A stretch of DNA of 64,000 nt from Thioclava dalianensis (GTDB lineage: Bacteria; Pseudomonadota; Alphaproteobacteria; Rhodobacterales; Rhodobacteraceae). A model generated the notes under the pieces. It was given only the letters and a program-made list of their open reading frames with translations. It was not told the DNA's origin and did not search any database. Both the position numbers and the translations under genes were made by a program. The stretch covers positions 62,001-126,000 of the forward strand of contig NZ_JHEH01000008.1 of assembly GCF_000715505.1 (NCBI RefSeq). The letters run 5' to 3'. Positions 1 through 64,000 of this stretch are shown here, piece after piece (within the stretch, counting starts at the first letter, position 1; the number at the start of each line of letters is the position of its first letter).

Positions 1-12
1 GGAGGTGCGCTG

Positions 13-1170
13 ATGTCGGCCATTGCTGGACAGAAATCGCGCCTGACATGGGCGGTCAATATCTCGGTCGTGCTGCTTGTTGTGGCGTGGCTGGTGCCGA
101 CGGTGGGGCTCTTGGTCTCGTCTTTCCGCACCACCGATCAGATCAGCCAGTCGGGCTGGTGGGACGCGGCCTTCCCGGTGGAAAAGGCCTTTCGCGACCG
201 CGTCAGCGCGGATGGTGAGACCCAGAGCAACGGGCTCTATGTCCTGAGCGGCGATCTGCTGACCAATGGTCAGAACGCAGCCGATCTCAAACCGGGCACC
301 AAGATCAAGGCTTTTGGCACCTCGGGGATCAAGCCGGGCGCCTATAAGGCTGGTACAAGCGCCGATCTGGGCGACGGCGGGACACTGACGATCAATTCCG
401 ACGGCACTTATACTGCATCCAGCCCGACAAGCTTCGACGGCTCTGGCCCCCGGGTCTATTTCGAGGCCGAGCTGCCGCCTGCCTTCACGCTGGCCAATTA
501 CCGCGAGGTGCTGTTCTCGGACGGGATGGGACAGGCTTTTCTCAACACGCTCACCGTGACGATCCCGGCCACGATCATTCCGATCCTTGTTGCGGCATTC
601 GCGGCCTATGCGCTGGCATGGATGCAATTCCCGGGGCGGGGCTTGCTGATCGCCGCTGTGGTGGGGCTGCTGGTCGTGCCGTTGCAACTGGCGCTGGTGC
701 CGCTATTGCGGCTGCATCTGGAGATCGGGATCGGGCAGAGCTTCCTTGGGATCTGGCTCGCGCATACCGGCTTTGGCCTGCCGCTCGCGATTTACCTTTT
801 GCGCAATTACATGGTCGGCCTGCCGCGCGACATCATCGAAAGCGCGAAGGTCGATGGGGCCACCGATTTCCAGATTTTCATGAAGATCGTGCTGCCTTTG
901 TCATTCCCGGCGCTCGCTTCTTTTGCAATCTTCCAGTTTCTCTGGGTGTGGAACGATCTTTTGGTGGCCAAGGTGTTCTTGCCTGCCAATGACGGCTCCA
1001 AGGTGATGACCGTGAAGATCGCCGATGACCTGCTGGGCTCACGCGGGGGGGATTGGGGCATTCTGGCCGCCGCCGCCTTCGTGTCGATTGCCGTGCCGCT
1101 CTTGGTGTTCTTCTCGATGCAACGATATCTCGTTCGGGGCCTGCTGGCAGGCTCGGTGAAAGGCGGATGA
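13..1170 (+). CDS. aglG: Alpha-glucoside ABC transporter permease AglG
   Basis: Inner-membrane permease of a binding-protein-dependent carbohydrate importer. At 385 residues it is about 100 longer than a usual MalG-type permease. Residues ~16-38 form the first membrane helix. Residues ~55-165 are a hydrophilic, glycine- and aspartate-rich periplasmic insert (GDGGTLTINSDGTY lies within it). Five further helices follow, with the EAA-type loop 'ESAKVDGATDFQIF' that docks the ATPase. This insert is typical of AglG proteins. A Shine-Dalgarno GGAGG lies at the very start of the window. The stop overlaps the next start as ATGA, so aglG and aglA are translationally coupled. The partner permease and binding protein should lie upstream, outside the window. 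Confidence 0.93.
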   Translation: MSAIAGQKSRLTWAVNISVVLLVVAWLVPTVGLLVSSFRTTDQISQSGWWDAAFPVEKAFRDRVSADGETQSNGLYVLSGDLLTNGQNAADLKPGTKIKAFGTSGIKPGAYKAGTSADLGDGGTLTINSDGTYTASSPTSFDGSGPRVYFEAELPPAFTLANYREVLFSDGMGQAFLNTLTVTIPATIIPILVAAFAAYALAWMQFPGRGLLIAAVVGLLVVPLQLALVPLLRLHLEIGIGQSFLGIWLAHTGFGLPLAIYLLRNYMVGLPRDIIESAKVDGATDFQIFMKIVLPLSFPALASFAIFQFLWVWNDLLVAKVFLPANDGSKVMTVKIADDLLGSRGGDWGILAAAAFVSIAVPLLVFFSMQRYLVRGLLAGSVKGG

Positions 1171-2801
1171 TGAAGACTTTGACGAAACAGGAAGACTGGT
1201 GGCGCGGTGCGGTGATCTACCAGATCTATCCGCGCAGCTTCCAAGACAGCAATGGCGATGGGGTGGGCGATCTTCTGGGCATCGTGCGACGCCTGCCGCA
1301 TGTCGCAAGCCTTGGCGCGGATGCGGTCTGGATCTCGCCCTTCTTCACCTCGCCGATGAAGGATTTCGGCTATGATGTGAGCGATTACTGCGATGTCGAT
1401 CCGATGTTCGGCAATCTCGCAGATTTCGATCAGGTGATTGCCACGGCCCATGCGCTGGGGCTCAAGGTGATGATCGACCTCGTTCTGAGCCACACGTCAG
1501 ATCAGCATCCGTGGTTCCGTGAGAGCCGCACGAGCCGCGACAATCCCAAGGCCGATTGGTATGTCTGGGCCGATCCCAAGCCCGATGGCACGCCGCCCAA
1601 TAACTGGCTGTCGATCTTTGGCGGGTCGGGCTGGCACTGGGATGCCCGGCGCGAGCAGTATTACATGCATAATTTCCTCGTCTCGCAGCCCGATCTGAAC
1701 TTCCACAACCCGGAAGTGACGCAGGAATTGCTCAACGTGGCGCAGTTCTGGCTGGAGCGCGGCGTCGATGGCTTCCGCCTCGATACCGTCAATTTCTACA
1801 TGCATGACGAGCAGTTGCGCGACAATCCTCCGTTGCCGCCCGAAGAGCGCAACGACCAGACCGCGCCCAAGGTGAACCCCTACAATCACCAAAACCACAT
1901 CTACGACAAGAATAACCCCGAGAACCTGCGGTTCCTGCGCCGCCTGCGCACCTTGATGAACAATTACAACGCAGCCGCTGTGGGCGAGGTGGGCGACAGC
2001 CAGCGCGGGCTTGAGATCTTGGGCGAGTACACTTCCGGTGTCGATAAGATCCAGATGTCTTACGCGTTTGAGCTGCTCTCGGGCCATGAGCCGCTGAGTG
2101 CCGCCTTCATCCATGAGGTCTTCACCAAGGTCGCGAGCGCCGTGACCGAGGGCTGGATCTGCTGGGCCTATTCGAACCATGACGTGGAGCGCCATATCAG
2201 CCGCTGGGGGCTGACCCCGGCGGCCGCGCGTCTTTATACGACGCTGATGATGTGCATCCGGGGCTCGATCTGCCTCTATCAGGGCGAGGAGCTGGGGCTG
2301 CCCGAGGCCGAGCTGAGCTTTGAGGACCTGCAAGACCCTTACGGCAAGGAGTTCTGGCCGGAATTCAAGGGCCGCGATGGGTGCCGCACACCGATGGTCT
2401 GGGAGCGCGACGCGGCCTATGCGGGCTTTTCCGGGGCGCGCCCGTGGTTGCCGGTGCCCTCGCAACATCACAACCTCGCCGCCGATCAGGCCGAGCACGA
2501 TCCCGCATCGCTGCTTCATCACTATCGCCGCGCCATTGCGTTCCGGCGCAATCACAAGGTGCTGCGCGGCGGCGAGATGACGGATATGTACCAGTCGGGC
2601 AGCCTGCTGGTGTTCACACGCAAGGACGCCGATGAGACGATCCTGTGCTATTTCAACCTGTCCGACCAGCCGGTGAATGCCGCTGTGCCGCCGGGCAACT
2701 GGGTCACGATCGGGGGCGAGCTGGGCTCGATCCGGCCCATGTCCGACCACACGCTGCATCTGGGCCCGTGGCAACCAAGTATCCTGCATCTCGACGAATG
2801 A
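1167..2801 (+). CDS. aglA: Alpha-glucosidase, GH13 family (AglA)
   Basis: Cytoplasmic alpha-glucosidase that would hydrolyse alpha-glucosides imported by the neighbouring transporter. The protein has 544 residues. It has a GH13 barrel start (WWRGAVIYQIYPRSF), catalytic nucleophile Asp206 in GFRLDTVNF, acid Glu274 in VGEVGD, and transition-state Asp339 in SNHDVERH. The chosen ATG overlaps the aglG stop; a second ATG follows directly at 1170. An open frame extends further upstream inside aglG but has no family similarity. Family knowledge supports oligo-1,6-/alpha-glucosidase type activity; substrate preference (sucrose, maltose, trehalose) cannot be read from sequence alone. Confidence 0.94.
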   Translation: MMKTLTKQEDWWRGAVIYQIYPRSFQDSNGDGVGDLLGIVRRLPHVASLGADAVWISPFFTSPMKDFGYDVSDYCDVDPMFGNLADFDQVIATAHALGLKVMIDLVLSHTSDQHPWFRESRTSRDNPKADWYVWADPKPDGTPPNNWLSIFGGSGWHWDARREQYYMHNFLVSQPDLNFHNPEVTQELLNVAQFWLERGVDGFRLDTVNFYMHDEQLRDNPPLPPEERNDQTAPKVNPYNHQNHIYDKNNPENLRFLRRLRTLMNNYNAAAVGEVGDSQRGLEILGEYTSGVDKIQMSYAFELLSGHEPLSAAFIHEVFTKVASAVTEGWICWAYSNHDVERHISRWGLTPAAARLYTTLMMCIRGSICLYQGEELGLPEAELSFEDLQDPYGKEFWPEFKGRDGCRTPMVWERDAAYAGFSGARPWLPVPSQHHNLAADQAEHDPASLLHHYRRAIAFRRNHKVLRGGEMTDMYQSGSLLVFTRKDADETILCYFNLSDQPVNAAVPPGNWVTIGGELGSIRPMSDHTLHLGPWQPSILHLDE

Positions 2802-2820
2802 GAGGCAGAGGGGAGGAAGT

Positions 2821-3909
2821 ATGGCCGATCTGAAACTGCGCGATATCGCGAAATCCTATGGCGAGGTGAATGTTCTCAAGGACATTGATCTCGACATTAA
2901 AGCGGGCGAGCTGATCGTCTTTGTCGGCCCGTCGGGCTGTGGCAAATCCACGCTTTTGCGGATGATCGCAGGGCTGGAAAAGATCACCGGGGGCGATCTT
3001 GAGATCGACGGGGTGCGCGTGAATGACGTGCCGCCCGCGAACCGCGGGATCGCGATGGTGTTCCAATCCTATGCGCTCTACCCGCATATGACGGTGCGCG
3101 ACAACATGGCGTTTGCGCTCAAGATCGCCAAGCAGAGCAAGGACGAGATCAACGCGGCGGTCGAGAAGGCCGCCAAGATGCTGCAGCTGACCGAATATCT
3201 CGACCGTCTGCCCAAGGCGCTCTCTGGCGGGCAACGCCAGCGGGTGGCCATCGGGCGCGCGATCGTGCGCGATCCCAAGGTCTTTCTCTTCGACGAGCCG
3301 CTCTCGAACTTGGACGCGGCTTTGCGCGTCGCGACCCGGATTGAAATCGCCCAGCTCAAGGAGAGCATGCCCGATCGCACGATGATCTATGTCACCCACG
3401 ATCAGGTCGAGGCGATGACGCTGGCCTCGCGTATTGTCGTGCTGGCCAATAAAGGCATCGCGCAGGTCGGCACGCCGCTCGATCTGTATGAGCGGCCCGA
3501 GAACGAGTTTGTGGCGCAGTTCATCGGTAGCCCGGCGATGAACCTGATCCCCGGTGAGATTACCGCAACCGGCGCGCTGAGCGAGGTGACGCTGGAAAAT
3601 GGCGTGAAGGCCCATTCCAGCGTGCCCACTCGCGATGAGGATCTGGGGCGCAAGGTGAATATCGGCGTGCGGCCCGAGGATTTCAAACCGGCTGGGGCCG
3701 CGGATAGCTGCTTTACCGGCAAGGTCGCGATCACCGAGAAGCTGGGCGAAGTCACGCTGTTGTATTTCGAGCCGCAAGGCGGGCGCGAGGCGGTGATTGC
3801 GAAGCTGCCGGGCGTTCATAACGGGCTGCGTGGCACAAGCGTCACGCTCTCCGCTGACCCCGACAAGATTCATCTCTTTGCCGACGGTCGGTCGCTTCTT
3901 TACCGCTGA
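2821..3909 (+). CDS. aglK: Sugar ABC transporter ATP-binding protein AglK (MalK/UgpC type)
   Basis: ATPase subunit energising the alpha-glucoside importer, 362 residues. Walker [10 protein letters not shown] is at residues 36-44, signature [14 protein letters not shown] and Walker [15 protein letters not shown] follow, and the switch histidine is in [15 protein letters not shown]-terminal TOBE/OB domain follows, as in MalK. The start at 2821 is preceded by GGGAGGAAGT, a strong ribosome site 19 bases after the aglA stop. It is the last gene of the agl operon. A second, similar ATPase is found at 62022-63020 on the other strand. Confidence 0.94.
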   Translation: MADLKLRDIAKSYGEVNVLKDIDLDIKAGELIVFVGPSGCGKSTLLRMIAGLEKITGGDLEIDGVRVNDVPPANRGIAMVFQSYALYPHMTVRDNMAFALKIAKQSKDEINAAVEKAAKMLQLTEYLDRLPKALSGGQRQRVAIGRAIVRDPKVFLFDEPLSNLDAALRVATRIEIAQLKESMPDRTMIYVTHDQVEAMTLASRIVVLANKGIAQVGTPLDLYERPENEFVAQFIGSPAMNLIPGEITATGALSEVTLENGVKAHSSVPTRDEDLGRKVNIGVRPEDFKPAGAADSCFTGKVAITEKLGEVTLLYFEPQGGREAVIAKLPGVHNGLRGTSVTLSADPDKIHLFADGRSLLYR

Positions 3910-3979
3910 TGTCGCAAGCGGGCGATGCGCATGTGCGCGTGGCGGCTAGGGTCAGACCAATGCAATGGCGGAGGCGATC

Positions 3980-5536
3980 ATGGCCGATTCGGAACTGGGC
4001 GAACGGGTGACGCGGCGTGCACGCGGTGGCGGCGGGGCGGCTCGGCGCGCCGAGCGCACCGCCGTGCGCTTCGAATTTGCGCGCTATATCGAGCGCAATA
4101 TTCCCAATCTTGAGATCCTCAACGAAGAGGCGCTCCAGATCATCGAGACCAATGCCGAGACGGTATTGGCCGAGATCGGCGTCAATTTCGTCGAGAACCC
4201 GGAGGCGCTGGAGCTGTGGCGCGAGGCGGGGGCAGAGATTGATGGCGAGCGTGTGCGGATCCCGCGCGGGCTGGCGCGCAAGCTCTGTGCCACAGCGCCC
4301 AGCCAGTTCACGCAGGTCGCGCGCAACCCCGAGCGCAATGTTGAGATCGGCGGGCGCAATCTGGTGCTGGCCCCGGTCTATGGCCCTCCCTTCGTGCGCG
4401 ACAGCGCCAATGGCCGCCGCTATGCCACGATCTCCGATTTCCGGAATTTCGTGAAGCTGGGGCAGATGTCGAAATGGCTGCATCATTCGGGCGGCACCGT
4501 TTGCGAGCCGACAGATGTGGCCGTCAACAAGCGCCATCTCGACATGCTCCACGCGCATATGACTTTGTCGGACAAGCCCTATATGGGCTCTGTGACCGAG
4601 CCGTCGCGCGCGGCTGACTCCGTCGAGATGTCGAAAATTCTCTTTGGCGATCAGTTCGTTGATGAGAATACGGTGATGACCTCGCTGATCAATATCAACT
4701 CGCCTTTGACCTTTGACGGCACGATGATGGGCGCGCTTGAGATCTATGCGCGCGCAGGTCAGGCCTGCATCATCTCGCCCTTCATTGTGGGCGGGGCGAT
4801 GGCGCCGGTCACGGTGGCGGGCACGCTCACGCAGGTGCTGGCCGAGGTGCTTGCGGGCGTGGCCTATTCCCAGCTCGTGCGGCCCGGCGCGCCGGTGATC
4901 TTCGGCGCTTTCGTGACTTCGATCGACATGAATTCTGGCGCGCCGACCTTTGGCACGCCGGAGGCCGCGCAGATCACCCTCGGCGCAGGCCAGCTGGCCC
5001 GGCGTCTGGGGTTGCCCTATCGCTCGGCCGGTGGCTTCACCGGCTCGAAACTGCCCGATGCGCAGGCGGCCTATGAAAGCGCCAACACGCTCAACACGGG
5101 CCTGCTCGCAGGCGTGAACTTCATGCTGCATTCCTGCGGCTGGCTGGAGGGGGGTCTGGTTTCGTCCTACGAGAAATTCGTGATGGATGCCGATCAGCTT
5201 GGATATATTCACAAGCTTGCCGCCGGTATCGCGATGGATGAGAACGCGCAGGCGATGGAGGCGATCCGCGAAGTGGGTCCGGGCGGGCATTACCTTGGCT
5301 GCGCCCATACGCAGAACAACTACCTCGAGGCCTTCTGGCGCACCAATCTGTTGGACTATCGCCCCTTCGAGACCTGGGACGAGCAGGGCGCGCCCGACAC
5401 GATGGCGCTCGCCGAAAAGCGCGTGGCCAAGCTCTTGGGGGATTACCAAGCGCCCGCGCTCGATCCAAGCACCGCCGAGGCGCTCGACGCCTATGTCGCG
5501 CAGAAGAAGGCCGCCGTGCCCGACGCCTTCCTCTAG
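3980..5536 (+). CDS. Trimethylamine methyltransferase family protein (MttB-like, non-pyrrolysine)
   Basis: Member of the MttB superfamily of corrinoid-dependent methyltransferases, which move a methyl group from a quaternary or tertiary amine to a corrinoid protein. The 518-residue reading frame has no in-frame amber codon, so it lacks the pyrrolysine of archaeal MttB. Non-pyrrolysine relatives include the glycine betaine methyltransferase MtgB, but the substrate here is unknown. The start at 3980 is supported by GGAGG about 6 bases upstream; an in-frame ATG at 3965 is an alternative. The N-terminus is Arg/Gly/Ala-rich (residues ~10-25). No corrinoid protein or second methyltransferase is adjacent. 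Confidence 0.85.
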   Translation: MADSELGERVTRRARGGGGAARRAERTAVRFEFARYIERNIPNLEILNEEALQIIETNAETVLAEIGVNFVENPEALELWREAGAEIDGERVRIPRGLARKLCATAPSQFTQVARNPERNVEIGGRNLVLAPVYGPPFVRDSANGRRYATISDFRNFVKLGQMSKWLHHSGGTVCEPTDVAVNKRHLDMLHAHMTLSDKPYMGSVTEPSRAADSVEMSKILFGDQFVDENTVMTSLININSPLTFDGTMMGALEIYARAGQACIISPFIVGGAMAPVTVAGTLTQVLAEVLAGVAYSQLVRPGAPVIFGAFVTSIDMNSGAPTFGTPEAAQITLGAGQLARRLGLPYRSAGGFTGSKLPDAQAAYESANTLNTGLLAGVNFMLHSCGWLEGGLVSSYEKFVMDADQLGYIHKLAAGIAMDENAQAMEAIREVGPGGHYLGCAHTQNNYLEAFWRTNLLDYRPFETWDEQGAPDTMALAEKRVAKLLGDYQAPALDPSTAEALDAYVAQKKAAVPDAFL

Positions 5537-5556
5537 GCGCATTCTCATCGCGCAGC

Positions 5557-5587
5557 GGGGGCAGGGGCCGGTCAGGCTCTTGCCCCC
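5557..5587 (+). terminator. Weak hairpin after the MttB-like gene
   Basis: A 7-bp perfect stem (GGGGGCA / TGCCCCC) encloses a 17-base GC-rich loop, 20 bases after the mttB-like stop. No T-run follows, so it is only a possible terminator or a transcript-stabilising structure. Confidence 0.3.
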
Positions 5588-5638
5588 AAGCCGGGCGCGG
5601 CCTAGTTTGCCGCCAATCACAGCCGCCCGGAGACCGCT

Positions 5639-6858
5639 ATGAGCCAAAAACGCAACATTTTCGAAGAGGTCGGAGAGACGAGCGCCAGCACCCGCGCCGC
5701 GGCGCAGGGCGGGATGATCGACGCCAAGCCGCGCGGGGCGCGTCGCAGCATTCGGATCTGGCTCTTTATCCTCTTCGCGCTGGTCGTGGCGATGATCGCG
5801 GTGGGCGGTGCCACGCGTCTGACCGATAGCGGTCTGTCGATCACCGAATGGAAGCCGATCTCCGGGGCGATCCCGCCGATGAACATGGCGGATTGGCAGG
5901 GGGAATTTGCCAATTACAAGCAAAGCCCGCAATTCGAATATCTCAATCCGAACATGACCTTGAGCGAGAATTTGCCAATTACAAGCAAAGCCCGCAATTC
6001 GAATATCTCAATCCGAACATGACCTTGAGCGAGTTCAAGGGGATCTTCTGGTGGGAATGGGGCCACCGCCAACTGGGGCGCACGATCGGTCTCGTGTGGT
6101 TCGTGGGCTTTGTCTTCTTCTGGCTCACCAAAAAGATCCCGCCGGGCTGGTGGGGGCGGCTGTTCAGCCTTGGCATTCTTGGTGGGCTGCAAGGGGCGAT
6201 TGGCTGGTGGATGGTCGCATCGGGCCTGACCGGGCGGATGACCTCGGTCGCCTCTTATCGGCTGGCGACTCATCTGGGGCTCGCCTTTATCATCCTCGGT
6301 TTGATCGCGTGGTTCGCCTTCCAGCTTGGCCGACCGCAGGCACAGCTGTTACAGGCGCGTAGGCTGTCGGAGAAGCGCCTCACGCATCTGGGCACAGTGA
6401 TGATCGGGCTGGTCTTCGTGCAGATCCTCTTGGGCGCGCTGACCGCCGGGATCGATGCCGGGCTCGCCTTCCCGACATGGCCCTCAATGAACGGGCAGTT
6501 CCTGCCCTCTGAGAGTTTCGATTTCACGCCTCTATGGCGCAACTTCTTTGAAAACCCTGCGCTGGTGCAGTTCAACCACCGTATGGTGGCCTATCTGGTG
6601 TTCTTCATCGGACTTTATTCGGCATGGCGGGCGCGCAGCTCTGCGCATCAATCGACTCGTCAGGCCTTTGCGATGATGGGGGCAATGATCGTGGTGCAGC
6701 TGTTGCTGGGCATCACCACCGCACTTGATCTGGTGCATTACTGGTGGCTCGGCTCGATCCACCAGCTGGGCGCCGTTGTAACCTGGGTCTTGGTGATCCG
6801 CGCCCGTCACATGGCGCGTTTCCCGATGGTCCGGTCCATTCGGGAGGGACGAGCATGA
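5639..6858 (+). pseudogene. ctaA: Heme A synthase (COX15/CtaA), frameshifted by a 65-bp tandem duplication
   Basis: Heme A synthase converts heme O to heme A for aa3-type cytochrome oxidase in the inner membrane. The N-terminal part (5639-6022) holds helix 1 and [16 protein letters not shown]. The rest continues in another frame through WEWGHRQLGR, FNHRMVAYLVF and IHQLGAVVTWV, which carry the heme-ligand histidines. Between them lies a perfect 65-bp tandem duplication. Because 65 is not a multiple of 3, it breaks the frame. Deleting one copy gives exactly 385 codons (384 residues), a normal COX15 length. As written, frame 1 stops at 6020-6022 (TGA), overlapping an ATG at 6019 in the downstream frame. 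The gene is either disrupted or misassembled. Confidence 0.92.
5903..6033. repeat. 65-bp perfect tandem duplication inside ctaA
   Basis: Bases 5903-5967 recur as 5968-6032, with the match running one base further (66 identical positions at an offset of 65). The unit encodes the residues around [20 protein letters not shown]. There are no mismatches, implying a very recent event, slippage between short GA-rich ends, or an assembly error. Confidence 0.97.
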
Positions 6859-8321
6859 GCGCGTTTGACGAACTGGTTGCGCATCAGCGCGAAACCGAGG
6901 CGCTGGGAAATATCGCGGGCCTTCTGAGCTGGGATCAGGAAGTGATGATGCCGCGCGGGGCGGCCGATCAGCGCTCTGAGGAGATGGCAGCGATTGAAAG
7001 CGTGCTGCATGCGCGCCGCACCGATCCGCGCATTGCGGACTGGCTGGCGCGCGCGGAGGCGCGCGATGAGGCGGGCGGGCGGATGCTCGATCTGATCGCG
7101 CATAGCTACAACCGCAGCACCCGCATCCCGGCGCGGCTGGCCACCGAGCTTGCGCGGCTCACCTCGCTGAGCCAGGGGATCTGGGCCGAGGCGCGCGCCA
7201 ATGAGGATGCGACCGCCTTCCTGCCCACGCTCGAGGAGGTCGTGCGGCTCAAGCGCGAAGAGGCGGCGGCGGTGTCCGAGGGCAACCTCTATGACGCGCT
7301 GCTCGATGACTATGAGGCAGGCGCTACCGCCAAGGAGCTGGGCGCGATGTTTGATCGGATGCGCGGACCGCTGGTGGCCCTGCGCGACCGGGTTCTGGGC
7401 TCGGATGTGCGCCCCGAGCCGCTCGATATGGTGTTTCCCGAAAATGCCCAGCTGCGGCTGGCGCGGATCTGCGCGAGCGCCTTTGGCTATGACTGGACGC
7501 GCGGGCGGCTGGATATGTCGGTGCATCCGTTCTCCTCGGGTGGCGGAGATGACGCCCGGATCACGACCCGGATTTCGGAGAGCGAGCCCTTCGGCAATAT
7601 CTATTCCACGATCCACGAGGTCGGCCACGCGACCTACGAGCAGGCGATTGATCCGGCCTACCGCTTCACCCCGCTGGGGCGTGGCGTCTCGATGGGCGTG
7701 CATGAAAGCCAAAGCCGGATCTGCGAGAACCAGCTTGGCCGCTCGGCCCCTTTCACCGGCTGGCTACATGGTCGCATGACCGACGCCTATGGCGATCTTG
7801 GCATTGATGAGGTTGCCTTCCACGCCTTGGTGAACCGGGTCGAGATGGGTTTCATCCGCACCGAGAGCGACGAGCTGAACTACAATCTCCACATCATGCT
7901 GCGCTTCGATCTGGAGCGGGATCTGATCTCGGGCAAGCTGGAAGTGGCAGATCTGGAAGAGGCGTGGAACACACGCTTTGAGCAGGATTTCGGCGTGAAA
8001 GTCAGCAAGCCCAGCCAAGGCTTCTTGCAAGACGTGCACTGGTCGCTGGGCCTGTTTGGCTATTTTCCGACCTATGCGCTTGGCAATGTCTATGCGGGTT
8101 GTCTCAATCAGGCGATGCGCGCGGCCACGCCGGGTATTGATGCGGGGCTTGCGCAAGGCGATGCGAGCGCGGCGAAGGGCTGGCTCGACAGCCATGTCCG
8201 GCAGTTCGGCGGCCTGCGCCCGCCGCGTGAGACCATCACCTATGCCTGTGGCTTTACGCCCAGCGAAGCGCCGCTTCTGGCCTATCTGACCGAGAAGTTC
8301 GAAGCGATTTACCGGCTGTAA
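6855..8321 (+). CDS. Carboxypeptidase Taq family metallopeptidase (M32)
   Basis: Cytoplasmic zinc metallocarboxypeptidase that removes C-terminal residues from peptides. The 488 residues match the usual M32 length. The zinc site HEVGH is at residues 254-258 and the third ligand Glu284 is in HESQSR, as in Thermus and Pyrococcus enzymes. The start overlaps the ctaA stop as ATGA and is preceded by CGGGAGGGACG, so the two genes are co-transcribed. A frameshift in ctaA could reduce coupled translation of this gene, although its own ribosome site is strong. Confidence 0.93.
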   Translation: MSAFDELVAHQRETEALGNIAGLLSWDQEVMMPRGAADQRSEEMAAIESVLHARRTDPRIADWLARAEARDEAGGRMLDLIAHSYNRSTRIPARLATELARLTSLSQGIWAEARANEDATAFLPTLEEVVRLKREEAAAVSEGNLYDALLDDYEAGATAKELGAMFDRMRGPLVALRDRVLGSDVRPEPLDMVFPENAQLRLARICASAFGYDWTRGRLDMSVHPFSSGGGDDARITTRISESEPFGNIYSTIHEVGHATYEQAIDPAYRFTPLGRGVSMGVHESQSRICENQLGRSAPFTGWLHGRMTDAYGDLGIDEVAFHALVNRVEMGFIRTESDELNYNLHIMLRFDLERDLISGKLEVADLEEAWNTRFEQDFGVKVSKPSQGFLQDVHWSLGLFGYFPTYALGNVYAGCLNQAMRAATPGIDAGLAQGDASAAKGWLDSHVRQFGGLRPPRETITYACGFTPSEAPLLAYLTEKFEAIYRL

Positions 8322-8342
8322 CCTTCGCGGGGCTCGGGCATA

Positions 8343-8379
8343 AAAAAAGGCGCGCAAGCCATTGGCTGCGCGCCTTTTT
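8343..8379. terminator. Bidirectional intrinsic terminator
   Basis: Stem AAAAAGGCGCGCA / TGCGCGCCTTTTT with a short inner AGCC/GGCT pairing. It has A- and T-runs on both sides and lies between the convergent M32 peptidase and aldolase genes. Confidence 0.88.
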
Positions 8380-8393
8380 CATCTCTCGTGATT

Positions 8394-9287
8394 TCAGCCC
8401 GCGACAGAGGCCGCGTGGATTTCGGTGATCGCCTCACCGATTTTCGCGTTGAAGTCGTCGTCCGACTGCTGTGCGCTCAGCCCTTCGGTCAGCGCGCGCG
8501 AGAAAGAGGCGATCATGCCGGTATTCTGCGCAAGCCGCGCATTGGCCTCGTCGCGCGAATAGCCACCCGAGAGCGCCACGACCTTGAGGACGCGCGGGTG
8601 ATCGACCAGCGGCTTATAGTGGTTCGCGGTTTCGGGCAGCGTCAGCTTCAGCATGACCTGACGGTCTTCGGGCAGGCTGTCGAGATGGCTCAGGATCTCG
8701 GCCAGCAGCATCTCTTCGGCCTCGGCCTTATCCGAGATTGAGATCGTCACCTCGGGCTCAAGGATCGGCATCAAGCCGTGATCGAGAACCTGCGCGCCAA
8801 GTTCGAATTGCTGGGCCACGATGGCCTTGATGCCGCCGGGATTGGCCGCCGAGATCACCGAGCGCTCTTTGGTGCCAAAAATCCCCGCCTTCGCCGCGCG
8901 CGAGAGCAGATCGTCGAGGCCCGGGATCGGCTTGAGCATCTGCACGCCATGCTCTTCGGCCTCTAGGCCCTTGTCGATCTTGAGGAAGGGCACCACACCG
9001 CAGGTTTCCCAAAGATAGGTGGCGGTGGGGGTGCCATCGATCGCGCGGTCCATCGTCTGCTCGAACAGGATCGCGCCCACAACCTTGCCGCTCGAGAAGG
9101 CCGGTGCCTTGATGATCCGGCTGCGCATCTCGTGAATCAGATCGAACATTTCGCTCTCGGATCCGTAGGCGTCCTCCTCGATTCCATACAGCCGCAGCGC
9201 TTTCGGGGTCGAGCCGCCCGACTGGTCGAGCGCTGCGATAAAACCATCCCCTTCACGCATTTTCTCGGTTTGCTGGGCATTCGACAT
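8394..9287 (-). CDS. Fructose-bisphosphate aldolase, class I
   Basis: Schiff-base (metal-independent) aldolase that splits or forms fructose 1,6-bisphosphate in glycolysis, gluconeogenesis and the Calvin cycle. The 297-residue protein carries the family landmarks ALDQSGGSTPKAL near the N-terminus, ILFEQTMD, and the lysine strand VMLKLTLPE. The start at 9287 (MSNAQQTEKMREGDG) is chosen because AAGGAT lies just upstream and the longer frame (to 9410) has no aldolase similarity. It follows pgk on the same strand with a 197-bp gap containing a strong hairpin, so it probably has its own promoter. Confidence 0.92.
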   Translation of the reverse strand: MSNAQQTEKMREGDGFIAALDQSGGSTPKALRLYGIEEDAYGSESEMFDLIHEMRSRIIKAPAFSSGKVVGAILFEQTMDRAIDGTPTATYLWETCGVVPFLKIDKGLEAEEHGVQMLKPIPGLDDLLSRAAKAGIFGTKERSVISAANPGGIKAIVAQQFELGAQVLDHGLMPILEPEVTISISDKAEAEEMLLAEILSHLDSLPEDRQVMLKLTLPETANHYKPLVDHPRVLKVVALSGGYSRDEANARLAQNTGMIASFSRALTEGLSAQQSDDDFNAKIGEAITEIHAASVAG

Positions 9288-9443
9288 GGCGCATATCCTT
9301 TTGCGAAATATTCCGTCAGGAACTGGATATGGAGCGCAATGCTGCAATGCAACGCTGGTGGCGCTAACAGATGAAAATCGATGGATTTTCGCTCCTTCCG
9401 GGTCACGCAATGCTCGGAATTTCGCTCAGTGAGGCACTGTCTG

Positions 9444-9477
9444 CACGGGGCCTGAGCCGTTGATGTCAGGCCCCGTG
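9444..9477 (-). terminator. 12-bp GC-rich hairpin between pgk and the aldolase gene
   Basis: Perfect inverted repeat CACGGGGCCTGA / TCAGGCCCCGTG with a 10-base loop, starting 8 bases after the pgk stop. There is no T-run on the minus strand, so it may act as a 3'-end-protecting or attenuating structure rather than a classical terminator. Confidence 0.6.
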
Positions 9478-9484
9478 GGCGGGC

Positions 9485-10678
9485 TTAGCCCTGATTGAGT
9501 GCGGCCACGCCCGGAAGTTCCTTGCCTTCCATCCATTCGAGGAAGGCACCGCCTGCGGTGGAGATATAGGTGAAGTCTTTCGCCGCATCCGCCTTGTTGA
9601 GCGCCGACACGGTATCGCCGCCGCCCGCCACCGAGATCAGCGATCCCGCGCGGGTGAGTTCAGCCGCCTTCGCCGCTGCCGCATTGGTGGCCGCATCGAA
9701 GGGCGCGATCTCGAAGGCGCCCAGCGGTCCGTTCCAGATCAGCGTGCGGCTGTCCTCGAAGACCTTTGCGATTGCGGCGACCGTATCGGGCCCGGCATCA
9801 AGGATCATCGCATCGGACGGGCAGGCGTCGGCGGGCACGGTTTCATTCTCGGCACCGGCTTTGAACTCGCGCGCGCAGACCACGTCGATGGGCAGGTGGA
9901 TCTCGCAGCCCGCTGATTTCGCCTTTTCAATGATCTCGCGGGCGGTCTCGGCCATGTCATGCTCGGCCAGCGATTTGCCGACATCCACACCTTTGGCCAC
10001 AAGGAAGGTATTGGCCATGCCGCCGCCGATCACCAGATGATCGACCTTGCTCACAAGATTGCCCAGCAGATCGAGCTTGGTCGAGACCTTGGCCCCGCCC
10101 ACAATCGCCACCACGGGGCGCTGCGGATCGCCAAGGGCGGCCTCCAGCGCCTTGAGTTCGGCCTCCATCAGGCGCCCGGCCACCGAGGGCAGCACATGGG
10201 TGATCGCCTCGGTCGAGGCATGCGCGCGGTGCGCAGCTGAGAAGGCGTCATTGACATAGATCTGACCCAGCGCGCCCATCGAGGCTGCAAACTGCGCGTC
10301 ATTGGTTTCTTCGCCCGGATGGAAGCGGGTGTTCTCCATCAGCAGAACTTCGCCGTCGCCGAGCGCCGCCACCGCGCGCTTGGCAGGACCGCCGACCGTG
10401 TCTTCCGCGAATTTCACCGGCACGCCGAGCGCCGCTTGCAGGGCGGGGACCAGCGGCTTGAGGCTCATCTCGGGGACGACCTCGCCCTTGGGGCGGCCAA
10501 AATGGGCCAGCAGGACGGGCTTGCCGCCTTTTTCAAGAATATCGTGGATCGTGGGGACGATTTTGCGGATGCGCGTGTCATCCGTCACTTCGCCATTTTC
10601 CACCGGCACGTTGATATCGACGCGCACCAAAACGACCTTGCCCGCAAGATCGACCTCGTCGAGGGTTTTCCAAGCCAT
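9485..10678 (-). CDS. pgk: Phosphoglycerate kinase
   Basis: Transfers phosphate between 1,3-bisphosphoglycerate and ADP in central carbon metabolism. The protein has 397 residues, the usual bacterial length. It shows the N-terminal signature [28 protein letters not shown], the [10 protein letters not shown] loop, and the C-terminal nucleotide-binding region [11 protein letters not shown]. The start at 10678 ([11 protein letters not shown]) has GGGAGA upstream; twelve upstream in-frame residues are probably not translated. It is divergent from ppiB with 182 bp between the starts, which must hold both promoters. Confidence 0.96.
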
Positions 10679-10860
10679 ATACGTAATCTCCCTGTGCCGT
10701 TTGGTCCGCTGCATTCGGCACGAACCGGCCTACGGTCGCCCCGAACTTGCCGATATGGCGGGGTAAGGTCAACGGCTCGTGGCCTGTCGTGGGCGCTTTG
10801 CTCTTGCGAGTGACCCTTGTGCCCTTCTATGGTCCAGCCGAATGCCAAAGGAGGTTACTC

Positions 10861-11367
10861 ATGGCCGAGATTAAAGATCCGGAAAACACCATTATCATCG
10901 AGCTGAAGGATGGCCGGGTGGTCATCGAACTGCTCGCAGATGTTGCGCCTAAACATGCCGAGCGCATGAAGCAGCTTGCCCGTGACGGCGCCTATGACAA
11001 CGTGGCCTTTCACCGGGTGATCGATGGCTTCATGGCCCAGACCGGCGATGTGGCTAATGCCAATATGGAAAAAGACTACAATCCGGGGCGCGCCGGAACG
11101 GGCGGTTCGAAATATCCTGACCTGCCTGCGGAATTCTCCAAACTGCCGCATGATCGCGGGACGCTTGGCGCTGCGCGCTCGGCCAACCCGAACTCTGCCA
11201 ATTCGCAGTTCTTCATCAATTTCGGCGACAACCATTTCCTCAACGGTCAGTACACGGTCTATGGCCGCGTGATCGAAGGGATGGAGCATGTCGACAAGAT
11301 CGCGCGCGGCGAGCCGCCGAAAAGCCCCGACCGCATGGTGTCGGTGAAGGTGGCCGCCGATGCGTAA
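10861..11367 (+). CDS. ppiB: Peptidyl-prolyl cis-trans isomerase, cyclophilin type (cytoplasmic)
   Basis: Catalyses proline isomerisation during protein folding. The 168 residues form one cyclophilin domain with FHRVIDGFMAQTGDV, SANSQFFINFGDN and the closing HVDKIARGEPP region. No signal peptide is present, so it is cytoplasmic. The start follows AAAGGAGGTTACTC, an almost ideal ribosome site. It overlaps the next cyclophilin gene by 8 bases. Confidence 0.94.
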   Translation: MAEIKDPENTIIIELKDGRVVIELLADVAPKHAERMKQLARDGAYDNVAFHRVIDGFMAQTGDVANANMEKDYNPGRAGTGGSKYPDLPAEFSKLPHDRGTLGAARSANPNSANSQFFINFGDNHFLNGQYTVYGRVIEGMEHVDKIARGEPPKSPDRMVSVKVAADA

Positions 11368-11950
11368 AATTTCCCGTCGTACCGTTTTCGCCGCCGCTTT
11401 CGCACTCGCGGCCCCCGCAGCCTTTGCGCAGGACGCCGCCAAGGATGGTCCCGGCCCCAATCTCGTGCTTGAGATCGGTGGTTCGGTCACCGGCAAGGTC
11501 GTGATCGATCTCGACACGGCCGATGCGCCGAAATCCGCAGAGCGCCTAGAGAAGCTGGCCACTGAGGGCAAGTATGACGGGGTGGTCTTCCACCGCGTGA
11601 TCGACGGCTTCATGGCGCAGACCGGCGATGTTCAGTTCGGCAAACGGGGTGGCGACACGTCGATGGCGGGGATGGGCGGCTCGAGCCTGCCCGATCTGCC
11701 CGCTGAGTTTTCGAACAAGCCCTTCGTGCGCGGCACGGTCGGCATGGCGCGCTCCTCCGATCCGAACTCGGGCAATTCGCAGTTCTTCATCATGTTCGCC
11801 TCCGCGCCCCATCTGGACGGGCAATATACCGTCGTGGGTCACGTGATCTCGGGCATGGATGTGGTCGACAAGATCAAGAAGGGCGATTCCGCGCAGAACG
11901 GCGCCGTTCAGGACCCCGATTACATCGTGAAAGCCACGGTCGAGAAATAA
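11360..11950 (+). CDS. Peptidyl-prolyl cis-trans isomerase, cyclophilin type (periplasmic)
   Basis: Paralogue of the preceding gene (FHRVIDGFMAQTGDV is identical), but it begins with a signal peptide (MRKISRRTVFAAAFALAAPAAFAQ, cleavage after AFA) and so should act in the periplasm. The 'SRRTVF' segment is twin-arginine-like, though a Sec route is equally possible. The 196 residues include SGNSQFFIMFASA. Overlap with the upstream gene indicates coupled translation of a cytoplasmic/periplasmic pair made by tandem duplication. Confidence 0.93.
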   Translation: MRKISRRTVFAAAFALAAPAAFAQDAAKDGPGPNLVLEIGGSVTGKVVIDLDTADAPKSAERLEKLATEGKYDGVVFHRVIDGFMAQTGDVQFGKRGGDTSMAGMGGSSLPDLPAEFSNKPFVRGTVGMARSSDPNSGNSQFFIMFASAPHLDGQYTVVGHVISGMDVVDKIKKGDSAQNGAVQDPDYIVKATVEK

Positions 11951-11973
11951 CGCAGCCTGTCTAGGGCTGGAAG

Positions 11974-12010
11974 GCAGGGCCGGGGGCATTCCCCGGCCCT
12001 GCGTCGTTTT
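11974..12010 (+). terminator. Intrinsic terminator after the cyclophilin pair
   Basis: An 11-bp stem CAGGGCCGGGG / CCCCGGCCCTG with a 5-base loop is followed by cgtcgtttt. It lies 25 bases past the stop. Confidence 0.8.
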
Positions 12011-12073
12011 GCGCGCGGTTTTGGAGGCGCGCACGCGGTCGGGAGGGCGTCGGCCTGTATTCTGCGCGCGCAC

Positions 12074-12093
12074 CTGTCTCAGCGCTGAGACAG
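12074..12093. promoter_or_regulatory. Perfect 20-bp palindrome, likely operator upstream of aldehyde dehydrogenase
   Basis: CTGTCTCAGCGCTGAGACAG is a perfect inverted repeat 111 bases before the aldehyde dehydrogenase start. A half-site copy (GTCTCAG) recurs at 12124-12130, 48 bp downstream. Paired dyads at this distance fit an activator binding site. The binding protein is unknown; the AraC gene at 14154 is a candidate by proximity only. Confidence 0.55.
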
Positions 12094-12203
12094 ACAAGCG
12101 GTCGAGGCCGCTTTGCCCCTCTAGTCTCAGGGCTTAGCTGCGTACACACTCAGAGCATGGCCCGCACCCCTCATCTGCGGGAAACACTCTGGGAGGAGAC
12201 ACC

Positions 12204-13733
<1,530 letters not shown>

Positions 13734-13752
13734 TCCGTACCCTCCCCGGAGC

Positions 13753-13784
13753 GGGGCTGCACCTATCAGGTGCGGCCCCCTTTT
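13753..13784 (+). terminator. Terminator/attenuator between aldehyde dehydrogenase and DUF779 genes
   Basis: An 11-bp stem (GGGGCTGCACC / GGTGCGGCCCC, one G-T pair) is followed directly by CTTTT. It lies 20 bases after the dehydrogenase stop and 28 bases before the DUF779 start, so it should lower DUF779 expression relative to the enzyme. Confidence 0.8.
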
Positions 13785-13811
13785 GGCATTTTGCAAAGAA
13801 GGAGCGCGGCA

Positions 13812-14147
13812 ATGACCACAGTGTCAGCGACCCCGAGCGCGTTGAAGTTGATCGAAGAGATCGTGGCCGATCACGGGCCGGTCCTGTTTCACCAATCGGG
13901 CGGGTGTTGCGATGGCTCCGCTCCGATGTGCTATCCGCAGGGCGAGTTTCATCTGGGGGCAGGCGATGTCCACTTGGGCGATATCGGCGGAATGCCGGTC
14001 TATATTTCCGGGCCGCAATATGAGGCGTGGAAACATACCGATCTGATCATCGACGCGATTCCCGGTCTGATGGGCGGGCAGTTCAGCCTCGATAACGGGC
14101 GCGATATGCGCTTTCTGACCCGCTCGGAGATCTGCGAGCGGCCCTGA
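13812..14147 (+). CDS. DUF779 domain protein
   Basis: A 111-residue protein of the DUF779 family, whose function is unknown. It contains the hallmark FHQSGGCCDGSAPMC, a cysteine cluster that looks metal- or thiol-reactive. GAAGGAGCGCGGCA precedes the start. Genes of this family are often found beside acetaldehyde-type dehydrogenases, as here, which suggests an accessory role in aldehyde oxidation (inference). A terminator-like hairpin separates the two genes. Confidence 0.88.
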   Translation: MTTVSATPSALKLIEEIVADHGPVLFHQSGGCCDGSAPMCYPQGEFHLGAGDVHLGDIGGMPVYISGPQYEAWKHTDLIIDAIPGLMGGQFSLDNGRDMRFLTRSEICERP

Positions 14148-14153
14148 GCCGCC

Positions 14154-14975
14154 TTAGCCGTTGCGGCGAAAATCGACGGGTGTCTTGCCGGTCTTGGCGT
14201 GGAAGGCGCGGGTGAAATAGGCGGGGCTGGTATAGCCCAGCCGGGCTGCGATGTCCTTGACCGGAATCCGGGTGTCGCGCAGCAATTCGCGCGCCTCGTA
14301 GAGACGGCGCTCCTGCAGCATCTCGGAGGCACCTTTGCCGCAGCTCTCGCGGCAGGCGCGGGTGAGATGGGTGACGGTGACGCCCAGCTCTCCGGCCAGC
14401 TCCGCCACGCCTGTATGCGCGCGGAAGTCCCGCTCGACCAAAGCCGAATAGCGCGACACCAGACGGCGCGCAGCCGAGGGCTTGATCGCGGCCGTCTCGT
14501 TGCTGGCGATCTGGCGCTCGAGCCAGACGCTCACGAGGCCCAGCTGATGGTGCAGCGCGCGGTCCGCGGCGGGGCGGTCGCTGTCGATCTCGCGGCTGAC
14601 CGCTTCGAGGATCGAGCCGATCTCGCCCTGCGCCACCGCATCGCGCACCCGCAGGTGATGAGCGGCATGGGGCAGCTCGATTTCGGTGTCGCGCCCGAAG
14701 AAGACGACTTGACCCTGCGGTTGCGATCCCAGCTCATAGGAATGCATGACGCCCGGCGGAATGAAGATCAGATTATTGGGGCCGTAGCCGCGTGTGACCC
14801 CGCCCAGCGTGACCCGGCCCTGACCGCGGGTGAACCACAAAAGGCAGGGCTCCGAGAGCGCGCGCATCGCCTCGACCCGCCAGCGCCCGGCCTTGGCCAG
14901 CCGGTTGAACGCGGTCACGCGGGGTTTGGTGAGGTTGGGCAGTTGAGGCTCGGTCGTCTGTGGCGCGGTCGCCAT
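14154..14975 (-). CDS. AraC family transcriptional regulator
   Basis: One-component regulator with an N-terminal cupin-like sensor (RGQGRVTLGGVTRGYGPNNLIFIPPGVMHSYEL) and two C-terminal helix-turn-helix motifs (VAELAGELGVTVTHLTRACR and VKDIAARLGYTSPAYFTRAF). It is convergent with the DUF779 gene, whose stop is 6 bases away. The ATG at 14975 gives 273 residues. A GTG at 15041 in the same frame would add 22 low-complexity residues; neither has a strong ribosome site. By position it may control the aldehyde dehydrogenase (inference). Confidence 0.88.
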   Translation of the reverse strand: MATAPQTTEPQLPNLTKPRVTAFNRLAKAGRWRVEAMRALSEPCLLWFTRGQGRVTLGGVTRGYGPNNLIFIPPGVMHSYELGSQPQGQVVFFGRDTEIELPHAAHHLRVRDAVAQGEIGSILEAVSREIDSDRPAADRALHHQLGLVSVWLERQIASNETAAIKPSAARRLVSRYSALVERDFRAHTGVAELAGELGVTVTHLTRACRESCGKGASEMLQERRLYEARELLRDTRIPVKDIAARLGYTSPAYFTRAFHAKTGKTPVDFRRNG

Positions 14976-15144
14976 CGCCTGCGCCTTGCGGGGCGAGGGG
15001 GTCTGGAATTGCGACAGCGGCGGAGTGGAGAAAAGTTTCACTTATACGACCTATCCGATGAGCTTCGGTCCCGGAGACTACGCCTGTCGCCCTTTCAAAC
15101 CAACAAATTTTCAACCATTCGCCTGCGGCCCTGTGGCGCGCGGG

Positions 15145-16023
15145 TCACGCGCACGCGATCTTGTGCCATGCCTTCATCCGACTACGAAACCAAGTGCGTT
15201 GCCGCTTGGCATATTGGCGGGAAGCCGCCTGTGCGCGGCTGCGGGCCTCGTCAAGCGAGAGGTCTCCGCGCAGATGGGCGATCAATTCCGGCGCCCCGAT
15301 GGCCTTCGCCCAGAGCGCATCCGCGTCCCAGATCGATTCGACCGCGCGCACCTCGTCGAGCGTGCCCTGCGCGAGCATCTGATCGAAACGTCGGTCGATG
15401 CGTCGGGCCAGCCAGTCGCGCTCGGCCTCCAGCACCAGCGGCGCGCAGCGCGCCAGCGGCAAGAGCGGCGCGGGCGTGCGGTCTTGCCACGCGGCCAGCC
15501 CGTCTCCCGTCGTGCGCTGCACCTCCCAAGCGCGCTGCACGCGCATCGGGTTTTGCACATCTATCCGCGCCCGTGTGTCGGGATCGAGCGCGGCCAGCAT
15601 GGGCGCTGTGCCGTCACGCGTGCGCAACGCATCGGCCTCGGCGCGGATCGCGGGCGGCGTGGCGGGGATCTGGGCCAGCCCTTCGGTAAGCGCCGTGAAA
15701 TAGAGCCCCGTGCCGCCGACAATGATCGGGCGCGGCCCCTGATCGAGAAGCGCGGCGATCTCACGCAGCCACGCGCCCACGGAATACGCCTCGCCCGGCG
15801 CCTTGTGGCCGTAGAGCAGATGCGGGGCGCGGGCCTCTTCACCCAGAGAGGGGCGCGCCGAGAGCAGCCGCCAGCATGACCAGACCTGAAGCGCATCGGC
15901 ATTCACCACGACGCCGCCTTGCGTCTGCGCGATCTCAAGCGCCAGCGCGGATTTTCCGCTCGCGGTCGGGCCTGCGATCAGGATCGGGGTGTGTGGCTCG
16001 ATTTCAGGCAGGGATTGCAACAT
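15145..16023 (-). CDS. miaA: tRNA dimethylallyltransferase
   Basis: Adds a dimethylallyl group to adenosine 37 of tRNAs that read UNN codons. The 292 residues begin with the P-loop GPTASGKS (residues 18-25), followed by [19 protein letters not shown] and the C-terminal [12 protein letters not shown] tRNA-contact segment. It is divergent from pyrH with 125 bp between starts. Confidence 0.95.
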
Positions 16024-16148
16024 TTGGTCTCGTTCTGCGGATGTCTGCGCGCAACTGTCATATCGCCGCGCGCGAGAGGTTGAACCCGGCCCCCATTTGC
16101 GACATTTTGCCCCGCGATGACAACCGTCCGAGCCGAGGGGACACCACC

Positions 16149-16880
16149 ATGAGCGACGAGACTCACCCGCAACCCAAATATAAGCGTGTCCTGCTCAAGA
16201 TTTCGGGCGAGGCGCTGATGGGCAATCAGGGCTACGGGCTGCACCCGCCGACCGTTGCGCGCATCGCCCAAGAGGTCAAGTCGGTGCAAGAAATGGGCGT
16301 CGAGATCTGCATGGTCATCGGCGGCGGCAACATCTTTCGCGGGCTTGCGGGCTCGGCGCAGGGGATGGAGCGCACGACCGCCGATTACATGGGGATGCTC
16401 GCCACGGTGATGAACGCGCTTGGCATGCAGGCCCAGCTTGAAGCGCTGGGGCTCCATACGCGGGTGATCTCGGCGATTCCGATGGATGAGGTCTGCGAGC
16501 CCTATATCCGCCGCCGCGCCGTGCGCCACCTCGAGAAAAAGCGGATCTGCATCTTCGCGGCGGGCACGGGGAACCCGTATTTCACCACCGATACGGCGGC
16601 GACGCTGCGCGCCAATGAGATGAATTGCGAGGCGATCTTCAAGGGCACCAAGGTGGATGGGGTCTATGACAAGGACCCGATGAAATTCGACGATGCGACT
16701 CGCTATGACACCGTAAGCTATGACGAGGTCTTGCAGAAAAATCTGGGCGTGATGGATGCCTCGGCGATTGCGCTGGCGCGCGACAACAACAAGCCGATCG
16801 TGGTCTTCTCGCTTGACGAGCCGGGCGGCTTTCGCGGAATCCTTGCAGGGCAGGGCACTTACACGCTTGTTAAGGGCTAA
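16149..16880 (+). CDS. pyrH: Uridylate kinase (UMP kinase)
   Basis: Phosphorylates UMP to UDP for pyrimidine nucleotide supply. The 243 residues start [15 protein letters not shown] and contain [23 protein letters not shown] and GVYDKDP, all diagnostic for bacterial PyrH. The start at 16149 is chosen over the longer upstream frame because homology begins there. It opens a conserved run (pyrH-frr-uppS-cdsA-dxr-rseP-bamA). Confidence 0.96.
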
Positions 16881-16976
16881 GCGCGGGCAAGACGCGCGCA
16901 CGCAAATGCTATCTTTCGCCTCGGCTCTGCGCTAAACCAAGCCCCGAGGCCGCAACCAAAGACGGAAAAAACAACA

Positions 16977-17540
16977 ATGTCCGACGAGATTGAGATCGAC
17001 ACCGACGACCTTGAACATCGCATGAAGGGCGCCATGACCGCGCTCAAGCACGAATTCGCGTCCCTGCGTACCGGGCGCGCCTCGGCCTCGATGGTCGAGC
17101 CGGTAATGGTCGATGCCTATGGGGCGATGACGCCGATCAACCAAGTGGGCACGGTCAACGTGCCCGAGCCGCGGATGGTCACGGTCAATGTCTGGGACAA
17201 AGGCTTGGTCAACAAGGTTGAGAAGGCGATCCGGGAGAGCGGTCTGGGGATCAACCCGCAGACCAACGGCACGATCATCATGCTGCCGATCCCCGAGCTG
17301 AACGAAGAGCGCCGCCGCGAGCTGACCAAGGTCGCTGCCCAATATGCCGAGCATGCCCGCGTCGCGATCCGCAATGTGCGCCGCGATGGCATGGATCAGA
17401 TCAAGAAGGCCAAGGCCGCTGGGATGTCGGAAGATGACGTGAAGTTCTGGGAGCAGAGCGTGCAGGAGCTGACCGACACCCATACCGGGCATGTCGACAA
17501 GGCGCTTGAGGAAAAACAAGCCGAAATCATGCAAGTCTGA
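16977..17540 (+). CDS. frr: Ribosome recycling factor
   Basis: Splits post-termination ribosomes together with EF-G. The 187 residues include [20 protein letters not shown] near the N-terminus and the C-terminal helical segment [12 protein letters not shown]. It is in the conserved position directly after pyrH. Confidence 0.96.
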
Positions 17541-17560
17541 GGCGAAAGGGCCCCTAAGCC

Positions 17561-18319
17561 ATGGCGCTTCGCAAAGACAAGACGGATCGTAAGGTCGCGA
17601 CATCCGAGATCACCGATTACGGTGTGCCTCATGTTGCCATCATTATGGATGGCAACGGGCGTTGGGCCAAGAAGCGCGGCTGGCCGCGTCTGGCGGGTCA
17701 TCGCAAGGGGGCCGAGCAGATCAAGAAGATCGTGCGTGAGGCGCCCGATCTGGGCATCCGCTACATGACGATCTACGCCTTCTCGACCGAGAACTGGAAA
17801 CGCTCGCTGATCGAGGTTCTGGGTCTGATGAAGATGTTTCGCTTCATGATCCGTCGGGAGGCCGATGCGCTGGCCGCCGAAGGGGTGCATCTGCGCTTCA
17901 TCGGGGACCGCTCGCGGCTTGATCCGGCGCTGCGCGAGACGATGGACCAGATCGAGGACCGCACGCGCGGCAATACCCGCCTGACCTTGGCGGTTGCGAT
18001 CAATTATGGTGGCCGCGATGAGCTGCGCCGGGCTGCGGCCCAACTGGCGATCGATCATGCGTCGGGCAAGATCGGCGCCGATGAGCTGGATGATGCCGCA
18101 CTGGCCGCACGGCTCGACACCGCAGGCATGCCCGACCCGGATCTGGTGATCCGCACCTCTGGCGAGACCCGGATCTCGAATTTCCTCTCATGGCAGGCGG
18201 CCTATGCGGAATATGAGTTCACCGAGACGCTCTGGCCCGATTTCACGGTCGAAGAATTGACCGAGATCCTGTCGCGCTTTGGCAATCGGGACCGGCGCTA
18301 TGGTGGGGTCAAGACGTGA
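17561..18319 (+). CDS. uppS: Undecaprenyl diphosphate synthase
   Basis: Cytosolic cis-prenyltransferase that makes the C55 lipid carrier for peptidoglycan and surface polysaccharides. The 252 residues carry the signature IIMDGNGRWAKKRG with catalytic Asp30, YAFSTENWKR, and RTSGETRISNFLSWQAAYAE. The stop overlaps the cdsA start. It supplies the lipid carrier that the flippase and glycan genes at 45-50 kb would probably use. Confidence 0.95.
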   Translation: MALRKDKTDRKVATSEITDYGVPHVAIIMDGNGRWAKKRGWPRLAGHRKGAEQIKKIVREAPDLGIRYMTIYAFSTENWKRSLIEVLGLMKMFRFMIRREADALAAEGVHLRFIGDRSRLDPALRETMDQIEDRTRGNTRLTLAVAINYGGRDELRRAAAQLAIDHASGKIGADELDDAALAARLDTAGMPDPDLVIRTSGETRISNFLSWQAAYAEYEFTETLWPDFTVEELTEILSRFGNRDRRYGGVKT

Positions 18320-19113
18320 GCACGCAGCGGCTTTCGGGCAAATGGGGCGATCTCGTGCCCCGGCTCAGCTCGAGCCTCGTGATGATCCTCGTGGGGGTCG
18401 CTGCGATCTGGTGGGGCGGGGCGATCTTTGCCGCGCTGGCCGTGCTGGTCTGTGGCGTGATGGTCTGGGAGCTGATCGTGATGCTGCGCCCCGAGCGTCC
18501 CGGCAAGGCTATAGGCATGGGGCTGGTGGCTGCCGCCCTTCTGACGCTGGTCTTCGTGCTGCATGAGCCGATGGGACTGGTCTATCTGCTGATCGTTCCG
18601 ATCATGACGGCGGTGATCGCAACGGGGCGGCGCATGGTCGGGGCGGGCTATTCTCTGGCGCTGATGCTCACCGGCTACGGGCTGGTCGCGCTGCGCGAGG
18701 GTGCGGGCGTGGGGGCGATCACATGGATCGTCGCAATCGTCGTTGTCTCTGATATTTCAGGATATTTCATCGGTCGCCTCGTGGGTGGGCCAAAATTCTG
18801 GCCGCGGATCTCGCCCAAGAAAACATGGTCGGGAACCGTTGCCGGCTGGGTCGGTGCGGTGCTCGTGGGGCTGGTTTTCGTAGAGATCGGTGCCAGTTGG
18901 CAGATGCTCTGGATCTCGCCGCTTCTGGCCTTCGCGGGCCAGCTGGGCGATATCGCGGAAAGCGCGCTCAAGCGGGCAGCGGGCGTGAAGGACAGCTCGA
19001 CGCTGATCCCCGGCCATGGCGGCGTGCTGGATCGCTTCGATGCGCTGACGGGCGCTGTGATCGTGCTGATCGTGCTGAGCCAGTTTATGCCCCTGCCTTT
19101 GTCGGGGCTTTGA
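18316..19113 (+). CDS. cdsA: Phosphatidate cytidylyltransferase
   Basis: Integral inner-membrane enzyme forming CDP-diacylglycerol from phosphatidic acid and CTP. The 265 residues have about eight hydrophobic segments and end with the signature SALKRAAGVKDSSTLIPG followed by HGGVLDRFDAL. It starts with GTG, overlapping the uppS stop as GTGA. Confidence 0.95.
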   Translation: MSTQRLSGKWGDLVPRLSSSLVMILVGVAAIWWGGAIFAALAVLVCGVMVWELIVMLRPERPGKAIGMGLVAAALLTLVFVLHEPMGLVYLLIVPIMTAVIATGRRMVGAGYSLALMLTGYGLVALREGAGVGAITWIVAIVVVSDISGYFIGRLVGGPKFWPRISPKKTWSGTVAGWVGAVLVGLVFVEIGASWQMLWISPLLAFAGQLGDIAESALKRAAGVKDSSTLIPGHGGVLDRFDALTGAVIVLIVLSQFMPLPLSGL

Positions 19114-19117
19114 GCGG

Positions 19118-20296
19118 ATGCGCAAGATTTCGATTTTCGGAGCGACCGGCTCCATTGGCGAAAGCACGTTCGATCTGCTGATGCGGCAGGGCGGGCCGGA
19201 GGCGTTTCACACGGTCGCTTTGACCGGCGGGCGCAATGTCGCGCGGCTGGCCGAGATGGCCATCGCGCTGCGCGCCGAGATCGCGGTGACCGCGCATGAC
19301 GAATGCTATGATACGCTCAAGGCGGCGCTGTCGGGCCATAAGATTGCCGTGGCATCCGGCGCGCAGGCGCTGGTCGAGGCCGCGCACCGTCCTGCCGATT
19401 GGGTGATGTCGGCGATTGTGGGCTCGGCGGGGCTCGCGCCCGGCTTTGCGGCGCTCTCGCAGGGACGCACGCTGGCTTTGGCCAATAAGGAATCGCTGGT
19501 GACGGCGGGGCCGCTTCTCTTGGCCGAGGCGCGCGCGCATGGGGCCACGATCCTTCCGGTGGACAGCGAGCATTCGGCGATTTTCCAGGGGCTCGTGGGC
19601 GAGGATATCGCCGATGTCGAGCGCATCATCATCACAGCCTCTGGCGGCGCGTTTCGCGATTGGCCGATGGAAAAGCTGGCGCAGGCGAGCGTGGCTCAGG
19701 CCTCGAGCCATCCCAATTGGGACATGGGTCAGCGGATCACTATCGACAGTGCCTCTATGTTTAACAAGGCGCTGGAAGTTATTGAGGCAAAAGAGTTCTT
19801 TGCCGTAACGCCCGATCAGATCGAGGTCGTGGTGCATCCGCAATCCATCGTCCATGCGCTGGTCGGCTTTCGCGATGGCGGGTTGATGGCGCATATGGGC
19901 GTGCCCGATATGCGCCACGCCATCGGCTATGCTCTCAACTGGCCCGCGCGGCGCGAACTCCCCGTGGCGCGCCTCGATCTCGCAGCAATCGGGCAGTTGG
20001 ATTTCCGCGCCCCCGATCCCGCCCGCTATCCCGCGCTGCGTCTTGCGCGCGAGGTGATGGAGATCGGCGGGCTGGCGGGGGCTGCGTTCAACGCCGCCAA
20101 GGAAGCTGCGCTCGATCTCTTCATTGCGGGGCGGATCGGATTTCTCGACATGGCACGTTTGGTTGAACAGGTTTTGTCCGAGATGTCGGCACGTCAGGGG
20201 CTTGGAACTGCCGCAATTAGCCTCGATAACGTGTTGGCCACCGATGCCGAGGCCCGGCGTCTGGCTTTCGCGATTTGCGATCAAGGAAGGACGTAA
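19118..20296 (+). CDS. dxr: 1-deoxy-D-xylulose 5-phosphate reductoisomerase
   Basis: NADPH-dependent committed step of the MEP isoprenoid pathway. The 392 residues show the nucleotide motif GATGSIGESTFDL, ALANKESLV, LPVDSEHSAIFQ and the substrate loop ITIDSASMFNKALEVIEA. It is 4 bases after cdsA. Isoprenoids made here feed undecaprenyl synthesis by uppS in the same operon. Confidence 0.96.
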   Translation: MRKISIFGATGSIGESTFDLLMRQGGPEAFHTVALTGGRNVARLAEMAIALRAEIAVTAHDECYDTLKAALSGHKIAVASGAQALVEAAHRPADWVMSAIVGSAGLAPGFAALSQGRTLALANKESLVTAGPLLLAEARAHGATILPVDSEHSAIFQGLVGEDIADVERIIITASGGAFRDWPMEKLAQASVAQASSHPNWDMGQRITIDSASMFNKALEVIEAKEFFAVTPDQIEVVVHPQSIVHALVGFRDGGLMAHMGVPDMRHAIGYALNWPARRELPVARLDLAAIGQLDFRAPDPARYPALRLAREVMEIGGLAGAAFNAAKEAALDLFIAGRIGFLDMARLVEQVLSEMSARQGLGTAAISLDNVLATDAEARRLAFAICDQGRT

Positions 20297-20299
20297 CCT

Positions 20300-21643
20300 T
20301 TGGATCTCCTGCCCCAGTTTGGCAATCTGCTTTACACCATCGTGGCCTTCGTCGTCGCCTTGTCGATCATCGTGGCGGTGCATGAATATGGCCATTACAT
20401 CGTCGGGCGCTGGTCTGGGATCAAAGCTGAGGTGTTCAGCCTTGGCTTTGGCCCTAAGCTGATCTCGCGGGTCGACAAGCATGGTACGCGCTGGCAGATC
20501 GCGGCGATCCCGCTGGGTGGGTACGTCAAGTTTCTGGGCGATGCGAATGCTGCATCAGCAGGGGCCGACGATGCCGAGATGGCGCAGCTCACCCCCGAAG
20601 AGCGACGCCACACGATGCATGGTGCCCCCCTGTGGGCGCGGGCGGCGACCGTTGTGGCGGGGCCGGTTTTCAACTTCATCTTGTCGATCATCATTATCAC
20701 GGGCCTGTCGATGTGGACCGGGCAGGCGACCGACACGCCCGATATCGACGCGGTGGTCGCTTTGCCGCAGGGCGCGGGCGGCTTGCAACATGGCGACCGC
20801 ATTATTGCTGTGAACGGGATCAAGACGCCCGATTACGCGGCGCTCGATCAGGCGGGCGGCGATCTGCCCGCAGGCCCCGATCTGACCTACACGGTCGAGC
20901 GCGATGGTCAGCAACAGCAGGTGAGCGGCCCGCAATTGGTGCCTGCGCGCTTTGACGGAATCGCGCCCAACTCTGCCGCCTATGATGCGGGGCTCGCGCC
21001 GGGCGATGTGATCACCGCAATTGACGGCACGCCGGTCTGGCGTTTCTCGGCGCTGCAAGAGGCGGTCAAGACGGGCAAGGGCGCGCCGATCGCTCTGTCG
21101 ATCTGGCGTCCCGAGGCGGGCGGCCAAGGCAAGCAGTTCAACGTCACGCTGGTGCCGCGCAAGACCGATCTGCCGGGGCCGGCGGGCGGCTTTGAGACCC
21201 GGTTTCTGATCGGGGCCACGGGCAGCTACATGTTCACGCCGGTGACGATGCCGGTGGGGCCGTGGCAGGCGCTCAAGGGGGGCGTGCAATCGACCTACGG
21301 CATCATCGCACAGTCGATCTCAGGCATCAAAGCGATGATCGAGCAGCAAATTTCTTCGTGCAACCTCTCGGGCGCTCTGCGGATCGCCGAGACTTCGGCG
21401 GCGGCGGCCAAGTCGGGCCCGTCCAGCTTCATCTGGTTCATCGCGGTGCTCTCGACAGCGGTTGGGTTTCTCAATCTCTTCCCGATCCCGGTGCTCGATG
21501 GCGGCCATCTGGTGTTTCACGCCTATGAGGCCGTCAGGGGCAAGCCGCCCTCGGACCGGTTGATGAACCTGTTCATGTCGGTGGGGCTGGCGCTGGTGGC
21601 CACGTTGATGCTGTTTGGCTTGTGGAACGATCTCACCTGCTGA
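20300..21643 (+). CDS. rseP: RIP zinc metalloprotease RseP
   Basis: Site-2 intramembrane protease that cuts membrane-anchored anti-sigma factors and remnant signal peptides. The 447 residues have the zinc motif HEYGH at residues 28-32 in the first membrane helix, two PDZ regions (including NSAAYDAGLAPGDVITAIDG), and the third-ligand motif NLFPIPVLDGGHL near the end. The start is a TTG at 20300, preceded by AAGGAAGG; no ATG fits the conserved N-terminus. Confidence 0.94.
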   Translation: MDLLPQFGNLLYTIVAFVVALSIIVAVHEYGHYIVGRWSGIKAEVFSLGFGPKLISRVDKHGTRWQIAAIPLGGYVKFLGDANAASAGADDAEMAQLTPEERRHTMHGAPLWARAATVVAGPVFNFILSIIIITGLSMWTGQATDTPDIDAVVALPQGAGGLQHGDRIIAVNGIKTPDYAALDQAGGDLPAGPDLTYTVERDGQQQQVSGPQLVPARFDGIAPNSAAYDAGLAPGDVITAIDGTPVWRFSALQEAVKTGKGAPIALSIWRPEAGGQGKQFNVTLVPRKTDLPGPAGGFETRFLIGATGSYMFTPVTMPVGPWQALKGGVQSTYGIIAQSISGIKAMIEQQISSCNLSGALRIAETSAAAAKSGPSSFIWFIAVLSTAVGFLNLFPIPVLDGGHLVFHAYEAVRGKPPSDRLMNLFMSVGLALVATLMLFGLWNDLTC

Positions 21644-21759
21644 GCGCGCCTGTCGGTCGGGGCCAATGCCTTGATTTTGCCACTTTTGCCCCGAGTTTGC
21701 GCCATTTTCCCGCGCTAGACCAAGACCCATCTGCCGCATGTGCAAGGGAAGGGTCTGGA

Positions 21760-21933
21760 ATGGATGCTGTAATCTCTGAGAGCTACCGTGGATTTGGTGT
21801 GCTCATGGGCTTGATGCTCGACCGGCTTCTTGTGCCAGTGGCGATTTTGGTGGCGCTGGTCGGTGCCGCCATCATCGGACTGCAACTCTCGCAGATGCTC
21901 GGAATCCATGGCGAGTATTTCTATCGCATTTGA
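21760..21933 (+). CDS. Small single-span membrane protein, unknown function
   Basis: A 57-residue open frame between rseP and bamA. AAGGGAAGGG lies upstream of the ATG. The middle (residues ~21-48, beginning LMLDRLLVPVAILVALVG) is strongly hydrophobic and predicts one membrane helix. I do not recognise a family. Position and orientation suggest expression with the envelope operon, but it could also be a chance frame. Confidence 0.5.
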   Translation: MDAVISESYRGFGVLMGLMLDRLLVPVAILVALVGAAIIGLQLSQMLGIHGEYFYRI

Positions 21934-22012
21934 GCGCCTGTAAATCTTTCGATCACTTGTGGCCCCTGCGTAACCAACCGCAAATTCTTGCGCCAAAGCC
22001 CCCCCGCACGCT

Positions 22013-22041
22013 TTGACAAGATCGACCCGCTTCGGTACTCA
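22013..22041 (+). promoter_or_regulatory. Possible promoter upstream of bamA
   Basis: A perfect -35 hexamer TTGACA (22013-22018) is followed, 17 bases later, by TACTCA, a poor -10. It lies 39 bases before the bamA start in an otherwise unexplained 146-bp gap. Confidence 0.3.
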
Positions 22042-22079
22042 CTCTCCAAAGAAAAGTGAATTTCCGGCGGGAGAGGGCG

Positions 22080-24416
22080 ATGTCGAACAGCTTTCAGAAA
22101 ATGCGCAAAATCTGCGCCACGCGGTCCCTCCTACGGAGTGGAGCGGTTTTTCCTGCGGTAGCAATGGCTTGGATGGCGATGCCACAGATAGCCCAAGCGC
22201 AGCAATACAGCTTCTCCTCGGTCAAGGTCGAAGGCAATACGCGCATCGAGCCTGCGACGATTCTGAACTATGCGAGAATCGCCCGCAATAAGCCGGTTTC
22301 CGCCGCCGATCTGAACGCTGCCTATCAGCGGATTTCGGGCTCGGGGCTGTTTGAAGCGGTCTCGTTGACGCCTGAGGGCAGCACTCTGGTCATCAAGGTG
22401 CAGGAATATCCCACCGTCAGCGTGATCAATTTCGAGGGCAACAAGATTATCAAGGACGCGGCGCTGGGGCAGATTATTCAGTCGCGCCCGAACCGCGTCT
22501 ATAACCCGGCCGAAGTTGAGGCCGATGCCCAGCGTCTGTCGCAGGCCTATGCGCAAGATGGCCGGATGGCGGCGCGCGTGACCCCCAAGGTGATCCGCCG
22601 CGACAATAACCGCGTCGATATCGCCTTTGAGATCAAAGAGGGCAAAGTGACCTCGGTCGAGCGGATTACCTTCACGGGCAACCGTTCCTATTCCGATCGT
22701 CGTCTGCGTCAGGTGCTCGCGACGAAACAGGCGGGGATCTTCCGCACCTTCGTCAAGAACGACACGTTCAATCCCAATCGCGTGCCGCTGGATCAGCAAA
22801 AGCTGACCCAGTTCTATCAGGCGCGCGGCTTTAAGAACGTTCAGGTGACGGGCGTGTCCTCGCAGATGACGCGCCAGCGCGATGCGTTCTTTATGACCTT
22901 CAACGTGATCGAAGGGCAGAAATACCACTTCAACAACGTCTCCACCGTCTCCGAGATTCCGGGGCTGGATGCTGCGGCCTATGACAAGCTGGCCCGCATT
23001 GGTAACGGTCAGACCTACTCGCCGCAGGCGATTGATCTGGCCGTCACCCGGATGGAGCAGCAGGCGATCAAGGATGGCGCGCAGTTTGTCCGCGTCGATC
23101 CCCGCATCACCGAAGATCCGCGCACCCAGTCGGTCAATGTGACCTTCGCGCTGGTTCGTGGCCCGCGCGTCTTCGTGCAGCGCATCGATATCGAGGGCAA
23201 CACCTCGACGCTTGACCGCGTTGTGCGCCGCGAGTTCCGCACGGTTGAAGGCGACCCCTACAACCCGCGTGAGATCGCGAACGCCGCCGACCGCATTCGC
23301 GCCACCGGTTTCTTCAAAAACGTTGATGTCTCGACCAAAGAGGGTTCCTCGCCCGATCAGCGCGTGATCGACGTCAATGTCGAAGAGCAGCCTACCGGCT
23401 CGCTTGGTTTCGGCGCATCTTTCTCGAAAACCGACGGGATTGGTCTGAATGCTTCGCTTCAGGAAAGCAACTTCCTGGGTCGGGGTCAGTTTCTTGGCCT
23501 GTCGCTCGGCACCACGTCGGACAACAAGACCTCGGGCATCAAGTTCGTTGAGCCGCGCTTCTTGGGTCGGAACGTGAAATTCTCGTTCAGCGGGATCTAC
23601 AACACCTCGAGCGACGCCTCGAATACCAATTTCGACACCAAGCGGCTGTCGATTTCTCCGGCATTCGAATTCCCGGTCTCCGAGCGTGGGCGCCTTGAAG
23701 TGCGCTATAAGGTCGGTCAGGACGAGATCAGCAATGTTGATGCGGGTTCCTCGCCGATCCTGCAGCGCGAAGAGGACACTCTCGGCAAACAGACCTATTC
23801 GGGCCCGGGATATACCTACACCTACGACACGTCGATTGATCAGATCGATCCGCGCTACAACATGAAGCTCTCGTTCTCGCAGGACTTCTGGGGTCTGGGC
23901 GGCGATGTCGATGGCGGCATCACCTCGGCCAAGATCCAAGGCGAACGCAAGATCATGAACGAAGAGGTCACGCTGCGAGCCTCGCTTGAAGCCGGTGCCG
24001 TTCACACGGCGGGCGGCACAACGATCCTGCAACGCTACAATGGCAGCCAGGTGCGTGGCTTTGAAAGCTACGGCATCGGTCCGCGCGACCTCAGTGCGGG
24101 CAATCAGGACGCGCTTGGCGGGAATTACTACTGGGCCAGCAAGGTCGAGGCGCAATTCCCGATCGGTCTGCCCGAGGAATATGGGATCACCGGCGGTGTG
24201 TTCTGGGATGCAGGTTCCGTCTGGGGGCTGAACGACACGCTGGGTGTTGGTGGCGCTGAGGTCGACGATTCCATGCATGTGCGCTCGTCGGTCGGTGTGT
24301 CGATCTTCTGGAACTCGGGTATCGGCCCGCTGCGCCTGAACTTCGCCAAGGCGATCAAGAAAGAAAGCTATGACAAGACGCAGCCTTTCGATCTGACGCT
24401 TTCGACGCAATTCTGA
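22080..24416 (+). CDS. bamA: Outer membrane protein assembly factor BamA
   Basis: Central component of the outer-membrane beta-barrel insertion machine. The 778 residues comprise a signal peptide ending around AQAQQ, five POTRA repeats (for example SVKVEGNTRIEP and FVQRIDIEGNTSTLDRVVRREF), and a C-terminal 16-strand barrel with the VRGF element (residues in QVRGFESYGIGPRD) and a terminal aromatic (LSTQF). ATG 22080 is preferred because GGGAGAGGG precedes it; an in-frame GTG at 22056 is an alternative. Confidence 0.96.
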   Translation: MSNSFQKMRKICATRSLLRSGAVFPAVAMAWMAMPQIAQAQQYSFSSVKVEGNTRIEPATILNYARIARNKPVSAADLNAAYQRISGSGLFEAVSLTPEGSTLVIKVQEYPTVSVINFEGNKIIKDAALGQIIQSRPNRVYNPAEVEADAQRLSQAYAQDGRMAARVTPKVIRRDNNRVDIAFEIKEGKVTSVERITFTGNRSYSDRRLRQVLATKQAGIFRTFVKNDTFNPNRVPLDQQKLTQFYQARGFKNVQVTGVSSQMTRQRDAFFMTFNVIEGQKYHFNNVSTVSEIPGLDAAAYDKLARIGNGQTYSPQAIDLAVTRMEQQAIKDGAQFVRVDPRITEDPRTQSVNVTFALVRGPRVFVQRIDIEGNTSTLDRVVRREFRTVEGDPYNPREIANAADRIRATGFFKNVDVSTKEGSSPDQRVIDVNVEEQPTGSLGFGASFSKTDGIGLNASLQESNFLGRGQFLGLSLGTTSDNKTSGIKFVEPRFLGRNVKFSFSGIYNTSSDASNTNFDTKRLSISPAFEFPVSERGRLEVRYKVGQDEISNVDAGSSPILQREEDTLGKQTYSGPGYTYTYDTSIDQIDPRYNMKLSFSQDFWGLGGDVDGGITSAKIQGERKIMNEEVTLRASLEAGAVHTAGGTTILQRYNGSQVRGFESYGIGPRDLSAGNQDALGGNYYWASKVEAQFPIGLPEEYGITGGVFWDAGSVWGLNDTLGVGGAEVDDSMHVRSSVGVSIFWNSGIGPLRLNFAKAIKKESYDKTQPFDLTLSTQF

Positions 24417-24429
24417 TCGGGTGACCGGG

Positions 24430-25218
24430 ATGAAAGGCGTATACGCTCTGGCTTTGGTGTTGTCGGGCTTCGCCGCACCGGGCTGGGCGCAGGAGGCAGC
24501 GGACGGCTCTGCGCCTGCGGCCACGTCTCAAACCCCGGTGCTGACCCTCGATTGGGAGCAGCTTTACAACAATTCGCTCTGGGGCAAGCGGGTGGCGCGC
24601 GAGATCGACAAGGCCTCGTCGGATCTGCGCACCGAGAATAACCGCATCGCCAGCCAGCTTGAGGCGGAAGAGCGCGATCTGACGGAGCGGCGTCCCAAGA
24701 TGGCGCCCGCCGATTTCCAGAAAGCCGCCGATGCTTTCGACAAGCGAGCCACCGAGATCCGCGCGGCCCAGAAGGCCAAGGCGGATGCGGTGCAGCGCCA
24801 GCTCAATGATGAACGTCAGGGCTTTGTCCAAGCGGTGATGCCCAAGCTCGATGAGGTGCTGCGCGCGCGCGGGGCCGAGGTCGTGCTTGATTCCCGGGTG
24901 ATCATTCGGGGCCTGTCCTCCGCGGATGTGACCGAGCAGCTTGGCAAGCGGATCGACCGTGAAGTGGGAGATGGGGCAGGGCGCGTGCCGGCCTCTGTGC
25001 CCGAGCCCGGCAGCAGCAATAGCGCCAGCCCTTCGCCCGCCGATGCGCTGCCCAGCGACGGCACCTCGGATACGGGCACGACCGATCAGGGCGGCGTTTT
25101 CGTCGATGATAGTCCCAATCTCAAGCCGCAGACTGGCGCGGATCCCGCACTGGAAGGCGGCAGCGCGCCGAAAGCCTCGCCGCCGCTCGGTCTGCCCATG
25201 CCAGATCCCCAGAACTGA
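24430..25218 (+). CDS. OmpH/Skp family periplasmic chaperone
   Basis: Periplasmic chaperone that holds unfolded outer-membrane proteins for BamA. It has a signal peptide (MKGVYALALVLSGFAAPGWAQ), a charged alpha-helical, coiled-coil-prone body (residues ~55-145, rich in K/E/R/A), and a long low-complexity tail rich in Ser, Pro and Gly (~190-262). The tail is unusual compared with the ~160-residue enteric Skp. A GTG at 24421 could add three residues. It sits directly after bamA, the conserved place for skp. Confidence 0.87.
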   Translation: MKGVYALALVLSGFAAPGWAQEAADGSAPAATSQTPVLTLDWEQLYNNSLWGKRVAREIDKASSDLRTENNRIASQLEAEERDLTERRPKMAPADFQKAADAFDKRATEIRAAQKAKADAVQRQLNDERQGFVQAVMPKLDEVLRARGAEVVLDSRVIIRGLSSADVTEQLGKRIDREVGDGAGRVPASVPEPGSSNSASPSPADALPSDGTSDTGTTDQGGVFVDDSPNLKPQTGADPALEGGSAPKASPPLGLPMPDPQN

Positions 25219-25320
25219 GACCGGTTTCGTAAGCTTGCCAACCGTGCATTCGATTGTTAGCAACAATCCGAAAGAAGCGGGCTGCGTTCCTTGCTGCCTG
25301 ATCCGAAGGAGCCATTCCCC

Positions 25321-25782
25321 ATGACCGAACCTGCCCCTTATGATTTTGCCGATCTGGCCCTCATCAAGCGGATCATCCCGCATCGCTACCCGTTCCTGCT
25401 GATCGACAAGGTGCGCGACATCGTTCCGAACAAAGGCGCGGTTGGCATCAAGAATGTCACGGCCAACGAGCCGCATTTTCAGGGCCATTTCCCGGACGAG
25501 CCGGTGATGCCCGGCGTGACCATCGTCGAGGCGATGGCGCAGACTTCGGCGGTCGTGGTGGGGATCTCCACCAATTCGATCGACAAGGAGCTGGGCACCT
25601 ATTTCATGGCAATCGACAAGTGCAAGTTCCGTCGCAAAGTGGTGCCGGGCGACGTGCTTGAGATGCATGTCAACGTGTTGCGCGGTGGCGGCAAGGTGTG
25701 GAAATTCGAAGGCCGGGCCACGGTGAATGGCGAGTTGGCGGCGCAGGCCGAGTTCACCGCGATGATGGATCTCAAGGGGTAG
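25321..25782 (+). CDS. fabZ: 3-hydroxyacyl-ACP dehydratase FabZ
   Basis: Dehydrates 3-hydroxyacyl-ACP in fatty acid synthesis and competes with LpxA for the shared substrate. The 153 residues have a hot-dog fold with catalytic His56 ([16 protein letters not shown]) and Glu70 (VEAMAQ). GAAGGAGCC lies upstream. It directly precedes lpxA, the conserved order. Confidence 0.96.
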
Positions 25783-25786
25783 GCGC

Positions 25787-26584
25787 ATGAGCATCGATCC
25801 CAGCGCGCAGATACACGCCTCGGCGGTGATCGAACCGGGCGCCGTGATCGGGCCCGACTGCGAGATCGGCCCGTTTTGCGTGATCGGCCCGGACGTGGTT
25901 CTGGATCGCGGCGTCGTGCTGCAATCGCATGTCGTCATTCAGGGCGCGACCGAGATCGGCGCGCAGACCCAGATCTTTCCCTTCGCCTCGATTGGTCAGA
26001 TCCCGCAGGATCTGAAATTCAAGGGCGAGAAGACGCGGCTCAAGATCGGTGCGCACAACCGGATCCGCGAATATGTGACGATGAATACCGGCACCGAAGG
26101 CGGTGGTGGGCTGACCCAGATCGGCGATGACGGGCTGTTCATGTCATCGTGCCATGTCGGGCATGATTGCAAGATCGGTGACCGGGTGATCTTGGTGAAC
26201 TCGGTGGCGCTGGCCGGGCATTGTACGCTTGAGGATGACGTCATCGTCGGCGGCGTTTCTGGCATCCACCAATGGGTGCGCATCGGGCGTGGCGCGATCA
26301 TTGGGGCGCTTTCGATGGTCACCGCCGATGTGATCCCCAATGGGCTTGTGGCCGGGCCACGGGCCGGGCTTGAGGGGCTCAACCTCGTCGGGCTGAAACG
26401 GCGCGGGGTCTCGCGGGCCGAGATCGCGGCGCTGCGCTCTGCCTTTTCCGAGCTGTCCGGCGGCAATTTCCGCGAATCTGCGCGCCAGATGGCAGAGGGC
26501 CCGATTGAGGGGGAACATGTCCGCGAGATGCTTGATTTCATCCTTGGTCCGTCCGACCGCAGCTTCCTGACGCCGCAGAAATGA
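25787..26584 (+). CDS. lpxA: UDP-N-acetylglucosamine acyltransferase LpxA
   Basis: First enzyme of lipid A synthesis, transferring a 3-hydroxyacyl chain from ACP to UDP-GlcNAc. The 265 residues form a left-handed beta-helix of hexapeptide repeats (AVIEPGAVIGPDCEIGPFCV and others) with the active-site region SSCHVGHDCKIGD and a helical C-terminus. It overlaps lpxI as ATGA. Confidence 0.96.
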   Translation: MSIDPSAQIHASAVIEPGAVIGPDCEIGPFCVIGPDVVLDRGVVLQSHVVIQGATEIGAQTQIFPFASIGQIPQDLKFKGEKTRLKIGAHNRIREYVTMNTGTEGGGGLTQIGDDGLFMSSCHVGHDCKIGDRVILVNSVALAGHCTLEDDVIVGGVSGIHQWVRIGRGAIIGALSMVTADVIPNGLVAGPRAGLEGLNLVGLKRRGVSRAEIAALRSAFSELSGGNFRESARQMAEGPIEGEHVREMLDFILGPSDRSFLTPQK

Positions 26585-27399
26585 GTGCACAATCCGACAT
26601 CGCCCTGATCGCGGGGCAAGGGGGGCTGCCCGGGCTTGTGGCCGAGGCCGCACCGGGGCTTTTGGTTTGCGAGATGGAGGGCACGCCCAGTGAGATCGGC
26701 ACGCCCGAGACCTTGCGCTTCCGCATTGAGCGGCTTGTGCCGTTTCTCGACTCGCTCACGGATCGTGGGATCAAGCGGGTGGTCTTTGCCGGTGCGATCC
26801 AGCGCCCGCGTGTGGATGTCGAGATGATCGATCCGCGCTCGGCCCAGCTTGTGCCGCAGCTTGCCGTGGCGATGCAGACGGGTGACGACGCGACGCTGCG
26901 CGCGGTGATCGAGATCTTCGAGGATTTCGATTTCGAAGTGATTGGCGCGCATGACATCGCGCGCGATCTGGTGCCCGAGGCGGGGCTGTTGCTGGGCGAT
27001 CCGAGTGCGTCTGAGCGCGCGGATGTCGAGCGGGCAGCCGCGATTGTCGCGGATCTGGGACGTGCCGATATCGGTCAGGGTGCCGTGGTTTCAAACGGTT
27101 TATGCGTCGCGGTCGAGACCCTTCCGGGAACCGATGCGATGCTTGAATTTGTCAAACATCACAGGGCTTTGCGCGCCGATCTTCCGGCGCGCTCCGGGGT
27201 GTTTTACAAAGCCCCCAAGCCCGGTCAGGACCGCCGCGCCGATCTGCCGACCATTGGTGTTGCCACGGTGAGACACGCCGCTGAAGCGGGCCTTCTTGGT
27301 ATCGCGTTTGAGGCCGGTGGTGTGATGATCATCGAGCGTGACGCCGTGATTGAGGCCGCGCGCGAGGCGGGTCTGTTTCTTTGGGCGCGCGCGTCATGA
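26581..27399 (+). CDS. lpxI: UDP-2,3-diacylglucosamine pyrophosphatase LpxI
   Basis: Hydrolyses UDP-2,3-diacylglucosamine to lipid X, the step done by LpxH in enterics; alphaproteobacteria use the unrelated LpxI (formerly DUF1009). The 272 residues include the N-terminal IALIAGQGGLPGLVAEAA, FAGAIQRPRVD, and the C-terminal KAPKPGQDRRADLPTIGVATV. It overlaps both lpxA and lpxB by 4 bases, so the three are coupled. Confidence 0.94.
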   Translation: MSAQSDIALIAGQGGLPGLVAEAAPGLLVCEMEGTPSEIGTPETLRFRIERLVPFLDSLTDRGIKRVVFAGAIQRPRVDVEMIDPRSAQLVPQLAVAMQTGDDATLRAVIEIFEDFDFEVIGAHDIARDLVPEAGLLLGDPSASERADVERAAAIVADLGRADIGQGAVVSNGLCVAVETLPGTDAMLEFVKHHRALRADLPARSGVFYKAPKPGQDRRADLPTIGVATVRHAAEAGLLGIAFEAGGVMIIERDAVIEAAREAGLFLWARAS

Positions 27400-28544
27400 A
27401 GCTGTTCGTCATCGCGGGCGAGGCCTCTGGCGACAAGCTGGGGGCGGCTCTGATGGCGGGGCTGTCCGAGCTTTCCCCCGGGATCGACTGGGCGGGCGTC
27501 GGCGGGCCGGAAATGGCCGCGCAAGGGCTTGAGAGCATCTTTGCGATGGAAGAGCTGTCGGTCATGGGGCTGATGGAGGTTTTGCCGAAATACCGCCAGC
27601 TCAAGGCGCGGATCGCTCAGACCGCCGAGGCGGTGATCGCGGCAAATCCCGCAGCCCTCATCACCATCGACAGCCCGGATTTCTGCCTGCGTGTGGCGCG
27701 CCTTGCGCGCGCCCAGCGGCCTGATCTCAAGGTGATCCATTACGTGGCGCCTTCGGTCTGGGCATGGCGTCCGGGCCGGGCGGCCAAGATGGCCAAAGTG
27801 GTCGATCACGTGCTGGCCTTGCTGCCCTTTGAGCCGCCGCTGATGGAGGCCGCGGGCATGAGCTGTGATTTCGTGGGGCATCCGGTCGTGGCCGAGCCGC
27901 GCGCCACCCGTGCCGAGGCAGAGGCCTTCCGCGAGACCCATATGATCGGGGCCGATCAACCGCTGGCGCTCTGCCTTCCCGGCTCGCGCACGGGCGAGGT
28001 CAAGCGCTTGGGCAAGCGCTTCGATGAGGCGCTGATGCAGTTGCGGGATCGTGAGCCGGGGCTGCGCGTGGTGCTGCCCACGGTGCGCGGGGTGGCGGGA
28101 ATGGTGCGCGAGATGACCGCGCGCTGGCCGGTGCCGCCGATTGTGGTCGAGCAACCCGAGGACAAGCGCGCGGCCTTTGCCGCCGCCGATATTGCGCTGG
28201 CGGCGTCGGGCACGGTGAGCCTTGAGTTGGCGGCCAGTCGGGTGCCGATGGTGATCGCTTATGATGCGAATTTCGTGACATGGCATCTGATCTGGCGCTT
28301 GCTGCGCATCGATACCGTGACGCTGGTCAATCTTGTGTCTGACACGCGCGCGGTGCCGGAATTTCTGGGGCCGGAGTGCAAGCCGCGGGCCATCGCGCAG
28401 GAGATGCTCGAATTGCTGGAGCTGCGCGACAAAAGCGAGGCGCAGCGCGCCGCGATGGAGCTGACGATGGAGCGTCTGGGCGAGGGCGGCGAGGCGCCGG
28501 GCCTGCGTGCGGCCCGGTCTGTGCTGGAATTCCTCGCGAAGTAG
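27396..28544 (+). CDS. lpxB: Lipid-A-disaccharide synthase
   Basis: Peripheral membrane glycosyltransferase joining UDP-diacylglucosamine and lipid X. The 382 residues show FVIAGEASGDKLGAALMAGL, DSPDFCLRVARLAR, HYVAPSVWAWRPGRAAKM and LPGSRTGEVKRL, all diagnostic of LpxB. The start overlaps the lpxI stop. It ends the envelope operon; a terminator hairpin follows. Confidence 0.95.
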   Translation: MKLFVIAGEASGDKLGAALMAGLSELSPGIDWAGVGGPEMAAQGLESIFAMEELSVMGLMEVLPKYRQLKARIAQTAEAVIAANPAALITIDSPDFCLRVARLARAQRPDLKVIHYVAPSVWAWRPGRAAKMAKVVDHVLALLPFEPPLMEAAGMSCDFVGHPVVAEPRATRAEAEAFRETHMIGADQPLALCLPGSRTGEVKRLGKRFDEALMQLRDREPGLRVVLPTVRGVAGMVREMTARWPVPPIVVEQPEDKRAAFAAADIALAASGTVSLELAASRVPMVIAYDANFVTWHLIWRLLRIDTVTLVNLVSDTRAVPEFLGPECKPRAIAQEMLELLELRDKSEAQRAAMELTMERLGEGGEAPGLRAARSVLEFLAK

Positions 28545-28574
28545 CGCGTCTCTCTTAGCTGTTGGACAAGAAAA

Positions 28575-28593
28575 AACGCCGCGAGGCGGCGTT
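28575..28593. terminator. Bidirectional intrinsic terminator
   Basis: Stem AACGCCGC / GCGGCGTT with loop GAG, A-run on the left and GTTT on the right. It lies between convergent lpxB and the DUF882 gene. Confidence 0.82.
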
Positions 28594-28621
28594 GTTTCAG
28601 CGTCTGGTGGAGCAGATCGGC

Positions 28622-29176
28622 TCAGGCACCCCAATGGCGGACGGGGCCGCAATCCATATGCACGAAGTTGGAGCGGGAGTATTTGCCCACGCCACCCGCA
28701 TGGCAAGCCGCTGCCGCGCGATACATCTGGTTGACCGAGCGCGACTTGAGCCGCAGATCGGTGGCCTGACCCTGCATGTGGAGCGAGTTCTTCGCCACGC
28801 CTTTGGAGCGCGAGCGCAGCATCGCATTGGTCTTGGGCGAGCGATAGCCCGACAGCAGCATATAGGGTTCGTTGATATCCATCAGATTATGCGCTGCGGC
28901 CGCGATATCGATCGTGCGGGCGTCAATCGTCTTGAGCTGGTTGGTGCGCCAGTCGCGCGCGAAATAGGTGATTTCCTTGAGCGCGTCGGGGATATATTCC
29001 CCTTCGATCCAGTAGACCGTGTCGAGGCTTTCGCCAGTCCGCCCGTTATACATTCGGATGCGACGGATATCGCCTGCGCCTTTGAGGAAGCCGAATGCGC
29101 TACTCATTGTGGGCGCGGCTGTAACCATGGTTGCAGCAAAGGCACCCAAAAGCCCGCGGCGGGAAATCGTCGTCAT
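28622..29176 (-). CDS. DUF882 / YcbK-like peptidase-fold protein with Tat signal
   Basis: A 184-residue exported protein of the DUF882 (M15-like, D-Ala-D-Ala carboxypeptidase fold) family, probably a murein endopeptidase. The N-terminus TISRRGLLGAFAATMV is a twin-arginine signal. Zinc-site features are visible: SGYRSPKTN, HMQGQATDL and NFVHMDCGP. A GTG two codons upstream (29182) is an alternative start. It is divergent from an L,D-transpeptidase gene, a link that supports a cell-wall role. Confidence 0.9.
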   Translation of the reverse strand: MTTISRRGLLGAFAATMVTAAPTMSSAFGFLKGAGDIRRIRMYNGRTGESLDTVYWIEGEYIPDALKEITYFARDWRTNQLKTIDARTIDIAAAAHNLMDINEPYMLLSGYRSPKTNAMLRSRSKGVAKNSLHMQGQATDLRLKSRSVNQMYRAAAACHAGGVGKYSRSNFVHMDCGPVRHWGA

Positions 29177-29499
29177 GCTCACTGTCCTGTCTTGCCTGTC
29201 GTTTCGTTTCCATCCTGTTGGCCGGACGGCTCACCAAATCGTACCCCAAACACGTGCGAAATTATGCCATAGACCGAAGGAGCGATAAAGAAACCATTTG
29301 AGCCAGCGAGGTGCCGCGACGCCGATCGGCAAAATATTGCCAGTTCCGCCCTTGTTCCACTTGGCTTGGCGATGTTGCGCGCCTGCATCTTTTGGGCCGT
29401 CCCAGGGGCATTGAACCATGAATTGGTAAAGCTTTTCTGGACAGCCTCGTCCAAGTTTGAAACATCTCGGAAAAGACTTTTTATTATCGAGGCTTGGAA
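29177..29499. other. 323-bp divergent intergenic region between DUF882 and L,D-transpeptidase genes
   Basis: It must hold promoters in both directions. It is more AT-rich than its surroundings near 29255-29300 and 29465-29490, the latter just before the transpeptidase start. I see no convincing hairpin, tRNA or small coding frame. Confidence 0.5.
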
Positions 29500-31140
29500 A
29501 TGGCGACAGGAATTCGCGTGATTGCTCTGGCGGCATCCGTGTCGGCACTGGCATTCGGGGCCTTCGCACAGGGTACCGCCCAGATCGCGGCTCAGGGGGC
29601 AATGTCTCCTGTAAGCGGCGTCGAGCTGAGCGGATTCACGCAGGCCATTGCCGAGGCCGCGGCCTCTGATCCGGCGCTGGCGGGGTTCTATGCCGCGCGC
29701 GATTATCGCCCGATCTGGACCTCGCAGGACGATCAGGCGCGCCGGGCTGCGCTGTTCTCGGCGCTCGATCGCTCGGGCGAGCAGGGGCTGCCACAGGGGC
29801 ACTATGACCCGGATGGCTTGCGCGCGCGTTTCGCTGCGGTGCAATCCGAGCGTCAGCGCGGCTTGCTTGAGGTCGAGACCAGCAAGGTCTTTCTCGAATA
29901 TGCCCATGATGTCTCGCATGGGGTGCTTGATCCGAACCGGGTTCTCTCGGAGATCAAGCGCGAGCCGATGCGCGCCGATCCGCAGCTGCGCCTGACCGCG
30001 TTCGCTGCCAGCGGCAATCCGGCCCTGTTCCTGCGCGAGCTTGCGCCGCAGATGCCGCAATATGCGCAGTTGCTGAAAGATAAGCTCGATCTGCAGGCGC
30101 AGATTGCCGAGGGCGGCTGGGGCGACAAACTGCCCGCCGGAAAATTGCAGCCCGGAGAACAGGGGCCTGCGGTGATCGCGCTGCGCAATCGCTTGCAGAA
30201 GATGGGTTATCTGGGCCGTTCGGCCACGGCCCGGTTTGACGGCGATATCCAGAAGGCCGTGCAGAGCTATCAGGCCGATCAGGGGTTGACGCCCGACGGG
30301 GTCGTGGGCGAGAGCACGCGCGAGGCGCTCAATACCTCGCCTGAGGACCGGATGAAATCGGTGCTGGTTGCGCTTGAGCGGCTGCGCTGGATGAATGGGA
30401 TCGATTTTTCGGGCCGCTATATCTGGGTGAATATCCCCGATTTCTCGGTGCGCGTCGTCGATAATGGCAAGACCACCTTCCGCTCGGTTACCGTCGTGGG
30501 CCAGTCGAGCGCTGACCGCCAGACGCCGGAATTTTCCGATGAGATGGAGCGGATGGTGATCAACCCGTCCTGGCATGTGCCGCGCTCGATCGTCACCAAG
30601 GAATATCTGCCGCAGATGCAGCGCAACCCGAATGCCGCCGGACAGTTGCAGCTGATCGACAGCCGCGGTCAGGTCGTGCCGCGCTCGGCGGTGAATTTTG
30701 CCGCCTATAACGCGCGCAACTTCCCCTTCGCGATGAAGCAGCCACCCTCGACGCGCAACGCGCTGGGGCTGGTGAAATTCCTCTTTCCCAATAAGTGGAA
30801 TATCTATCTGCACGACACGCCCTCGAAATCGCTGTTCAACAAGGAAAGCCGGGCCTTCAGCCATGGCTGCGTGCGCGTCGGTAAACCCTTTGATCTGGCC
30901 TATGTGCTGCTCGGCGCCCAAAGCCCCGATCCCAAGGCAGAGTTTCAGCGCATCCTCAATACGGGGCGCGAGACCGTGGTGCCGCTCAAGCAGCCTGTGC
31001 CGGTTCATCTGGTCTATTTCACCGCCTATCCGACGCCGACCGGCCATGTCGAATATCGCCGCGACGTCTATGGACGTGACGGACGGATTTTCGAGGCTCT
31101 CGCGCGCGCCGGGGTGGAATTGCCCGGATCTAAGGGTTAG
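29500..31140 (+). CDS. L,D-transpeptidase (YcbB/LdtD type) with peptidoglycan-binding domain
   Basis: Periplasmic enzyme forming 3-3 peptidoglycan cross-links. The 546 residues have a signal peptide (ending AFAQ), an unassigned helical N-terminal part, a PG_binding_1 domain around residues 213-275 (AVQSYQADQGLTPDGVVGEST), and a YkuD domain from ~310 with catalytic Cys457 in SHGCVRVGKPFDLA. ATG 29500 has GAGG upstream; a TTG at 29494 is in frame. Divergent from the DUF882 peptidase gene. Confidence 0.94.
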   Translation: MATGIRVIALAASVSALAFGAFAQGTAQIAAQGAMSPVSGVELSGFTQAIAEAAASDPALAGFYAARDYRPIWTSQDDQARRAALFSALDRSGEQGLPQGHYDPDGLRARFAAVQSERQRGLLEVETSKVFLEYAHDVSHGVLDPNRVLSEIKREPMRADPQLRLTAFAASGNPALFLRELAPQMPQYAQLLKDKLDLQAQIAEGGWGDKLPAGKLQPGEQGPAVIALRNRLQKMGYLGRSATARFDGDIQKAVQSYQADQGLTPDGVVGESTREALNTSPEDRMKSVLVALERLRWMNGIDFSGRYIWVNIPDFSVRVVDNGKTTFRSVTVVGQSSADRQTPEFSDEMERMVINPSWHVPRSIVTKEYLPQMQRNPNAAGQLQLIDSRGQVVPRSAVNFAAYNARNFPFAMKQPPSTRNALGLVKFLFPNKWNIYLHDTPSKSLFNKESRAFSHGCVRVGKPFDLAYVLLGAQSPDPKAEFQRILNTGRETVVPLKQPVPVHLVYFTAYPTPTGHVEYRRDVYGRDGRIFEALARAGVELPGSKG

Positions 31141-31208
31141 ATCGAACGGGTAAGGGGGGGGACCTAAGCCCCGCCGACCGTTGCCCAACGATACGAAGGA
31201 CGTGCCCC

Positions 31209-32309
31209 ATGTCGCAGACCATTGCGCAAATCGCCAAAGCGCTTGATGCGCAAGCCGTGGGGGATCTTGAGATCTCGGTTACCAGTGCAGCCGAGCCCGC
31301 CAGTGCCGGGGCCGATCAGATCGCGCTTGCGATGAGCTCGAAATATGCCGAAGGCCTCGCCCAAGGATCCGCGCGCGCGGCCTTGCTGTGGGAGGGGGCC
31401 GATTGGCAGGCATACGGGCTTGAGGCCGCGATCTTCGTGACCCGCCCGCGTCTGGCGATGGCGGGGCTGTCGAAGGCCTTCGATCCGGGCCCCGAGATTG
31501 CGCCGGGCATTCACCCCTCAAGCCTCGTCGATCCATCGGCCCAGATCGCGCCGGGCGCGGCGATCGGGCCCTTCACGGTGATCGGGCGCGATGTGGTGGT
31601 CGGGCCGAATGCGCGGATTGCCAGCCACGTGACGATTGCCGAGGGCGCACGGATCGGAGCGGATGCCCTGATCTTGGCCCATAGCCATATCGGGGCGGGT
31701 GTGATCGTAGGTGACCGGCTGATCTGTCAGCCCGGAGCCAAGATCGGCGCTGATGGGTTTTCCTTTGTGACGCCCGAGACCTCAACGGTTGAAGAAGCCC
31801 GCGCAAGTCTTGGAAAAACCAACGAGATTCACGAACAAAGCTGGGTGCGTATCCACTCGCTCGGCAGCGTCGAGATTGGCGATGATGTCGAGATCGGTGC
31901 CAATAGCTGCATCGACCGGGGCAGCGTGCGCGCGACCTCGGTGGGGCATGGCACCAAGCTCGATAATCTCGTGCATGTGGCCCATAACGTGCAGGTCGGG
32001 CGCGATTGCCTGCTCTGTGCGGGCGTGGGCGTTGCAGGTTCGTCGAAGATCGGTGACCGCGTCGTGCTGGCGGGGCAAGTTGGCGTGTCTGACAATGTCT
32101 TTATTGGCGATGACGTGGTGACGGGCGGTGGCACCCAGATCTTTACCAATGTGCCCTCGGGCCGGGTGATCTGGGGCAGCCCGGCGGTGAAGATGGATCA
32201 GCAGATCGATCTCAACAAATCTGTGCGTCGCTTGCCAAGATTGTTTGCACAAGTGGCGGAACTTCGGGAAACTGTTACGCGACTCACGCAAAAGGGTGGC
32301 ACGGAGTAA
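31209..32309 (+). CDS. lpxD: UDP-3-O-acylglucosamine N-acyltransferase LpxD
   Basis: Third acylation-pathway enzyme of lipid A, adding the N-linked 3-hydroxyacyl chain from ACP. The 366 residues have an N-terminal uridine-binding domain (to ~100), hexapeptide repeats from ~105 (PSSLVDPSAQIAPGAAIGPF) and the active-site region LVHVAHNVQVGRD. It is not between skp and fabZ as in enterics but leads a separate group with an ACP and a ketosynthase gene 6 bases downstream. Confidence 0.94.
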   Translation: MSQTIAQIAKALDAQAVGDLEISVTSAAEPASAGADQIALAMSSKYAEGLAQGSARAALLWEGADWQAYGLEAAIFVTRPRLAMAGLSKAFDPGPEIAPGIHPSSLVDPSAQIAPGAAIGPFTVIGRDVVVGPNARIASHVTIAEGARIGADALILAHSHIGAGVIVGDRLICQPGAKIGADGFSFVTPETSTVEEARASLGKTNEIHEQSWVRIHSLGSVEIGDDVEIGANSCIDRGSVRATSVGHGTKLDNLVHVAHNVQVGRDCLLCAGVGVAGSSKIGDRVVLAGQVGVSDNVFIGDDVVTGGGTQIFTNVPSGRVIWGSPAVKMDQQIDLNKSVRRLPRLFAQVAELRETVTRLTQKGGTE

Positions 32310-32315
32310 CCGAAA

Positions 32316-32597
32316 ATGAGGTCCGACGTGCAAAATCAAGTTCTCTCCATCATCGCGCGCGAAGCGCTGCGCGCTCCCGAAGATCTGCGCAATGAGATGA
32401 CGCTCGACGAGCTGGGGCTCGACAGTCTGGGTCTGGTCGAGGTCATCTTTGCCATTGAAGAAACATTCGACGTCTCGGTGCCCTTCAACGCCAATGATCC
32501 GGCGGCGGCGCAATTCGATATCTCCTCGGTTGGCGCGATCATCGCGGCGGTCGAAAAGCTGATCTCCGGGGATACGCCGTCCGCGGCTGTCGCTTGA
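32316..32597 (+). CDS. Acyl carrier protein
   Basis: A 93-residue acyl carrier protein with the phosphopantetheine attachment site Ser37 in LGLDSLGLVE. It is longer than housekeeping AcpP (~77) and less acidic, suggesting a specialised carrier. CGGAG precedes the ATG. It lies between lpxD and a ketosynthase, overlapping the latter's start (TGATG), so an acyl group loaded on it may be destined for lipid A (inference). Confidence 0.9.
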   Translation: MRSDVQNQVLSIIAREALRAPEDLRNEMTLDELGLDSLGLVEVIFAIEETFDVSVPFNANDPAAAQFDISSVGAIIAAVEKLISGDTPSAAVA

Positions 32598-33805
32598 TGC
32601 GGCGTGTTGTCATTACTGGCGCGGGCACGATTAACGCGCTGGCCGAAGGCGTGGCTGCAACCCATCGCGCGATGGCCGAGGGGCGTTGTGGGATCGGGCC
32701 GCTGAATTTTCCTGATGCGGATCGTTTGAATATTCGCATCGGCGCGCAGATCCGCGGCTTTGCACCGCAGGACCGTTTCGATCTCTCCAAGCTCGCGCTC
32801 TATGATGCGTTCACCCAATATGCGCTGGTCTCGGCAGATGAGGCGATGGCGCAGGCCGGGCTTGAGGCCGCACCGGATCCTGCGCGCTGGGGGGTGATCC
32901 TTGGCACGGCGGGCGGCGGTCATACGACGGCCAATGATGCCTATCGCGCGGTCTATGCCGATGGCAAGAACCGCGTCCATCCCTTCACCGTGCCCAAGCT
33001 GATGGCCAATGCAGCGCCCGCACATCTGTCGATCCGCTACGGGTTGCAGGGGCCGGGTTTCTCGGTGACGACGGCCTGTGCCAGTTCGAACCATGCGATT
33101 GGGCTGGCCTTTCAGATGGTCCGGGCGGGGCTCGCCGATGGCATGCTGACCGGCGGGTCTGAGGCGATGCTGAATTTCGGCGGCCTCAAGGCTTGGGAGG
33201 GGCTGCGGGTGATGTCTCCCGATGGCTGCCGTCCGTTCTCCGCTGATCGCAATGGGATGGTGCAGGGCGAGGGCGCGGGGGTCTTTGTCATCGAGACGCT
33301 CGAGGGCGCGCTGGCCCGAGGTGCCGCGCCGCTGGCCGAGATTGCGGGATTCGCGATGAATTCCGACGCGGGCGATATCGTGATGCCGGATCGAGACAGT
33401 GCTGCGCGCGCGATTGTGGGGGCGCTGGCCGATGCGGAGATGGCGCCCGAAGAGGTGGGCTATATCAACGCCCATGGCACGGGGACGGCGGCCAATGACC
33501 GCATCGAGACCGCCGCGATCCGGCAGGTCTTTGGCGCGCGCGCCGAGGCGGTGCCGGTCAGTGCAACCAAATCGATGCATGGGCATTGCATTGGCGGGAC
33601 CGGCGCGGTTGAGCTTTTGGCCTGTCTGATGGCGCTGCGCGAGGGGGTGCTTGCGCCCACGCTCGGCTATGGCACACCCGATCCCGAATGTGACCTCGAC
33701 TATGTGCCCAACACGGCTCGGCGGGGCGTCTCGGTGGGCGCGGTGCTCTCCAACGCCTTTGCCTTTGGCGGGTCCAATGCGGTGCTGGCTCTGCGCGCAA
33801 TCTAG
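32597..33805 (+). CDS. Beta-ketoacyl-ACP synthase (FabF-like)
   Basis: Condensing enzyme that elongates acyl chains on ACP. The 402 residues have the Cys-His-His triad: Cys161 in TTACASSNHAIG, His293 in NAHGTGTAANDR and His328 in KSMHGHCIGGTGAVEL. The ATG overlaps the ACP stop; a TTG three bases earlier is less likely. It is probably paired with the neighbouring ACP rather than being the main FabF. Confidence 0.92.
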   Translation: MRRVVITGAGTINALAEGVAATHRAMAEGRCGIGPLNFPDADRLNIRIGAQIRGFAPQDRFDLSKLALYDAFTQYALVSADEAMAQAGLEAAPDPARWGVILGTAGGGHTTANDAYRAVYADGKNRVHPFTVPKLMANAAPAHLSIRYGLQGPGFSVTTACASSNHAIGLAFQMVRAGLADGMLTGGSEAMLNFGGLKAWEGLRVMSPDGCRPFSADRNGMVQGEGAGVFVIETLEGALARGAAPLAEIAGFAMNSDAGDIVMPDRDSAARAIVGALADAEMAPEEVGYINAHGTGTAANDRIETAAIRQVFGARAEAVPVSATKSMHGHCIGGTGAVELLACLMALREGVLAPTLGYGTPDPECDLDYVPNTARRGVSVGAVLSNAFAFGGSNAVLALRAI

Positions 33806-33826
33806 CGTGGGACGGCCAGAGACATC

Positions 33827-33859
33827 AAAAAACGCCGCACGAAGATGTGCGGCGTTTTT
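33827..33859. terminator. Bidirectional intrinsic terminator
   Basis: A 13-bp stem AAAAACGCCGCAC / GTGCGGCGTTTTT with a 6-base loop between the convergent ketosynthase and IalB genes. Confidence 0.9.
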
Positions 33860-33897
33860 CTTTGATTTCAGCCTCTTGTGAGGCGATCTTCACGCGA

Positions 33898-34617
33898 TTA
33901 CTTCAGCGCGCCGCTTTCCTCATTGGCCTTCACCACCGCGTTATACGCATCGGTGAACCCGTTGAGCGAAATATCGGCGGAGACTTTCTTGTCCGGGGCC
34001 GCCAGCGGGACGATGGAAATCGTCGCCTTGCCACCTTTTTTATAGGCGTTGACCTCGGCGCTCGTCAGGCCGATCCGGGCAAAGCACCCCATCGGCTGAC
34101 AGAAGGTGAACGGGTAGACGCGCGGATCGGACTTGTCGACTTGCACGGTCAGGTTCTGCGTCAACAGCGTGTCGAGCGGCACCATGATCGTGGCCCCAGC
34201 CTCGGCTTTGCCGCCCTTGGGCAGACCAAAGAGCGAGATATCAGCGATATTACCGCCGCCCGGGCCTTTGATGACCTGATAGATCTGGCACGGATCCTTG
34301 CCGTCTTTGGCCTTGATGCACTGCAGTGCCCAATCGCCATAGGTCGCTTTGGTATAGGTTTCGTCCTGCGGCGCCTGCTGCGGGGCGTTGCCTGCCGGAG
34401 CGGCGGGGGCTGCCTTGTCGTCGGCAGGGGCCGCCGGGGTGGTGGCATCTGCTGCCGGGGTGGTCGCATCCGAGCCGCTCGCGACAGGGGCGCTGCCTTG
34501 ATCGGCCGTGGTGGCCGGGCTGGTTGCAGTGGTGGAATCGGTGCTGTCTTGAGCATAGGCCCCGTGAGCCATTCCAAGCACAAGTGCCAGCGCCAGCGGT
34601 TTCGTCAGTTGAGACAT
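33898..34617 (-). CDS. Invasion-associated locus B (IalB) family protein
   Basis: Exported protein of the IalB family, named from Bartonella but common in free-living Rhodobacterales, where its role is unknown. It has 239 residues: a signal peptide ending AYAQ, a low-complexity Ala/Thr/Pro/Asp linker (~25-90), then the IalB domain from ATYGDWALQC with conserved cysteines (DPCQIYQV, FCQPMGCFAR). The start at 34617 follows AGGAGAAGAGTAACC. Confidence 0.9.
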   Translation of the reverse strand: MSQLTKPLALALVLGMAHGAYAQDSTDSTTATSPATTADQGSAPVASGSDATTPAADATTPAAPADDKAAPAAPAGNAPQQAPQDETYTKATYGDWALQCIKAKDGKDPCQIYQVIKGPGGGNIADISLFGLPKGGKAEAGATIMVPLDTLLTQNLTVQVDKSDPRVYPFTFCQPMGCFARIGLTSAEVNAYKKGGKATISIVPLAAPDKKVSADISLNGFTDAYNAVVKANEESGALK

Positions 34618-34904
34618 GGTTACTCTTCTCCTGAACCTCATTGCGCATGGGCTTAACATGCCGTTGCGGGCATGTCAGTGGTGAATTCGAGGGCTGAGTT
34701 CACGGATAAGCGCGTGACCGCTTAATGGGCGGGGCGGATGAATTTGCGCGGGCCCCATTAGGAAAGGGGCCCTTTCGGACCCCTCCCATTTCCCCCTGTC
34801 GGACTGGCCGACTTCGTCATTGCTGCAAAAGGTATTGTGGAAGAATTCACAGGTCAACAGGGAAAATTGAGCTGCTGTGAGGCCGCATCTCCCGAGTGGG
34901 GCCC

Positions 34905-34934
34905 AAAAAAAAGGCCGCGCAGTGCTACGCGGCC
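34905..34934 (-). terminator. Minus-strand intrinsic terminator with eight Ts
   Basis: Stem GGCCGCG / CGCGGCC with an 8-base loop followed on the minus strand by TTTTTTTT. It is the 3' end of the sRNA candidate. Confidence 0.75.
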
Positions 34935-35015
34935 CAGTCAGACAGGGAGGACAAGTCGCGCGCCCAGGAAAGAAGAGAGGCGCGACATGAACACTCTGGC
35001 ACAAAAGGGTAAAAT
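34905..35015 (-). ncRNA. Candidate small RNA with CU-rich loop and intrinsic terminator
   Basis: Read on the minus strand, a 7-bp stem (34980-34986 with 34955-34961) exposes an 18-base CU-rich loop, CTCTCTTCTTTCCTGGGC. A linker containing TGTCCTCCCTGTC follows, then a 7-bp hairpin (34928-34934 with 34913-34919) and eight uninterrupted Ts. No minus-strand gene ends here, so the terminator needs another transcript. Loops carrying anti-Shine-Dalgarno CCTCCC are typical of trans-acting regulators such as Rhodobacter CcsR RNAs. The 5' end is estimated from the AT-rich TACTAATTTT near 35011-35020. Confidence 0.5.
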
Positions 35016-35055
35016 TAGTATTCTGCGCGCACGATTTTTTGCATTGGGGGCAATC

Positions 35056-36642
35056 ATGACCGGAGTTCTGACCGATGGCGGTGTCTTCGTGGGCGGTGGC
35101 GGTGCGGATTACGGCGTGCCGCAGGAGCTGGCGCTGAAATACGGCAATCGCCATGGTTTGATTGCCGGGGCCACAGGGACGGGCAAGACGGTGACGCTGC
35201 AAATCCTCGCCGAAGGGTTCTCGAGCGCGGGCGTTCCGGTCTTCATGGCCGATGTGAAGGGCGATCTGTCGGGAATTGCGGCGGCGGGCTCCGAGGCGGG
35301 CAAGCTGCATGGCGCCTTCACCGAGCGCTCAAACACAATCGGGTTCGATCTGAGCTATCGCAGCTTTCCAACCGTGTTTTGGGACATGTTTGGCGAAAAG
35401 GGCCATCCGGTGCGCACGACGGTCTCGGAAATGGGGCCGCTTCTTCTGAGCCGTCTGATGGGACTGTCAGAGGCGCAGGAGGGGGTCATCAACATCGCTT
35501 TCCATCTGGCCGATAAGGAGGGGCTGGCGCTGCTGGATCTCAATGATCTGCGCGCGATGCTGCGCCATGTGGGCGAGCAGGCCGATCAGATTGAACTGGA
35601 ATATGGCAATGTCGATACCCGCTCGATCGGGGCTATTCAGCGTCAGCTTCTGGTGTTGGAAAATCAGGGCGGCGACAAGTTCTTTGGCGAGCCCGCGCTG
35701 GAGCTCTCCGACCTGATCCGCACCGATTCAAGCGGCATGGGCCAGATCAACCTGCTGGCCGCCGACAAGCTGATGTCGAGCCCGCAGCTTTACGCGACCT
35801 TCCTGCTCTGGCTGCTCTCGGAGCTGTTCGAGGAGCTGCCCGAGATCGGCAATCCCGACAAGCCCAAGCTGGTCTTCTTCTTCGACGAGGCGCATCTGTT
35901 GTTTGACGACGCGCCCAAAGCGCTGGTGGATAAGGTCGAGCAGGTGGCCCGGCTGATCCGCTCGAAAGGGGTCGGGGTCTATTTCATCACCCAGAACCCC
36001 GCCGATGTGCCTGACGGGATTCTCAGCCAGCTTGGCAACCGGGTGCAGCATGCGCTGCGTGCCTTTACTGCGCGCGATCAGCGCGATTTGCGCCGGGCTG
36101 CGGAGAATTACCGCGCCAACCCGGCTTTCGACACCGAACTTGCGATCAAGGAGGTTGGCACGGGGGAGGCGGTGACTTCGTTCTTGCAAGCCAAGGGCGT
36201 GCCGGGAATCGTTGAGCGCACTTTGGTGCGCCCGCCGCAATCGCGGCTGGGTCCGCTGAGCGCGCAGGAGCGAGCGCAGGTGATGGCAGAATCGGCCTTT
36301 GGCACGAAATACGACACGCCGATTGATCGCGAGTCGGCGCAGGAGATTCTCGCGCAGCGCGCCGAGGCCGCAGCGCAGGAAGCCGCCAAGGCCGAGGCCG
36401 ACGCGCAAGCAAAGGCGCAGGCCCCGGCGGCGCGTTCCGAGCTGGAAGACAGTTTCGACGGTTTCAACAATGCGCGCCGCTATCAGCCCGCGACCAAAAC
36501 CGCCCGCAAGACGCAGGCCCGCTCCGGCCGTTCGGATTCGGTGATGACCACCTTTGGCAAATCGCTGGCACGCCAGCTTGGCACCAAGACGGGACAGGCA
36601 CTGGTGCGCGGCGTGCTGGGATCGCTTTTCAAGTCGCGCTGA
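35056..36642 (+). CDS. HerA-like ATPase, DUF853 family
   Basis: Predicted cytoplasmic P-loop ATPase of the HerA/FtsK superfamily (YjgR-like), of unknown role. The 528 residues have Walker A GATGTGKT at 38-45, Walker B in PKLVFFFDEAHLLFDDAP, and the arginine-rich RNRVQHALRAFTARDQRDL-type region. An Ala/Glu/Lys-rich linker (~430-470) precedes a short conserved C-terminus. The ATG at 35056 (GGGGG upstream) matches family N-termini (GGVFVGGGG). ATG 34987 is in frame but sits beside the sRNA stem. It overlaps the convergent DUF6477 gene by 14 bases. Confidence 0.9.
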   Translation: MTGVLTDGGVFVGGGGADYGVPQELALKYGNRHGLIAGATGTGKTVTLQILAEGFSSAGVPVFMADVKGDLSGIAAAGSEAGKLHGAFTERSNTIGFDLSYRSFPTVFWDMFGEKGHPVRTTVSEMGPLLLSRLMGLSEAQEGVINIAFHLADKEGLALLDLNDLRAMLRHVGEQADQIELEYGNVDTRSIGAIQRQLLVLENQGGDKFFGEPALELSDLIRTDSSGMGQINLLAADKLMSSPQLYATFLLWLLSELFEELPEIGNPDKPKLVFFFDEAHLLFDDAPKALVDKVEQVARLIRSKGVGVYFITQNPADVPDGILSQLGNRVQHALRAFTARDQRDLRRAAENYRANPAFDTELAIKEVGTGEAVTSFLQAKGVPGIVERTLVRPPQSRLGPLSAQERAQVMAESAFGTKYDTPIDRESAQEILAQRAEAAAQEAAKAEADAQAKAQAPAARSELEDSFDGFNNARRYQPATKTARKTQARSGRSDSVMTTFGKSLARQLGTKTGQALVRGVLGSLFKSR

Positions 36643-36961
36643 GATCGGTACTTTTGGGCGTGGCGGCCATGATGCGCACGAGCCGCGCCTCAGCCATCAC
36701 GGCGATCAGGATCTCGATATGGCGGGTGAGGCTGTAGCCGGCCTCACCGTTTTTGCGCAGCATTTCCAGCTCGGCCTCTTGCGCGATCAGCTCGATCAGA
36801 GCGCTGACCGGGCGCGGCGCCTCATTGCGGCGCATCAGCCGCTTGAGATCACGCGCCCGGTTATAGTCGCGCAGCCCAAAGCGCGCCGCGCGCACCAGCA
36901 GTTTCGGGCGGCGCAGCTCTGCGAGAATTTGCGTCAGGTCGGGATGCGAATGGGCGGTCAT
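36629..36961 (-). CDS. DUF6477 family protein
   Basis: A 110-residue basic, helical protein (LAELRRPKLLVRAARFGLRDYNRARDLKRLMR at its start), matching small proteins annotated as DUF6477 in Rhodobacterales. Function unknown. The ATG at 36961 has GGAGG upstream; the frame continues to 37120 without further support. It is divergent from the DUF6456 gene, and CtrA-like boxes lie between them. Confidence 0.82.
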   Translation of the reverse strand: MTAHSHPDLTQILAELRRPKLLVRAARFGLRDYNRARDLKRLMRRNEAPRPVSALIELIAQEAELEMLRKNGEAGYSLTRHIEILIAVMAEARLVRIMAATPKSTDLSAT

Positions 36962-37062
36962 GTGAGCCTCCAGGTTGTGGGGCTCCAGAATGATATGCCT
37001 GACCCGGGTGTTGCGTTCGGTCCCGGGTCGCCGGGCGCTCGGCAAGGAAATCTTTAGGAAAT

Positions 37063-37106
37063 TTAAGGAATCCTTACCCACGCCCCGTATCTTAACGAAG
37101 GGGTAA
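37063..37106. promoter_or_regulatory. Two CtrA-like boxes between divergent DUF6477 and DUF6456 genes
   Basis: TTAA-N7-TTAC at 37063-37077 and TTAA-N7-GTAA at 37092-37106 resemble the CtrA consensus TTAA-N7-TTAA(C). They lie 67-110 bases before the DUF6456 start and about 100-145 before the DUF6477 start. Control by the cell-cycle/motility regulator CtrA is an inference. Confidence 0.45.
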
Positions 37107-37172
37107 TAAAAGCAACCCACGGTTGTTGATAACAGAGCTGCCGGGATCTCCCGGTGTCATCTGGGGGAGCAT

Positions 37173-38309
37173 ATGAATTCGACTGCACCTGAGCCGGCGG
37201 CCTTTCCCGCCTGGCTGCCTGATCCTGCCCGTTTATACATCCGCCATGTCGAGCAGGGCATTCCATTGCGTGTGTTGGCACGTGATGAGGGCTGTGCGGC
37301 CTCGACGATTCTGCACCGCGTGCGCCGGATCGAGGCGCGCCGGGACGATCCGCTGGTCGATGAAGCTCTCGAGCGGCTCGGGCGTGCGGGGGCGGAAATG
37401 CCCGCCAACGCGCCCTCAGCGCCGCCTGCAACCGTCCTTGAAAAGGACCAACCCGCCATGACTGCCCCGTTCCGCCCCTGTGATATTCCCGCCGATGAAG
37501 CCCAACTGATGCGCGAGGCCCAACGGATCCTGCGCCGCCTGACCGAGCCGGGTGCGCTCTTGGTCGTCTCGACCGAGATGGAGAAATCGGTCGTGCTGCG
37601 CGGCACAGTGCGCACGGCAGTGTTGGATCGCGCGGTGGCGCAGGCATTTGCGCTCAAGGACTGGATCGAGGTGGCCCATGCCGGACGCGTGACAAGCTAC
37701 CGGGTGACGCAGGCCGGGCGCGCAGCGCTGCGCCGGATTCTGGAGCAAGAGGAGCCTGCGGGCGGTCCCTGCGAGGACGGGGCGCAACCGTTTGCTGCGC
37801 AACACCGGGAGTTTGGCACCCGCGCGGGCACTGATCCCGAGGGCACGCGGCGGCGGATGCGCGCGAACCTGTCGGAAAGCCCGCTTGGCGCGCTGGCGCG
37901 GCGGCGCGACCGGGATGGCACGCCGTTTCTCAGCGCCGAGCTGGTCGCTGCGGGCGAGCGGTTGCGCGAGGATTTCGAGCTGGCGCAGATGGGGCCGCGC
38001 GTCGGGCAAAACTGGGAGCGCTTTCTCACCGGCGGAGGGGGGCGCGGGCAATACCGCCCCGATCTCACGCAAGGTGGCGGCGGCTCGGAGCGCGCCCGTG
38101 AGCGCGTGGCCCTCGCGCTGCGCGATCTGGGGCCGGGTCTGGGCGATATGGCGCTGCGTTGCTGCTGTTTTCTCGAAGGGCTGGAGGCGGCGGAGAAGCG
38201 GCTTGGCTGGTCTGCGCGCTCGGGCAAGATCGTGCTGCGCATCGCGTTGCAGCGCCTCAAGCAGCATTACGACGAGACCTATGGCGGTGCGAGCCCGCTG
38301 ATCGGGTGA
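37173..38309 (+). CDS. DUF6456 helix-turn-helix protein
   Basis: A 378-residue predicted DNA-binding protein. The N-terminus has a helix-turn-helix-like segment (GIPLRVLARDEGCAASTILHRV). A middle domain (residues ~115-195) resembles a winged helix (VLDRAVAQAFALKDWIEV, YRVTQAGRAALRRIL). The C-terminal ~150 residues form the DUF6456 domain (SPLGALARRRDRDGTPFLSA onward, ending LQRLKQHYDETYG). GGGGGAG precedes the start. Function unproven; gene context suggests a regulator. Confidence 0.86.
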   Translation: MNSTAPEPAAFPAWLPDPARLYIRHVEQGIPLRVLARDEGCAASTILHRVRRIEARRDDPLVDEALERLGRAGAEMPANAPSAPPATVLEKDQPAMTAPFRPCDIPADEAQLMREAQRILRRLTEPGALLVVSTEMEKSVVLRGTVRTAVLDRAVAQAFALKDWIEVAHAGRVTSYRVTQAGRAALRRILEQEEPAGGPCEDGAQPFAAQHREFGTRAGTDPEGTRRRMRANLSESPLGALARRRDRDGTPFLSAELVAAGERLREDFELAQMGPRVGQNWERFLTGGGGRGQYRPDLTQGGGGSERARERVALALRDLGPGLGDMALRCCCFLEGLEAAEKRLGWSARSGKIVLRIALQRLKQHYDETYGGASPLIG

Positions 38310-38396
38310 GGGGGCTGTGCCCCCAACGCTCAAACCCCGTTGAGGATTGAGCGTCTCGCCTAGGATATTTGGATCAAGAGGAAGCTGATAAGAAAA

Positions 38397-38424
38397 CAGG
38401 CGCGAGGGGGCTCCCTCGCGCCTG
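38397..38424. terminator. Bidirectional terminator between the DUF6456 and catalase genes
   Basis: A 12-bp stem CAGGCGCGAGGG / CCCTCGCGCCTG with a 4-base loop. On the minus strand it is followed by TTTTCTT, ending the catalase transcript. Confidence 0.8.
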
Positions 38425-38458
38425 ATCGGTGTTTGAGCCTAAACGCGTGGGCCTTGGA

Positions 38459-39970
38459 TTACTTGGCCGGCTCGTTTGCATGCTGGGGCGTCTCGTCGGT
38501 CACGGGGACCGCGTTGACATCGCCCGCTTCCTTGAGTGCGCGGCGCACGCCCGCCTCATAGTCGGGATGGACGCGCTTGAGCACGGCCAGCCAGCGTTCG
38601 GTCACGCTTTCCGAGCATGGGCCCATTGCCGCCGCCATGTTATGGTGCAGGCGGTCGCGCTCGCCCTGATCCATCACCTCGGCATAGAGCGCGCGGGGCT
38701 GGACGTAATCGGCATCCGCATCTTCTTGCACATACCGATCCGCATCGCCAGAGATCGCAAGCGGCGGCTCTGCGACACTCGGGTCGGCCACGGCGGCCTC
38801 AGCGTATTGGTTGGGCTCGTAATAGGCATCGACATGGCCGGTTTGCGGCGGGAAGAACCGCATCGAGCCGTCTTTGTGGTAGTGATGCACGTCCGATTTC
38901 GGCGCATTGGCGGGCAGGGCCTCGTAATGCGTGCCCAGACGGTAGCGATGCGCGTCGGCATAGGAGAAGACGCGGGCTTGCAGCATCTTGTCAGGGCTGT
39001 AGCCGATCCCTGGCACCTTGTTGGACGGGCTATAGGCCGCGTTCTCGACATGGCTCCAGTAATTCTCGGGCACTTGGTTCATTTCCAGCTCGCCCACCTC
39101 GATCAACGGGTAGTCGCCATGCGGCCAGACCTTGGTCAGATCGAACGGGTTGAAGCCCGCGGTTTCAGCGTCTTTCTCGGGCATGACCTGAATGTAGAAG
39201 GTCCATTTCGGGTGGTTCCCGGTCTCGATCATGTTCACGAGATCTTCCTGATAGCTCTCGCGGGTCTTACCGATCAGCGTCTCGGCTTCGGCATTGGTGT
39301 AATGCTTGTGGCCTTGCTGGGTCTTGAAGTGGAACTTGACCCAGACCCGCTCGCCCTGCGCATTCCACATCGAGTAGGTGTGGCTGCCATAGCCGTTCAT
39401 ATGGGCGGGGTTCACCGGGATGCCGCGGTCCGACATCAGAATGGTGACCTGATGGACGCACTCGGGTTGGGCGGCCCAGAAATCAAACATCGCCTCGGGG
39501 GAGCGCAGGTTGGTTTTCGGGTGGCGCTTCTGGGTGTGGATGAAGTCGGGGAATTTATAGGCATCGCGCACGAAGAAGACGGGCGTGTTGTTGCCCACCA
39601 TGTCCCAGTTGCCGTCCTCGGTGTAAAATTTGAGGCTGAAGCCCCGCACGTCGCGCTCGGCATCGGCGGCCCCTTGCTCGCCCGCGACGGTCGACCAGCG
39701 CGAGAGCACTTCGCAGCTATTGCCGACCTTCGAGAACAGCTTGGCGCAGGTGTATTTCGTGATGTCTTTGGTCACGGTGAACTTGCCTTGCAAGCCCCAG
39801 CCTTTGGCATGCACCGTGCGCTCCGGGATCCGCTCGCGGTTCTGATGCGCAAGTTTTTCAAGGAGTTGGTAGTCCTGCATCAGGACGGGACCGCGCGGGC
39901 CCGCGGTCTCTGAGGTGTTGTTGCTGGGAACGGGCGCACCACCCGAGGTGGTCAGCGTCGTCTTGGCCAT
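38459..39970 (-). CDS. katA: Catalase, monofunctional heme type
   Basis: Decomposes hydrogen peroxide. The 503 residues are the small-subunit clade length. The distal histidine is in [10 protein letters not shown], followed by [39 protein letters not shown] and the proximal heme-ligand tyrosine region [27 protein letters not shown] precedes the ATG at 39970. It is divergent from oxyR, so peroxide-induced expression is very likely. Confidence 0.95.
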
Positions 39971-40041
39971 GGGATCCTCCGCACAATTGGCATTGTCTGT
40001 GTCAACGAACAGTATGGGCTTTTCGATCCATAAAGAGAAAT

Positions 40042-40076
40042 TGTATATCCTTCGTGTCACGATAGGATTGGGTTAT
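40042..40076 (-). promoter_or_regulatory. Candidate katA promoter with OxyR-like site
   Basis: On the minus strand TATACA (40047-40042) fits a -10. About 14 bases upstream lies ATAA-N7-CTAT (40076-40062), close to one OxyR ATAG-N7-CTAT dyad and covering the weak -35. The same dyad overlaps the oxyR start codon, which would suit autoregulation. The second half of the OxyR tetrad is poorly matched. Confidence 0.4.
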
Positions 40077-40971
40077 GAATATTACAGTGCGTCAACTCAC
40101 TTACCTGCGTGCGCTGGCCGAGGCGCGCTCATTCTCGAGCGCGGCGCAAGCGGTGCATGTCAGCCAGCCTGCGCTTTCGGTGCAGATCCGCGAACTGGAG
40201 AGCCAAGTGGGCCAGCCGCTGGTCGAGCGCCGTCCGCGCGATGTGCGTCTGACGCGGGCCGGGCGGCGGGTGTTGCTCGCCGCGGAAAGGGTGGCGGCAG
40301 AGCTACGCGCGCTTGAGGCTGAGGCGCGGCGCGGCTTGGGGCAGGTCAATCTGGGGATGATCCCGACGATTGCGCCCTATCTGCTGCCCGCGAGCCTGCC
40401 CGATCTGCGCGTTCAGACCGCGCTGCGGCTGCGCGAGGCACAGACGGAGGAGCTGCTTGAGGCGCTCGCACAGGGCACGATCGATGCGGCGGTGATCGCA
40501 ACACCCGCGCCGGACTTCCATGAAGAGCCCCTGTTCGAGGATCGCTTCTTGCTGGCGGGGACGCCCGATTTTCTGGCGCTCAACCGGGGGCTTGCGCCGC
40601 AGGCCATCGATCCCGACACGCTTTTGTTGCTCGATGAGGGGCATTGTCTGGCCGATCAGGCGCTGGCTTTGTGCGGCCTGACGCGGGCGCGCCAGCGGGT
40701 CGATCTGGGGGCCTCGTCGCTCTCGACCCTATGTGCGCTGGCCGGGCAGGGGATGGGCTTGACGCTGGTGCCCGAGATCGCGGCGGCGCCCGAGACCCGC
40801 GCGATGCCGATGCTTTCGCTGATGCGCTTTGCCGAGGAACCCGCGCGCCATGTCCGGCTGGTGCGGCTGCGCGATTGCGACGATGCGGCGATGTGGTTTG
40901 ACCCGCTGGTAGGGCTTTTGCGCAAAGCGGGAGAGGCGCTGGTGGCCGAGGCGCGGCGCGGCTTTGCCTGA
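40075..40971 (+). CDS. oxyR: LysR family peroxide regulator OxyR
   Basis: Redox-sensing transcription factor. The 298 residues have an N-terminal LysR helix-turn-helix (SFSSAAQAVHVSQPALSVQIRELE) and a sensor domain with LDEGHCLADQALALCGL. Cys191 and Cys200 show the nine-residue spacing of the E. coli OxyR disulfide pair (Cys199/Cys208). Divergent from the catalase gene; ten upstream residues are too few for its own distant promoter, so the 104-bp gap serves both. Confidence 0.93.
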   Translation: MNITVRQLTYLRALAEARSFSSAAQAVHVSQPALSVQIRELESQVGQPLVERRPRDVRLTRAGRRVLLAAERVAAELRALEAEARRGLGQVNLGMIPTIAPYLLPASLPDLRVQTALRLREAQTEELLEALAQGTIDAAVIATPAPDFHEEPLFEDRFLLAGTPDFLALNRGLAPQAIDPDTLLLLDEGHCLADQALALCGLTRARQRVDLGASSLSTLCALAGQGMGLTLVPEIAAAPETRAMPMLSLMRFAEEPARHVRLVRLRDCDDAAMWFDPLVGLLRKAGEALVAEARRGFA

Positions 40972-41006
40972 GCCGGGTTGGGCTGCGGCCTGCCATCGGA
41001 GAATAT

Positions 41007-41046
41007 GAAAAAGCCGGGACGCGCGCGCAGGCGGCCCCGGCTTTCA
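41007..41046. terminator. Terminator between oxyR and peroxiredoxin genes
   Basis: A 9-bp stem AAAGCCGGG / CCCGGCTTT with a GC-rich loop, flanked by A-rich sequence so that the minus-strand transcript ends in a short T-run. Confidence 0.75.
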
Positions 41047-41066
41047 AATAAAGTGCCTGTGCCGAT

Positions 41067-41615
41067 TTACGCGGCGGCTTCCTGATTGGCCTCGCGCAGC
41101 CAGTTGAGCACTGTTTCCGGCGAGGAAACGCCATAGGGGTCTTCGCCGTGATTGTCGCTCAGGCCGGGCTCTTCGAACCACGCCTCGATCACGCCGTCAT
41201 TGACGATGGCGGCATAGCGCCACGAGCGCAGACCAAAGCCCAGATTGTCCTTGCGCACCAGCATGCCCACGCGGCGGGTGAACTCGCCCGAGCCATCGGG
41301 GATGACCTGAACGTTCTCAAGGCCCTGCGCTTTCGACCACTGGTTCATCACGAAGCTATCGTTGACCGAGAGGCAGTAGATCGAGTCGACGCCTTGCTCC
41401 GCGAAATCGCCAAAGCCCTTTTCGAAGCCGGGCAGCTGGTAGGTGGAGCAGGTCGGCGTGAAGGCGCCGGGCAGGGCGAACAGCACGACCCGCTTGCCCT
41501 TGAAGTAGTCCGAGGTGGTTTTGTCTTCCCAGCGGAACGGATTGTCGCCGCCGATGCTTTCGTCGCGCACACGCGTGTGGAAGGTGACTTCGGGCAGTTT
41601 CGAACCGGGTTGCAT
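41067..41615 (-). CDS. Peroxiredoxin, Prx5 (AhpC/TSA) type
   Basis: Thiol peroxidase reducing hydrogen peroxide and organic peroxides. The 182 residues have the peroxidatic Cys56 in PGAFTPTCSTYQLPGFE and a second cysteine, Cys81, in SIYCLSVND. The PGAFTPTCS motif is typical of bacterial Prx5-like enzymes, often glutathione/glutaredoxin-dependent. It groups with catalase and OxyR as a peroxide-defence cluster. Confidence 0.92.
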   Translation of the reverse strand: MQPGSKLPEVTFHTRVRDESIGGDNPFRWEDKTTSDYFKGKRVVLFALPGAFTPTCSTYQLPGFEKGFGDFAEQGVDSIYCLSVNDSFVMNQWSKAQGLENVQVIPDGSGEFTRRVGMLVRKDNLGFGLRSWRYAAIVNDGVIEAWFEEPGLSDNHGEDPYGVSSPETVLNWLREANQEAAA

Positions 41616-41714
41616 CGGATCTCCTATCGGTTGGGGAGGGTGGATTTAGATCGGTTCCAAACTAGCGAAATCGGGGATAGGTCTCAATACCTGACTTGGC
41701 AGTTGCAGCGAGAT

Positions 41715-42119
41715 ATGCTGCGCGTGCATATCGGACTTTTGACACGCCGCCTGTCGCGAAGAATTTTTCGAAAGGAGCCGCTATTTGACTTACGCTCGTA
41801 TAAAAATTTGTGGCTGAACGTCCCCGATGGCGGGTTCGTTTCCGTAGGTTTGGGTGAAAGATACACGCTGCGTGCCAAAGCGCGCGATCCTGCCAAGCGC
41901 GATCTTATTATTAGTCTCATGCATGTGGCGGCCACCAAAGCCGAGGCTATCGGAATTCTCAATGAAGTGTCGCGAAGGATGAACGATGAAGAGGGTCCGA
42001 CGGTCCAGACCAATCTGAGCGCGCCCAAGGGGACTCCGCGCTACCTGAAGGTGGCCTTCGTCATCGGGGTGGGGGTGCCGATCGTGATGGCATTTTACGA
42101 ATTCGTCTCGGGCGGCTAA
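41715..42119 (+). CDS. Putative C-terminally membrane-anchored protein, unknown function
   Basis: A 134-residue protein with no family I recognise. It is basic near the N-terminus (LLTRRLSRRIFRKE), has a mixed central domain (~30-100), and ends in one hydrophobic segment (LKVAFVIGVGVPIVMAFYEF) followed by VSGG, giving a tail-anchored look. The ATG at 41715 has a weak GCGAGA ribosome site; a GTG at 41640 in frame would add 25 residues. It is divergent from the peroxiredoxin gene. Confidence 0.65.
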   Translation: MLRVHIGLLTRRLSRRIFRKEPLFDLRSYKNLWLNVPDGGFVSVGLGERYTLRAKARDPAKRDLIISLMHVAATKAEAIGILNEVSRRMNDEEGPTVQTNLSAPKGTPRYLKVAFVIGVGVPIVMAFYEFVSGG

Positions 42120-42228
42120 CCTTTGGGTATCGCATCACGCGCTGCATAGCTGCCCTGCACGCAAAAATTTGCATCCCGGGCGCAATGGGCTTATGTGACA
42201 GGCAACCCATAATCGGAAAGGATCTCCG

Positions 42229-43179
42229 ATGCGCGATCTCAAGATGCCCGGCGAACGCCACCCTGAAAAGGCGCATCGCGCCACCAATGCCCAGCCCAAG
42301 AAGCCCGACTGGATTCGCGTCAAGGCGCCGACCTCGGAGGGCTATAAGAAGACCCGCGATATTCTCAAGGAAAACAAGCTGGTCACGGTCTGCGAAGAGG
42401 CGGGCTGTCCGAATGTCGGCGAGTGCTGGAGTCAGGGTCACGCCACCATGATGATCATGGGCGAGATCTGCACGCGGGGCTGTTCGTTTTGCAACGTGGC
42501 TACGGGCCGTCCCGATGATCTCGACCAGTTCGAGCCGGGCCGGGTTGCCCATGCGGTGCAGACGCTCGGGCTGAACCACGTCGTGATCACCTCCGTTGAC
42601 CGCGACGATCTCGACGATGGTGGGGCAGAGCATTTCGCCCAGACGATCCGCGCCGTGCGCCACCGCGCGCCCAATACCACGATCGAGATCCTGACGCCCG
42701 ACTTCCTCAAATGCGCCCCCGCCGCGCTGGAGAAAGTCGTCGAGGCGCGTCCCGACGTGTTCAACCACAATCTTGAAACCGTGCCGGGGCTCTATCCCGG
42801 CGTGCGCCCCGGTGCGCGCTATTTCCACAGCCTGCGCCTGTTGCAGCGCGTCAAGGAACTCGACCCCACGATGTTCACCAAATCTGGCATTATGGTGGGC
42901 CTGGGCGAAGAAGCGCCGCAAGTGCGGCAGGTGATGGACGACATGCGCTCGGCCGATGTCGATTTCCTGACCATCGGGCAATATCTTCAGCCGACGCCCA
43001 AGCACCATGCGGTGGAGCGCTTTGTCACGCCCGAGGAATTCGCGTCTTACGAAAAAGCGGCCTATGGCAAGGGGTTCTTGATGGTGTCGGCCACGCCGCT
43101 CACCCGTTCGAGCTACCATGCGGGCGATGATTTCGCGCGGATGCGGGACAACCGGCTAAAGAAACTCGGGCGCGCTTGA
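42229..43179 (+). CDS. lipA: Lipoyl synthase
   Basis: Radical SAM enzyme inserting two sulfur atoms into octanoyl groups on lipoyl domains. The 316 residues have the auxiliary-cluster cysteines Cys55, Cys60 and Cys66 ([12 protein letters not shown]) and the radical SAM motif CTRGCSFC (Cys81, Cys85, Cys88). The C-terminal [10 protein letters not shown] carries the conserved serine of the RSSY motif. GGAAAGGATC precedes the start. Confidence 0.96.
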
Positions 43180-43243
43180 GGCTTTAGGAAACCAAACGCA
43201 TGCCGTCGCGTTGATGGGGGCCCCTCTAGTCTGGAAGGCCCGA

Positions 43244-44254
43244 ATGCAGCGTTTTCAATGCCCCGCTTGCGCCAGCGAGATCTGGTTTCACAACACCAAT
43301 TGCCTCCATTGTGGCACCGGTCTGATCTGGAAGTCGGAGCGTGCCGCCTTTGTGCGCCGTGACGCAAGCACCCCGCCCTGCGCCAATCGCTCGGTCATTC
43401 ATTGCAACTGGCAGGCGGCGCCGGGGGAGACGCTGTGCTCTGCGTGCCGACATACCACGGTCGTGCCCGATCTGTCGGTGCCCGGCAATGATGTGAAATG
43501 GGCGCGGATCGAGACCGATAAGCGCGCGCTTCTGGCGCTGCTGTCGGATCTGGGCCTCCCGCTTGTCGATGCCGATGGCGCGCCGAGCCCTCGGTTCGAA
43601 TTTCGCGCCGATCCCGCAGATCCTAGCCGTCCGCGTGTGCTGACGGGCCATGCCAACGGGGTGATCACGCTCAATATCGCCGAGGCCGATGATGCTGAGC
43701 GCGAACGGATTCGCACGCAAATGGGCGAGCCCTACCGCTCGCTGCCCGGTCATCTGCGCCATGAGGTAGCCCATCACTTCTGGCAGGTGCTCGTGCAAAG
43801 CGATCCCGCGCGGCTTGAGACGATCCGGGCGGTGTTTGGCGATGATCGGGCCGATTACGCGGCCTCCTTGCAAAACCATTACAAAAACGGGCCGCCGCAG
43901 AATTGGACGGCAAGCTATGTGTCAGCCTATGCCAGCGCGCATCCTTGGGAGGATTTCGCCGAAAGCTGGGCGCATGTGCTGCATCTGCTCGACGGTCTGG
44001 AAACCGCAAGCGCCTATAGCCTTCTCGGGCCCTCCGGGCTTCCGGGCGATGTGGCAAACCTTGTGGGCGTGCCGATGAGGCGGCTGTCGGGGCCTTGGAT
44101 CCATCTCTCGATCGCGCTCAATGCAGTGAATGCGGCGATGGGGCATGCGAGCTTTTATCCCTTCGTGCTCAGCCCCGATGTGCTGGGCAAACTCGACACG
44201 ATCCGCGCGCTGATTGCCTCGGCCCGGGGCGAGGCGGCGGAGGGCGCGCATTAA
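43244..44254 (+). CDS. Zinc-ribbon putative zinc-binding metallopeptidase
   Basis: A 336-residue protein with an N-terminal double zinc ribbon (CPACASEIWFHNTNCLHCG, then CNWQ...CSACRH) and a C-terminal metallopeptidase-like domain with HEVAHHFW (HExxH) and a downstream EDFAESWAH that could give the third ligand. This matches proteins annotated as 'putative zinc-binding peptidase' in alphaproteobacteria; substrate and role are unknown. No signal peptide, so cytoplasmic. The ATG at 43244 matches the start of the ribbon. Confidence 0.85.
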   Translation: MQRFQCPACASEIWFHNTNCLHCGTGLIWKSERAAFVRRDASTPPCANRSVIHCNWQAAPGETLCSACRHTTVVPDLSVPGNDVKWARIETDKRALLALLSDLGLPLVDADGAPSPRFEFRADPADPSRPRVLTGHANGVITLNIAEADDAERERIRTQMGEPYRSLPGHLRHEVAHHFWQVLVQSDPARLETIRAVFGDDRADYAASLQNHYKNGPPQNWTASYVSAYASAHPWEDFAESWAHVLHLLDGLETASAYSLLGPSGLPGDVANLVGVPMRRLSGPWIHLSIALNAVNAAMGHASFYPFVLSPDVLGKLDTIRALIASARGEAAEGAH

Positions 44255-44371
44255 AGGCGATCCACGCCCGTCGCCATTTAGTTTTTCCTTGGTCCTTCCG
44301 CGCCTTGCAGGTAAAGCAGGCAGGGTAATTCCGGCGCGCAGTTCCTGCCGCGCCCGTCTCGGGAGGCACTG

Positions 44372-44815
44372 ATGTCGAAGACGATCCATATTCTCAACGG
44401 TCCGAACCTGAACCTGTTGGGCAAGCGCCAGCCCGAGATCTACGGCACCGATACGCTCGATGATGTGCGCACGCTTTGCGCCGAGATCGCGCATGAGGCG
44501 AAATTCAAGGTCGAGCTGTTCCAGTCCAATTACGAGGGCGCAATCGTCGATCAGATCCATGAGGCCCGTGAGAAGGCCTGCGCGATCGTGATCAATGCGG
44601 GCGCCTATACCCATACTTCGGTGGCCATTCTCGATGCGCTCAACACGTTTGAGGGGCCGGTTTTCGAGGTGCATATCTCGAATGTCTACAAGCGCGAGGC
44701 GTTCCGCCACCACTCCTTCATCTCGGGGCGCGCGGATGGTGTGCTTGCCGGGTTCGGGATCGAGGGCTATGGGCTGGCGGTGCGGCGGGTGATCTCGCTT
44801 CTGGCAAAAGACTAA
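44372..44815 (+). CDS. aroQ: 3-dehydroquinate dehydratase, type II
   Basis: Shikimate pathway enzyme converting 3-dehydroquinate to 3-dehydroshikimate. The 147 residues include [19 protein letters not shown] with the catalytic tyrosine and arginine, [12 protein letters not shown], and [30 protein letters not shown] precedes the start. Confidence 0.96.
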
Positions 44816-44821
44816 GCGCGC

Positions 44822-45106
44822 CTAGCCCGCCTCATCTTGCAAGATCGAATAGTCCCGCGCGATGCCGGCGGTCGCATGGCCCCAAGCCGATCCTTTCACA
44901 CGTGCCTGATGCAAATCGAACGCGTGGCGGTTGGTGAATGTCTCGCGCACCTCCCAGACGAGAGGGCTGTCCGCCGGGGTGACCTCGAACAGCAGACAGC
45001 CCGGCTCTCGCCGCGTGAGCCTGATATGTTCGGGCAGGTAATCGCGCACGATTGCGGCCTCGGCCTCATTGGCGCAGATCAATCGTCCGGTCAGGGTCAA
45101 GGCCAT
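44822..45106 (-). CDS. Antibiotic biosynthesis monooxygenase (ABM/YgiN-like) family protein
   Basis: A 94-residue protein with the ferredoxin-like ABM fold: an N-terminal beta strand (LTLTGRLICANEAEAAIV), the REPGCLLFEVTPADSP segment and FTNRHAFDLHQ. Members often act as quinol or small aromatic monooxygenases, or have no proven activity. It is convergent with aroQ, 6 bases away. Confidence 0.85.
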   Translation of the reverse strand: MALTLTGRLICANEAEAAIVRDYLPEHIRLTRREPGCLLFEVTPADSPLVWEVRETFTNRHAFDLHQARVKGSAWGHATAGIARDYSILQDEAG

Positions 45107-45145
45107 CTAAGCCTCCGTTAAGATGCGTCCGCGCCCGCGCCGCGC

Positions 45146-45961
45146 TCACAAGTCATAGCCAAACGCGCTCCAGATGCCGCTGCCGTAGCGGGTGCCCTCG
45201 TGATGGGCGAAATACTGGTCATTGGAGTTGCGCATCTGTTGATGGCGTGCCTCGAGCTCTCCGCCGTTTTCCCGCGGCGTGAGATCGAGAAAACTGCCCA
45301 GCCGGGAGATTTCCCCATCGGGGTCCTGCGTCAGATCCTCGTAGCGGATCTGGATGCAATCCTCGGGGCTGAAATCGTCTACCGCTTTGGAATAGGCCAC
45401 GTTCCAATGCATCATCAGCTCGGGCAGCGAGGTGCCCGACCATTTTTGCGTAGCAGCCGACACGGCGCGCGGATCGCGGGTCATGATCACGAAACGGGCC
45501 TCGGGAAAGACCTTCCGCAGCCACCAGATCTTGGTCAGGTTGGGCGGGGATTTTTCCAGAAGGACGGGGGCGTCGCCGACGATGAACCGGCTCCATTCGT
45601 CGAGCAATTGCGCGCGGCAAGCGGCGAAATCCGTGCGCGCGCTCAGCGCGTCTTCCATCGGCTGGCTGAAGGCGAAACGCCCCGGGCCACCAAAACTCCA
45701 AGCTGGCTCAAAGACCGACTGCATGTGCTGGCCTTCGCTTTCGGGCACATCGGCGCGCAGGTAGCTCAGCGCGTAGCGCGCCGCCAGCAACCGCTCAAGC
45801 AGGGTCGTGCCGCTGCGATGCAGCCCGCAGACAAAGACCAACCGATCAATTTCGGGCGCGTCGTTATACTCGATCTCGGGAAGCCGCGCGGGCTCGGTGG
45901 GGCGCGGCTCTGCGCCGCGCAACAAGGGTATCCGCTTGGCGATCTTTCCTACGACAGACAT
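45146..45961 (-). CDS. Sulfotransferase family protein
   Basis: Likely PAPS-dependent sulfotransferase. The 271 residues contain the 5'-phosphosulfate loop CGLHRSGTT (45-53) and the 3'-phosphate-binding strand VIMTRDPRAVSAA. Acceptor unknown. Neighbouring flippase and glycosyltransferases suggest a surface glycan (inference). A second sulfotransferase-like gene lies at 47745. Confidence 0.88.
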   Translation of the reverse strand: MSVVGKIAKRIPLLRGAEPRPTEPARLPEIEYNDAPEIDRLVFVCGLHRSGTTLLERLLAARYALSYLRADVPESEGQHMQSVFEPAWSFGGPGRFAFSQPMEDALSARTDFAACRAQLLDEWSRFIVGDAPVLLEKSPPNLTKIWWLRKVFPEARFVIMTRDPRAVSAATQKWSGTSLPELMMHWNVAYSKAVDDFSPEDCIQIRYEDLTQDPDGEISRLGSFLDLTPRENGGELEARHQQMRNSNDQYFAHHEGTRYGSGIWSAFGYDL

Positions 45962-46171
45962 GACGGCCCTTTCTTCAAAAGCGATGTCCGGGCCGAGCGT
46001 CTTGCCGGGGCCCTCGAGGAGATATGCGTGACGCTGGCACCTGCAAAACTATGAGGCCGGGGGCAAAATGGCGCAAGACTGCGCAGGCAAGAAATGCTGC
46101 AGATGCGCGGTAGTGCGCGCATCCGTTTTGCATTTGAGGGTTTTTCGTTTATTTTTCAGGCTGTCTCGGCG

Positions 46172-47683
46172 TCACGCCGGGGGTGCTGCTTTGCGGCGTT
46201 TGGCCAAAAGCTTCTGGGAAAGCTGGACGATTTCGGTCTCGGCGCCCTCCTTGCGACCGCGCAGGCGCCAGATCACCCAGAGCGTGGCGATATAGGCAAG
46301 CGCGCCGAGCAGGATCAGACCGACAAGCCGGGCGGTCTCGGCGATCCAATTTGGCTGAACCGAGACGAGCAAGCCCAGACCAAAGACCATGAGCGCCATC
46401 ACCACCACGCCTGCCAATGGCCGGATGACAAAGCTCAGATGCCCCTTGAGCCCCACATCGGTGATCTTTCCGACCAGCGACATGTTCAGCACGACATTGG
46501 CGAATGTGGCCAGCGCATTGCCGATCAAGCCGCCGATCAGCATGCCATAGGCGCTTTGGGAGCCAAGATAGATCCCCGCCAGCATCAGCGGCCAGCGGAT
46601 CACGAAGGCGCGGATGTCGCGATAAAACAGCGCCTTGGTGTTGCCCGTGGCCATGGCAATCGGCTGGATCGCGGCGGTGGCCTGCATCGCGACCGAGATT
46701 GCCTGCAGCTGAATAACCGGGATCGCGGCCTCCCATTTCGCGCCAAGCACCAGATAGACAAGGTCATGGGCCACCACCGCAAGCCCGAAGGCGAAGGGGA
46801 AAATCCACGAACAGGCCACGCCCTGCGCGCGGATATAGGCCGATCTGAGCTGATCCTTGTTGTTTTTGAATCGCGAGAAGGCGGGGAAGAACGTGTCTTG
46901 GACCGGTTGGGCGAGCTGGCCGATCACCACGCCCGTCACGCGAATGCCGAAGCTGTACTGTCCCAGCAATCCCGTCGGCAGCACGGCGCCGAAGACGAGC
47001 GGGTTGGCGCGCCAGTTGATCGCCTGAATCCATGTGCCAAAGGTGATCCAGATCGAGAATGAGAGGATCTCGCGACAGCGGCTGAAGGTTACACGCGGAC
47101 GGTAGGGATAGAGCAGAAACGAGATCACCACCCGCGCCATATCCGAGACGACCGCGCCGAATACCAGCGCCCAATAGGAGCGAAACACGATGGCCAGAAC
47201 GAGCGCCACGATGAAGCCGGCTGCCTTCTCACCCACCTTCAGAAGGAAGGCCTGATGGAAGACCAACTCACGCTGGAAAATCGCCAGTTTCGGGTTGATA
47301 AAGCCGCTGAAGGCAACCGAGGCGGCCATTACCAGCAAGATATCCTGTAGCCGGATATCGCCGTAAAACATCGCCACCGGATAGGACAGCGCTGCAATTA
47401 AGCCGCCCAGGATAAGCGAGCGCAGCACAGACATGCTCCAGACCGTGTCGAAATGCGCCTCGCTCGGATCGTCATGCTGTACCAGCGCCTCAGAGAGCGG
47501 CATTTCGGCAATCGAGGTCAGGATCATCATGAAGGCCACGCAGATTGCCACGAGGCCGAAATCTTCCGGCATCAACAGCCGGGCCATGATGATGGTGCTG
47601 ATAAAGCCGAGCGAATTGGCGATGATACTGCCAAAGGCAATCCATGCCGCCCCTTTCAAAAGCCGCGACCGGGTCTCGCTCAT
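46172..47683 (-). CDS. Lipopolysaccharide/O-unit flippase, MOP superfamily (Wzx/WzxC-like)
   Basis: Inner-membrane transporter that moves lipid-linked glycans to the periplasmic side. The 503 residues are mostly hydrophobic with about 12-14 predicted helices; the N-terminus LLKGAAWIAFGSIIANSLGF and MARLLMPEDFGLVAI are typical. The start at 47683 has AAGGAACAG upstream; a longer frame to 47878 has no membrane-protein similarity. It lies between two sulfotransferase genes, in the same direction. Confidence 0.92.
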   Translation of the reverse strand: MSETRSRLLKGAAWIAFGSIIANSLGFISTIIMARLLMPEDFGLVAICVAFMMILTSIAEMPLSEALVQHDDPSEAHFDTVWSMSVLRSLILGGLIAALSYPVAMFYGDIRLQDILLVMAASVAFSGFINPKLAIFQRELVFHQAFLLKVGEKAAGFIVALVLAIVFRSYWALVFGAVVSDMARVVISFLLYPYRPRVTFSRCREILSFSIWITFGTWIQAINWRANPLVFGAVLPTGLLGQYSFGIRVTGVVIGQLAQPVQDTFFPAFSRFKNNKDQLRSAYIRAQGVACSWIFPFAFGLAVVAHDLVYLVLGAKWEAAIPVIQLQAISVAMQATAAIQPIAMATGNTKALFYRDIRAFVIRWPLMLAGIYLGSQSAYGMLIGGLIGNALATFANVVLNMSLVGKITDVGLKGHLSFVIRPLAGVVVMALMVFGLGLLVSVQPNWIAETARLVGLILLGALAYIATLWVIWRLRGRKEGAETEIVQLSQKLLAKRRKAAPPA

Positions 47684-47744
47684 CGGGTCTGTTCCTTGCT
47701 CAATTGCGCGCAGTCCTGTCGTGGCTTTGGGCAGGGGGCGCCCC

Positions 47745-48647
47745 TCAGCCCAAAAATATGATGTCCTCGCGGGCGGCGATCTGCGCGAGATCGTCGCGGT
47801 AGATCGCAGCCAGCCGTGCGCGCTCGTCCTCGGGCCATGGCGCGAACCGGTCAGCGCGATCGCGCATCGGGTGGGCATGTTCCAGCGCCTGCATCCGGAA
47901 GACGCGCTCGGCGATGCTCAGATTGACCGGGCTGGAGGCCATCTTGCGGATCGCGGTGTCCGAGGCGCTGGCGCGGACCTCGGGGGCGTCAAGCGGCGCG
48001 AGGGTCTCTGCCGCATTCCCGCAAAGTGCCGCGAGGATCTGGGGCTCGGTCGTGCGAAAGCTCTCATAGCTCCAAACGGTGATCCGGGCGTCCGGAAAAA
48101 CCGCACGGATCGCGTCGATCACACCGGGCCATTTGCCCGCCGGGTCGCTGTGCCAGGCCATGAAGACCTCGGGCGAGGGCATGGGCCAGAACCGCAAAGC
48201 CTCGCCATACATCGAGGCCAGAAACTCGGGGTAGGCGCGCAGGCATAAAAAGATCTCGACGGGTCGGTCGGGCAGGGTTGCCGCCAGCACGCTGAGCCGG
48301 TCGCGCGCCTCCGGGTAGAAGCCGCCCTCGATGAAGGCATTGCACTCGCCGATGAAATTCTCCTCCGAGAGGATCACCGGCGCGTCGATTTCAAACCACT
48401 CCTCCATCTGAGCGGTGAATGTATCGCGGCCCTCGCGCTGCCGCAAAAGTCGGCGCAGCGCAGAGCGAGACTGTTGGGTCTTGTGACGCTCGAAGGCGCC
48501 TTTGAAGACCGGGCGCACGTCCTCTGTCGGCCAATAGGCAATCCCGGCATCGGCCAAATGTTTGCGATTGCTGTTGAGCCGGTGCTGTAGATAGGTCGTC
48601 GCGGTCTTATGGGCACCAAGGTGCAGTCGAATGACGGGATCGGTCAC
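47745..48647 (-). CDS. Sulfotransferase-like protein
   Basis: A 300-residue P-loop protein. IRLHLGAHKTATTYLQHRL near the N-terminus matches the sulfotransferase phosphosulfate-binding loop in the 'HLGAHKTATT' variant common in marine alphaproteobacteria. The GTG at 48647 is chosen because TGGAGACTGTGAT precedes it and the motif sits at once after it; an ATG at 48720 would add 24 residues without a ribosome site. It is the first gene of the minus-strand glycan group and is divergent from a GT2 gene. Confidence 0.82.
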   Translation of the reverse strand: MTDPVIRLHLGAHKTATTYLQHRLNSNRKHLADAGIAYWPTEDVRPVFKGAFERHKTQQSRSALRRLLRQREGRDTFTAQMEEWFEIDAPVILSEENFIGECNAFIEGGFYPEARDRLSVLAATLPDRPVEIFLCLRAYPEFLASMYGEALRFWPMPSPEVFMAWHSDPAGKWPGVIDAIRAVFPDARITVWSYESFRTTEPQILAALCGNAAETLAPLDAPEVRASASDTAIRKMASSPVNLSIAERVFRMQALEHAHPMRDRADRFAPWPEDERARLAAIYRDDLAQIAAREDIIFLG

Positions 48648-48927
48648 ATCACAGTCTCCAAACTGGCCGCAGGGGGAGGGCGGCGGCCCGTCGCAATCGA
48701 GGAGCGTAGAGAGAGGCATTTGTAAACTCAAGCACGCAATCGCTCCTATGCGCGAGAAATTGCTGCACTGCGGCGTCACGGGCCCCACACAGGCTTGCGC
48801 AATCGCGTGGGGCAGGTAACGTTGCATGTGAAGGCGGCACATTGCCCGATTCCTGAGCTGTAAGCCGGGCGCTCTTTGGGGGGAGAGCGGCGCTCATTGA
48901 CGTAGCGATCTGTAGCGAGATGACATC

Positions 48928-49809
48928 ATGGCCCTCTCTGACGCGCCCGCCAATGCCACAGAGCCTGCGCCGCTCGCGGAGGCATCGACCTCCGATCTCC
49001 CACGCTATGCGGCGCTGATCCGGGCCTATGACTGCGCGCCGGTCCTGCGCTATGCGATCCAGAAGCTGCAAAGCCAGACCCATCCGCCCGCCGAGATCCT
49101 GATTGTGGATTCCTCGAACAATCCCGAGACTTCTGCGAAGTTTGCAGCGCTCGGCGCGCGGGTCGTGCTTTACCCCGACGAGCCGTTCAACTATTCCAAG
49201 GCGATCAATGTGGGCGTCGCGGCCAATCCCCATCCCTATACGTTCATCATCAGCAGCCATGTGCTGTTGGATGATCCGGGAATGATCGCGGCCGGGTTTG
49301 AGGCGCTGCGGGCGCGGGCGCTCGAAATCGTCTATTGGGGCCCGCGCCCGTTTTCAGAGCCCGAGGCCATCCTAACCGAGATCGACACGCGGCGCTTTAA
49401 CGGAGGCAACGGTCTGTCCAACAGCGCGGCCATGGTGCCCACTCAGCTGTTGCGCGCGCGCGTCTTCCGCCCCGAAGTGTTCTCCGCCGAAGATCAGGAA
49501 TGGAGCCGCTACTATTTCTCGCATGTCGGCAAAGCGATGTTGCGGGTGGAAAGCCCGAAGTTTTTCTACCTCAATCCCAATCATGGGATGAACTGGAGCA
49601 TGGCGAAAGTGCTCAATGAGGAGCTGGCGATCGGTCATTTCGTCAATCGCCGCCTGATCATGCCCGACCGGATCGCCGCGCGGTTCTTGCGCGGGATTCT
49701 GGCCACTCTGCGCCGCAGGCCCGACCGGGCGCGGCTGCATTTCGGCGTGGCGCGCGATCTCTTCTGGGCCAATTTCCGTCAGCCCACACGCAATTCACGA
49801 TATTTCTGA
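48928..49809 (+). CDS. Glycosyltransferase family 2 protein
   Basis: A 293-residue GT-A fold transferase: N-terminal strand PRYAALIRAYDCAPVLRYAI, nucleotide-binding ILIVDSSNNPETSA, NYSKAINVGV, and an acceptor-side SAEDQEW motif. A proline/alanine-rich 20-residue extension precedes the domain. Sugar and acceptor unknown. It is followed by a GT8 gene 35 bases downstream. Confidence 0.9.
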   Translation: MALSDAPANATEPAPLAEASTSDLPRYAALIRAYDCAPVLRYAIQKLQSQTHPPAEILIVDSSNNPETSAKFAALGARVVLYPDEPFNYSKAINVGVAANPHPYTFIISSHVLLDDPGMIAAGFEALRARALEIVYWGPRPFSEPEAILTEIDTRRFNGGNGLSNSAAMVPTQLLRARVFRPEVFSAEDQEWSRYYFSHVGKAMLRVESPKFFYLNPNHGMNWSMAKVLNEELAIGHFVNRRLIMPDRIAARFLRGILATLRRRPDRARLHFGVARDLFWANFRQPTRNSRYF

Positions 49810-49844
49810 GCGGCCCTTACGGGGCACGCCTGACTGGGGGCTTG

Positions 49845-50789
49845 ATGAGCACGACCGAGCAGATCACGCCGTCCGACAGCGGCACGCCACCGGATCCCGA
49901 TTGTATCGACGTGATCTGCGTCACCGATGCCAATTACGCCCCGCATTTTGCGGCACTCGCCAAGTCGATTGAGCAGACCAAGGGCCCGGAGCGCGTGCGG
50001 GTGCATGTCATTCTCGACACGGTGGAGCAGACGTTGGCCGATCAGCTTGTGGCCTCGGCGCCCGGGCTTGAGATCAAGACCTATCTGATCACCGAGCATC
50101 GCGCACTTGCGCTACCACCGCTGTTGCAGATCAGCCGGGCCACCTATCTGCGCCTGATCATGGAGGAAATCCTTGATCCGGCGCTCAAACGAGTGATCTA
50201 TCTCGATATCGACATGATCGTGACGGGCAGCCTGCGCGCTTTGTGGCTCAGTGATCTTGAGGGGCGGCCCTGTGCTGCGGTGTGCGATCCGGGCATGGAA
50301 CCGGCGGTCTTCGCGCAGCGCTTTGGGTTGAGCGGCGCGCATCCTTATCTCAACGCGGGCATGCTGTTGATCGATCTGGAAGCGGCCCGCCGCACCGGAT
50401 TTCTGACGTGCGCGCTCGAACATCTTTTGGAAGGCGCACATGACTTTGAATTCGCCGATCAGGATGCGTTGAACCTTGTGCTCTGGGGCAATTGGACCGC
50501 GCTTTCGCCGATCTGGAATTATCAGCGCAAGTTCCTCTATGACGATTTTCCCTATGAGCCCGGTGCCAGCGGGGCCGGGGCTGCCCCTCGGATCGTGCAT
50601 TTCACCGAAAGCGCCAAGCCGTGGCAGGCGGGCGAATGGCACCCTTTGGCGTGGCTGTATTGGAAATACCTGCGCATGACGCCGTTTGCGGCCCAGATCA
50701 TGGCGCGCGAAAGGGTGGGGCGGATGCGGCTTGCGAAATTCTGGCTGAAATATCGGCTCAAAGGCGGCACGGCAGGCGGTTTAAGCTGA
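49845..50789 (+). CDS. Glycosyltransferase family 8 protein
   Basis: A 314-residue retaining glycosyltransferase related to LPS galactosyl/glucosyltransferases. It has VICVTDANYAPH at the N-terminus, the metal-binding DxD (Asp121, Asp123) in YLDIDMIVTG, LNAGMLLIDLEAARR and FADQDALNLVL. ATG 49845 is preferred over a TTG three bases earlier. It likely builds the same glycan as the preceding GT2. Confidence 0.93.
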   Translation: MSTTEQITPSDSGTPPDPDCIDVICVTDANYAPHFAALAKSIEQTKGPERVRVHVILDTVEQTLADQLVASAPGLEIKTYLITEHRALALPPLLQISRATYLRLIMEEILDPALKRVIYLDIDMIVTGSLRALWLSDLEGRPCAAVCDPGMEPAVFAQRFGLSGAHPYLNAGMLLIDLEAARRTGFLTCALEHLLEGAHDFEFADQDALNLVLWGNWTALSPIWNYQRKFLYDDFPYEPGASGAGAAPRIVHFTESAKPWQAGEWHPLAWLYWKYLRMTPFAAQIMARERVGRMRLAKFWLKYRLKGGTAGGLS

Positions 50790-50870
50790 GAGCAGCGCTT
50801 TTGCGGGCCGACGCCCAATAAGGGCGCCCGAGCCGCAGCGGATCGCTCCGCCGCGACGGGGGAGATGCTC

Positions 50871-51773
50871 CTATTGTGCCGCAGGGGTCCCGTAGTCCAT
50901 CGCTGCCAGATCGCTTAAAAGGTCCGGCCCCTGCGGGGTCCAGCCCAGCTCGGCGCGGGTGCGGGCAGAGCTTGCCGGCATGTCGATCCCCACAATGCCA
51001 GCCATCCAGCCGAAATGGGCGTCGATGTCCTCGGGGGCGAGCTTGATGAGCGGCAGGTTCAGGCGCTCGGCTATGACCTCGGCGATATCGCATATGCGCA
51101 CGCCTTCCTCAGCGACGGCGTGGTAGCGTGCGCCGGGGACGCCACGGTCGAATGCCATCGCGTAAAGCGCTGCGACATCGTCGACATGGGCTGCTGCCCA
51201 TCGGTTCATCCCATCGCCCGGCATCGCCACCGCGCCTTGCTGACGCGCGATTTCGATATAGGGCGAGATCAGCCCCTGCCGCTGCGTGTCATGGACTTGC
51301 GGCAACCGCATCACTGCGACGTTCACGCCCGCGTCCAGCAAACGGTTGGCCACAACCTCGGATATCACCCGCGGGATCGGATAGTGCAGGTCGGTGACGT
51401 CCTCGCGCGCAGGCGTGCCGTCGCCAGGATCGCCAATGCCGGTTCCGGAGGTGATCAGAAGCGGTCGGTCCGACCCTTTGAGCGCGTCCCCCAGCGCCTG
51501 CAAAACGCGCCCGTCCTTTTCGCAATTGGCCACGAAATTCTCGAAATTATGGTCAAAGGCCGTGTGGATCACCGCATCGGCCCGCTCAGCGCCTGCCGCG
51601 ACGCTCGCCGGGTCTTCAAGCGTCGCCATATGCACCTCGGCCCCTGCGGCGCGCAAAGCGGCAGCGCCCGTCTCGGAGCGCGTCATGCCGATCACCTGAT
51701 GCCCACGCGCCTGCAATTCGGGCACGATCCGCGCGCCGATGAAGCCGGTCGCTCCTGTCAGAAATACACGCAT
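50871..51773 (-). CDS. NAD(P)-dependent SDR family oxidoreductase (NAD-epimerase-like)
   Basis: A 300-residue extended short-chain dehydrogenase with the dinucleotide motif GATGFIG (7-13). It lacks a clear YxxxK in the usual place, so it may belong to the atypical SDRs that bind cofactor with altered chemistry. It is divergent from an MmyB-type regulator gene, a common pairing in which the regulator controls the dehydrogenase. Confidence 0.85.
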   Translation of the reverse strand: MRVFLTGATGFIGARIVPELQARGHQVIGMTRSETGAAALRAAGAEVHMATLEDPASVAAGAERADAVIHTAFDHNFENFVANCEKDGRVLQALGDALKGSDRPLLITSGTGIGDPGDGTPAREDVTDLHYPIPRVISEVVANRLLDAGVNVAVMRLPQVHDTQRQGLISPYIEIARQQGAVAMPGDGMNRWAAAHVDDVAALYAMAFDRGVPGARYHAVAEEGVRICDIAEVIAERLNLPLIKLAPEDIDAHFGWMAGIVGIDMPASSARTRAELGWTPQGPDLLSDLAAMDYGTPAAQ

Positions 51774-51826
51774 CTTTCATCTCCTTGGTTGCGATGCGGC
51801 GGAAGATGGCGCAGTTTCTATCCTGT

Positions 51827-51842
51827 TAAAGTAGTGACTTTA
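51827..51842. promoter_or_regulatory. Palindromic operator candidate between SDR and MmyB-type regulator
   Basis: TAAAGT-AGTG-ACTTTA is a perfect dyad with 6-bp arms that covers the -35 region of the regulator promoter. It is a good candidate for autoregulation by the neighbouring HTH protein. Confidence 0.5.
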
Positions 51843-51848
51843 TCGGGG

Positions 51849-51854
51849 TATAAT
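51849..51854 (+). promoter_or_regulatory. TATAAT -10 element overlapping the annotated regulator start
   Basis: A consensus TATAAT lies 8 bases before the ATG at 51862 and overlaps the earlier in-frame ATG at 51853. Transcription from it would begin at about 51861-51862, giving a leaderless mRNA. Confidence 0.5.
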
Positions 51855-51861
51855 GGATAAC

Positions 51862-52767
51862 ATGAAAACCACCGTTCCTGCCGAGAACCCGCTTGGCACC
51901 TTTTTGCGCGACCGGCGCACGCAGCTCGATCCGGCGAGTTTCGGCTTTGCCGGGGGGCGGCGGCGCACGCCGGGACTGCGCCGTGAAGAGGTGGCACTGC
52001 GCGCCAATATCAGCCCGACATGGTACACATGGCTTGAGCAGGGGCGCGGTGGCGCGCCCTCGGCCGATGTTCTGGACCGGATCGCGCGCGGGCTGATGTT
52101 GACCGAGGCGGAGCGCCAGCACCTGCATATCCTCACCTTCGGCCACCCGCCGGAGAGCCATTACCGTGCGGATGCCGCGATCACGACGCGGCTTCAGGCG
52201 GTGCTCGACTCGATCCCCTACAGCCCCGCGATGATCATCTCGGCGACGTGGGACGTTCTGGCGTGGAACCGCGCGGCGGCGTTGCTGATGACTGATTTCG
52301 CGCAATTGCCTGAGGAGCGGCGCAACGTGTTGCGGCTGATCTTTACCAATTCAGAGGTACGAGCCCGCCAGCCGGAATGGCGTGACCTCGCGCGCGCTCT
52401 GGTCGGGTCTTTTCGCGCCGATGTCGCCCGTGCGGGTGCAACCGCCGAAGTCACCCAGCTGGTCACGGAACTCTCGCAGGCGAGTGCCGAATTCGCGGCA
52501 CTCTGGCAGGCGAATGAGGTTGGCGGTCACGAAGACGGGGTGAAGCGGCTGCAACACGCGCGGCTTGGCCTGATCGAGCTGGACTTCGCGACCTTCTCGG
52601 TGCGCAGCCGCCCGGATCTGACGATGATGGTCTACACGCCCGCCAGCCCAGAGGTCGCGACCCGCGTGCGCGCTTATATCGACGCGGCCCCAGAGCCTTC
52701 TGCGCAAGATCACTCACGCAGCGACAGTGATCCTCTTGCTTTGGAGCGCAACGAGGCTGGCACCTGA
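51862..52767 (+). CDS. Helix-turn-helix regulator with MmyB-like ligand-binding domain
   Basis: XRE-family repressor/activator, 301 residues from ATG 51862. The HTH is in PGLRREEVALRANISPTWYTWLEQG. The MmyB-like (PAS-type) ligand domain follows from ~105 (YSPAMIISATWDVLAWNRAA, NVLRLIFTNSEVR), which in some relatives binds fatty acids. The ATG at 51853 is the longest start but lies in a TATAAT box, so 51862 is preferred. Likely controls the divergent SDR gene. Confidence 0.88.
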   Translation: MKTTVPAENPLGTFLRDRRTQLDPASFGFAGGRRRTPGLRREEVALRANISPTWYTWLEQGRGGAPSADVLDRIARGLMLTEAERQHLHILTFGHPPESHYRADAAITTRLQAVLDSIPYSPAMIISATWDVLAWNRAAALLMTDFAQLPEERRNVLRLIFTNSEVRARQPEWRDLARALVGSFRADVARAGATAEVTQLVTELSQASAEFAALWQANEVGGHEDGVKRLQHARLGLIELDFATFSVRSRPDLTMMVYTPASPEVATRVRAYIDAAPEPSAQDHSRSDSDPLALERNEAGT

Positions 52768-52813
52768 GGCGGGCGATGTCCCGTCAGGTGTCAGCCCTTG
52801 GCCTGATGCTAGA

Positions 52814-54379
52814 TCACTCCCACTCGATCGTGCCGGGCGGCTTGGAGGTGATGTCGTAGGTGACCCGGTTGATCCCCTTCACCTCATTGATGATCCGCGT
52901 TGCGGTCTCGCCCAGAAACTCGTGGCTGAACGGATAATAATCGGCGGTCATCCCATCAACGCTCGTCACCGCGCGCAGCGCGCAGGCGAAGTCATAGGTG
53001 CGACCGTCGCCCATCACACCCACCGTGCGGACCGGCAGGATCGCGACAAAGGCCTGCCAGATCTCGTCATAGAGGCCGTGCTTGCGGATCTGATCGATAT
53101 AGACCGCATCGGCCTTGCGCAGGATTTCCAGCTTTTCGCGGGTGATCTCGCCGGGGCAGCGGATCGCGAGGCCGGGGCCGGGGAAGGGGTGGCGACCGAT
53201 GAAGCTGGCAGGCAGGCCCAGCTCGTGACCGAGCGTGCGCACTTCGTCCTTGAACAGCCCGCGCAGCGGCTCGACCAGTTTGAGCCCCATCTTCTCGGGC
53301 AGGCCGCCCACATTGTGGTGGCTTTTGATCGTGACCGAGGGGCCGCCGGAAAAGGACACGGATTCAATCACATCGGGGTAGAGCGTGCCCTGCGCAAGGA
53401 ATTGCGCGCCCTCGATCTGATCGGCATATTTCTGGAACACGTCGATGAACAGCCGCCCGATGATCTTGCGCTTGGTCTCGGGGTCGGAGACCCCCTCCAG
53501 CTCGCCCAGAAACAGATCGCTTTCATCGGCATGGATCAGGTTCAGATTGTAATTGTCGCGGAACATCTGCACGACCTGCTCGGCCTCGCCCAGACGCAAA
53601 AGCCCATGATCGACGAAGACGCAGGTGAGCTGATCGCCAATCGCCTCATGCAACAAAATGCCGGTGACCGAGCTGTCGACGCCGCCCGAAAGCGCGCAGA
53701 TCACATGGGAATCGCCCACCTGTTCGCGGATATTGGCGATCATCTCTTCGCGGTAGGCGGCCATCGTCCAGTCGCCGGTAAAGCCCGCATCGCGCACGAA
53801 ATTCTCGTAGAGCGTCGCGCCATTGGGCGTGTGATGCACCTCCGGGTGGAACTGCACGGCATAGAAGCGGCGCGACAGATCGGCGGTGATCGCGAAGGGG
53901 GCGCCGGGCGAGGTGCCAAACACCTCGAAGCCGGGCGCAAGGCGGCTCACGTGATCGCCGTGGCTCATCCAAGCCTGCTCGCGGCCCGTGCCGTCCATGA
54001 ACCAGCCATTGAGCAGATCGATCGGCGTCTCGGTCGGCTTGACCCAAGCGCGTCCGAATTCCGCAGTGTGGCTTTGTCCGGCCTCTACCAGCCCGCCCAG
54101 ATCTTGCATCATGACCTGCTGGCCATAGCAGATCCCGAGGATCGGCACGCCCAGCTCATAGGCCGATTTCGGCGGCCGGGGCGAACCCTCGCGCACGACC
54201 GAATCCGGGCCGCCCGAGAAGATGATCGCCTTCGGGGCGAACTCTGTCAGGAAGGCGTCGGTGACGTTCTGATAGGGGTGGATTTCGCAGTAGACATTGA
54301 GTTCACGCAGGCGGCGCGCGATCAGCTGCGTAACCTGAGACCCGAAATCGATGATGAGGAGGCGCTGGTGCTGTGTCAT
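52814..54379 (-). CDS. guaA: GMP synthase (glutamine-hydrolysing)
   Basis: Converts XMP to GMP using glutamine and ATP. The 521 residues have an N-terminal class I glutaminase (nucleophile Cys84 in [17 protein letters not shown]), the ATP pyrophosphatase P-loop [12 protein letters not shown], and the C-terminal dimerisation domain ending [19 protein letters not shown] terminal-E start at 54379 is well supported. Confidence 0.97.
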
Positions 54380-54433
54380 ATCTTGCCATTAGGACGGGAT
54401 TGTGAGGAAGGCAAGAGAGAGCTTATGCGCCGC

Positions 54434-54739
54434 TCAGCGTTTGTAGCATTGCGAGCGCGCGCCGAAGCCTGCGGGCGAGCAGACATAGCTGCCATTGCCC
54501 AAAGCGTGGGCTTGCGTGATGCGCGGTTTGGCGGTGTTTCTATGCGCCGAGGCCAGCCAGTCGAACCGCGCGCGGCCCTTGCCTGCCACCGATTTTGCGC
54601 TCGCTGTGCGGGCCGCGAGGCGTGCGGAGCTGAGGGTGAAGATCCCGCTTTGCTGGGCGAAGGAAGGTGTGGTGATCAGTGCGATGGACATGACCAAACC
54701 GGCCGCGCCTGCGCGTTTCAGTGCCTTGGAAACCGTCAT
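54434..54739 (-). CDS. Small secreted protein, unknown function
   Basis: A 101-residue protein with a clear signal peptide (ALKRAGAAGLVMSIALITTPSFAQ). The mature part is basic and ends with two cysteines (SYVCSPAGFGARSQCYKR) that could form a disulfide. No family recognised. It sits 54 bases downstream of the guaA start, same strand, so it would be transcribed before guaA. Confidence 0.7.
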   Translation of the reverse strand: MTVSKALKRAGAAGLVMSIALITTPSFAQQSGIFTLSSARLAARTASAKSVAGKGRARFDWLASAHRNTAKPRITQAHALGNGSYVCSPAGFGARSQCYKR

Positions 54740-54994
54740 TTTGCTCTGCCTTTCTCACGATCTTTGCCCCGTCTTGCCAAAGAGCAAGACATTGCCGCGC
54801 CGCGTTATGAGACGCAGGATTGATTGAGAAAAGGCTAAGGGTCAATAACGGCGCTTCCGCGACGGCAATCTGACCAAAGCGCGGCGCAAGCGCAAACAGC
54901 GCGCGCAAGAAAATTTTGCGCGCGCCCTCAGTGGTTTATGCCGGATTTGGCGTGTCGGCGGATTTTTGCCACTAACTGTGGTGGTACCCCGCCG

Positions 54995-55903
54995 TTACTC
55001 GAGCACCTGATTCTTGATGCGCCAGTCGGGCGTCCCGAACCCTTCGGGCCATGGGTAAACCTCGTTCTGGTTGAAATAGACCACACCCACGAGATTTGGG
55101 TATTGCGACTTTTCCTGCCGCACGCTGTCGCGCCATGTGTCGACATAGGCCTGATCGCCGACATAGCCCAGCTCGGCCACAACCACCGGCTTGCCGAAAC
55201 TGGCCGCACGGGTGTAGCGCGGCCCGAAGATCGTATCGAAGCTGCGATCCTCGCCGTATTTTGCCTGATCCCAGGCCTGCAGCCCAAAGACCGACAGCCC
55301 GACCAGATCGACATAGTCATCGCCCGGATAGTAGCGCTCCATTCCCGCGTCGCCCAGCGGCGACCACATCAGGGTGATCGCGGGCGCGGATTGTTTGCAC
55401 ATTCCGGTCATCCGCCGATAGGCCGAGATATAGTCTTCCGGCGCCCAGCCCGCCCAGATGAACTGGCCGCTGGTGTCGTCCATCTCCTGAGCAAAGCGCA
55501 GTGTGACGGGGCTTTTCAGGGTTCCCAACACATCGCAGACCGCGCGCATATTGGAGTCGTATTCGCCCCGCGCGATGCCGCGCCGCAAATATTGGGCGGA
55601 GTTGCGCTCCGAGCGCGACCAGGTCCAGGGCTCGAGCGTGACCAGAAGCGCGCGGTTGCGCTCAAGCGCATAGGCATCGGCATCTTGCAGGGAGGGCAGG
55701 TAGACATCCTCCCATGGCAAGAACAGATGCTCGATCACGACCGGAGATTTGTCCGAGAAATCCCCGTCCGGGTCATAGACCCCAAACGGGATTTCTCCCG
55801 GTGGCACGGCAACCGGGCCTGCATGTGCCGCAGACCCCGTGATTGCCAGCGCCAGCGCCGCGATCCCCCATCGCGACAAGGCCAGTTTTGCACGTCCCAA
55901 CAT
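54995..55903 (-). CDS. Secreted glycoside hydrolase, GH26-like
   Basis: A 302-residue exported enzyme. The signal peptide ends near SAAHAGP. The domain resembles GH26 (beta-mannanase/endo-glucanase/lichenase) with the acid at Glu140 in LRFAQEMDD and a nucleophile at Glu244 in VVVAELGYVG. It is the last gene of a polysaccharide operon with a cellulose-synthase-like enzyme, so it probably trims or releases the polymer in the periplasm (inference). Substrate cannot be assigned. Confidence 0.82.
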   Translation of the reverse strand: MLGRAKLALSRWGIAALALAITGSAAHAGPVAVPPGEIPFGVYDPDGDFSDKSPVVIEHLFLPWEDVYLPSLQDADAYALERNRALLVTLEPWTWSRSERNSAQYLRRGIARGEYDSNMRAVCDVLGTLKSPVTLRFAQEMDDTSGQFIWAGWAPEDYISAYRRMTGMCKQSAPAITLMWSPLGDAGMERYYPGDDYVDLVGLSVFGLQAWDQAKYGEDRSFDTIFGPRYTRAASFGKPVVVAELGYVGDQAYVDTWRDSVRQEKSQYPNLVGVVYFNQNEVYPWPEGFGTPDWRIKNQVLE

Positions 55904-55930
55904 TTTCCCCTCCCGTTGGTGTTCCGGCGA

Positions 55931-57775
55931 TCAGTTGTTCGACCAACCGGGCGATAGTTTGAATTTGGCCTTGCCGGGCGCTCCCATTCCCGCCCCCGAG
56001 GCCACGTATTGCACGCGTGTCAGATGCGCGGGGCCAAAGCCCAGCAGCAACGCATGCAAGCTCTCTTCGCCACGCTGCAACATGGCGCTCACTGTCAGCG
56101 CGCCGATCAGGCTCAGCGTGGCGACCTGTAATCCCAGCGCGCGCAACCCAAGGGCGCGCAGCCCCGCCAGCCCGCGGCGCGCACAGCCCGGCGCCCGGCG
56201 CAACGGCTCGGCGATCGCCAGCGCCAAAAGCACCGTGTAGATCACCGCATTGAAGAGCGAGAGTAGGTAAAACCCGCGCGCCTCGCCCGCCTCAGAGACC
56301 AGCAGCACTGGGGCCAGCGCGCCAATTGCCAGCCCGGCGTAAACGGCCAGCACCTTGCCCGGCAGGCGGGCCCGCGCGCTCTCTCCCTTCGGTGTGATCC
56401 GAAAGTCGACGAAACCGCCCGTGATACGATCCCGGATCGCCATCACGCAGCCCCAGAGCACCCAGGGCCATTGGATCATCGGAAAGAGCATCCGCTCCCA
56501 GCCCAGAATATGGGCCTGATAGGGGCGCAACAGTGCGTCACGGCGCAGCGCATAGGCCACGCCCAGCAAGACGAGACCCGCTGGCAGCGCATGACCCAGA
56601 AAGGCCGGAAAGGTGACATCGGCAAAGCGCATCCCAAGACTCAGCGCGAGGATCGGCATCGCGTAGATCAGCGCCATCACCAGCGCGAAAATCAGATACC
56701 AGCTCTGGCACAGCACAAACAGCACCCGCAGCCGGGCAGGCAGCGCGCGCAGGTAGCGCGGCGTATGGGCCAGCAGCAAGGTCATCAGCGAGCGCGACCA
56801 CTGGAATTCCTGCGTGATCAGATCGGGCAGGGTGGCCGGGCCGTCGCCGATGGCAATCGCGTCGATCGCGTGCACGCCGCGCCAGCCAGCGGCGGCGATC
56901 AGCATCGTGGTCGAATGATCCTCGGCGAGATCCGGGCCAAGCCCGCCTGCCTGCCGCAGCGCGCGCGTGCGCACCGCATAATGCGAGCCGATACACATCG
57001 GCGTCAGCGCGCCAGTATAGCCCGCCTGCAACATGCCGTGAAAGGCGCTCTCGGCGTGCAGCCGCGCGCGCGCCGCCCAGCTTGCGGAAGCATTGGCCGC
57101 GCAGATCGAAGGGGCGCTCACATAGCCCACGGTCGGATCGGCAAAGGGGCGCAGCATCTCGCGCAGATAGCCCGGTTGGGGCACGTGATCGGCGTCGAGC
57201 TGGCTTACGACATCATAGAAGCGATAGCCCCAATTGTCGTAGAAATAGGCGAGGTTGCCCTCTTTGCAGCGGGTCCGGCGGGGCCAGACGGGCTGATGAT
57301 AGGCCGCCACGCCCGCCCGCGACGAGATCTGCACGTTATGGGCCGCACACCATTCGCGGGTGGTCTCATCAGGCGCTTCATCGGCCAGCCATGTGTCATG
57401 CGGATAGTCCTGCGCCAGCATCGCCTCAAGCGTCGGGCGCAGGACGGAAAAGGGCTCGGAGGGCGTTTTCGTCACGATCATCGCCACGCGAAAGCGTCCG
57501 CGTTCGGGATCGGGCGAGACGGGCTTGCGCGCCTGCATCATCACGATCAGGAAATAGCCCTGCATCGCGCTGAGCCAGATCAGAGCGGCGGTGATCAGCG
57601 CGAAACGCCCAGGCGCGATGAGATGGGCCGGATCGAGCCACCAGCTCCAGAACCACAGCGCCGCCAGCGCCCAGAGCGCACAAAGCATCCGGTAGCGCCA
57701 GAGCCGCGCGCCCTGCAGAAGTGGGGCGAGATGGCCTGCCGCCTCAGCGGTGCGGGTTTGCGGACGGATCAGCAT
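55931..57775 (-). CDS. Cellulose-synthase-like processive glycosyltransferase (GT2)
   Basis: A 614-residue inner-membrane GT2. Two N-terminal helices precede the GT-A domain, with LADEAPDE, the metal-binding QLDADHVPQ, the TED-type LAEDHSTT, and QEFQWSRSL where QxxRW is expected; the arginine is replaced by glutamine. Several C-terminal helices follow and no PilZ domain is seen. It should polymerise and export a polysaccharide from nucleotide sugars supplied by the two SDR enzymes upstream. It overlaps galE by 7 bases. Confidence 0.88.
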   Translation of the reverse strand: MLIRPQTRTAEAAGHLAPLLQGARLWRYRMLCALWALAALWFWSWWLDPAHLIAPGRFALITAALIWLSAMQGYFLIVMMQARKPVSPDPERGRFRVAMIVTKTPSEPFSVLRPTLEAMLAQDYPHDTWLADEAPDETTREWCAAHNVQISSRAGVAAYHQPVWPRRTRCKEGNLAYFYDNWGYRFYDVVSQLDADHVPQPGYLREMLRPFADPTVGYVSAPSICAANASASWAARARLHAESAFHGMLQAGYTGALTPMCIGSHYAVRTRALRQAGGLGPDLAEDHSTTMLIAAAGWRGVHAIDAIAIGDGPATLPDLITQEFQWSRSLMTLLLAHTPRYLRALPARLRVLFVLCQSWYLIFALVMALIYAMPILALSLGMRFADVTFPAFLGHALPAGLVLLGVAYALRRDALLRPYQAHILGWERMLFPMIQWPWVLWGCVMAIRDRITGGFVDFRITPKGESARARLPGKVLAVYAGLAIGALAPVLLVSEAGEARGFYLLSLFNAVIYTVLLALAIAEPLRRAPGCARRGLAGLRALGLRALGLQVATLSLIGALTVSAMLQRGEESLHALLLGFGPAHLTRVQYVASGAGMGAPGKAKFKLSPGWSNN

Positions 57776-58778
57776 GACACCGCCTCGGGCAGGCGCGCCA
57801 CATCAAGGCCGAAACTGGGTGCGGCATGGGCGATGATCTCGTCGAGATCGCGGTAGCGGGCGCGAAAACCGATCTGTTGCGCGGCGCGCGTCGGGTCGGC
57901 CACCAGCTCGGCGGGATCGCCCGCCCGGCGCGGCGCCAGCAGATGCGGCACCTGTTGGCCCGTCACCCGTTCGATCGCATCGAGCACTTCGCGGATCGAC
58001 GCGCCCCGTCCGGTCCCGAGATTGAGCGCAAGGTTGCAGCCCTCGGCCAGCAGGTGATCGAGCGCGCAGAGATGGGCGCGCGCCAGATCGCTGACATGGA
58101 TATAGTCGCGGATGCAGGTGCCATCGGGCGTGGGATAATCCGTGCCGAAAATCTGCAAGGGCCCGGCGCGCCCGGAGGCGGCCATCAGGGCCAGCGGGAT
58201 CAGGTGGGTTTCGGGCTCGTGGCGCTCGCGCAGCTCGCCCTCCGGGTCAGCGCCTGCCGCGTTGAAATAGCGCAGCGCGGCATAGTGGATCCCATGCGCT
58301 GCGGCGCAATCGCGCAGCATCCATTCGCAGATAAGTTTTGTTCGCCCGTAAGGGTTTATCGGGTCTTGTTCATCCGTCTCCAGGATCGGCAGGCGTTTGG
58401 GCGTGCCATAGGTGGCGCAGCTTGAGGAGAACACGATGCGGGTCACACGCGCCCGCTGCATCGCGCCCAAAAGCGCGTGCATCCCGCCCAGATTGACGTC
58501 GAAATAGGCCATCGGATCGGCCATGCTCTCGCCAACATAGGCAAGCGCTGCGAAATGGATCACCGCCGAGATCCGCTGCTCGCGCAGGGTCGTCTCCAGC
58601 AGCGCCGCGTCGCGCATATCGCCCTCGATCAGCGGCCCCCAGCGCACAGCCGCGCGATGGCCGCGCGAGAGATTGTCGTAGGTCACGGGCTCATAGCCCG
58701 CCCGCGCCAGCGCCTTACAGCAATGCGAACCGATAAAGCCCGCGCCGCCGGTGACCAGCACCCGTATGGCCTGCGCGC

Positions 58779-58782
<4 letters not shown>
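57769..58782 (-). CDS. galE: UDP-glucose 4-epimerase
   Basis: Interconverts UDP-glucose and UDP-galactose. The 337 residues have the NAD motif [10 protein letters not shown], catalytic Ser in FSSSCATYG, and YGRTKLICE with the YxxxK pair. Residues [18 protein letters not shown] are typical of GalE C-termini. It is translationally coupled to both neighbours by short overlaps. Confidence 0.93.
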
Positions 58783-59819
<1,037 letters not shown>

Positions 59820-60108
59820 AGGTTCTCCCCCCCAAAGAAGAACTGCACTTCCGGGCGTGCTCTCCCAATCGAGACGCGCCGGCTCCCCCGATTACACCCG
59901 ATCGAGGACGTGCATGGATTTAGGTCTGGTCCTTTGAGGGTAAGCTCAGGCGGGCAAATTTTTTACGGAAATGTGACGATACCTTCCCATTTTTGACCGC
60001 ATGATCTAGTCATCTGATCTAAGCATAGATCGGATGGGCGGCGCTGCTACGCCGTTGGGCTTGGGCCGGAATCGCTCAAAAGGTGGGGGATACGATTCGC
60101 GGCTGCAC
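59820..60108. promoter_or_regulatory. Upstream region of the exopolysaccharide operon with a hairpin
   Basis: A 289-bp gap holding the operon promoter. A conspicuous inverted repeat CATCTGATCTA / TAGATCGGATG (60011-60036, 4-base loop) lies near its far end, 72 bases past the TauE/SafE gene stop. It has no T-run, so it is either a regulator site or an RNA 3'-end structure. An AT-rich segment (59958-59995) may hold the promoter. Confidence 0.45.
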
Positions 60109-60924
60109 TCAGAGAAACGCTTTGCGCAGCATGTTGATCGCCACGAGGAACAGAAAACCCGCAAAAACGCGCTTGAGCTTTTTCGCATCGAGCTTGTGGG
60201 CGAGCGTTGCACCCAGCGGCGCGGTGAGCAGTGTCATCGCGATGGTGATCAAAAAGGCCGGGATATTGACGGCCCCGATCGATCCCCAAGGGGCGTCGGG
60301 CACGGGGGTAAGCAAAAATCCGATGGCCGAGGGCAGGGCGATTGTGACGCCGAACCCCGCCGAGGTCGCCACCGCGCGGTGGATCGGAATGCCGTGCAGC
60401 GTTTGCATCGGCGTCCCGATAGAGCCGCCCCCGATCCCCAGCAGCACCGAGAGGAACCCCATCAACGGGCCGAACCACGCGCGAAACCAGCCGCCCGGCA
60501 GCCCGTCCGAGATCCGCCAGCTCGATTTTCCGAACATCATGTAGAGCGAAATCACCATCACCATCACCGCGAAGATGATTTGAAGCGTGTGGGTCGTGAG
60601 CTGGTGAACCACGAGCACGCCCAGCACCGCGCCGATTGCGATGGGCGCAATCCATTGGCGCAAGATCTCCCAATCGACCGCGCCGCGCCGGTTATGGGCC
60701 ATCACCGAGCGCAGGGAGGTCACGATGATCGTGGCCAGTGAGGTGGCAACGCAGACCTGCATCAGATCGGGCGAGCCATATCCCAAGCCGCTGAACAAGA
60801 AGAAATAGGCCGGGACCAGAACGATCCCACCGCCAACGCCCAGAAGCCCGGCCAGAACGCCCGCAAAGGCCCCCACGGCCATGAGAATGGCGACAAGCGG
60901 AAGCAGCGTGGACAGATCGGGCAT
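60109..60924 (-). CDS. Sulfite exporter TauE/SafE family membrane protein
   Basis: A 271-residue integral membrane protein with about eight predicted helices in two repeats (GVLAGLLGVGGGIVLVPAYF and GFLSVLLGIGGGSIGTPM), each bearing the conserved glycine-rich motif. Family members export sulfite or sulfoacetate or act as anion carriers; the substrate here is unknown. Possibly transcribed after dusA, which starts 1016 bases upstream in the same direction. Confidence 0.92.
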   Translation of the reverse strand: MPDLSTLLPLVAILMAVGAFAGVLAGLLGVGGGIVLVPAYFFLFSGLGYGSPDLMQVCVATSLATIIVTSLRSVMAHNRRGAVDWEILRQWIAPIAIGAVLGVLVVHQLTTHTLQIIFAVMVMVISLYMMFGKSSWRISDGLPGGWFRAWFGPLMGFLSVLLGIGGGSIGTPMQTLHGIPIHRAVATSAGFGVTIALPSAIGFLLTPVPDAPWGSIGAVNIPAFLITIAMTLLTAPLGATLAHKLDAKKLKRVFAGFLFLVAINMLRKAFL

Positions 60925-60947
60925 TGAGAGACTCCTTTGGATGACGC

Positions 60948-61940
60948 TCAGTTAGCCTGCTCACACAACGCTGACAATGCGCTCTCGTAAAGTTCAAGAC
61001 CGGCGCCTTCGCGCGTGGCGCCTTCCGAGAGGATCTGACGGAACCTGCGCGCGCCGGGGCGCCCGTGAAACAGCCCGAGCATGTGGCGGGTCACCTGATG
61101 GAGCCGTCCGCCGCTCTCGATATGATGGGCGATATGCGGCTTCATCGCCTCGGCCACCGTGAAAGGATCCACGGGCGCGCCATCGCCGAAGATCTGCGCA
61201 TCTGCCGCCCCGAGCACGGCCATCGGCTGGTGATAGGCAGCGCGGCCCACCATCACCCCGTCGAGCCCCGCGGCCAGCTCGGCCTGCGCGGCCTCCAGCG
61301 TGCCGATCCCGCCATTGATCGACAGGTGCAGCTGCGGGAATTGCGCTTTCATCGCGTGGACCAGCGGATAATCCAGCGGCGGGATCTCGCGGTTATCCTT
61401 GGGGCTGAGCCCTTTGAGCCACGCTTTGCGCGCATGGATCGTGACGCGGGTGACGCCCGCGCGCGCGATCTTTTCCAAAAAATCGGGCAGCACTTCGGCC
61501 GGGCTCTGGTCATCGACGCCGATGCGGCATTTCACGGTGACGGGCAGGGGCTGGGCCGCGATCATCTCGGCTACGCATTCGGCCACGAGATCGGGTGATT
61601 TCATCAGCACCGCGCCAAAAGCCCCCGATTGCACCCGGTCCGAGGGGCAGCCGCAATTGAGGTTGATCTCTTTATAGCCCCAATCGGCCCCGATGGTCGC
61701 GGCCTGCGCCAACTCGCGCGGGTCAGAGCCGCCCAGTTGCAGCGCCACCGGATGCTCAGAAGCGTCAAAACCCAAAAGCTTGAGCCGGTCGCCCCGGATC
61801 ACCGCAGGCGCTGTTACCATCTCGGTGTAGAGCAGCGCATGGCGCGAGATGGCGCGGTGAAACGCCCGGCAATGCCGGTCGGTCCAGTCCATCATCGGCG
61901 CCACGGAAAGGCGGGCGGCTGTCTCAAGCGGGGAGGGCAC
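60948..61940 (-). CDS. dusA: tRNA-dihydrouridine synthase A
   Basis: FMN enzyme reducing uridine 20/20a of tRNA. The 330 residues show VAPMMDWTDRHCRAF, TEMVTA, and the catalytic cysteine in INLNCGCPSDRVQ, with INGGIGTLEAA and VMVGRAAYHQP late in the barrel. The protein length fits DusA. The small gap to the TauE/SafE gene suggests co-transcription. Confidence 0.95.
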   Translation of the reverse strand: MPSPLETAARLSVAPMMDWTDRHCRAFHRAISRHALLYTEMVTAPAVIRGDRLKLLGFDASEHPVALQLGGSDPRELAQAATIGADWGYKEINLNCGCPSDRVQSGAFGAVLMKSPDLVAECVAEMIAAQPLPVTVKCRIGVDDQSPAEVLPDFLEKIARAGVTRVTIHARKAWLKGLSPKDNREIPPLDYPLVHAMKAQFPQLHLSINGGIGTLEAAQAELAAGLDGVMVGRAAYHQPMAVLGAADAQIFGDGAPVDPFTVAEAMKPHIAHHIESGGRLHQVTRHMLGLFHGRPGARRFRQILSEGATREGAGLELYESALSALCEQAN

Positions 61941-62021
61941 GGGGAAACTCTCGTCTTTTGGGGTCGCGTGGCTATCTAATGCGCAACTTCGTGGCCCGCA
62001 ACCTTTGCCGTGCAGCCCCGC

Positions 62022-63020
62022 CTAGCGCATCCGGTCGCCTGCCGCGTCGAAGTGAAAGCGGCGCGCGGGATCGGGGGTGAGATAGACGGGGGCGTCGATC
62101 TCGAAATGATGCTCGCCAAAGAGCCGTACCGTCAGCAGCCCGTGCGGCTCGGTGTGGATATAGATATTGGTCTCGCCGCCCAGATGCTCGATATGGCTGA
62201 TCGTGCCGGGGATCTCGCCTGTCTCTTTTGAAATCTCCAGATGTTCGGGGCGGATGCCCACGGTCTCGCCCTGCAGCCCGATGGCGCCCGCCTTGAGAAA
62301 GTTCATCTGCGGCGATCCGATGAAGCCTGCCACAAAGGTGTTGGCGGGATCGTTATACAGCTCCATCGGGGCGCCCACCTGCGCCACGCGCCCGCCATCG
62401 AGCACCACGATCCGGTCGGCCAGCGTCATCGCCTCGACCTGATCGTGGGTGACGTAGATCATCGTCGCCTTCAACTCGTGATGGAGCCGCGCGATCTCGA
62501 TCCGGGTGGCCACGCGCAGGGCGGCGTCAAGATTGGAGAGCGGCTCGTCGAAGAGAAACAGCTTGGGTCTGCGCACGATGGCGCGCCCGATGGCCACGCG
62601 CTGACGCTGCCCGCCCGAGAGCTCTGCGGGACGGCGATCGAGCAGTGGCTCCAGCGAGAGCATGCGCGCGGCCTCGTCGACGGCGGCCTCGACCTGCGGT
62701 TTCGAGGCACCTGCGCGCTTCATCGCAAGGCCCATATTGTCGCGCACCTTGAGGTGTGGGTAGAGCGCGTAGGACTGGAACACCATCGCGATCTCGCGCT
62801 TGGAGGGGGGGAGCTGCGTCACCCGGGCCGCGTCGATCATCACATCGCCCGAGCTCACATCCTCCAGCCCCGCGATCATCCGCAAAAGCGTGGACTTGCC
62901 GCAGCCCGAGGGGCCGACGAAGACGCAGAACTCGCCGTCGCGCACCTCGAGATCGACGCCCTTGATCACCTCGGTCTTGCCGAAGCTTTTGGTCAGGTTG
63001 TTGAGTGTCAGCGACCCCAT
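62022..63020 (-). CDS. Sugar ABC transporter ATP-binding protein (UgpC/MalK type)
   Basis: A 332-residue importer ATPase with Walker [10 protein letters not shown] (36-44), [28 protein letters not shown] and [16 protein letters not shown], and a TOBE domain. It is a clear paralogue of the AglK-type gene at 2821. No permease or binding-protein gene is seen in the window; they should lie beyond 64000. It starts 15 bases past the oxidoreductase stop. Confidence 0.92.
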
Positions 63021-63034
63021 GGGGCAGGCCTCCT

Positions 63035-64000
63035 TCAGATCCGGATCGGGTCAAGTGCGACGGGCCGTCCCGTGCGCACGCTTTCATCTGCGCCAAGACA
63101 GACCGCCAGAGAGCTCACCGCCTCATGCAGGTGGCGCGACAGGTCGGTGTCTTGCAAGATCGCCGACGCCGTGAAGGCCGCCTCGCGCTCGCACAGCGCC
63201 TGATGGCCCGGCTCATCGGCCATCGAGATGTCTTGGTCTGCCTCGCCCACGCGGTGCAGCCGCAGCGTCGAGGTCTTGGTATGGGTCTCGATATCGTCGG
63301 ATTTCGCATCCTCGGGCATGCGGATCGAGATCGCGCCCTTGGGGCTTACGACATCTTTCACGAAAAAGGCGGTGTCCGACATCATCGGCCCCCAGCCTGC
63401 CTCGTACCAGCCCAGCGAGCCATCCTCGAACAGCACCTGAAACTGGCCGTAATTATACATGTCGGGCGCGATGTCTTCAGACAGCCGCAGCCCCATGCCG
63501 CGCACCTCGCGCGGGGCGGCATCGGTGATTTGCAACATCACATCGACATAATGCACACCGCAATCGACAATCGGCGAGGTCGATTGCATCAGCGCCTTAT
63601 GGGTCTCCCAAGTGGGGCCGGTGCTTTGTTGATTGAGGTTGAGCCGGAAAACATAAGGTCCGCCCAGATCGCGCGCCTCGGCGATCAGGCGCTGCCAGCT
63701 TGGGTGATGACGCAGGATATAGCCCACCACGCATTTGCGCGCGTGATCTCGCGCGGCCCGCGCCACGCGCAGCGCCTGCTCGACCGTGGTGGCAAGCGGC
63801 TTTTCGACAAAGACATGCGCGCCTGCCTCGATCGCTGCCACCGCCATATCGGTATGGCTGTCGGAATAGGTGGCGATGCAGACGAGATCGGGCGTCAGCT
63901 CGGCCAGCGCTTGGGCGTAATCATGGCTGAACGGATAGTCGCGCAGATCCTCCGGCAGCTCTGGCGTGGAGCGGTTCACCAGCCCCACGATCTCGAAATC
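63035..64000 (-). CDS. Gfo/Idh/MocA family oxidoreductase (N-terminus beyond window)
   Basis: Partial gene cut by the window edge. The visible 322 codons include [19 protein letters not shown], the [11 protein letters not shown] motif (EKP lysine) and the C-terminal dehydrogenase domain with [11 protein letters not shown], whose histidine fits the active site. The Rossmann start (GxGxxG) is missing. It probably acts on a sugar or inositol-type polyol imported by the adjacent ABC system (inference). Confidence 0.9.

Follow-up and report, generated by a model that had tools for sequence, protein, structure and literature searches.

The window analysed here, a 64 kb stretch of the Thioclava dalianensis draft assembly, carries ctaA, the gene for heme A synthase, in two reading frames. 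In the sequence file, a 65-base unit is present as a perfect tandem pair inside ctaA, and the gene is split by this repeat (Table 1). Tandem Repeats Finder reported the pair at 5903-6033 with a period of 65, 2.0 copies, 100% matches, 0 indels and a score of 262, and the remaining two rows across the 64 kb window scored 50 and 57. Letter comparison at an offset of 65 showed 66 consecutive identical positions from 5903, and the homology at the duplication junction amounts to one base. As the remaining direct repeats within 4000-9000 are far shorter (20-29 nt, with 68-85% identity), a chance origin of the ctaA repeat is excluded. These results bear out the earlier note, which had described a perfect 65-bp tandem duplication breaking ctaA, with 66 identical positions at an offset of 65. 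Its statement that removal of one copy leaves 385 codons also holds, by arithmetic only (1220 - 65 = 1155 bases, stop codon included); the CtaA proteins of the 16 relatives for which a length was obtained comprise 384 aa (14 relatives) or 380 aa (two relatives).

In the upstream piece, the match to CtaA consists of the approximately 110 codons ahead of the frameshift, and the tail is out of frame. The protein encoded by the gene 3' of ctaA gave no NCBIfam match; its HEVGH motif suggests what we take to be a zinc metallopeptidase. The other neighbour of ctaA, at 3965-5536 of the window, encodes a 523-aa trimethylamine methyltransferase-type protein (TIGR02369, 275 bits, below the cut-off of 525).

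Table 1. Features of the ctaA locus (window coordinates) and tandem duplications of period 60-90 in the draft sample
Feature	Position	Strand	Period	Mismatches	Remarks
Upstream ctaA piece	5639..6022	+			127 codons, then TGA at 6020-6022
Copy 1 of the 65-base unit	5903..5967	+
Copy 2 of the 65-base unit	5968..6032	+			Extra matching base at 6033, the 66th identical position
Downstream ctaA piece	5968..6858	+			Copy 2 to the natural stop; within open frame 5830-6858
ATGA	6019..6022	+			Upstream-frame stop overlapping ATG of the downstream frame
Gene 3' of ctaA	6855..8321	+			ATG overlaps the ctaA stop (ATGA); HEVGH motif
ctaA duplication	5903-6033		65	0
L125 duplication	L125:12367-12536 (G000:C2:13367-13536)		85	2	Frameshifts a transporter-like gene, presumably of EamA/DMT type
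L186 duplication	L186:10164-10335 (G000:C1:250164-250335)		86	2	Inside a minus-strand gene, presumably resembling a gene transfer agent or phage tail gene
L205 duplication	L205:1741-1890 (G000:C22:2741-2890)		75	1	In frame, in a 432-aa open frame, presumably an SGNH-type hydrolase
L219 duplication	L219:13613-13758 (G000:C36:13613-13758)		73	1	Frame broken; presumably a lipoyl-domain acyltransferase gene

Both pieces matched the Alphaproteobacterial CtaA family NF045570 of NCBIfam, the upstream piece with 169.5 bits (residues 1-110 on profile positions 1-110 of 380) and the downstream piece with 444.8 bits (profile positions 82-380 of 380), whereas the gene lies in two frames in the Thioclava dalianensis assembly. 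The whole-protein criterion of NF045570 is >550 bits, and the two pieces were scored separately, not as a joined protein. The downstream piece also matched Pfam COX15-CtaA with 281.6 bits. Across the whole genome (4,179,056 bases, 98 contigs), Pfam COX15-CtaA gave two matches, namely both ctaA pieces, and a second ctaA was not found. The identification of the gene as ctaA in the earlier note is right, and the intact second copy that it named as a possibility is not found in this genome.

The same note had called for a comparison of the locus in close relatives. The best three named matches were those of Thioclava pacifica, T. atlantica and T. sediminum, which points to an environmental marine bacterium belonging or close to this genus. 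The results showed that ctaA is a single copy in one open frame in all of the 15 other genus genomes; in these, the match to the gene falls into two segments that adjoin at the repeated unit or close to it, the pattern expected of a single copy, and the duplication junction, with up to three mismatches allowed, occurred in none of them. A wider set of 95 relative loci was composed of 80 named loci (the best 80 of 563, ranked on resemblance to the downstream frame) and a single locus per genome for the 15 genus genomes, with some overlap between the two sources (19 genus loci represent 15 distinct proteins, and the 95 loci represent 89). All 95 loci contain one open ctaA frame, 93 with the expected motifs and two with a looser motif, and a split ctaA was found in none of the 95.

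Near-invariant columns and substitution rates were compared with these relatives, loci L014 and L053 being omitted from the alignments. The upstream piece keeps 51 of 52 genus near-invariant columns and all 24 family-wide ones (89 distinct relatives), and the downstream piece keeps 137 of 138 and 77 of 77, respectively, where columns inside the duplicated stretch can be counted for both pieces. Against 11 distinct genus genes, dN/dS was 0.149-0.262 for the upstream piece (108 codons) and 0.083-0.148 for the downstream piece (296 codons). In 55 like-for-like pairs drawn from the 11 intact genus genes, the corresponding values were a median of 0.181 and a maximum of 0.362 for the upstream stretch, and a median of 0.112 and a maximum of 0.167 for the downstream stretch. 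Judged from these sequence comparisons, both pieces look as if they are under selection and free of decay. Given the dN/dS values and the intact conserved columns, the break in ctaA is therefore either very recent or not real.

Tandem duplications were then counted in a draft sample of 81 pieces (1,664,000 bases, approximately 40% of the draft, window included) and in a control sample of 134 pieces (1,611,940 N-free bases) made up of stretches of the near-complete genus genomes G012 and G003, the draft G004 and the 80 named loci. The result showed five duplications of period 60-90 with at most two mismatches in the 1.664 Mb of draft and none in the 1.612 Mb of controls (one-sided conditional p = 0.034, for a period range picked after seeing the data). 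The period is not a multiple of 3 in three of the four cases outside ctaA. At an identity of at least 95% and a period of 30-600, the draft sample contained these five, a tRNA-Asp array and no other tandem repeats; the array consists of four identical tRNA-Asp genes with a period of 104 (L124:5459-5847, G000:C1). A 50-base tandem duplication with one mismatch was seen in the control draft G004 (L224:4140-4239, G004:C1). The excess of duplications in the draft over the controls is modest.

The mismatches between the copies at L125, L186, L205 and L219 are not spread evenly. All six fall in the final third of the unit, for which the two-sided chance, assuming independence, is 0.0027. At four of the six, copy 1 has the same letter as the base just before it (p 0.038), against none of the six in copy 2. 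Both features resemble late-cycle Illumina errors, and phasing lag towards the end of a forward read by which the left piece was extended would give the copy-1 pattern. Relatives were aligned at one of these loci, L125, whose duplication was absent from all seven genus relatives in the alignment; at its two variant positions, the residues of copy 1 occur in none of the seven, and the first copy-2 residue is also present in one of them, G013. The L186 region has some match in 13 of the 15 other genus genomes, one of merely approximately 42 bases, and L205 has no match in these 15 genomes. A further region, L211:1340-2300 (G000:C28:2340-3300), which we take to be a toxin-antitoxin-type locus, contains pieces of two diverged copies that alternate at 84-95% identity with spacings of 73, 64, 226 and 74. 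This order is unlike the product of a single tandem duplication and looks as if both arms of assembly bubbles were placed end to end.

The simplest reading, and a probable one, is that the ctaA repeat is an artefact of assembly or gap filling. The earlier note had rightly listed an assembly error among its options, and this is now the leading reading because four comparable duplications, with mismatches resembling read errors, occur elsewhere in this draft. The five duplications in the draft sample against none in the controls, the clustering of the mismatches and the copy-1 letters, the absence of the L125 copy-1 residues from the relatives, the three periods outside ctaA that are not multiples of 3, the alternating order at L211, the undecayed state of both ctaA pieces and the occurrence of ctaA as a single copy in the 15 other genomes of the genus all argue for it. 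On the mechanism that we propose, the second copy in ctaA would most likely be absent from the chromosome. Where a contig broke off or a gap was filled, the left piece would end with the same 65 bases with which the right piece starts, and the two would have been joined end to end rather than merged, producing a false second copy; both the joining step and the assembler are inferred. In that case, the cell itself would carry a normal ctaA, one copy in one frame, as its relatives do.

Some observations weigh against an artefact. The ctaA copies carry no mismatch, so that the error signature rests on L125, L186, L205 and L219; the period-50 duplication of G004 makes the excess modest, and the sample covers approximately 40% of the draft. 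The ctaA case is like false duplication in short-read drafts in that near-identical short units occur several times in one draft with mismatches at one end, but differs from it in that the ctaA copies themselves are free of mismatches. In favour of an artefact, according to the available part of one study, its newly sequenced genomes of the genus were obtained by Solexa paired-end sequencing and assembled with SOAPdenovo 1.05 (PMC5508018), and it is our guess that this SOAPdenovo pipeline was also used for the Thioclava dalianensis draft. In the portions of the literature on short-read assembly that were consulted, a description of this exact end-to-end joining error was not found, and a term search of the accessible text of a review on in silico finishing (PMC5596377) gave neither 'duplicat' nor 'tandem'. 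If the repeat is an artefact, annotations of the draft would show frameshifts in ctaA and several further genes that are intact in the cell, and physiological claims such as a lack of heme A would be false. We suggest that drafts be screened for near-identical tandem units somewhat shorter than the read length with mismatches clustered at one end.

Alternatively, the duplication may be real, a recent spontaneous event from culture or from shortly before isolation that left an ordinary null allele and heme A-free respiration. We consider this unlikely, though deserving of attention. The undecayed pieces are what a recent event leaves, and the respiratory genes suggest that the loss could be tolerable, given a single ctaA and an aa3-type CtaD accompanied by other oxidases. 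Three COX1 homologues were found in the genome, namely CtaD, which barely exceeds its cut-off (678.4 bits, cut-off 670.75), a CyoB-like protein that has CyoB as its best match and falls short of the cut-off (859.4 bits, cut-off 1020.35), and CcoN, above its cut-off; two CydA genes scored above the Pfam cut-off. A UbiA-family gene is also present, with neighbours that we take to be cox11/ctaG-like and ctaC-like genes, and the aa3 pathway looks otherwise present. The aa3 enzyme is lost if heme A synthase is lost, and the four non-aa3 oxidase genes should, by family, not need heme A. For the CyoB-like enzyme, the heme type is deduced from the family that it matches best. Heme A is used by some related quinol oxidases; if this also holds for the CyoB-like enzyme, it would likewise be impaired by loss of ctaA. 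A real duplication would make this a naturally heme A-minus strain, with four oxidase genes predicted to be independent of heme A. Thioclava is known for sulfur oxidation; two weak matches to SoxB in this genome fall below the family cut-off and none lies above it.

Published cases lend a real duplication further support. In Xenorhabdus nematophila, spontaneous tandem duplications of 26-116 bp made up three of 25 distinct mutations that inactivated lrp in culture, according to the part of that study available (PMC6786866), and 65 bases is accordingly a natural size too, which counts against an artefact. The ctaA case resembles these duplications in unit length and in the disruption of coding sequence; as far as the same text describes them, the lrp cases came from sequencing mutants with a phenotype, whereas the ctaA case is one draft sequence with no phenotype. 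A Bacillus cereus ctaA deletion strain has also been obtained and lost caa3 activity, as stated in the available part of that report (PMC8835132). Against a real duplication, approximately 40% of the draft contains five such duplications, and in four of these the mismatches are error-like and gathered at one end; to explain this, many duplications would have to have arisen in a recent burst and then acquired point mutations.

The earlier note had also raised a reversible on/off state for oxidase choice, in which the copies would collapse by replication slippage and re-form, giving a mixture of heme A-plus and heme A-minus cells. Perfect tandem copies are unstable in principle, and duplication-based phase variation has been published for pneumococcal capsule genes (Waite 2001, 2003, as summarized in the part of PMC4022640 available), where the duplication likewise lies inside a reading frame. 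Unlike that system as summarized there, ctaA offers no evidence of two states, reversion or recurrence; the junction is absent from all 15 other genomes of the genus, all 95 relative loci have one open frame, and similar duplications with error-like mismatches lie elsewhere in the draft. The one-base junction homology shows nothing that would predispose the site to re-forming the duplication. In addition, eight Xenorhabdus lrp mutants, which may or may not have included duplication alleles, gave phenotypic reversions of which none was genetic (available part of PMC6786866). Support for a switch beyond the repeat itself is none, and we regard it as very improbable.

Least probable is a real duplication with a partly working split protein, which would be made by restart at the ATGA, or with a longer protein arising from -1 slippage where both frames are open (5848-6022); the upstream stop does overlap an in-frame ATG and the downstream piece retains all of the family-wide near-invariant columns that it covers, but no purine-rich ribosome site was seen by eye ahead of 6019, the split occurs in none of the 95 relative loci, and an ATGA by chance is not rare. 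The combination, in a strain with many alternative oxidases, of a real reversible aa3 switch with low-level split heme A synthase, made by restart at the ATGA at 6019-6022 when the switch is off, is likewise highly improbable.
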